From the IMG/VR virus record IMGVR_UViG_3300044846_001183, positions 1 through 24,389 of that record: a DNA stretch of 24,389 bases; one strand, written 5' to 3'. Positions 1-24,389 of this stretch are shown piece by piece. Each line of letters starts with the position of its first letter. The stretch's first letter is position 1. The position numbers and the translations under genes were made by a program. The DNA is from a virus. The notes beneath the pieces are model-generated. The model worked only from the letters and a program-made list of their open reading frames with translations, was not told where the DNA came from and did not search any database.

Positions 1-2
1 CA

Positions 3-68
3 GTCGCATTGATCGCCACAGGCGTAGCCTTAGCTGCGCTCGGCTATACGCTAGGAGATCGTAAGTGA
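3..68 (+). CDS. C-terminal end of a small membrane protein (partial, 5' end outside window)
   Basis: The frame starting at base 3 is open to a TGA at 66-68 and encodes about 21 residues: a hydrophobic run (VALIATGVALAALGY) followed by a short charged tail (TLGDRK). This looks like the last membrane helix of a protein that begins before the window. Its stop overlaps the GTG start of the portal gene as GTGA, the coupling used throughout this genome. The family cannot be told from so little. A gene just before the portal in this layout would often be the terminase, but the hydrophobic tail argues against that. Confidence 0.45.
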   Translation, partial: VALIATGVALAALGYTLGDRK

Positions 69-1246
69 GCATCCTCCGTCGCCTTCTAGGCACCGAGCAA
101 CGCAATGTTTCTGGCGGACAGTGGCTCAGCGATAAGCCAGCCGAATCGTCAGCCGGAGTGCAACTCAACCAGCAGAATGCAACATCGATTGGCGCGTTGT
201 ACGCGGCCGTCAAGTTGTACGCCGACACTGTTGCCAGCCTTCCAGTTGGTGCCTTCATCCGCGATGGCGGCGTGCGCCGACCGGTGACGCGCCCACTCTG
301 GCTAGAGCGACCGATCCCTGCGAACCCAAACTACACAGGGTTCCAGATGCGCCACGCCGTTGTGTCAAGCCTATTGCTTGACGGCAACGCCTTCATCCTG
401 TTCCTGACTGACCGCCTTGGCGATGTCGTTGAGACGCGCGTGCTTGACCCACAGAAGGTTGAGATTCGGATGGACGAGATGGGCGCACCGATCTACATCG
501 TGTCCACTGGCGACACCGCGTTCAGCGTTGGACCTGATCAGATGGTGCATATCCCACTCTTCGCCACCGCTGGCACGATGCGCGGAATGTCTCCTGTCGA
601 GCATCACCGCACGACACTCGGACTCGCCTCTGCCACGCAACTTTACGCTGCGAAGTTCTACGAGAATGGCGCTGCTCCAAGTGCCGTCATCAAGGTGCCA
701 GGCGAGTTGACGCAGGATGTCGCCGACTCTCTCCGCGCATCGTTCAGCCGTCGCCACGAAGGCGTAGAGAAGATGCACAAGATTGCGGTGCTTACCGGCG
801 GCGCAGACTTCCAGCAGATGAGCGCCAAGATCAGCGATATGCAGTTGGTAGAGACGATGCACTGGGGCGTTGAGTCCATCGCTCGTATCTACGGCGTGCC
901 ACTCCACCTGCTCCAGTACCCAGGCGGCAACACCTCTTACAGCAGCGTTGAAGTGATCAGCATCGAGTGGCTGCGCCTAGGGCTTGGTCCACTCATTGCG
1001 CGCATTGAGGCAGGGCTTCAGCGCCTGATCGTTGGCAACACGACCTTCATCAAGTTCAACATTGACGGCCTGCTCCGCCCTACGACCAAGGAGCGAATGG
1101 ACTCCTACGCAGTCGCGCTCAACTCAGGCATCCTCAATCTCAATGAGGTGCGCGCGCTTGAGGACCGACCACCGCTCCCAGTTGGCGGCGACGAGTTCTG
1201 GAAGCCGCTCAATATCGGCACCGTAGGCAAGGAGCCTGGCGCGTGA
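65..1246 (+). CDS. Portal protein, HK97 family
   Basis: The portal forms the dodecameric ring at the unique capsid vertex through which DNA is packaged and ejected, and to which the tail connects. The 393 residues match the usual size of HK97-type portals. Family features visible are the N-terminal stretch with SIGALYAAVKLYADTVASLP (about residues 40-60), a central helix-rich wing domain, and a segment near residues 273-297 with IYGVPLHLL and NTSYSSVE, the characteristic gvPp...ysnvE region. The GTG start at 65 is supported by AGGAG at 53-57, seven bases upstream. The stop overlaps the next start (GTGA), so portal and protease are translationally coupled. Gene order portal, protease, capsid supports the call. 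Confidence 0.93.
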   Translation: MSILRRLLGTEQRNVSGGQWLSDKPAESSAGVQLNQQNATSIGALYAAVKLYADTVASLPVGAFIRDGGVRRPVTRPLWLERPIPANPNYTGFQMRHAVVSSLLLDGNAFILFLTDRLGDVVETRVLDPQKVEIRMDEMGAPIYIVSTGDTAFSVGPDQMVHIPLFATAGTMRGMSPVEHHRTTLGLASATQLYAAKFYENGAAPSAVIKVPGELTQDVADSLRASFSRRHEGVEKMHKIAVLTGGADFQQMSAKISDMQLVETMHWGVESIARIYGVPLHLLQYPGGNTSYSSVEVISIEWLRLGLGPLIARIEAGLQRLIVGNTTFIKFNIDGLLRPTTKERMDSYAVALNSGILNLNEVRALEDRPPLPVGGDEFWKPLNIGTVGKEPGA

Positions 1247-2757
1247 TCGAGATCTACGACATTGACAATACGCTCACGACCGGTGGCGACACGCCACGCC
1301 AAGACCTGATCGACTACATCAAGACCGATGTACAAGATGAGGGCGTGCGGATCTTCATTGTCAGCGGCCGTCCAATCAGCCGCCTTGCAGAGACCGAGAA
1401 GTGGCTGCGCGATAATGGCGTGCCATATGAAGAGATCTATCTGAACGACTTCAGCGAGACCCCTGGACCGAATGTCATTGAGGCATTCAAGGCGTACAAG
1501 TACGCCAAGATTGTTGAGGAGTACGGACTCGCAGAGATCGGCTATGTCGTTGACGATTCAGCAGAGGCTCGCAGCAACGCTGAAGGTATGGGCATCAAGG
1601 CATATACCGCACAGGAGTTGCTCGCCGCCGAGGCGCTACACGGCGCAGAGGGCGAAGATGATTCCGACGAGGATCGCGCGGTCTACCAGGTGCCTGACTA
1701 CATCCGCAATGCAGCAGCGCGCGGATTGTCCTTCGTGGAGGACGGTCTCGGTGGCGATGGCTTGCAGGCAGAGACGATCTCTGACGCGCGCGAACTGGCC
1801 GCAGGGCGAGCCGATAGCGACAAGGTGCTACGCACCGCCGCCTGGATTCGCCGCCATCGCGGCGACTGGGAAGGCGTACCGCAGAATGAGGACGAAGATA
1901 ACGCAGACTTCCCAGGTCCAGGTGCCGTCGCTGGCTTCCTCTGGGGTGTGGAAACGACTGACCGCGAAGCAACTGATCGCGTACTCTCGTGGGCAGATGC
2001 TTTGATCGCAGGCGAAGATAGGGAGATTGTGGATATGAAAGAGAAAGAAACTCGCTCGGTACCAATCGGTGAGTTCCGACTTGCTGAGGCTGGTGCTGAC
2101 GGTCAGCGAACCTTCACCGGATATGCGAGTATCTGGAACAGCGCATCCGCTGGACTTCCCTTCGAGGAGAAGATCGCGCCGAACGCATTCAAGCGTTCGC
2201 TGTCGCGCGCTGCCGCAGGGCAGAAGATTATCGCCTTCCTCTTTGGTCACGACGAGACGCGCGCCCTTGCCACCACGGCAAGCGGTCGCCTTCAGTTGAC
2301 TGAGGATGAGACTGGCCTTCGCGTAGAAGCCAAACTCGACCCAGCCGATCCAGACGCAGCCAAGGTCATCTCGATGCTGACGCACGAGAGCGCCGCTGCC
2401 GGTATGTCGTTCGGCTTCCAGAAGGTTCAGGATGCGTGGGATGGCAACAACCGCACAATCAAGGAAGCCAACCTCTTTGAGGTGAGCATCCTTGCCGCTG
2501 GTGGTCAGACCCCTGCCTACCCTGCGACCCTTGGACTCACGGCAATCCGCCAGGTCACTGCGCCGAAGATCGGCGTAGATGCTGACGCACTGGTTGCCAC
2601 ACTCGATAGCATCAAGGCTGGACGCGAACTGTCCACCGAGGAAGTTGCTGTCATTGACGCTGTCCGTTCCAAACTCGCGCCAAAGCCTGTAGGGATTGAT
2701 CCGTCAATTGCCTCTGCTTTGCTGACGATTTCGGCGGCAGAAGGTGACGCACTCTAG
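1243..2757 (+). CDS. HAD-like phosphatase / phage head module / prohead protease fusion
   Basis: This 504-residue protein has three parts. Residues 1-128 look like a HAD-superfamily phosphatase: motif I is DIDNT (D6, D8), motif II is VSGRP (S41), and an acidic motif VVDDS (D104, D105) follows. Residues 146-260 carry a module with AxxWIRRHRGD (around 200-208) and PGPGAVAGFLWG (224-235), which I recall from other phage head-morphogenesis proteins. Residues 270-437 are an HK97-type prohead protease, with likely catalytic His336 in LFGHDE and Ser389 in GMSFGF. The protease would cleave the delta domain of the capsid protein encoded next. The GTG start overlaps the portal stop. An in-frame ATG at 2035 with its own SD could produce the protease alone. 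Most relatives encode only the protease at this locus, so the fusion is unusual. The protease assignment is strong, the HAD assignment good, and the middle module rests on recollection. Confidence 0.9.
   Translation: MIEIYDIDNTLTTGGDTPRQDLIDYIKTDVQDEGVRIFIVSGRPISRLAETEKWLRDNGVPYEEIYLNDFSETPGPNVIEAFKAYKYAKIVEEYGLAEIGYVVDDSAEARSNAEGMGIKAYTAQELLAAEALHGAEGEDDSDEDRAVYQVPDYIRNAAARGLSFVEDGLGGDGLQAETISDARELAAGRADSDKVLRTAAWIRRHRGDWEGVPQNEDEDNADFPGPGAVAGFLWGVETTDREATDRVLSWADALIAGEDREIVDMKEKETRSVPIGEFRLAEAGADGQRTFTGYASIWNSASAGLPFEEKIAPNAFKRSLSRAAAGQKIIAFLFGHDETRALATTASGRLQLTEDETGLRVEAKLDPADPDAAKVISMLTHESAAAGMSFGFQKVQDAWDGNNRTIKEANLFEVSILAAGGQTPAYPATLGLTAIRQVTAPKIGVDADALVATLDSIKAGRELSTEEVAVIDAVRSKLAPKPVGIDPSIASALLTISAAEGDAL
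2020..2037 (+). promoter_or_regulatory. Internal RBS and ATG start for a stand-alone prohead protease
   Basis: AGGGAG at 2020-2025 lies nine bases before an in-frame ATG at 2035 (Met265 of the fusion). The ATG falls exactly at the boundary between the middle module and the protease domain. Initiation here would give a 240-residue protein starting MKEKETRSVPIGEF, a typical beginning and length for an HK97-type prohead protease. SD quality and position are seen; use of the site is inferred. Confidence 0.5.
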
Positions 2758-2821
2758 GTCACGAGCCACTGCCCCACCGCCCTAAGTCGGCGAGTCCGCA
2801 GACCTGGTATCCCACCGAGGA

Positions 2822-2850
2822 GCGCATAAGAAGATAGTCCGCCTATGCGC
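2822..2850 (+). promoter_or_regulatory. Inverted repeat in the capsid gene leader
   Basis: GCGCATA at 2822-2828 and TATGCGC at 2844-2850 form a perfect 7-bp stem with a 15-base loop, directly before the capsid SD (GGAGAAAGG, 2851-2859). An upstream in-frame ATG at 2845 lies inside the 3' arm, which argues that it is not the real start. The hairpin may stabilise or modulate the capsid mRNA. No clear promoter is visible in the 87-base gap before the gene. Confidence 0.45.
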
Positions 2851-2859
2851 GGAGAAAGG

Positions 2860-4011
2860 ATGCAGACAATGTCTGACATCGCAAAACTCGCTGACAAGCG
2901 AGCGCATCTTTTGGTTGAGGCTCGCGGCATTGCCGTAGAGGCAGCCGACAAGGGAATCGCCCTTGAGGGTGAAGACAAGGCTCGTTTCGAGCGTCTCGTT
3001 GCTGAGGCTGGCGTGATTGCCGAAGCCCTCCGCGCCGAGAAGGCTTCTGACGAGGCTCGTAAGTCGGCTGACGAGGCTCGCGCTGAGTTCGCCGCTGTTG
3101 TTGCTCCAACGGCTCCTAAGGCCGCTTCGGACAATGACCGCCTTCGTGCAATCGGTATGGCTGCTGGTGTTGATACTTTCGAGTATCGTGACATCACAAC
3201 CTCAACCGGTCTCGGAAACCCAGTGTCTGTCTTCAACCGCGTCAATGTGGTTGCTGGCCAGATCAACCCATTCATCAACCCAGCGGTTGTGGATGTAATC
3301 CAGGTTGCGACCGGCAACAACATCAAGTTCCCAACTGTGACCGCGCTCGGCACGACGGCTGGTTCAGTCGCCGAAGCCGGCACGATTACGGAAGATGACT
3401 TCACCGGTTCGGCTCTGAGCCTTACCCCAGTGAAGTACGCAGTTCTTGTCCAGATCTCGGACGAGTTGATCCAGGACGCAGCGTTTGACATTGCGTCGAT
3501 GATCAGCGAGGCCGCTGGCCAGGAGATGGCGATTGCCCACGGCTCAGCCGCGAGCACCGCTGTTGTAACCGCTGCTGGTACCGGTGGAACGGCCGCAGGC
3601 ACCGTCGTATACACATACGCGGAACTTGTTGCCCTTCAGTACTCGGTCAAGCAGCAGTACCGAAACGCCGCGAAGTCAGGCTTCCTGATGAGCGACACGG
3701 CCCTTGGACAGATCCTTGGCACGACTTCATCGTCGCTGCCTTTGTTCCAGCCAGGCGGACAGGGTGGCGTTGATCGTCTCCTTGGCAAGCCTGTCTACAC
3801 GGCTCCTGGCATTGCGGTCCCTGCGACCGGTGCTAAGGCTGTGCTGTTCGGTGACCTTGGTCAGATCAAGACCGCCATCGTTGGCGGCGTGACCGTTGAG
3901 GCTTCACGCGAGTACGCGTGGAACCTTGGCCTTGTTTCGTACAAGGTTCAGGTCCGTGGCGCGACCGGACTTGCACAGCCTTCGGCTGTCAAGTTCCTGA
4001 AGAACGCCTAA
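2860..4011 (+). CDS. Major capsid protein, HK97 fold, with N-terminal delta domain
   Basis: This is the structural subunit of the icosahedral head. The first ~100 residues are Ala/Glu/Lys/Arg-rich and strongly helical, as expected for the scaffolding delta domain that the adjacent protease removes. After it comes a typical mature N-terminus region (DITTSTGLGNPVSVFNRV) and an HK97-like body with IKFPTVTALGTTAGSVAEAGTI and, near the end, VTVEASREYAWNLGLVSYKVQVRGATG. Candidate starts are ATG 2860 (SD GGAG five bases upstream) and ATG 2869 (AAAGG nine bases upstream). ATG 2845 lies in a hairpin arm and has no good SD. At 384 residues the length fits the family once the delta domain is counted. 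Two hairpins follow the stop. Confidence 0.95.
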   Translation: MQTMSDIAKLADKRAHLLVEARGIAVEAADKGIALEGEDKARFERLVAEAGVIAEALRAEKASDEARKSADEARAEFAAVVAPTAPKAASDNDRLRAIGMAAGVDTFEYRDITTSTGLGNPVSVFNRVNVVAGQINPFINPAVVDVIQVATGNNIKFPTVTALGTTAGSVAEAGTITEDDFTGSALSLTPVKYAVLVQISDELIQDAAFDIASMISEAAGQEMAIAHGSAASTAVVTAAGTGGTAAGTVVYTYAELVALQYSVKQQYRNAAKSGFLMSDTALGQILGTTSSSLPLFQPGGQGGVDRLLGKPVYTAPGIAVPATGAKAVLFGDLGQIKTAIVGGVTVEASREYAWNLGLVSYKVQVRGATGLAQPSAVKFLKNA

Positions 4012-4013
4012 TC

Positions 4014-4030
4014 AACTAGCTCGGCTAGTT
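4014..4030 (+). terminator. First hairpin after the major capsid gene
   Basis: AACTAGC (4014-4020), loop TCG, GCTAGTT (4024-4030): a perfect 7-bp stem three bases after the capsid stop codon. No T-run follows. It may act together with the stronger hairpin 10 bases downstream as a partial terminator or a 3'-end stabiliser of the capsid message. Confidence 0.45.
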
Positions 4031-4039
4031 AGTGGGGAT

Positions 4040-4063
4040 GGGGAGCCGCTTCGGCGGCTCCCC
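4040..4063 (+). terminator. Second, very stable UUCG-loop hairpin after the major capsid gene
   Basis: GGGGAGCCGC (4040-4049), loop TTCG, GCGGCTCCCC (4054-4063): a perfect 10-bp GC-rich stem closed as C(UUCG)G, the exceptionally stable tetraloop context. There is no T-run after it, so it is either a leaky, factor-independent pause site or an RNA stability and processing element. It separates the capsid gene from the lower-dose connector genes. Confidence 0.6.
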
Positions 4064-4087
4064 TGAACCGCAAGTAAGGAGAACCTA

Positions 4088-4321
4088 ATGCTCGTTCGAC
4101 TTTGCAAGCGACGCGGTGAATATCCGTCAGGGGCTTTCGTTGATCTGCCTAAGGCAGAGGCGGAGAGCCTCATCGGCTTTGGCTTGGCTGAGGCTGTTGC
4201 AGATGTCGACGCAGAGGCACCAACGCGGCTCGTAGAGCGCGCTGAGGTGAAAAAGAGCAATAGGACCGCAACCCTGCCTACACAGGCTGTCAGCGTGGCG
4301 GAAATCGTGGAGCCTGAATAA
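4088..4321 (+). CDS. Small phage head-region protein of unknown function
   Basis: This 77-residue protein starts at ATG 4088, with AAGGAG at 4077-4082 upstream. The N-terminal ~40 residues (LVRLCKRRGEYPSGAFVDLP, then a helix with AEAESLIGFGLAE) follow a pattern I recognise from short phage proteins next to capsid genes: a small beta unit, then a helix ending in LI-x-x-G-x-A. The C-terminal half is charged and probably flexible. It sits between the capsid gene and the connector, where head-completion or decoration proteins are usual. Its stop overlaps the next start (TAATG). Confidence 0.75.
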   Translation: MLVRLCKRRGEYPSGAFVDLPKAEAESLIGFGLAEAVADVDAEAPTRLVERAEVKKSNRTATLPTQAVSVAEIVEPE

Positions 4322-4590
4322 TGGCCGCACAGATGATCTCCAAGACCACGGAAGTTTCAACGACTCCTGTCCTCATTGCGACTGGAATGATCGGCGCGTC
4401 GTGGATTACCCTCCATTGCGAATCTGCAACTAAGGTCTATGTTGGCGGCGCGACCGTGGACGATGCCAATGGCTTTGAGATTCACCAGAACAGCACGGTA
4501 ACGCTCTGGCTGCCAGAGGGAATCAAGATGTACGCCGTGGTAGCGACCGGCTCTGTAGACTTGTCAAGCATCCATTTAGGAGGGGCATAA
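4321..4590 (+). CDS. Small beta-rich structural protein (head-region hypothetical)
   Basis: The 89 residues are dominated by alternating beta-prone segments (STTPVLIATGMIGASWITLHC, TVTLWLPEGIKMYAVVATGSVDLSSI) with several Gly turns and no membrane segment. Such composition and size fit a capsid decoration or head-tail joining protein, but I recognise no specific family. It overlaps the preceding gene (TAATG), and the next ATG follows its stop directly, preceded by AGGAGG at 4580-4585 inside its own last codons. Confidence 0.7.
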   Translation: MAAQMISKTTEVSTTPVLIATGMIGASWITLHCESATKVYVGGATVDDANGFEIHQNSTVTLWLPEGIKMYAVVATGSVDLSSIHLGGA

Positions 4591-5190
4591 ATGTCTTACG
4601 CAACACTGGCGCAGTTCAAGGCTGCGGTTGGCATCACCGACTCGACCGATGACGCTGCGCTTCAGAATGTGCTGGACGCAACCGACACGCTGATCGATCT
4701 CTACTGCGACCGAAAGACAGGATTCGGCACCGCGACCGAGACGCGCTACTACACCGCTGAAGCCTATGACTATGTGCTGACCGATGATCTCGTCAGCGTC
4801 ACGACGCTCACCACCGACGATCTTGAGAACGGCACCTACTCCGAGACCTGGACTGCTGGAACAGACTTCCAACTCACGCCAAAGAACTACGCGCTAGACG
4901 GCCTGCCGTATACCGGCATTAGCCGCAGCAACGCCTTTACTAAGAACTTCCCTAAGAACATCTTCCTTGGCGTCAAGGTGGTGGGCGTGTTCGGCTTCCC
5001 TGCCCTTCCAGCCGCCGTCGTACAGGCAGCCATCATCCAGGCAGGCGCTGTGTGGAACAGCCGCACCGCACCTTTCGGCGTGATCGGATCTGCTGACCTT
5101 GGCGGCATCCTGCGGATGAGCCGCGCCCTGCACCCAGAGGCCGCGTTGATCCTTGAGCCATACCGTAAGCGCGGTGGCTTGGCGGTATGA
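4591..5190 (+). CDS. Head-tail connector / adaptor protein (gp6-like)
   Basis: This protein would bind beneath the portal ring and extend the DNA channel toward the tail. The 199 residues open with YATLAQFKAAVGITDSTDD followed by a helix AALQNVLDATDTLIDLYCDR, the classic start of phage gp6/gp15-type connectors. The middle is beta-rich (YVLTDDLVSVTTLTTDDL) and the C-terminus helical (LPAAVVQAAIIQAGAVWNSR, ALHPEAALILEPYRK). The position after the capsid and before the tail terminator agrees. The stop overlaps the next start as ATGA. Confidence 0.88.
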   Translation: MSYATLAQFKAAVGITDSTDDAALQNVLDATDTLIDLYCDRKTGFGTATETRYYTAEAYDYVLTDDLVSVTTLTTDDLENGTYSETWTAGTDFQLTPKNYALDGLPYTGISRSNAFTKNFPKNIFLGVKVVGVFGFPALPAAVVQAAIIQAGAVWNSRTAPFGVIGSADLGGILRMSRALHPEAALILEPYRKRGGLAV

Positions 5191-5618
5191 CCGACCTCAC
5201 GATCCTTGACGCAATCGCCACGCGAGTAGAGGCTGCGACAGACCCTGCTGGGTACACGCTCCGCAAGTGCTACGCCACTCCGCCTGAGTCCCTGCCAATC
5301 ACACCGTGCGCGGTCCTCTTCCCAGGTAGCGACCAGATCACCATCGGCAATGGCAACCGCACCACGGTGCTGACGATCAACATCGTCATCTACCTGCTCC
5401 CCATCCCACGGATGGATGAGAAATACCGTGACCTCTACACCTGGCGTGCGTGGCTCCGCACCGTGTTCGATGGGGCTGTGACCATTAGTGGAAACGCGGC
5501 GCAGGTCGCTGTGACTGGCACTACACTCGGCACAGATACTTATGCTGATCAGGACTACCTGACGGTTCAAGCAGTTGCGGAAGTCACGGTCTTTGACACC
5601 GTGGCGTTCACCGCGTAG
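5187..5618 (+). CDS. Tail terminator / neck protein
   Basis: This 143-residue protein probably caps the tail tube and joins it to the head. It has an alpha-beta pattern: an N-terminal helix (TILDAIATRVEAA), strands (CAVLFPGSDQITI, TTVLTINIVIYLL), a helix around DEKYRDLYTWRAWLRTVFDG, and C-terminal strands. This pattern and its position directly before the tail tube gene are those of siphovirus tail terminator or completion proteins. It begins at ATG 5187 overlapping the connector stop. The exact family (gpU-like or gp17-like) cannot be fixed by eye. Confidence 0.75.
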   Translation: MTDLTILDAIATRVEAATDPAGYTLRKCYATPPESLPITPCAVLFPGSDQITIGNGNRTTVLTINIVIYLLPIPRMDEKYRDLYTWRAWLRTVFDGAVTISGNAAQVAVTGTTLGTDTYADQDYLTVQAVAEVTVFDTVAFTA

Positions 5619-5633
5619 AGCAAGGAGTAAACG

Positions 5634-6635
5634 ATGGCTACCTTCGGCGCAAAGGCTCTGACGCGAATCGCTACTGCGTCGCAGGCCGCATTCGGTACCG
5701 CAGCAGCAATCGGCACCGCTACCGGCGAAGTCCTCTTCAACGAGACGATCGGCTCGCTCGACCTGGGCGTGACCGTTGATCTTGGTGAGAGCATCTCCGT
5801 TGGCAAGCGCACCGCCATTCAGGCGAGCCAGCCAGTCATCACCGGCAAGGCTCCAATCATCACGATCGCTGAGGCTCCTGCCTCAATGCGAACCCTTCCG
5901 CTGATCTTTGATGCCATTGGTGCAAGCACTACAGGCGCAGGACCATACACCTGGACTTGGTCGCCAACACAGGGCGATGTCGACACGCTCGTCTTCTACT
6001 CCTTCTTGGTCACCGACGGCGTGCAGAAGTATCTCGTGCGAGACGCTGCTCCAACCGAGATCACCCTGTCGGCTGATGCCACAGGTCTCCTCCAGGCTGG
6101 TGCAACCTTCGCCGCAACGGTTGCCGCAACATCGGCGCTTGCCTTCCCTACGGCGATCCCTGCCAATCCGTTTATGGCTGGACGCTTGATGAAGTTGAGC
6201 ACCGACACAAACTTCCCAGACAAGACCGGCACAGGGGCGACCGACTACGCTTCGATCTACAACTTCAACCTGTCGATCACGACAGGCGTTGGAATGGTCA
6301 CGGCGCTTGATGGCAGCCTGACGGCCGCTACGGCTGCGCTGACTGGCGTGCTCGATGCAACGCTGACCTTCACGGTTGCGAGCAACGCGGCTGCTGGCAC
6401 GACCTTCCCAATCACCGACATCGCCACGCAGAAGTACCTGCGCCTCTACGGCACGACCACCGATAACTACGGTGTGTGGATTCTCGGCTCGTGGGAGATC
6501 GAGAACATCGTCGTTCTATCAGCGGATACCGAAGGCGTTGTGGTGAATGAAGTGACCTGCCGACTGGCGTACGACACGACCTCAGGCAAGTCGCTCGAAG
6601 TGGTGATCGATTCGCCACTGGCAACAGCGCCATAA
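5634..6635 (+). CDS. Major tail (tube) protein
   Basis: This is the subunit of the helical tail tube. The 333 residues are Thr/Ala/Gly-rich and beta-dominated, and they begin with the typical ALTRIATASQAAFGTAAAIG element. The region near WTWSPTQGDVDTLVFYSFLV is compatible with a tail-tube beta sandwich, and the C-terminal part (WILGSWEIENIVVLSADTEGVVVNEVTCRL) resembles the last strands of this family. The start ATG 5634 has AAGGAG at 5622-5627. The position, after the terminator and before the chaperone pair, is diagnostic. A 6-bp hairpin follows its stop. Confidence 0.88.
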   Translation: MATFGAKALTRIATASQAAFGTAAAIGTATGEVLFNETIGSLDLGVTVDLGESISVGKRTAIQASQPVITGKAPIITIAEAPASMRTLPLIFDAIGASTTGAGPYTWTWSPTQGDVDTLVFYSFLVTDGVQKYLVRDAAPTEITLSADATGLLQAGATFAATVAATSALAFPTAIPANPFMAGRLMKLSTDTNFPDKTGTGATDYASIYNFNLSITTGVGMVTALDGSLTAATAALTGVLDATLTFTVASNAAAGTTFPITDIATQKYLRLYGTTTDNYGVWILGSWEIENIVVLSADTEGVVVNEVTCRLAYDTTSGKSLEVVIDSPLATAP

Positions 6636-6640
6636 AGTAG

Positions 6641-6655
6641 AGCGCCTAGGGCGCT
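6641..6655 (+). terminator. Small hairpin after the major tail gene
   Basis: AGCGCC (6641-6646), loop TAG, GGCGCT (6650-6655): a perfect 6-bp stem six bases after the tail tube stop and immediately before the AGGAGGAG SD of the next gene. There is no T-run. It parallels the hairpins after the capsid gene and probably affects mRNA stability or translation rather than ending transcription. Confidence 0.4.
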
Positions 6656-6670
6656 AGTAGGAGGAGCAAT

Positions 6671-6937
6671 ATGGCAGAGAATCGCACGATCATTCTTGAT
6701 GGCGACTTCGCAGGGTGGAAGGCTGAGATCAGGGCAGGCGTATCCGCAAGGATTCTGCTCGACCTCCAGTCAACAATCCCATCCAAGGTACTACCAGCCT
6801 TCGCTGCGCTGGTTGTATCGCACGATTTCAAGGGTATCAACGGAGAAAAGATTGATGACATCCTTGACGCACCGGTAGAAGCGCTCACTGAGTTGATGGC
6901 GCAATGGGCGAAGGGGAATCACCTGGACCCCAAGTAA
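6671..6937 (+). CDS. Tail assembly chaperone, short form (gpG-like)
   Basis: Tail assembly chaperones coat the tape measure during tail assembly. This 88-residue, mostly helical protein sits between tail tube and tape measure, where the gpG/gpGT pair is found. AGGAGGAG at 6659-6666 supports ATG 6671. The sequence contains helices around VSARILLDLQSTIPSKVLPAFAAL and DAPVEALTELMAQWAKG. The last codons overlap a second open frame in the -1 phase (to 7113), and slip-prone runs GGGGAAT (6913-6919) and CCCC (6928-6931) lie just before the stop. A longer fused product is therefore expected. Confidence 0.8.
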   Translation: MAENRTIILDGDFAGWKAEIRAGVSARILLDLQSTIPSKVLPAFAALVVSHDFKGINGEKIDDILDAPVEALTELMAQWAKGNHLDPK

Positions 6938-7113
6938 GGCTCGCCGCACGGCGGATGGCACACGGTCAAGCGATCGTGCCACCAGCAGAGATCATCTTCC
7001 ACATCCTTGCCCAGAAGTTTGGGATGTGGCCAGACCAAGTGGCGAGCCTGCCGATAGAGCAAGTCCTTGCAGCGTGGGAACTCCACGCAGAGATGCAGCC
7101 GAAAGGTAAGTAA
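6904..7113 (+). CDS. Tail assembly chaperone, frameshifted extension (gpT-like)
   Basis: This 69-codon frame is in the -1 phase relative to the preceding chaperone gene and overlaps its end. Its apparent ATG at 6904 has no SD, so it is more likely read as the C-terminal part of a -1 frameshift product running from 6671 to 7113. The downstream residues include helices (PAEIIFHILAQKFGMWPDQVASLP, IEQVLAAWELHAEMQ) typical of the T domain that recruits tail tube subunits. The next gene starts one base after its stop, as if coupled to this longer product. Placement and phase are seen; frameshifting is inferred from the family. Confidence 0.75.
   Translation: MGEGESPGPQVRLAARRMAHGQAIVPPAEIIFHILAQKFGMWPDQVASLPIEQVLAAWELHAEMQPKGK
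6913..6931 (+). other. Putative -1 programmed frameshift site
   Basis: In the zero frame the codons read aag ggg aat cac ctg gac ccc aag taa. GGGGAAT (6913-6919) allows the P-site GGG to re-pair perfectly one base back. C-CCC-AAG (6928-6934), directly before the stop, offers a second P-site slip. Neither is a perfect XXXYYYZ heptamer. The first resembles the G-run sites reported for tail chaperone genes. Either would join the short chaperone to the downstream frame. Confidence 0.55.
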
Positions 7114-7869
7114 GTGGCAGTCAACGGTCTAGAACTTGAGATCCAAGGCGATGTCCGCAAGCAGACCGACGCGCTCCAGAAGGTCTTTCTGGAGACACTT
7201 GGCTGGAAGGGCATCCGCAAACTAGAGCAGTTCGCCACCGTCAACGCCGCTCGCGCTCTTGCACCCTATGTGCGCGCTGCTGCGCCTACTGACTCCAAGG
7301 CGCTTGCCAAGGCGGTGCGCGGCCGTAAGTCTCGCATCACTCGACCAGGTGCCGTCGTTGGTCCTGTTGGTGGGCGTAAGGGCGTGTGGTACGGCTGGCT
7401 CGTGGTCAAGGGAGTCAAGGCGCATCGCATCCCTAAACTCACTGGCGGACAGCAGGCAGGTGCCTCAGTCAATGCAGCGCTTGATCGACTGGGTGCAGGC
7501 CACTCCATCTTCGGACCAACGCCTGGCTTCCTCCACCCTGGAGTTCGTGGCGATAACTTCGTGATCAACACGGTTGCCGCTAAGATCCAAGTAGCGAAAG
7601 ACGCAATGTCCGCAACGATTGTGCTGCTGCTTACTGATACAGCGAAGCGCAATCAGGTGCTAGGGCTAGAAGCCTCCTACAAGAACAAGACCGCGTCACG
7701 CTGGCAGTCCGAACCGTGGGGTCGCCACTGGAAGGATGCCGATTACCTAGAGACGGTTCTCGGCTCTAAGAAGAAGGGAACTCGACCTAAGGACACCATC
7801 GTCACCACCGGCACCGTTGACGGCGCACTGATGAAGCGCACCATTATGGGAATCAAGGCAGCAAGGTAG
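7114..7869 (+). CDS. HK97 gp10-like minor structural protein
   Basis: The 251-residue basic protein has, in its first half, the pattern of HK97 gp10-like neck or tail proteins: a helix ending in NAARALAPYVRAAAPTDSKALAKAV, followed by a strand-rich stretch (AVVGPVGGRKGVWYGWLVVKGVKAHRIP). The second half is unfamiliar, with a basic C-terminus (GSKKKGTRPKDT). In most phages a gp10-like gene lies before the tail tube; here it lies between the chaperone and the tape measure, which is unusual. The GTG at 7114 begins one base after the preceding stop, with only a weak SD, so reinitiation or coupling is likely. Confidence 0.65.
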   Translation: MAVNGLELEIQGDVRKQTDALQKVFLETLGWKGIRKLEQFATVNAARALAPYVRAAAPTDSKALAKAVRGRKSRITRPGAVVGPVGGRKGVWYGWLVVKGVKAHRIPKLTGGQQAGASVNAALDRLGAGHSIFGPTPGFLHPGVRGDNFVINTVAAKIQVAKDAMSATIVLLLTDTAKRNQVLGLEASYKNKTASRWQSEPWGRHWKDADYLETVLGSKKKGTRPKDTIVTTGTVDGALMKRTIMGIKAAR

Positions 7870-7878
7870 GAATGCAGA

Positions 7879-9003
7879 ATGGCTAATGTCGCAGTAAACG
7901 CAACGATCAGCGCACGAGACGCTGCCTCTGGCAATATCAACAAGGTCAACAAGAGCCTAAAGGCTTTGCAGTTTGGCTTTGCCGCAGCAGGTGTTGCCGC
8001 AGCCGCTCTCGCCAAGTTTGCGTTTGATGCGGTCAGGGCAGCAGCAGAAGATGAGATGTCCAATGCGCGTCTCAACGCTGCACTGAAGGCACGCGGATTC
8101 CTGACTGACGATCTTGCCGCCAAGATCAAGGCGCAGACACTGGCGATGGCTGGGCTCGGCATCACCGATGACCAGGTGCGAGCCGGTATCGAAGTAGGGT
8201 CACGATTCTTCGCCGACCAGACCACCATCCTTGAGGCGAACAGCGTCGCTGCGGATGTAGCGGCCGTCACAGGGCAGTCCCTTGCAGATGTTGTTGAGAC
8301 AATCGGCAAGGCATCGCAGGGGCAACTCAAGGGTCTGCGAGCGCTCGGCGTACAGGTCAACAAGGGCGCTACCGCGCAGGACATCCTGACCGCTATCTCG
8401 GCAAAGTATTCAGGGATCGCCGATGAGATTGCCAATACGACAGGCGGTAAGTTCCTATCTGCACAGATTTCAATCAACGAGAAGATGGAGGAGTTTGGCT
8501 ATCTCCTGCTCCCAGCCGTCAACGCGGCGCTTGACTTTATGACAACGACGGTGATCCCAGGTGTTATCTCTGTGCTTGACAATATGGGTGCAGGTCTTCA
8601 GCGCGCTATTGATAATAGCCTCAATCCATTTCTGGAGAAACTTGAGGAAACAGGAGACCTTATGGGATTGAGTTTCGGAGGACCAGATCAAGAGAGTTAC
8701 TGGGATGGCGTCTTTAGCCAGTTTACAAGGCCACTTGATCAGGCAACACAGGCGCTTGAGTTATTCAACACAGCCTACGAAGCAATGCTTCGGTTCACTG
8801 GGCAGCCAGTACCAAGCGACTTTGCCAATCTCCCAAACACTCCCTCTTACACCGTTGACCCAAACACAGGTATGGCGATTGCGTCAGGCGGCGGCTCGAC
8901 CACCGTCACCACGACCGTCAACATCGGCACTGAAAAGGTTGACACCGTTGTGTCTGAAGCGATGCGCCGAATCAATCCAGGTGGCCGCGGCGGCAATCAG
9001 TAA
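7879..9003 (+). CDS. Tape measure protein (short)
   Basis: The tape measure sets tail length and is ejected with the DNA. The position after the chaperones, the Ala-rich helical composition, an N-terminal coil (SARDAASGNINKVNKSLKAL), and hydrophobic segments (FGFAAAGVAAAALAKFAFDA; EEFGYLLLPAVNAALDFM, then a TTTVIPGVISVL stretch) fit the family. At 374 residues it is short. Using the accepted ratio of roughly 0.15 nm of tail per residue, it would specify a tail near 55 nm. The ATG at 7879 follows a weak GGTAGGA motif. The C-terminal ~90 residues are Thr/Pro-rich and less helical (PSDFANLPNTPSYTVDP, TTVTTTVNIG) and may reach the tail tip. Confidence 0.82.
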   Translation: MANVAVNATISARDAASGNINKVNKSLKALQFGFAAAGVAAAALAKFAFDAVRAAAEDEMSNARLNAALKARGFLTDDLAAKIKAQTLAMAGLGITDDQVRAGIEVGSRFFADQTTILEANSVAADVAAVTGQSLADVVETIGKASQGQLKGLRALGVQVNKGATAQDILTAISAKYSGIADEIANTTGGKFLSAQISINEKMEEFGYLLLPAVNAALDFMTTTVIPGVISVLDNMGAGLQRAIDNSLNPFLEKLEETGDLMGLSFGGPDQESYWDGVFSQFTRPLDQATQALELFNTAYEAMLRFTGQPVPSDFANLPNTPSYTVDPNTGMAIASGGGSTTVTTTVNIGTEKVDTVVSEAMRRINPGGRGGNQ

Positions 9004-10434
9004 ATGGCGAACCCATTCAGCCTGATCATCGCTGGAGTAGACAGCGGCGCGAACCTGCTTGATCTCCCAGCGCCAACGGCGACCACCACGCCGTATGTCG
9101 AACTCGGATCGTTGAGCCTGACGCTCTCTGGAGATAACGCACCTGGCGCGATGAACTTCACGGTCATTGAGCCGAAGACCCCAAGCGGCACTACGCCGTG
9201 GTGGCGCTCAGGTGCCGTCTACGACAATGCTCGCGTCCAGTTCTTTGACAGCCGGTACAGCGTCAGCACGCCGCTCTTCCTTGGCTACATCAGCAACATC
9301 CAAGGCGAACTCCTAGAGAACGGCGTAGGCACACGCGCAACCGTGCAGGTCACTGGCGCTACTGGCTGGCTTCAGTCCACGATTATCCGCAACGGAAAGA
9401 CAGGCATCCGCGCCACCTCATTCGTGGACTCGTTCACCCTTGGCACCAGCACAAGCACCGACCGAGACATCATCAATGGGCTGCTGGCTCGCGTGCATAC
9501 CCAGGTCAATGATGCGACCACGCGCCAGATCCTTGACACCTCTGTGATCAGCGGCTCAACACGAGCCATCTACACAGGCTCCGCGCAGGTCATCGGAAAG
9601 CAGACCTTCAAGGCAACCACCTTGCAGAGCGCACTCGATAGCGTGGCCGAAGAGGCAGGCGGAGTCGCCGATATTCAATACCGCTTCTGGATTGATGGCG
9701 ATGGGCGACTGAACTACGGTCCGAAGGTTGCCGCGTCAACCTACGCCAATGCACCGGCAGAGATCGTGACTGACCCTGCGAGCATCCAGACTGGGAGCGC
9801 CGCGAGCGTGACGCGCCTCTTCGCTCGTGACCTGACCGTCAACCTTGACCACGACAATATCGTCAAGGGGATCTTTGTGATGGCTGACTCGGCGTATGCG
9901 CGCTACGACAACAATCAAACCTACCCTACCGCACCAACTAACGACCCATACTTCCGCACCTACACAGGAACCTTTAGCCGCAACGGTGCTGGGCTTGCCA
10001 GCCGCAATGGTCCCCTGCCACACGAAGTCTTCAGCGCGCCGAAGATCAACAAGAAGTCAGACCGTGGGACGCAGATTGGTCAACTCGCTCGCGGAACGAT
10101 GGCGAGCCGAGCGCAACCGCGTCGCACCGTATCGTTCACCATTGCCGGTGGGAACCTCAGCCAGACTTCTGCGCCAGACTGGGAGTACGGCTACGCACAG
10201 GGCTACGCACTTACCGCCGCTGCGACCTATACACTGGTCAAGGCGTGGCTGCCAGGGCAGTATGTAAAGATCACCGCGCCAATGCTTGACTTGTCATCTA
10301 CCATCCTCTACATCCCTAGCGTGACAATGCGCTTCGCAGAGGGTGGCGGCACCTATCAGGTGCAGTTCGAGATTCAGGCAGACTTCCGCAGGCAGTACAT
10401 CAGCGGCCTTCGCGGCTTAGTTGGAGGTGAGTAA
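9004..10434 (+). CDS. Minor tail / baseplate hub-like protein
   Basis: The 476-residue, beta-rich protein follows the tape measure directly (ATG just after the stop). It opens with FSLIIAGVDSGANLLDLP and a jelly-like region (YVELGSLSLTLSGDN, TPLFLGYISNIQGEL), then a middle part resembling the hub domains of gp27-type or siphovirus gp37-like tail proteins (LQSALDSVAEEAGGVADIQYRFWIDGDGRLNYGPK). The C-terminal part around LVKAWLPGQYVKITAP is also typical, because hub proteins end with a domain setting up coordinates and derivatives of ring geometry. It probably closes the tail tube and carries the fibre encoded next. No peptidase motif is visible. Confidence 0.68.
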   Translation: MANPFSLIIAGVDSGANLLDLPAPTATTTPYVELGSLSLTLSGDNAPGAMNFTVIEPKTPSGTTPWWRSGAVYDNARVQFFDSRYSVSTPLFLGYISNIQGELLENGVGTRATVQVTGATGWLQSTIIRNGKTGIRATSFVDSFTLGTSTSTDRDIINGLLARVHTQVNDATTRQILDTSVISGSTRAIYTGSAQVIGKQTFKATTLQSALDSVAEEAGGVADIQYRFWIDGDGRLNYGPKVAASTYANAPAEIVTDPASIQTGSAASVTRLFARDLTVNLDHDNIVKGIFVMADSAYARYDNNQTYPTAPTNDPYFRTYTGTFSRNGAGLASRNGPLPHEVFSAPKINKKSDRGTQIGQLARGTMASRAQPRRTVSFTIAGGNLSQTSAPDWEYGYAQGYALTAAATYTLVKAWLPGQYVKITAPMLDLSSTILYIPSVTMRFAEGGGTYQVQFEIQADFRRQYISGLRGLVGGE

Positions 10435-10436
10435 TC

Positions 10437-11984
10437 GTGGGTAAGTACGGCACAAACCTAGAAGGCTTCGGCGCGTTTGAGGGTGGAGTCAACGCCGACA
10501 AGGGCGCGCCGCTCGTCAGCACATCGAGCGACGGCGAGACCGCGCTGCTCTTCGGTCCTGCCGCGCTGCGAGAGATTCAGGCTGGCGTGGCGAACGGCGA
10601 CTTCGCCATTCCGCCGGATGCAGCAGGCGACACAATCACAGAAGAGAACCCACTGCCGTACTGGACCTTCACAGATGTCAACAGCGCTGGAGCCATCACG
10701 GCTGCCATCGTTGCGTCTGCTTCCGCAGGATCTGGCAATGTGCTTCGCTTGAGCGTTGCTGCCTCAACTCTTACTGGAAAGAGCGCAACCCTAACGCGCT
10801 TCGTGCCAGTTGCTTCTTCTCGCAACCGAGCCTTTGCTCACTTCCCAGAACTCAACACGGCGAGTGCAACCAACACCGCCAACATCAGCCTGACGATTGC
10901 CTACCAGTATTACAAGCAGGACTACACCACGACTGGCTCTAGCGGCACATTCACGGCAACCTTTGCCACTCTTGGTACCGGCACGAACTGGCTGAATCCA
11001 CCTATCGCTACGACTAATGCCGCGCCGTCGGATGCGGCCTTCATCTATGTGACCATTACGGTCTCAACGACGGCAACAACGCCTGCCTCTGTATCAACGG
11101 TTGACATCACTGAGGTGCGGCTTGTGCGCGGAGATCAAACCAACCTGTTCGCGGAATACACAACGCCTGCCACCTATGCGCCAACTCGTGTGCGACAGGT
11201 CAACGGTGTTCTCAACATTGAGCCAAACGGCGGCACAGGCAATGTGACGCTTGGCGGCGACCTGACGGTGACTGGCGCAGATGTCAACCTTGGCACTGGA
11301 CTCACCGTCGGAGTCCTTGGTACTTCAGCCGTTCAGTTCACGCGAAATGACACTGGCAACCGCGCCAACATCACGGTCGGTCGTGTGTTCCCAGGCACGC
11401 AAGCAACGCGCTATATGGACGACAACGGATCATCGATCACTTTCAGTGATGACATTGTTGTAAGCGGAGCCACTACTGCAACGACCTTCTATTCAACAAG
11501 TGGGGTACAGGCTCTTGCTGGCTCTAACGGCGCCGATGTCACCCTGACAGGCGCTGATACCAGCGTGCCAATCTCTGGCAACGGAGAACTTCAGTCAATC
11601 CCAAACACAACCACCGCGACGACAAACAGCGCGCGTTGGGTTTCAACTGGAGGCAGCACCTACGGCCTGCGCCGTGACTCATCAACGCGCCGCGTCAAGA
11701 CAAACATTGTGCAAGCAGATGAGGGAGTCCTTGCCGCCGCCAAGCGCCTCCGCGCCGTCCACTTTGAGCCACTTGAGAAAGACGAAGATGGCAACCTGCA
11801 CGGCACTGGGCAGTTGACGCTCGGACTTATTGCTGAAGAGATCCTAGAGGCTGGGCTTGGATGCGCCGTGACCTATGACGGCGAAGGATTGCCGGACGGA
11901 TACGATGAGCGCGTGATCATCGCTGCGCTGCTGCATCGAGTGAACGATCTTGAAGAGCGCCTGGCCGCGCTGGAGTCACGATGA
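10437..11984 (+). CDS. Tail fibre with C-terminal S74 intramolecular chaperone
   Basis: This host-recognition fibre has 515 residues. The first ~230 form a beta-rich structural part. A repetitive region follows (GGTGNVTLGGDLTVTGADVN, TGLTVGVLGTSAVQFTRND, ADVTLTGADT) typical of trimeric beta-helical fibres. The last ~100 residues match the peptidase S74 domain: SSTRRVKTNI near residue 414 (conserved Ser and Lys), VLAAAKRLRAVHFEP, a GLIAEEI motif, and a final coiled coil (IIAALLHRVNDLEERLAALE). S74 domains trimerise the fibre and cleave themselves off. The GTG 10437 start has an excellent SD (GGAGGTGA, 10423-10430). The stop overlaps the holin candidate start (ATGA). Confidence 0.85.
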   Translation: MGKYGTNLEGFGAFEGGVNADKGAPLVSTSSDGETALLFGPAALREIQAGVANGDFAIPPDAAGDTITEENPLPYWTFTDVNSAGAITAAIVASASAGSGNVLRLSVAASTLTGKSATLTRFVPVASSRNRAFAHFPELNTASATNTANISLTIAYQYYKQDYTTTGSSGTFTATFATLGTGTNWLNPPIATTNAAPSDAAFIYVTITVSTTATTPASVSTVDITEVRLVRGDQTNLFAEYTTPATYAPTRVRQVNGVLNIEPNGGTGNVTLGGDLTVTGADVNLGTGLTVGVLGTSAVQFTRNDTGNRANITVGRVFPGTQATRYMDDNGSSITFSDDIVVSGATTATTFYSTSGVQALAGSNGADVTLTGADTSVPISGNGELQSIPNTTTATTNSARWVSTGGSTYGLRRDSSTRRVKTNIVQADEGVLAAAKRLRAVHFEPLEKDEDGNLHGTGQLTLGLIAEEILEAGLGCAVTYDGEGLPDGYDERVIIAALLHRVNDLEERLAALESR

Positions 11985-12148
11985 CGCCACGCCAGATTGA
12001 TCAATTGATCGAGCGGCTGGACTCTCACTCTGCCAAGTTGGATCAGGTGCGGTCGGATGTGGACAAACTCAAAGGAGGACTAGTGGCTATCGGTGCGCTG
12101 TTGTTCAGCGTACTTGTGCCGCTACTCGCATCGCTGCTCGCTAAGTGA
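11981..12148 (+). CDS. XhlA-like holin candidate (coiled coil plus one TM segment)
   Basis: The 55-residue protein begins at ATG 11981, overlapping the fibre stop. Residues 1-32 are charged and helical with heptad-like hydrophobics (IDQLIERLDSHSAKLDQVRSDVDKL). Residues 33-54 form a hydrophobic helix (GLVAIGALLFSVLVPLLASLL) ending in Lys. This layout is that of XhlA/hemolysin-type phage proteins that support lysis, and the position at the start of the lysis cassette agrees. The stop overlaps the GTG of the next gene. A good SD cannot be seen, so coupling to the fibre gene is likely. Confidence 0.72.
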   Translation: MTPRQIDQLIERLDSHSAKLDQVRSDVDKLKGGLVAIGALLFSVLVPLLASLLAK

Positions 12149-13281
12149 AGCGCGCCGCGTTCCCACTGCTGGGGATCATCTTCAGCACGCTCATCTTCCT
12201 GCCCATCGTGCGCGCTGAGGATCTGCCACAGCAGGGTGTGACGATGACGGTCTACCCAGAGATGTCGTGGCCGTTCGAGCCGTGGGTCACGCCACCGACA
12301 AGCGAGCCGTGCTACTCCGCCGTGGTGCCAAACATCGACTACGACTGGGGTGGCGCGCCTGCCGCAGAGGGCTGTCCAGGTGATCTCTTTATGGTCCACT
12401 TCAGCGGCTGGCTTACGGTGCCAGAAAGCGGCCAGTGGGAGTTCCTCAACTGGAGCGACGATGGCTGGAGGATGACGCTAGGCGGCGTGCTGACCATTGA
12501 TGACTGGAACTTCCACGGCTGCGGCGGTCACTGGTCAGGACCGAATGAGGGCTACTCGCAACTCGTCGCAGGTCAGTCCTACGCGCTCGACATCTGGATG
12601 TTTGAGTGGGGCGGTGGCGCGTGTGCGCGCCTGGACTACGGATCGCCAAGCGGATACGGCGTTGTGCCAACTGAGTGGCTGACTACCAGCGCACTCCCAT
12701 CGCCAGAACCATCGGCTGAACCATCTCCGAGTGTTGAACCAAGTCCTGAGCCGTCGCCGAGCGAAGAGCCGTCGCCGTCTCCAAGTCCAAGTCAGGAGCC
12801 ATCCTATGAACCTTCACCTACACCAACCCCAGAGCCGTCACCGACTGCCACACCCCAGCCGTCGCCCACGGCCGAGCCGTCGCCAGTTCCTACTCCGACA
12901 GTCACCCCTACTCCTACTCCCACTCCTGTACCTACTCCTGAACCGTCAGTAGAACCAACACCGACACCTGAGCCGACCGTGGAGCCAACACCGTCGCCGT
13001 CACCGTCACCAGATAACATTGCAGAAGAAGCAGCAGCGGTAGTCGGTGAGACTATTGCGGCAGTGAGCGAAGCAGTTGGAGAGGCGGCAGCCGCAGTAGC
13101 GGAAACCGTCTCACAGGCTGTTGAAGCCATCGCCAATCTCGGCAAGGATCTCTCTCCGGTCGAGAAGCAGGAGGCTGCGCCGGTCGCCATCGCCATCATC
13201 GTTGGTCAGGTAGCCAGTGCGGCCGTCGCCGCAGCATCGACCGCAGCCGCTGCAAGTGCAGCCAGAAAGGCAACTAAATGA
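12145..13281 (+). CDS. Exported PA14-domain protein with Pro/Ser/Glu-rich linker
   Basis: The 378 residues comprise four parts. Residues 1-24 are a signal peptide (basic start, hydrophobic LLGIIFSTLIFLPIV, probable cleavage after VRA). Residues 55-175 form a PA14-like domain: FMVHFSGWLTVPESGQWEF, then SDDGW (104-108) and TLGGVLTIDDW, the usual metal-binding loop and hairpin of PA14 carbohydrate-binding folds. Residues ~184-291 are a low-complexity linker of Pro with Ser, Thr, Glu and Val. The last ~87 residues are Ala/Val-rich and helical, with a hydrophobic segment (APVAIAIIVGQVASAAVAAA) and a basic tail. PA14 domains often bind sugars or stabilise cell-wall proteins. Encoded between two holin candidates, it could act on the host envelope at lysis, mark the infected cell surface, or be a virion component. 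GTG 12145 overlaps the previous stop. Confidence 0.82.
   Translation: MKRAAFPLLGIIFSTLIFLPIVRAEDLPQQGVTMTVYPEMSWPFEPWVTPPTSEPCYSAVVPNIDYDWGGAPAAEGCPGDLFMVHFSGWLTVPESGQWEFLNWSDDGWRMTLGGVLTIDDWNFHGCGGHWSGPNEGYSQLVAGQSYALDIWMFEWGGGACARLDYGSPSGYGVVPTEWLTTSALPSPEPSAEPSPSVEPSPEPSPSEEPSPSPSPSQEPSYEPSPTPTPEPSPTATPQPSPTAEPSPVPTPTVTPTPTPTPVPTPEPSVEPTPTPEPTVEPTPSPSPSPDNIAEEAAAVVGETIAAVSEAVGEAAAAVAETVSQAVEAIANLGKDLSPVEKQEAAPVAIAIIVGQVASAAVAAASTAAAASAARKATK
12700..13012 (+). repeat. Low-complexity Pro/Ser/Glu/Thr coding repeat
   Basis: Short irregular repeats built from cc(a/g)-agt/tcg-cc(a/g) and gag-ccg-tcg units encode the PxP linker of the PA14 protein. Unit length drifts and synonymous codons alternate, so the repeat is selected at the protein level or grows by slippage. 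It is not a CRISPR or a direct-repeat regulatory element. Confidence 0.8.
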
Positions 13282-13451
13282 TCAAGCGGATTATTATTGA
13301 CCTAGTAGGCGGAGCCTGGACAATCCTAGGCTTGCTCTTTGCTGTCGTTGTTCTGCCAGAGGGCGACACGCAGTCCACGATGGCGACGCTATTCGGTGGG
13401 CTGACAATCATCTGGCTCGTCACAGGACCACTTAGGTGGATGGAGGAATAA
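13278..13451 (+). CDS. Two-TM small membrane protein, holin candidate
   Basis: The 57-residue protein begins at ATG 13278, overlapping the PA14 stop (ATGA), and ends with a TAATG overlap to the next gene. It has an N-terminal basic start (MIKRIIIDLVGGAW), a hydrophobic helix (TILGLLFAVVVLP), a short polar loop (EGDTQST) and a second helix (MATLFGGLTIIWLVTG) before a charged tail. Two short helices, small size and location just before the endolysin fit a class II-like holin. It was missed by size-filtered gene finding but is well supported by the overlaps. Confidence 0.7.
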   Translation: MIKRIIIDLVGGAWTILGLLFAVVVLPEGDTQSTMATLFGGLTIIWLVTGPLRWMEE

Positions 13452-13702
13452 TGAGCGCAGCAGATCACATCGAACAGATCCACGAGCAGGGTTGGACGCG
13501 CATCAATACCGCGCCAGGTGAGTGGGTGGCACTCGTCCTGAACACCGAGAACAGCGCGTTTGGCGGCACGCTCTGGAAGCAGGGCGAAGATGGCAACGAC
13601 TACTCAGAGGGCTGCACAGAGGGATTCCCTGTCAGCGCCGCTCTGGACTTTGACGCAGCCGGTCGAGCGCTTGCCGTACTCATCAAGCAGGAGAACGCCT
13701 AA
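13451..13702 (+). CDS. Small acidic protein of unknown function in the lysis cassette
   Basis: This 83-residue protein starts at ATG 13451 (TAATG overlap; GGAGGA at 13442-13447 is the SD). It is soluble and acidic, with aromatic strands (GWTRINTAPGEWVALVLNTE, FGGTLWKQGEDGNDY) and a C-terminal helix (DAAGRALAVLIKQENA). I do not recognise a family. Its position between holin candidate and endolysin, with overlaps on both sides, suggests co-regulation with lysis. Confidence 0.7.
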   Translation: MSAADHIEQIHEQGWTRINTAPGEWVALVLNTENSAFGGTLWKQGEDGNDYSEGCTEGFPVSAALDFDAAGRALAVLIKQENA

Positions 13703-14916
13703 TGCCGCTGTACCGCGTCAAGTCGCAGTTATACGCCGACGCTGAAGCGCAGGTCAAGGGCGCAGCCAATCAGATCCTTGATGACTGCACCTGGTCATCG
13801 GCTGCGGCCGCAGTCTCGTGGGCTTCTGGCTACACCGTGGACTACAGCGCCGCTCAGGGAGTCGCCGCATTCGAGAAGGCGACAGGGCGCAAAGATGTGC
13901 AGGGCAAGAACGACGCAGGCGGCTCACTCAAAGAAGCCGCGCAGACCATCGCCGTACTCGGCGGCAAGGCACGCTACGCCAAGTCGTGGGAGGACGCGAT
14001 GGCAGCAGCCAAGCAGGGCGCTGCTCTTATGGTCTGGGTGCAGCAGCCTGTCGGCTATCCAGATGTGCGGATCTCCAAGTGGCACGATGTCTGGAAGAAG
14101 TGGTGGACAAAGAAAGACCCAGCGCACCTGAAGGCTGGCTACGGCCATATGACCTCCGCAGGATGGTGCGAAGACCACGGCTGGCAGTGGGCGTGTCCGA
14201 CTCGTGACGAGAAGGTCGCCGCTGAGAAGTACGGCGTGCCGGTCACAGAGGCGCAGTTGCGCCAGATCGCCAATAGCAAGGTCAAGGCGAAGAAGGTTGC
14301 AGTCGACTACAAGTGCCTGCTCATCGTCACGCACCCAGGCCGTGTCACCGCGTCGCCGCCAGTCGTGGCTCCAGCGCCAGTGAGCGCTCCAGTCGCGGTA
14401 GCATCTCTAGACGAGCACATTGATACGCGGCTCGCAGCCGCTCCCACAATCGCCGCAGAGGCACCACAGAGCCACGCTAAGGAGGTTCCAGTGAACAAGA
14501 AGACCAAGACGGCCGCCGTGATCGCTGACGCGGAAGCGGCGCTTCAGCGCGTGGACTGGGATGACAAGGGCAAGGAAGCCATCAACGCACTCGTTGAAGC
14601 CGCGAAGGCGAGCAACGGCAAGAAGGGCTTTCGCGGCAAGGTAGCCGCATCGTTCGGCTGGATCATTGCCAATACCGGCATTGACGAAATGATCATCGAA
14701 GCGCTCCGCACAGGTCTCGGCACTGGACTCGCCATCGCCTTGGCGAGCGGCTCCCAGATCACGCGCCTAGACGCTGACCAGGCAGATATGATCTTCGCCG
14801 GTGCAATCGCCGCCTGCCTTCAGGTCATCGTGCGCGCCCTCAACCCTGACGATCCGAAGTTCGGTATCGGCAAGGCGAAGACAGAGATCGCTAACGGCAA
14901 CGGCCCTCACAAGTAA
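13702..14916 (+). CDS. Endolysin: C39-like cysteine peptidase with separable C-terminal domain
   Basis: The N-terminal ~230 residues look like the C39/papain-like peptidase of actinophage endolysins. Cys29 lies in LDDCTWSSAAAAVSWASGY, a central helix with GGSLKEAAQTIAVLGGKAR follows, and a GYGHM motif (His149) is followed by a polar residue around Asp158 in WCEDHGW. A Pro/Ala/Val linker spans residues 214-260. The C-terminal 141 residues (from 264) are charged, then contain hydrophobic Gly/Ala-rich helices (GLGTGLAIALASGS; MIFAGAIAACLQVIVRAL). That part could be a wall-binding, oligomerising or holin-like domain. A near-perfect SD inside the gene precedes an in-frame GTG at 14491. The ATG 13702 overlaps the previous stop (TAATG). 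The peptide bond cleaved would be in the cross-linking peptide, by family analogy. Confidence 0.8.
   Translation: MPLYRVKSQLYADAEAQVKGAANQILDDCTWSSAAAAVSWASGYTVDYSAAQGVAAFEKATGRKDVQGKNDAGGSLKEAAQTIAVLGGKARYAKSWEDAMAAAKQGAALMVWVQQPVGYPDVRISKWHDVWKKWWTKKDPAHLKAGYGHMTSAGWCEDHGWQWACPTRDEKVAAEKYGVPVTEAQLRQIANSKVKAKKVAVDYKCLLIVTHPGRVTASPPVVAPAPVSAPVAVASLDEHIDTRLAAAPTIAAEAPQSHAKEVPVNKKTKTAAVIADAEAALQRVDWDDKGKEAINALVEAAKASNGKKGFRGKVAASFGWIIANTGIDEMIIEALRTGLGTGLAIALASGSQITRLDADQADMIFAGAIAACLQVIVRALNPDDPKFGIGKAKTEIANGNGPHK
14478..14493 (+). promoter_or_regulatory. Strong internal RBS and GTG start inside the endolysin gene
   Basis: TAAGGAGGT (14478-14486) matches the anti-SD of 16S rRNA over nine bases. 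It lies four bases before GTG 14491, which is in frame with the endolysin. Initiation gives a 141-residue C-terminal product starting VNKKTKTAAVIADAEAAL. The match is the strongest SD in the window, located exactly between the linker and the C-terminal domain. Actual use is inferred. Confidence 0.75.
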
Positions 14917-14919
14917 ATC

Positions 14920-15075
14920 GTGCCAGTCCGAGTGTCTAAGCCATTCGGCAACTGCTCCGTCTGCGAGATGGTCGCTAGGGTCTGGGAGGTCGAGTCCGCA
15001 GACGAGTTGCTCTGTGGGGTCTGCCTGAGACTATTGGTGGCGATCAGCCTAGAGGACTTGACACAGCCGTCCTAG
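14920..15075 (+). CDS. CxxC...CxxC zinc-ribbon microprotein
   Basis: A 51-residue frame opens with GTG 14920, three bases after the endolysin stop. Two CxxC pairs (NCSVC at 12-15, LCGVC at 32-35) are spaced like a small zinc ribbon, with acidic and hydrophobic residues between. No SD is visible, so initiation would depend on coupling. Function unknown. It resembles in plan the CxxC proteins at 15622 and 23975. It is the last gene of the late block; the hairpin at 15082 follows its stop by seven bases. Confidence 0.55.
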   Translation: MPVRVSKPFGNCSVCEMVARVWEVESADELLCGVCLRLLVAISLEDLTQPS

Positions 15076-15081
15076 GCGGCT

Positions 15082-15113
15082 TCCCCTGGGTGGCTCCTCC
15101 TCCACCCAGGGGA
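15082..15113 (+). terminator. Putative terminator hairpin at the end of the late operon
   Basis: TCCCCTGGGTGG (15082-15093), loop of eight bases, CCACCCAGGGGA (15102-15113): a perfect 12-bp stem. It lies between the last late gene and the early promoter, where a terminator is expected. No T-run follows, so termination may be inefficient or factor-dependent. Confidence 0.7.
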
Positions 15114-15163
15114 CTATCCACCCTGCATAAAACATATTCATCCCACATCTTGTGCTTTAGGGG

Positions 15164-15193
15164 TTGACGGCTGCTTACCGTTGAGCGTATGCT
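15164..15193 (+). promoter_or_regulatory. Sigma70-type promoter driving the early/middle operon
   Basis: TTGACG at 15164-15169, an 18-base spacer, and TATGCT at 15188-15193 make a good housekeeping promoter. The start of transcription would lie near 15200, about 45 bases before the first early ATG. It sits in the only sizeable gap between operons, just after the late terminator. The stretch before it (15121-15160) is locally AT-rich and may hold additional control sites that I cannot identify. Confidence 0.68.
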
Positions 15194-15200
15194 GCTCCTG

Positions 15201-15245
15201 CCAGTGAGGAATCGCCATTCGGTGATGCTGGTACAGGAGGTCTAG
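15201..15245 (+). promoter_or_regulatory. Leader hairpin and strong RBS of the early operon
   Basis: CCAG (15201-15204) pairs with CTGG (15228-15231), and inside it ATCGCC (15211-15216) pairs with GGTGAT (15221-15226, one G-U) around an ATTC loop. The AGGAGG at 15235-15240 follows and lies five bases before ATG 15246. The bulged hairpin begins almost at the predicted transcript start and could protect the 5' end or bind a regulator. No known riboswitch is recognised. Confidence 0.45.
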
Positions 15246-15458
15246 ATGAATCGGAAGCCACAGACATTCAGCCGCGTCGTGAACGGCAAGGTCACGCGGT
15301 ACTACGATCCGCGCACACCGGACAATCGCAACCGGCCGAAGTCGGACTTTGCAGGTCTGCGTGAATACACCGAGATGCCGAGCATCCCAGAGATCGCAGC
15401 CTATGTGATCTTTGTCGCATCGATCATCGTCGTGTTGGTCGTTGGCGGTGTGCTGTGA
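15246..15458 (+). CDS. Small tail-anchored membrane protein, first early gene
   Basis: The 70-residue protein has a basic, polar N-terminal part (RKPQTFSRVVNGKVTRYYDP, PDNRNRPKSDFAGLREY) and a single C-terminal membrane helix (EIAAYVIFVASIIVVLVVGGVL) that ends at the stop. It is the first gene after the early promoter and has the best early SD, so it is probably made early and in quantity. Such proteins in phages often alter the host membrane or exclude other phages, but no family is recognised. The stop overlaps the next GTG. Confidence 0.72.
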   Translation: MNRKPQTFSRVVNGKVTRYYDPRTPDNRNRPKSDFAGLREYTEMPSIPEIAAYVIFVASIIVVLVVGGVL

Positions 15459-15625
15459 AGATCAACCGCAGGTCCACTCCAAAGATGGTCAAGCACAAGT
15501 CGTTCGTCAGCGACTACCAGCGCCTAGAGCGAGAGGCTCACAACCGTGAGCGCTTCGGCTACACCGTCGCCATTATGGCGTTCTGGGTACTGGCCGTGTT
15601 GGTGTTCCAGTTGGTGAACCGATGA
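15455..15625 (+). CDS. Second small tail-anchored membrane protein
   Basis: A 56-residue frame with GTG 15455 overlaps the previous stop (GTGA) and ends in an ATGA overlap. The first ~34 residues are strongly basic (KINRRSTPKMVKHKS), with an acidic/basic helix (YQRLEREAHNRERFGY). The last ~20 form one membrane helix (TVAIMAFWVLAVLVFQLV). The layout repeats that of the preceding gene, so the two may be a pair acting together at the membrane. Function unknown. Confidence 0.65.
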   Translation: MKINRRSTPKMVKHKSFVSDYQRLEREAHNRERFGYTVAIMAFWVLAVLVFQLVNR

Positions 15626-15753
15626 GGTGCGCTTACTGCAAGGGTCCAGTCAAGACCAAGTCAACGCAGAAGCGCGACCAGATCTGCGGCACCTGCTGGG
15701 CGCTGTTGATCCAGATCGCTAAGAGCCAGCCAGTATTTGGGAGGACACAATGA
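15622..15753 (+). CDS. CxxC...CxxC microprotein
   Basis: A 43-residue frame with ATG 15622 overlaps genes on both sides by ATGA. It has CAYC at 3-6 and CGTC at 22-25 separated by a basic stretch (KGPVKTKSTQKRDQ), the minimal plan of a zinc ribbon, then a short helix (WALLIQIAKSQ). It may bind nucleic acid or a host protein; no family is recognised. The overlaps on both sides and codon choice like its neighbours support its being real. Confidence 0.62.
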   Translation: MRCAYCKGPVKTKSTQKRDQICGTCWALLIQIAKSQPVFGRTQ

Positions 15754-16712
15754 GCAAGCGCTTTGAGTTTGTATCCGCGCCGCAGCGGAGTCCAGAGTGG
15801 TTTGAGATGCGTAAGAGTGGCATCACCGCCACCGGCATTACCGCCATCAACGGCTCGTCGCCGTACAAGACCGCCTATCGACTCTGGGCGGAGTTGACAG
15901 GTCAGGTCGGTGAGCAGCAAGTCGGCGCAGCAGCCCAGCGTGGGCAGTTGCTAGAGCAGGCAGTCGCCGACTACTACACCGCAGAGACTGGCAAGAAGTT
16001 GCGCAAGAGCAACGGCATCGTTCGCCTGAAGGAGCATCCGTGGGCGATGGCATCGCTCGACCGCACCATCGTTGGCGACACCGACGGTCTCGTAGAGATC
16101 AAGACCTCAACGAGCAGCCGCTGGCAGTTGTACCCAGTGCCACCTGAGTATGTCGATCAGGTGCAGTGGCAGATGTTCATCACAGGCGCGTCGTACTGCG
16201 ATGTCGCCGTGCTGCTCTCTGGCTTGGTATTCCGCATTGAGCGCGTGGAGGCTGACCCTGTCTACCAGACGCAACTGTTCGACAAGGCCGTCCTGTTCCG
16301 CGAGTTGGTGCAGTCCAAGACTCCGCCACCTCTGACCGGCAACGACAGCGACACGCTCGCTGAAGTCAAGCCGCAGAGCAACAACACCTACGCCGTGGCT
16401 GATCCGCAACTGGATCACATTGCGCGCCTCTACATCGAAGCAAAGGTAGAGGCAGAGGCTGCCGATGCAGCGCTGAAGGAGATGGCAATCGCCATCAAGG
16501 AAGCCATCGCAGACGGCGAAGGAGTCAAGGGGCAGGGTTGGCTTGCCACCTGGAAGACCAACAAGAGCAGCGTCAAGGTGGACTGGGAGAGCATCGCGGA
16601 TGTTCTGCGAACGGTTGCTCCAGACACCTACGGTGAGGCGATCACACGCTTCACCTCAGAGAAGCCAGGGGCGCGAGTATTCCGCGTCTTCGGTAAGGAG
16701 GATCAGGCGTGA
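15750..16712 (+). CDS. YqaJ / lambda-type exonuclease (recombination)
   Basis: A 5'-3' double-strand exonuclease that makes single-stranded tails for annealing. The 320 residues show family landmarks in order: RSPEW (13-17) with a helix RKSGITATGITAINGSSPY, RGQLLEQAVADYY with Glu69 or nearby, SLDR (Asp104), and the VEIKTS catalytic core (Glu116, Lys118) followed by YVDQVQWQM (134-142). Residues beyond ~220 form a coiled-coil-like helical C-terminal part, common in phage homologues. A Rad52-like annealing protein two genes on makes the classic exonuclease-SSAP pair. GGGAGGA at 15739-15745 is a good SD for ATG 15750. Confidence 0.92.
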   Translation: MSKRFEFVSAPQRSPEWFEMRKSGITATGITAINGSSPYKTAYRLWAELTGQVGEQQVGAAAQRGQLLEQAVADYYTAETGKKLRKSNGIVRLKEHPWAMASLDRTIVGDTDGLVEIKTSTSSRWQLYPVPPEYVDQVQWQMFITGASYCDVAVLLSGLVFRIERVEADPVYQTQLFDKAVLFRELVQSKTPPPLTGNDSDTLAEVKPQSNNTYAVADPQLDHIARLYIEAKVEAEAADAALKEMAIAIKEAIADGEGVKGQGWLATWKTNKSSVKVDWESIADVLRTVAPDTYGEAITRFTSEKPGARVFRVFGKEDQA

Positions 16713-17227
16713 CCTACGCGCCGCGTGGCGTGCTGTATCAACTCACTGACGCTGAGGTGGTAGAGGCGCGACTCGTCGGAGACGGCCGCAATATGGCAAA
16801 CCGCAACAGCAAGGACAAGTCTTATTACCACCGCGAAAAGATGGAGGACGACACGGTGGCATCATTCGCAGCCGCTACTGCCGAGTGTGCAGTGGCACGA
16901 GTCTTCAATGCCGAGTGGCACGCCAAGGTCTGGCCGGCAGGTGAGCATCATCTGCATAGCGACGAGCCAGATGTGGGCGAGAACATTGAGGTCAAGCGCG
17001 TTCGCAATCCTGACGCTGGGCTAGTGGTCAGGGAGAAGGATCGCACGCTAGGGCGCTATGTCGTTCTGGCGTATCCCATCCCTGAGACTGGCTACACGCA
17101 GGTCGATGTGATCGGCTGGATCAAGGCTGACAAGGGTTGGCAGGTTGGCCGCGATAGCGGAGAGGGGTATGTGCGAGTTCCCCAGAAACACTTGCGCGAA
17201 GTTCCTAAGGAGGGAAGCAATGAGTAA
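16709..17227 (+). CDS. PD-(D/E)XK-like phage protein
   Basis: The 172-residue protein carries a pattern that looks like a small restriction-endonuclease fold: an N-terminal helix ending in AAATAECAVARVFNAEW (Glu59), then DVG (Asp88) and a strand IEVKR (Glu94, Lys96), followed by strands (DAGLVVREKD, RYVVLAYPIP, TQVDVIGWI). I recall similar uncharacterised proteins in phage recombination operons. Sitting between the exonuclease and the annealing protein, it is probably part of DNA processing. Catalytic activity is inferred from the motif only. GTG 16709 overlaps the exonuclease stop. Confidence 0.65.
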   Translation: MTYAPRGVLYQLTDAEVVEARLVGDGRNMANRNSKDKSYYHREKMEDDTVASFAAATAECAVARVFNAEWHAKVWPAGEHHLHSDEPDVGENIEVKRVRNPDAGLVVREKDRTLGRYVVLAYPIPETGYTQVDVIGWIKADKGWQVGRDSGEGYVRVPQKHLREVPKEGSNE

Positions 17228-17912
17228 GCAAATCGCAGCAGCGCTCGCAGCGCCTTTCACCGGTACGGATCTGAAGCAGCGCCCAGGGCGCGGCGGAATG
17301 ACCTTCACCTACGCAGATGCACGAGCCGTGGCACAGCGCCTAGACGATGTGCTGTCTATCGCAGGGTGGCAGTTCGAGGTCAAGGTCGCTGACGCTCAGC
17401 GCTTCGTGGTACACGGCACCCTGATCGCCGTGATCGATGGCGTCACCACAGTCAAGCAGGACTTTGGCTATCCCAACAGCGCGCAGGATGACGAGCCACT
17501 CAAGTCAGCAGCAAGCGACGCTTTGCGCCGCTGCGCTGCCCAGATCGGTGTGGGTCGGTCTCTTTATGCGTCAGGCACAGGCGCGAGCCTCTCCGTGGCT
17601 CCTAGACCCCTCTCCGTTGATTCTGTGAGGGTATCTCAGCCGTCGGTTTCCACGAACGATGTGGCCGTAGCAGCAGCAATGCTGTTTGCAGAGGGCGAAT
17701 GCCCAGACCACCGCACCGCTTGGTCGTTCAAGCCAGCAGGGGTCTCCAAACTTGGTCGTGAGTACCAGGCGTTCTACGCCTGTGGCGGCAAGGACGGCGG
17801 AGGCCAGTTCTGCAAGCGTAAGCCGAGCATCGCCTGGGTCAACGCCCAGACCGCGCCGACCGGCGAGCCTGAGCGCACCGATACGAGCGACCTGGAGTCA
17901 TTGCCGTTCTAG
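17220..17912 (+). CDS. Rad52-like single-strand annealing protein with C-terminal zinc motif
   Basis: It would anneal the single strands made by the exonuclease. The 230 residues begin at ATG 17220, with TAAGGAGG at 17206-17213. Rad52-family features are the N-terminal FTYADARAVAQRLDDVLSIAGWQFEV and the conserved PLKSAASDALRRCAAQIGVGRSLY (92-116). After a Ser/Val-rich linker comes a C-terminal unit with CPDH, a basic stretch (SFKPAGVSKLGREYQAFYAC) and a further Cys (QFCKRKPS), which looks like a small zinc-binding domain. The end is acidic (DTSDLESLPF), similar to the tails by which annealing and SSB proteins recruit partners. An in-frame upstream GTG at 17145 is rejected because it lacks an SD and lies inside the previous gene. 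Confidence 0.87.
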   Translation: MSKQIAAALAAPFTGTDLKQRPGRGGMTFTYADARAVAQRLDDVLSIAGWQFEVKVADAQRFVVHGTLIAVIDGVTTVKQDFGYPNSAQDDEPLKSAASDALRRCAAQIGVGRSLYASGTGASLSVAPRPLSVDSVRVSQPSVSTNDVAVAAAMLFAEGECPDHRTAWSFKPAGVSKLGREYQAFYACGGKDGGGQFCKRKPSIAWVNAQTAPTGEPERTDTSDLESLPF

Positions 17913-17931
17913 GTCGAGCGGCATCATCTAC

Positions 17932-17968
17932 GGCTGGGAGAGACTGGTGACCTCCACCTCTCCCAGCC
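17932..17968 (+). terminator. Hairpin after the recombination genes
   Basis: GGCTGGGAGAG (17932-17942) pairs perfectly with CTCTCCCAGCC (17958-17968); within the loop TGG and CCA can add three pairs. It lies 19 bases after the Rad52-like stop and before the SD of the next gene. Without a T-run it could be an attenuator between recombination and replication genes. Confidence 0.6.
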
Positions 17969-17990
17969 ACTAACACAGAGCGGAGGACGA

Positions 17991-18431
17991 ATGGTTTGGT
18001 TCAAGTGGGTAGCAAATGCACACCGAGATGCGGAGATCTCGGCGCTGACTGACACGCAGTTCCGCGCGTTCATCACAATCATCGGTGAGGTAAAACTGCT
18101 CCGCTCCGGCGGAGTGTTCAAGAATCGCCTGCATCTAAAGACCGTCATCGGCGCACGCCTCTTCAGGGGTGTGGACGGCCTGTTGAAAAGTGGTCTCCTG
18201 ACAGAATCTGGAGACGGAGTCATCGCCGTGTCGAACTACTCTCGCTATCAAGTCGACCCCACCTCGACCTCTCGTGGACAAAAGTGGCGAGATCAAAACA
18301 GGGGTAGGTCAACGGACAGAGAAAGAGAAAGAGAAGGAGAAAAGAATAGAACCCCTATATCCCCTAAACGCTCTGGCTCTGGAAGGCTCACGCCACTGAA
18401 CGAGATTCTTGGACTGAAGCGCAATGCGTAA
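17991..18431 (+). CDS. Replisome-organizer-like HTH protein with short basic tail
   Basis: The first ~85 residues follow the N-terminal winged-helix domain of phage replication organizers: MVWFKWVANAHRDAEISALTD, TQFRAFITIIGEVKLL, GGVFKNRLHLKTVIGARLF, VDGLLKSGLLTESGDGVIAVSNYSRYQVD. Such proteins bind the phage origin and load helicase. The usual DnaD-like C-terminal domain is missing; instead there is a charged segment (TDREREREGEKN) and a short basic tail, 146 residues in all. GGAGG (17982-17986) supports ATG 17991. The purine-only tract encoding the charged segment may have a second role. Alternatively this is a transcription regulator. Confidence 0.65.
   Translation: MVWFKWVANAHRDAEISALTDTQFRAFITIIGEVKLLRSGGVFKNRLHLKTVIGARLFRGVDGLLKSGLLTESGDGVIAVSNYSRYQVDPTSTSRGQKWRDQNRGRSTDREREREGEKNRTPISPKRSGSGRLTPLNEILGLKRNA
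18299..18357 (+). repeat. Purine-rich GA tract flanked by AGGGGT/ACCCCT
   Basis: Between about 18316 and 18350 the + strand is almost entirely A and G, built on repeats of gagaaa. The tract is bracketed by AGGGGT (starting 18299) and ACCCCT (ending about 18356), a 6-bp inverted pair. It lies in the coding sequence of the replisome-organizer-like protein. Replication origins are often located in the gene for the initiator, so it is a candidate origin element, but the evidence is weak. Confidence 0.35.
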
Positions 18432-18831
18432 GCAAGAGGAGCCAAGCAAGCGAGCGCTTGCAACGAGAGCCTGGAGGAAGAGAGAGACTCCAGAGCAGCG
18501 CGCTGTGAGGGTGTTGAAGTACACGCTCTACAACCATCGGATGACGATGGAGCAGTACACGGCCTTACGGCTGGAGCAGGCTGATCGATGCGGAGCGTGC
18601 AAGGAGCCACTCCGCTTTGGTGAGACTAGGGCAGTGACGGTGGACCACGATCCACGCTGCTGCCAGTACGAGACGCTCAGTACCGGCAGGACAAAGGGAG
18701 TGCCGATCTCGTGTGGCAAGTGTGTCAGGGCGCTGCTCTGCTCACCTTGCAACCGAGCCATCGGATTCTTTGAGCGCTATCCACAGCGCGTTCATATGTG
18801 GATCGACTACCTCAGGAGGGTGAACCGATGA
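18424..18831 (+). CDS. Recombination endonuclease VII family
   Basis: Endonuclease VII resolves branched DNA such as Holliday junctions before packaging. The 135-residue protein has the family pattern: CGAC (Cys56, Cys59), VDHD (Asp74, His75), and LLCSPCN (Cys106, Cys109, Asn110). This matches the zinc Cys pairs and the Asp-His-Asn catalytic set of T4 gp49. A basic helical N-terminal part (SKRALATRAWRKRETPEQ, then KYTLYNHRMTMEQY) precedes it, which is common in phage members. ATG 18424 overlaps the previous gene by eight bases. The stop overlaps the next ATG. Confidence 0.92.
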   Translation: MRKQEEPSKRALATRAWRKRETPEQRAVRVLKYTLYNHRMTMEQYTALRLEQADRCGACKEPLRFGETRAVTVDHDPRCCQYETLSTGRTKGVPISCGKCVRALLCSPCNRAIGFFERYPQRVHMWIDYLRRVNR

Positions 18832-19229
18832 ACGAAGCGGAGTTATGCGAGTACCTCAAAGGAACCTTCCCAGACTGCAAGAAGGTTGACGAGACCTACA
18901 GCACCTGGGATGTGACCTTTAATGCTGACACCAAGATCGGAGAGATCGCCTACTACGCAGAGTTGAAGTGCCGAAAGACGCACTACGACTCGCTGCTGAT
19001 CGAAGAGGACAAGTACAAGCGCCTGATCTCGGCGGCCGTAGCCAACGGCAGGCGAGCGGTCTACATCTGCTCTACGCCACAGGGCATCTGGGGATTCGAC
19101 CTGGAGAAGGTTGGTCAGCCGTTCTGGAAAGATGAGTTGATGCCTGCCACGACCGAGTTTGAGAACACCGAGAAGGTCATCAAGAGCGTCGGCTATCTGC
19201 CGGTCGCACACGGAAGGAGGCTGAAGTGA
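18828..19229 (+). CDS. PD-(D/E)XK nuclease-like protein
   Basis: The 133-residue protein starts at ATG 18828 (ATGA overlap; CAGGAGGG at 18812-18819 as SD). It shows a typical nuclease core: an N-terminal helix, TWDVTF (Asp28), a strand with YAELKCR (Glu45, Lys47), then SLLIEEDKYKRLISAA, with the frequently conserved downstream Lys, and strands RRAVYICSTPQ and GIWGFDLEKV. The fold resembles small phage resolvase or restriction-like proteins. Next to endonuclease VII and a nucleotide kinase, it is likely part of DNA processing or host DNA breakdown. Catalysis is inferred from the motif. Confidence 0.72.
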   Translation: MNEAELCEYLKGTFPDCKKVDETYSTWDVTFNADTKIGEIAYYAELKCRKTHYDSLLIEEDKYKRLISAAVANGRRAVYICSTPQGIWGFDLEKVGQPFWKDELMPATTEFENTEKVIKSVGYLPVAHGRRLK

Positions 19230-19819
19230 ACATCGCATTCGTGGGGCCGCAAGGCTCAGGCAAGTCAACGCTCGCGGCGATGCTAGAGCAGCGCCGTATG
19301 CATCCGTACACCGTGCTACCGATTGCAGAGACGATCCGCACCGTGGCTGCACTGGGCTATGGGGAGGACTTTGACAAGGGCAAGCAGTACAGCCAGCGCC
19401 GCCTGGGGCTTGATGTCGAAGTCTCCGGCCGTGAGATCTTGCAGGAGATCGGCGCACAACTGCGTGAGATCGACGCGTCGTTCTGGATCAAGGCGTGGCA
19501 CAGCGAGTACCTGAAGATCAAGAGCGCGAGCCGCCTAGTTGCGGTAGACGATGTACGGCTGCCGCTAGAGGCGCACTACCTTAGGCACCACATCCCAGGC
19601 ATCGTGATTGTCCGAGTCCACGCTACGGCGGAGGCTCGCACCCAGCGGCGTGGGGTGCTGCAAGGGGTCAGCGATGTGACCGAGTTTGGCTACCTCCAGA
19701 CCGAATACGATCTCCAGATCGACACAACAGACTTGACAGCGGACGACTCCTACGCGATCCTGCGTAAGCATATGGTGAATAACGGTCTTTGGCAGTCATC
19801 CTATGAGGAGGAATCGTGA
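19226..19819 (+). CDS. Deoxynucleoside monophosphate kinase-like P-loop protein
   Basis: This enzyme phosphorylates dNMPs to dNDPs for phage DNA synthesis. The 197 residues begin with a Walker A motif GPQGSGKST (7-15). The middle has SGREILQEIGAQLREIDASFWIKAW, a pattern I know from phage dNMP kinases, followed by a Walker B-like strand LVAVDDVRLPLEA and an Arg-rich lid (ATAEARTQRRGV). Acceptor specificity cannot be read from sequence; the T4 relative also handles hydroxymethyl-dCMP. The GTG start overlaps the previous stop and is preceded by GGAGG at 19214-19218. Confidence 0.82.
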   Translation: MNIAFVGPQGSGKSTLAAMLEQRRMHPYTVLPIAETIRTVAALGYGEDFDKGKQYSQRRLGLDVEVSGREILQEIGAQLREIDASFWIKAWHSEYLKIKSASRLVAVDDVRLPLEAHYLRHHIPGIVIVRVHATAEARTQRRGVLQGVSDVTEFGYLQTEYDLQIDTTDLTADDSYAILRKHMVNNGLWQSSYEEES

Positions 19820-20031
19820 GCAACACCGACCTCAACGCGCTAGAGACACGCGCCGCGCAACTCGGCTACCACTACGACGGCCTAGTGCGAGTCGGTGAGC
19901 CGCCACTCTGGACGGTGGTACTCATCGACTCGGCTGGGTCAGAGTTGACATTCCAGGCTGACAGCATTGAGGGGGCCGTAGAGTTGGCAACCGACCGGAT
20001 GGCGCTGCTCTCAGGGCTGTGCGACCTATGA
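19816..20031 (+). CDS. Small protein of unknown function
   Basis: The 71-residue protein starts with GTG 19816 after a strong GAGGAGG (19804-19810), and overlaps genes on both sides by 4 bases. It reads as an alpha-beta-beta-alpha unit: a helix (LNALETRAAQLGYHY), strands (WTVVLIDSAGSELTFQA) and a helix (SIEGAVELATDRMALLSGL). No motif is recognised. Its place among nucleotide and DNA metabolism genes gives no firm hint. Confidence 0.68.
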   Translation: MSNTDLNALETRAAQLGYHYDGLVRVGEPPLWTVVLIDSAGSELTFQADSIEGAVELATDRMALLSGLCDL

Positions 20032-20213
20032 GCGGCTTTGCCTATGTGGGCGTGACCCTCATCGTCATCAACACCGCGCTCTTTCTCGTGGTCTTCGCTT
20101 CGCTGCCACTGAGCATCAAGCGCGGCATCGGTGTTGTGCCGTCGTTTATCTTCCTGCTCACCACGGCAGCGACAGTGGTCTGGATGTGGAGGGCATTGCA
20201 ATGGCAGGCGTAA
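20028..20213 (+). CDS. Two-TM small membrane protein
   Basis: The 61-residue protein starts at ATG 20028 (ATGA overlap). It has two hydrophobic helices (FAYVGVTLIVINTALFLVVFASLP and GVVPSFIFLLTTAATVVWMW) joined by a short basic loop (LSIKRGI). The size and layout recall holins, but the gene is in the early/middle operon, far from the lysis cassette, so a role in superinfection exclusion or membrane alteration is at least as likely. Confidence 0.65.
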   Translation: MSGFAYVGVTLIVINTALFLVVFASLPLSIKRGIGVVPSFIFLLTTAATVVWMWRALQWQA

Positions 20214-20392
20214 AGGCAAAGCGCAACGGCGCTGCTAAGGCTCCTGTGTGGACGGTCACTGACTGCACCGAGTGCGGCAAGGTCATCGACTACACCGACC
20301 CTAAGCGGCTGGTCTTCCCAGCGCAGCGTGTCTTGGTCATCTCCGCAGACAGCCGCCGCTTCGAGTGGCGGCACAAGGCCTGCGTCAAGTGA
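20201..20392 (+). CDS. Small protein with a treble-clef-like Cys/His motif
   Basis: The 63-residue protein starts at ATG 20201, with GGAGGG at 20188-20193 seven bases upstream. It overlaps the previous gene by 13 bases. CTEC lies near residues 22-25, followed by a strand (RVLVISADSR), and the end has WRHKACVK, giving C-x2-C...H-x2-C, a likely zinc site. The basic N-terminus (KAKRNGAAKA) suits nucleic acid contact. The stop overlaps the next GTG. No specific family is known to me. Confidence 0.65.
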   Translation: MAGVKAKRNGAAKAPVWTVTDCTECGKVIDYTDPKRLVFPAQRVLVISADSRRFEWRHKACVK

Positions 20393-20679
20393 GCCAGATC
20401 GACATCCTCTGCGACGAGTTAGACGATGGCATCCGCTGCGTGCAGGAAGGCGCAGATGCGTGGTGCCTAGATCCTAAGATCGGCAGGCAGTTCGCCAAAC
20501 TCAGCATCCGCTATGTTGACGCGGTCGCACCGGAGGGCTGGTTCTTTCTCAACGAGCACATCTTCAACCGCAAGACGATTGCAGACTTGATCAAGGCAGG
20601 TCACCTAGAACTACAGCAGTCTGTGTTCACCCTCTCGGATGGTGGTCACGCTCGACTAGGAAGGTTGGTACAGAAGTGA
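20389..20679 (+). CDS. Hypothetical protein in the middle operon
   Basis: The 96-residue protein uses GTG 20389 (GTGA overlap with the preceding gene). It reads as an alpha/beta domain with Cys-containing N-terminus (QIDILCDELDDGIRCVQEGADAWCLD), then helices (QFAKLSIRYV, HIFNRKTIADLIKAGHLEL) and a final strand (SVFTLSDGGHARLGRLVQ). The NRKTIADLIKAGHLEL part resembles a winged-helix recognition unit, so DNA binding is possible but not established. It lies just before a resolvase-like nuclease. Confidence 0.65.
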   Translation: MSQIDILCDELDDGIRCVQEGADAWCLDPKIGRQFAKLSIRYVDAVAPEGWFFLNEHIFNRKTIADLIKAGHLELQQSVFTLSDGGHARLGRLVQK

Positions 20680-21038
20680 GCCAGATGTCTGACGCTGACA
20701 TTGATCAGCAGAACGCTGACAAGGCAAAGCGCGGCAAGCGCGCACGCAACAAGGGCAACGCCTTTGAGCGTGAGGTCGCCGAGAAGATTGGTGGCGTTCG
20801 CGTGGGCCAGTTCGGTGGCAAGACCGATGTCCAGTCCGACTGGATTGCCATCCAGTGCAAGGTGGGCAACGGCTCTTACTCAGAGCGCTACGACGGCTGG
20901 CTTCGCTCTGTGAAGGGCAACGCTACGCAGATCAGCGCCTTGGTTGTAGGCGACGCGCCTGGACCTGGCACACGCCGTCGCACGATGGTTGTGCTGGACT
21001 TTGAAGACTTCTGCGCCCTTATGGGGACGAGCAGATAA
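20676..21038 (+). CDS. Holliday-junction-resolvase-like PD-(D/E)XK nuclease
   Basis: The 120-residue protein has a basic N-terminal part (KAKRGKRARNKGNAFEREVAEKIGG), with Glu31 or Glu33 on the first helix, then FGGKTDVQSDW (Asp51, Asp55) and the strand AIQCKV (Gln60-x-Lys62). This matches small phage resolvases of the restriction-enzyme fold, with Gln replacing the usual Glu of ExK, a variation known in the superfamily. The rest is strand-helix (QISALVVGDAPG, TMVVLDFEDFCALM). GTG 20676 overlaps the previous stop. The stop (TAA at 21036-21038) forms ATAA with the apparent next start. Confidence 0.78.
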   Translation: MSQMSDADIDQQNADKAKRGKRARNKGNAFEREVAEKIGGVRVGQFGGKTDVQSDWIAIQCKVGNGSYSERYDGWLRSVKGNATQISALVVGDAPGPGTRRRTMVVLDFEDFCALMGTSR

Positions 21039-21532
21039 CAGCGCTGCTGCTGGCTCTGTCACTGCTCACTGGCAGTGCAGGATCAGACCTCACGCCAGAG
21101 ACTGCAAGCGGTGTGCCGGTCAGCGGCTTGGCGACCTGGTATGGATCACGAAACCCAGCAAAGGAGTATTGCGTCGGTGGGTACAGGCGGACCTGCTCGC
21201 CGTACAAGTCCAAGGCTGAAGGCGGCCGCGGCGGCGAGTTGGTGATGTACGCAGCGGTGCCGCGCTGGCGCTGGGGCGACAAACCGTTTAGACTGCGCGT
21301 CTGCCGGAAGGACGATCCGACTCGGTGTGTGATTGTGGTCGCACGCGACTCTTGTGGACGATGTAGGAAGGACATACTAAAGCCGTGGACATCTCGCAGC
21401 CTAGCAATCGATCTAAGTCCAACCGCGTTCTCTCTTCTCGCGCCGCTCGGCAGAGGAATAGTGCAAGTGACCATCGAGGACTACCCATTGAGCAGCGAGA
21501 GTTTCAACAGTCCTGTGCGGCGTGGTCTCTGA
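21035..21532 (+). CDS. Exported RlpA-like double-psi beta-barrel protein (apparent AUA start)
   Basis: The core matches RlpA/DPBB cell-wall proteins: GLATWYGSRNPAKEYCVGGY, MYAAVPRW, FRLRVCRKDDPTRCVIVVARDSCGRC (Asp in RDSCG), then SLAIDLSPTAFSLLAPLGRGIVQVTIE (IDLS motif). RlpA-type domains cleave or bind peptidoglycan glycan. The usual ATG/GTG rule puts the start at GTG 21113, without an export signal. The frame is open further upstream and encodes a clear signal peptide (TALLLALSLLTGSAGS) directly after an ATA at 21035, preceded by GGGGA (21023-21027). ATA here forms ATAA with the previous stop, one transition from the common ATGA. CTG 21008 is an alternative start. Several Cys may form disulphides once outside. 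The 3' end overlaps the next frame by 148 bases. Confidence 0.72.
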   Translation: MTALLLALSLLTGSAGSDLTPETASGVPVSGLATWYGSRNPAKEYCVGGYRRTCSPYKSKAEGGRGGELVMYAAVPRWRWGDKPFRLRVCRKDDPTRCVIVVARDSCGRCRKDILKPWTSRSLAIDLSPTAFSLLAPLGRGIVQVTIEDYPLSSESFNSPVRRGL

Positions 21533-21834
21533 AACTCGGAGTCAAACTGAACGCACTCTTCAACCTGATGCCGCAATACGGCAAGAGTGTTCACTGGGCG
21601 CGAGAGCGCTACTACGGTGGCACCTTCGTCACCGACGCTGACATCTTTTGGGTCAAGTCACGCATTGAGGATCAGCCAGATGATTCCCTCATCGCCAAGT
21701 TGCACCGCTACACGGCCGCAGTTGATCTGATGTGCCGAGTGTGTGCAGGCGACGAGAACACCACACCGACCTGCTGGGATCAGACCTGCCCACTCCGATC
21801 CGTCTCCCCACTTCCACTCAGGAATCCAAAGTGA
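21385..21834 (+). CDS. Cys-rich phage protein with CxxC...CxxxxC motif
   Basis: The C-terminal half reads AKLHRYTAAVDLMCRVCAGD, then CWDQTCPLRSVSPLPL, a zinc-site pattern that I recall from other phage genomes as an uncharacterised family. The middle (LNALFNLMPQYGKSVHWARERYYGG, DADIFWVKSRI) is alpha-helical with aromatics. The only ATG/GTG/TTG start before it, GTG 21385, lies 148 bases inside the RlpA-like gene and has a distant SD (GGAAGG); an internal ATG at 21568 is an alternative that would avoid the overlap. The first ~45 residues may therefore be untranslated. The stop overlaps a GTG at 21831. Confidence 0.6.
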   Translation: MDISQPSNRSKSNRVLSSRAARQRNSASDHRGLPIEQREFQQSCAAWSLKLGVKLNALFNLMPQYGKSVHWARERYYGGTFVTDADIFWVKSRIEDQPDDSLIAKLHRYTAAVDLMCRVCAGDENTTPTCWDQTCPLRSVSPLPLRNPK

Positions 21835-22034
21835 TGCGCTACGCTTTATTGGCGACAGCGCGGCCGTTTGGCGTGCTGCTGTCACTCGCCCTGCCGGTGG
21901 AGTCCTCCCATCGGCAGGGTCTAACCTGGGGCAGCGTAGACGCTTGCACGACCACTATGGCTATCGCCGGTCAGCAAGGAACGAGTGGTGCAACTCCACT
22001 CCTGCTCCACCACTACAGGAGGGCAAATGGCTAA
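21831..22034 (+). CDS. Possible small protein of uncertain frame
   Basis: GTG 21831/ATG 21834 forms the usual GTGA overlap with the preceding gene and opens a 67-codon frame whose first residues are hydrophobic (YALLATARPFGVLLSLALPV). The rest is polar without recognisable motifs. The +2 phase of the same stretch is also open and reads protein-like (ALRFIGDSAAVWRAAVTRPAGG, RRLHDHYGYR), but has no start codon nearby. Either frame could be the real one, or the region could belong to a frameshifted longer product. Confidence in this exact gene is low. Confidence 0.35.
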   Translation: MMRYALLATARPFGVLLSLALPVESSHRQGLTWGSVDACTTTMAIAGQQGTSGATPLLLHHYRRANG

Positions 22035-22434
22035 GGCGCAGGACAAGTTCACCGTACTCAGGGGATGGGTAGCCGACGCGCAGGTAATGCTTGGCGTTGA
22101 TTCGTGGGAACTCACCATCGTTGAGGCCGCATCCGATGTTGATGCCTGGGCGGACATTGATGCACACGCGCAACAGCCAACCGCTGACCTTCGCGTCAGC
22201 CACGACTTCTGGACGCAGACTCCAGAGAAGCAGCGCCTCATCCTGACTCACGAGTTGCTGCACCTAGTGCTCGCTCGATATGCGCGCGTCACTGAGACGC
22301 TTGAGGAGTCACTCGGCAAGTTGGCGTGGGCTGTCCTAGAGCCACAACTGGAGGACGCAGAAGAGCGCGCGACCGAGCATCTCGCTCGCATCATCGCTCC
22401 CTATCTGAGCCTCCCTAACTTCCCCAAGGCGTGA
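22027..22434 (+). CDS. Mini-metallopeptidase with HExxH motif
   Basis: The 135-residue protein starts at ATG 22027 with AGGAGGG at 22017-22023. It contains HELLH (His75, Glu76, His79) on a hydrophobic helix (LILTHELLHLVLARY), the zincin active-site signature. A third ligand may come from Glu113 or Glu117 in the C-terminal helix (EDAEERATEHLARIIAPYL). The N-terminal part is alpha-beta (DSWELTIVEAASD, TADLRVSHDFW). Size and plan resemble small ImmA/IrrE- or SprT-like phage peptidases, which act inside the cell on regulators or DNA-bound proteins. There is no signal peptide. Substrate unknown. Confidence 0.8.
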   Translation: MAKAQDKFTVLRGWVADAQVMLGVDSWELTIVEAASDVDAWADIDAHAQQPTADLRVSHDFWTQTPEKQRLILTHELLHLVLARYARVTETLEESLGKLAWAVLEPQLEDAEERATEHLARIIAPYLSLPNFPKA

Positions 22435-22763
22435 AGCGCACCCAGCGCCCCTGCCTGACCTGCGGCGTACTCACTACGCACGGTGACCGCTGCAATGTCT
22501 GTGGACCGCGTAAGGCGACAGAGTGGGCGCGCAACCGTGGACCATCGCCGTATCGAACGCCTGACTGGCGGAGGCTCTCGATCCAGAAGCGCAAAGAGGT
22601 TCCCTTCTGCGAACTGTGCGGCCAGAGGGATAACAACCCAAGCAACCCACTCACCGCCGATCATCTCGTTCCACTGGCTGAGGGTGGCGCGTTGATCGTG
22701 CCGACCTATATGCTGAGGACGCTATGCAGGACCTGTCACGGCAAGGTGACTAAGCACAAGTAG
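22431..22763 (+). CDS. HNH endonuclease
   Basis: The 110-residue protein uses GTG 22431 (GTGA overlap). The HNH core is clear: CELC (60-63), ADHLVPL (Asp77, His78), then LCRTCHGKVTK (Cys99, Cys102, His103). A second Cys pair set at the N-terminus (CLTC 8-11, CNVC 21-24) makes another zinc ribbon. YRTPDWRRLSIQKRKEVPF is typical of phage HNH proteins that work with terminase in packaging. Such genes often lie next to the small terminase; terminase was not found in this window, but the genome end or the packaging genes may lie just beyond 24389 or before 1. Confidence 0.9.
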   Translation: MKRTQRPCLTCGVLTTHGDRCNVCGPRKATEWARNRGPSPYRTPDWRRLSIQKRKEVPFCELCGQRDNNPSNPLTADHLVPLAEGGALIVPTYMLRTLCRTCHGKVTKHK

Positions 22764-22772
22764 GAGGACTCA

Positions 22773-23978
22773 ATGGCAAAGATCGTCGCAGTCTCTAACA
22801 CGCCAATGGCACCAACCGGCTATGGCACGCAGATCGCGCAACTCGGAATGCGCGCACTCGCCGCAGGTCACGACTTCAGCGTGGCTGCCAACTACGGCGC
22901 TCCTGTGAATATGGAGTGGAACGGCATCAAGATCTACGCAGAGGGTTTGCTGAAGTACGCCAACGACTCAGGTCCAGAGAACATTGCTTTGGCTGCTCGT
23001 GACGGTGGCTTCGGCCTGACCCTGTTCGATGTGTGGACTGGTGTCGCCGATGGCTGGCACGAGTTGCCACTCGTCTGCTGGGTGCCGGTGGATCACTCGC
23101 CTGTGCCACGCCGTGTGGCTGAGTGGTGCATCAAGGGTGGCAACAAGTACATCGTGGCAATGAGCAAGAACGGTGAGCGGCTTCTGCTAGAGGCTGGCGT
23201 ACCACGAGACCGCCTGACCTACATCCCTCACGCCATTGACCGCTCAATCTGGAATGCGGATGTGCAGCCAGTCCGCGAGATGCTCCGCGTGCCAGAGGGC
23301 GCGCACCTGACCATCATCACGGCGATGAACAAGGGGAAGCGCAAGTCGTTCCCTGAGATGCTCACCGCCTGGGTGCGCCTAGCGCAGACGCACGAGGATG
23401 CCTACCTGTACCTGCACACCGACAAGTGGGGTCATATGGACGGCATCAACCTAATCCCTTTGCTCAAAGCGCTCAACGCGCCAGAGGATCGCATCCGCTG
23501 GGTGAACTCAGTCCAGATGCGTGCTGGCGTACCGGCAGAGATGGTGGCAAGCCTAATGCGCTCTGCCGATGTGCTGCTCCTAGCCTCACGCTCTGAGGGC
23601 TTCGGTCTCCCTGTCATTGAGGCACAGGCCGTAGGCACTCCAGTCATCGTCACTGACCACACGGCGCAGCCAGAGTTAGTGCGTGACCACGGTCACATCG
23701 TCAAGGGTCAAGAGCACTGGGAAGACTTCCACGAGGCGTTCAGCAAGATCCCTAATGTGGACGCGATCTACTTTGCCCTGCTGGCTAACTATGCGTCGAC
23801 CAAGCGCGGCGAGATCAACCGTGAGGCACTCGCCGCAACGATGGACGAGTACGATGCTGACAAGGTCTACGCAGAGAAGTGGGAGCCGCTGTTCAAGTCC
23901 ATCCAGTCAGGCAAGATCCGACTTGGCATTGGACAGACAGAGGTTGCCAACCGCGCACAGCGCCGAGCCAAGAAGTGA
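22773..23978 (+). CDS. GT-B fold glycosyltransferase (GT4-like)
   Basis: A sugar-transfer enzyme of 401 residues. The N-terminal half begins with VAVSNTPMAPTGYGTQIAQL, a typical acceptor-domain start with a Gly-rich loop. The second domain has LTIITAMNKGKRKSFPEMLTAW, then a helix pair and SRSEGFGLPVIEAQAVGTPVIV, where the E-x7-E motif (about 275-283) binds the donor nucleotide sugar. The order is that of GT4 enzymes. Targets could be phage DNA bases, virion proteins or host surface glycans. No base-modifying enzymes are seen in this window. The SD TAGGAGGA (22761-22768) is strong. The C-terminal ~20 residues are basic (NRAQRRAKK). Confidence 0.88.
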   Translation: MAKIVAVSNTPMAPTGYGTQIAQLGMRALAAGHDFSVAANYGAPVNMEWNGIKIYAEGLLKYANDSGPENIALAARDGGFGLTLFDVWTGVADGWHELPLVCWVPVDHSPVPRRVAEWCIKGGNKYIVAMSKNGERLLLEAGVPRDRLTYIPHAIDRSIWNADVQPVREMLRVPEGAHLTIITAMNKGKRKSFPEMLTAWVRLAQTHEDAYLYLHTDKWGHMDGINLIPLLKALNAPEDRIRWVNSVQMRAGVPAEMVASLMRSADVLLLASRSEGFGLPVIEAQAVGTPVIVTDHTAQPELVRDHGHIVKGQEHWEDFHEAFSKIPNVDAIYFALLANYASTKRGEINREALAATMDEYDADKVYAEKWEPLFKSIQSGKIRLGIGQTEVANRAQRRAKK

Positions 23979-24187
23979 TCGAACACCTATGCAAGCCTGG
24001 CGATATCCGTGGGCTTGGCAAGCGCCGAGCCTGCGCTCGCGTCTTGTACTGCAACCAGTGCAAGCGCGACATCGTGCCAGATGCTCCGACCTGCGGCGAG
24101 TGCAGTTACTGCCGCCGCACCCAAGACCGTAAGGCAGGCAAGCCCCACTGGGCTGGCAAGGACTGGGTACCTAGTGCCGCTGTATGA
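23975..24187 (+). CDS. Cys-rich zinc-ribbon protein
   Basis: The 70-residue protein uses GTG 23975 (GTGA overlap with the glycosyltransferase). Cys residues lie at C6 and C21, CNQC (27-30), then CGECSYC (41-47), followed by Arg-rich and Trp-containing sequence (RRTQDRKAGKPHWAGKDW). The CxxC...CxxCxxC pattern indicates at least one zinc site, probably contacting nucleic acid. Its 3' end overlaps the next gene by 14 bases. No named family is recognised. Confidence 0.68.
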   Translation: MIEHLCKPGDIRGLGKRRACARVLYCNQCKRDIVPDAPTCGECSYCRRTQDRKAGKPHWAGKDWVPSAAV

Positions 24188-24368
24188 GTTCAAGTGTCCG
24201 ACCTGCGGCCGCATTGAAGAGCGCTTGCAGTCTGGCTTTGAGCCAGTCGTTCCGCGCTGCGAGTGTGGACCTTGGATGATCCTGCAACTCACACCGAGCG
24301 CAGTGATCTACAAGGGCAAGGGCTGGGCGAAGCGTGATCGCTCTAAGGGAGGGCGGTCAAAATCATAA
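24174..24368 (+). CDS. FmdB-like zinc-ribbon protein
   Basis: The 64-residue protein opens PLYEFKCPTCGRIEERLQS, the hallmark of the FmdB/CxxC_CxxC_SSSS family, with a second Cys pair CEC in VPRCECG and the closing segment LTPSAVIYKGKGWAKRD, also typical of that family. FmdB-like proteins are small putative regulators and are common in freshwater and marine phages. GTG 24174 is in the correct position for the PLYEF start. No SD is obvious, but it overlaps the previous gene. A much longer upstream reading of the same frame is rejected, because the family begins at this residue. Confidence 0.78.
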   Translation: MPLYEFKCPTCGRIEERLQSGFEPVVPRCECGPWMILQLTPSAVIYKGKGWAKRDRSKGGRSKS

Positions 24369-24389
24369 AAAGCGTGCGTGGTACAGTAC

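Follow-up and report, generated by a model that had tools for sequence, protein, structure and literature searches.

In lambda (C/Nu3) and Mu (I/Z), an in-frame internal start in the head protease gene gives rise to a second, C-terminal product. Iyer et al. (2017; PMC5512222) propose that multidomain effectors, with enzyme domains attached to head proteins, are packaged by phages by way of MuF and portal fusions, and PNK-HAD phosphatases have been placed in phage RNA repair by Iyer et al. (2021; PMC7824862). The literature searched, which was mostly openly accessible, gave no published account of a HAD-S78 fusion or of S78 genes with an internal start, and a term search of the text of PMC5512222 found neither haloacid-type domains nor such a fusion.

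In the window, which is the whole stretch of 24,389 nucleotides of viral DNA analysed here, a 504-aa ORF with the domain order HAD-MID-S78 is placed between the portal gene and the gene of an HK97-type capsid protein, and its GTG start and the TGA stop of the portal gene share a 4-nt overlap. This HAD-protease fusion had been claimed at 1243-2757 in an earlier note on this DNA, and it is confirmed by profiles, by the domains of an AlphaFold model and by its recurrence in other contig records. Coordinates of the features are listed in Table 1.

Table 1. Features of the head gene locus in the window, and further loci carrying MID
Feature	Position	Strand	Basis
Portal protein gene	65..1246	+	PF04860 E 8e-78, phrog_12; TGA stop at 1244-1246
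Shine-Dalgarno of long form, AAGGAG	1229..1234	+	Sequence; 8 nt upstream of GTG 1243
Long form HAD-MID-S78, 504 aa, GTG start	1243..2757	+	ORF call; full-length relatives among viral contigs
HAD domain, residues 1-128, T4 Pnkp 3'-phosphatase type	1243..1626	+	Profiles, predicted fold, motif residues
Linker, low confidence, residues 129-145	1627..1677	+	pLDDT < 50 at 135-144
MID, helical, residues 146-256	1678..2010	+	phrog_2859 E 8e-5; confident model
Internal Shine-Dalgarno AGGGAG	2020..2025	+	AGG conserved at Arg260
Internal start ATG, codon 265	2035..2037	+	Codon conservation; synonymous-shuffle z 11.5
Short form, free S78 prohead protease, 240 aa	2035..2757	+	PF04586, conserved putative triad, gp21 fold match
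Major capsid protein	2869..4011	+	PF05065 E 2e-29, phrog_10; alternative ATG at 2845
MID in head genes, further loci	L268:3992-6376, L269:3974-6484, L272:2986-5910		Relatives

The protease part has the Peptidase_S78 domain (PF04586) at residues 285-429 (E 6e-29), and T4 gp21 is a fold match of the modelled residues 266-420 (VIA-align Z 12.8). H336, S389 and E413 are invariant in 24 members and are taken as a putative catalytic triad. Thus the domain, the conserved His, Ser and acid, and the place between portal and capsid genes, by which an S78 prohead protease is recognized, are all found here. The short form compares with the 194-210 aa of canonical proteases, which likewise abut the portal gene, and the major capsid protein encoded downstream has a scaffold-type (delta-like) N-terminal region. 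Further along the window, a PA14-domain protein (E 7e-12) is found at 12145-13281, 3' of the structural genes, and a likely (deoxy)nucleotide monophosphate kinase (PF21448, under the cut-off) at 19226-19819, which could be a partner in the metabolism of nucleotides.

AlphaFold modelled the 504-aa protein as three domains, mostly with pLDDT > 90 and with low confidence at residues 135-144 and 260-266; the pTM of the full fusion was 0.38, as expected where domains sit on flexible linkers. The HAD fold claimed in the earlier note was recovered by this prediction: in VIA-align, the top match of the modelled residues 1-125 is the T4 Pnkp 3'-phosphatase (Z 16.3, 2.0 Å, 118 aligned residues, 22% identity; Z 16.3 for 1rc8 and 16.2 for 5uj0), followed by Pnkp1 (15.7) and the HADs of Nir2 and lipin (14-15). 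At the level of sequence, the polynucleotide kinase family phrog_415 matches the HAD with E 8e-11, PF08282 reached 21.3 bits (cut-off 20.9) in a scan of the domain by itself, and a search of PDB sequences with the HAD gave weak matches only. All four HAD motifs are present among 24 diverse members: D6, D8 and T10 of motif I (DxDx(T/V)), S41 and R43 with K83 and K86 for the Ser/Thr of motif II and the Lys of motif III, and D104 of motif IV are invariant, and the second acid of motif IV stands at 105 (DDS) or 106 (DND). The earlier note had listed complete D-x-D, Ser and DD motifs; the first two are invariant, and the last holds as DDS in the window clade, with DND in most other members. The structural alignment sets HAD residue 1 at residue 160 of the T4 Pnkp chain, and D6 and D8 would fall at D165 and D167, which we take to be its catalytic pair.

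The invariance of these residues argues for catalysis, and since the closest fold and profile are of T4 Pnkp type, the HAD leans toward a polynucleotide or nucleotide 3'-phosphatase. Median dN/dS is 0.136 for HAD, 0.146 for MID and 0.068 for S78, which indicates that the HAD is kept by purifying selection. A T4-like RNA repair with Pnkp and RNA ligase was considered as its setting and is not supported. RNA ligase (PF09414) is absent from the records of 17 relatives, which are 25-37 kb long and possibly incomplete, with controls positive, which makes a tRNA repair pair like that of T4 unlikely; together with the lack of a kinase domain in the fusion, this leaves the classical Pnkp repair pathway incomplete.

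The ATG at 2035 lies 9 nt behind its Shine-Dalgarno (SD) sequence. Codon 265 reads ATG in 78 of 81 close relatives and GTG in the other 3, and the codon of Arg260 is AGG in 80 of the 81, the exception being AAG, which gives AAGGAG; elsewhere in residues 130-504 of these relatives, AGG is used for 11 of about 1945 Arg codons. In distant lineages, the boundary residues and the phase and codons of the SD vary and a start codon with SD persists, TTG included, as in TTGAGGAGAACTCAATG, AAAAGGAGAGCAATGCAATG, CAGAGAGGTTCGATATG, GATAGGAGTATTTCAGAGATG and GCAGAGGTGATTGACTTG, and the group of Pontimonas phage phiPsal1 has GGAGAAGCCTTG or AGGAGTACCGTG. In most lineages the internal start codon is swapped only among ATG, GTG and TTG. 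For a shuffle test on 106 non-redundant genes, codons near the boundary were replaced by synonymous ones drawn according to the codon usage of the gene concerned. With a start codon plus an SD score of at least 5 as the criterion, the score being ad hoc and the sequences not independent, a start with SD was observed at the protease boundary in 105 of the 106 genes versus 48.5 ± 4.9 under the null (z 11.5), and z was -3.9 to 2.7 at 14 control positions of these genes. The canonical anti-SD is assumed in this scoring, and that of the host may differ; scans of genome contigs for a prophage match that would point to the host returned no relative. The sole gene of the 106 in which an internal start with SD was not detectable at the protease boundary is L128:853-2511.

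Judged by codon conservation and the shuffle test, the internal start is under strong constraint and is not a product of chance, and the SD-preceded ATG that the earlier note had placed at the protease boundary is thereby upheld. In most relatives whose fusion begins with the HAD, the long-form start has a GGAG-type SD and either overlaps the portal stop or lies right next to it. In L019:1907-3484, ORFs of 120 and 396 aa, the latter repetitive, separate a longer portal gene from the HAD fusion, and the fusion retains a GTG start despite these two intervening genes. Since a start with SD has been constrained and rebuilt at the boundary, one gene very probably makes both products, most likely a free protease of canonical size and a phosphatase-tagged protease. 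If the long ORF were mainly a vestige of module shuffling, with the internal start alone in use and the HAD without a role, a short form of canonical protease size and a nearly universal internal start would be accounted for; we consider this very improbable, because the HAD evolves with a dN/dS of 0.136, its motif residues are invariant, the long-form start is conserved and two HAD arrangements have been preserved intact.

These two arrangements were seen in a survey of viral contigs. The following scans have been used: one with the whole 504-aa protein, which gave 80 loci among the matches listed, and scans with the HAD alone and with the phiPsal1 protease, whose best matches gave loci L083-L234. 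The survey comprises 235 loci, about ten of which are second extracts of a contig already among them. Among the matches listed, 156 HAD-bearing ORFs were found in the 235 loci, and 155 of these also carry S78; in the remaining one (L136), the contig breaks off after MID. The search of other phages for the same domain order, proposed in the earlier note, thus gave 117 ORFs with HAD-MID-S78 among the matches listed, in addition to 13 HAD-S78 ORFs in which MID was not detectable, 20 whose HAD and MID are separated by extra modules, and 5 with PYF before HAD. About 27 more contigs, from a further scan, show the second HAD arrangement, which is associated with PYF, and almost all of them have the fusion; this HAD lies 3' of the PYF module (L179, L180, L207, L208, L229, L235-L265) and has come about either by independent acquisition or by shuffling.

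About 170 separate viral contig records carry the fusion among the matches listed, and a full-length protein of 501 aa with 55% identity has already been deposited as 'Prohead protease' (A0A6J5R419). An assembly error, which the earlier note had named as the outcome that would overturn its claim, is ruled out by these records, and the chance that the fusion is an assembly or sequencing artefact is negligible; among them, L250 alone is frameshifted (L250:3309-4908, inside S78, with 361 aa followed by 194 aa in another frame). The HAD-S78 fusion family is common in aquatic viromes.

The HAD occurs once, as the fusion, in 17 of 17 relatives with records of 25-37 kb. Since only the best matches were kept per scan, the survey does not show that the HAD is never free; standalone HAD-like phage proteins exist in BFVD and at locus L267. 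A late cytoplasmic 3'-phosphatase for nucleotides or nucleic acids, sharing the gene for economy and not entering virions in quantity, would agree with the role of Pnkp-type HADs of other phages as cytoplasmic repair enzymes (PMC7824862), and the closest matches in named phages are annotated as polynucleotide kinases. However, 155 of the 156 HAD-bearing ORFs among the matches listed also contain S78, most of them directly behind the portal gene, and a soluble enzyme needs no lasting fusion to a head-targeted protease when standalone HADs are available to phages; we therefore regard this explanation as improbable.

Comparison of individual loci with the window shows how the part upstream of the protease is exchanged. 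In L103, S78 and the C-terminus are 98% identical to the window, HAD is 52% identical and MID is missing; in L068, S78 is 100% identical, HAD is 40% identical, and DUF3721 and DUF5824 modules are added; in L073, S78 is 93% and MID 88% identical, and PYF and Cys modules replace the HAD. The breaks coincide with domain boundaries, that of L103 being near the internal start, and relatives have insertions of DUF3721, DUF5824 or Cys modules at residues 129-145. This pattern of identities indicates that the HAD is one of several exchangeable cassettes and not a fixed part. Small modules before MID, in variable order, are DUF3721, DUF5824, a Cys-rich module (weakly HiPIP-like) and Hva1_TUDOR (L024, L051, L067-L071, L077, L080 and L229). 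The window also encodes a YqaJ-like exonuclease (15750-16712) and a Rad52-type annealing protein (17145-17912), a recombination pair that could promote module exchange.

In a BLAST search with the window protein, phiPsal1 was the only named phage to match MID-S78, and it has no HAD. Its prohead protease (AUV61415) shares the MID-S78 core with 35% identity over residues 151-478, and both proteins have an N-terminal extension, which consists of PYF and Cys modules in phiPsal1 and of HAD in the window. A literature search found no virion proteome for phiPsal1.

The central phage module noted earlier is real and is found widely in head genes. A separate model of MID is helical with pLDDT 94.5; Foldseek gave no PDB match below E 1, the best VIA Z was 4.2, and a profile search with MID gave no match. 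Because of the missing PDB match no family is named for MID, and this does not prove a new fold. MID begins the protease-capsid ORFs of the cultured Roseobacter phages CRP-406 and CRP-821 and Synechococcus phages S-CBS1 and S-CBS3, and is also found in Vibrio phage proteins; it is therefore a recurrent head-gene module and, by this distribution, is widespread in head genes of aquatic phages.

Recurrence of MID at the start of head protease or protease-capsid ORFs of unrelated phages would suit another explanation, namely that the N-terminal cassettes, including the HAD, are assembly parts that time, anchor or inhibit the protease. The HAD would then act by binding, as a pro-domain or as a contact with portal or scaffold, and the two starts would determine how much protease is anchored and how much is free; coupling of the long form to portal translation also fits a portal-bound protease. 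This explanation is unlikely, though less so than the cytoplasmic enzyme, since the cassettes are replaced by unrelated domains while the protease remains 93-100% identical, the invariant HAD motif residues are more than binding alone would need, and MID can be absent, as in 13 HAD-S78 ORFs among the matches listed. That the cassette varies while the protease next to it hardly changes speaks against an essential role in assembly and in favour of cargo.

We consider the best explanation, at a little under even probability, to be a dual-product gene whose long form carries a Pnkp-type phosphatase as head cargo. It is supported by the architecture, the fold, the intact active site, purifying selection, the constrained dual start and cassette exchange. 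The joining of HAD to S78 in 155 of 156 ORFs among the matches listed and the place of MID at the opening of protease-capsid ORFs in cultured phages also speak for it, and head-packaged enzyme fusions are a known theme (PMC5512222). The reading in the earlier note is thus partly supported: its fusion, HAD fold, active site and dual start are borne out, and entry of the phosphatase into the prohead, release at maturation and action on DNA ends, nucleotides or head proteins would be candidate roles. Because the free protease has a separate internal start, the phosphatase may be loaded into the head, which is the best-supported mechanism; the HAD might instead serve for binding or have a purely cytoplasmic role. 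From these features we infer that both forms would be translated: ribosomes that start at GTG 1243, in coupling with the portal stop, would give HAD-MID-protease, and those that start at ATG 2035 the ordinary free prohead protease that carries out head maturation. The long form would reach the procapsid through its protease part, probably also through MID, with the active phosphatase riding on it as cargo, possibly to be released inside the capsid by self-cleavage in a flexible linker. The freed phosphatase would be delivered together with the DNA and would strip 3'-phosphates off the products of host nucleases, be they nucleic acid ends or nucleotides.

More tentatively, we suppose that the prohead protease is a general loading tag in tailed phages, by which swappable N-terminal modules are delivered with the genome and the internal start spares the free protease; the module here would be a Pnkp-type 3'-phosphatase for healing of nucleic acids or counter-defence in the first minute. 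One gene that gives a maturation protease and a protease-tagged cargo would be a genetically simple route, its cassettes being swapped by recombination where domains meet. Packaging of the phosphatase, if it occurs, would make head proteases a loading route alongside MuF and portal fusions. A Pnkp-type enzyme inside virions would also point to phages meeting 3'-phosphate ends made by nucleases at entry.

With HK97 gp4-type (Peptidase S78) and T4 gp21 proteases, the window gene shares the S78 domain and the place between portal and capsid genes, and its short form matches the canonical size of HK97-family proteases; unlike these, the gene adds about 264 N-terminal residues (HAD and MID) and an internal start. 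Its HAD is like the T4 Pnkp 3'-phosphatase (PNKP-type HAD; phrog_415, PF25109) in fold and HAD motifs. Unlike T4 Pnkp, it has no kinase domain and is joined to a head protease, and the second motif IV acid of the fusion HADs moves between DDS and DND; T4 Pnkp has an RNA ligase partner, whereas none was found for the fusion HAD in the relatives searched. Nested head genes with an internal in-frame start are common to lambda C/Nu3, Mu I/Z and the window, but the internal product is the scaffold in lambda and Mu and would be the protease in the window gene, and the N-terminal part of the latter is an exchangeable cassette, unlike in those phages. As in polyvalent proteins, unrelated domains encoded with packaging genes are combined in one polypeptide, the modules being HAD, MID and S78 and, in relatives, also DUF3721, DUF5824, Cys and TUDOR. 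Enzymatic domains on head proteins and a mosaic order are common to this fusion and to the polyvalent and MuF fusions of PMC5512222, in which polyvalent proteins are proposed to be packaged and injected; for the window fusion, packaging and injection would be putative traits. Packaged enzyme fusions and nested head genes are thus known already, and the combination seen here, a dual start in a head protease gene that bears an enzyme domain as a cassette, is a new variation on them.
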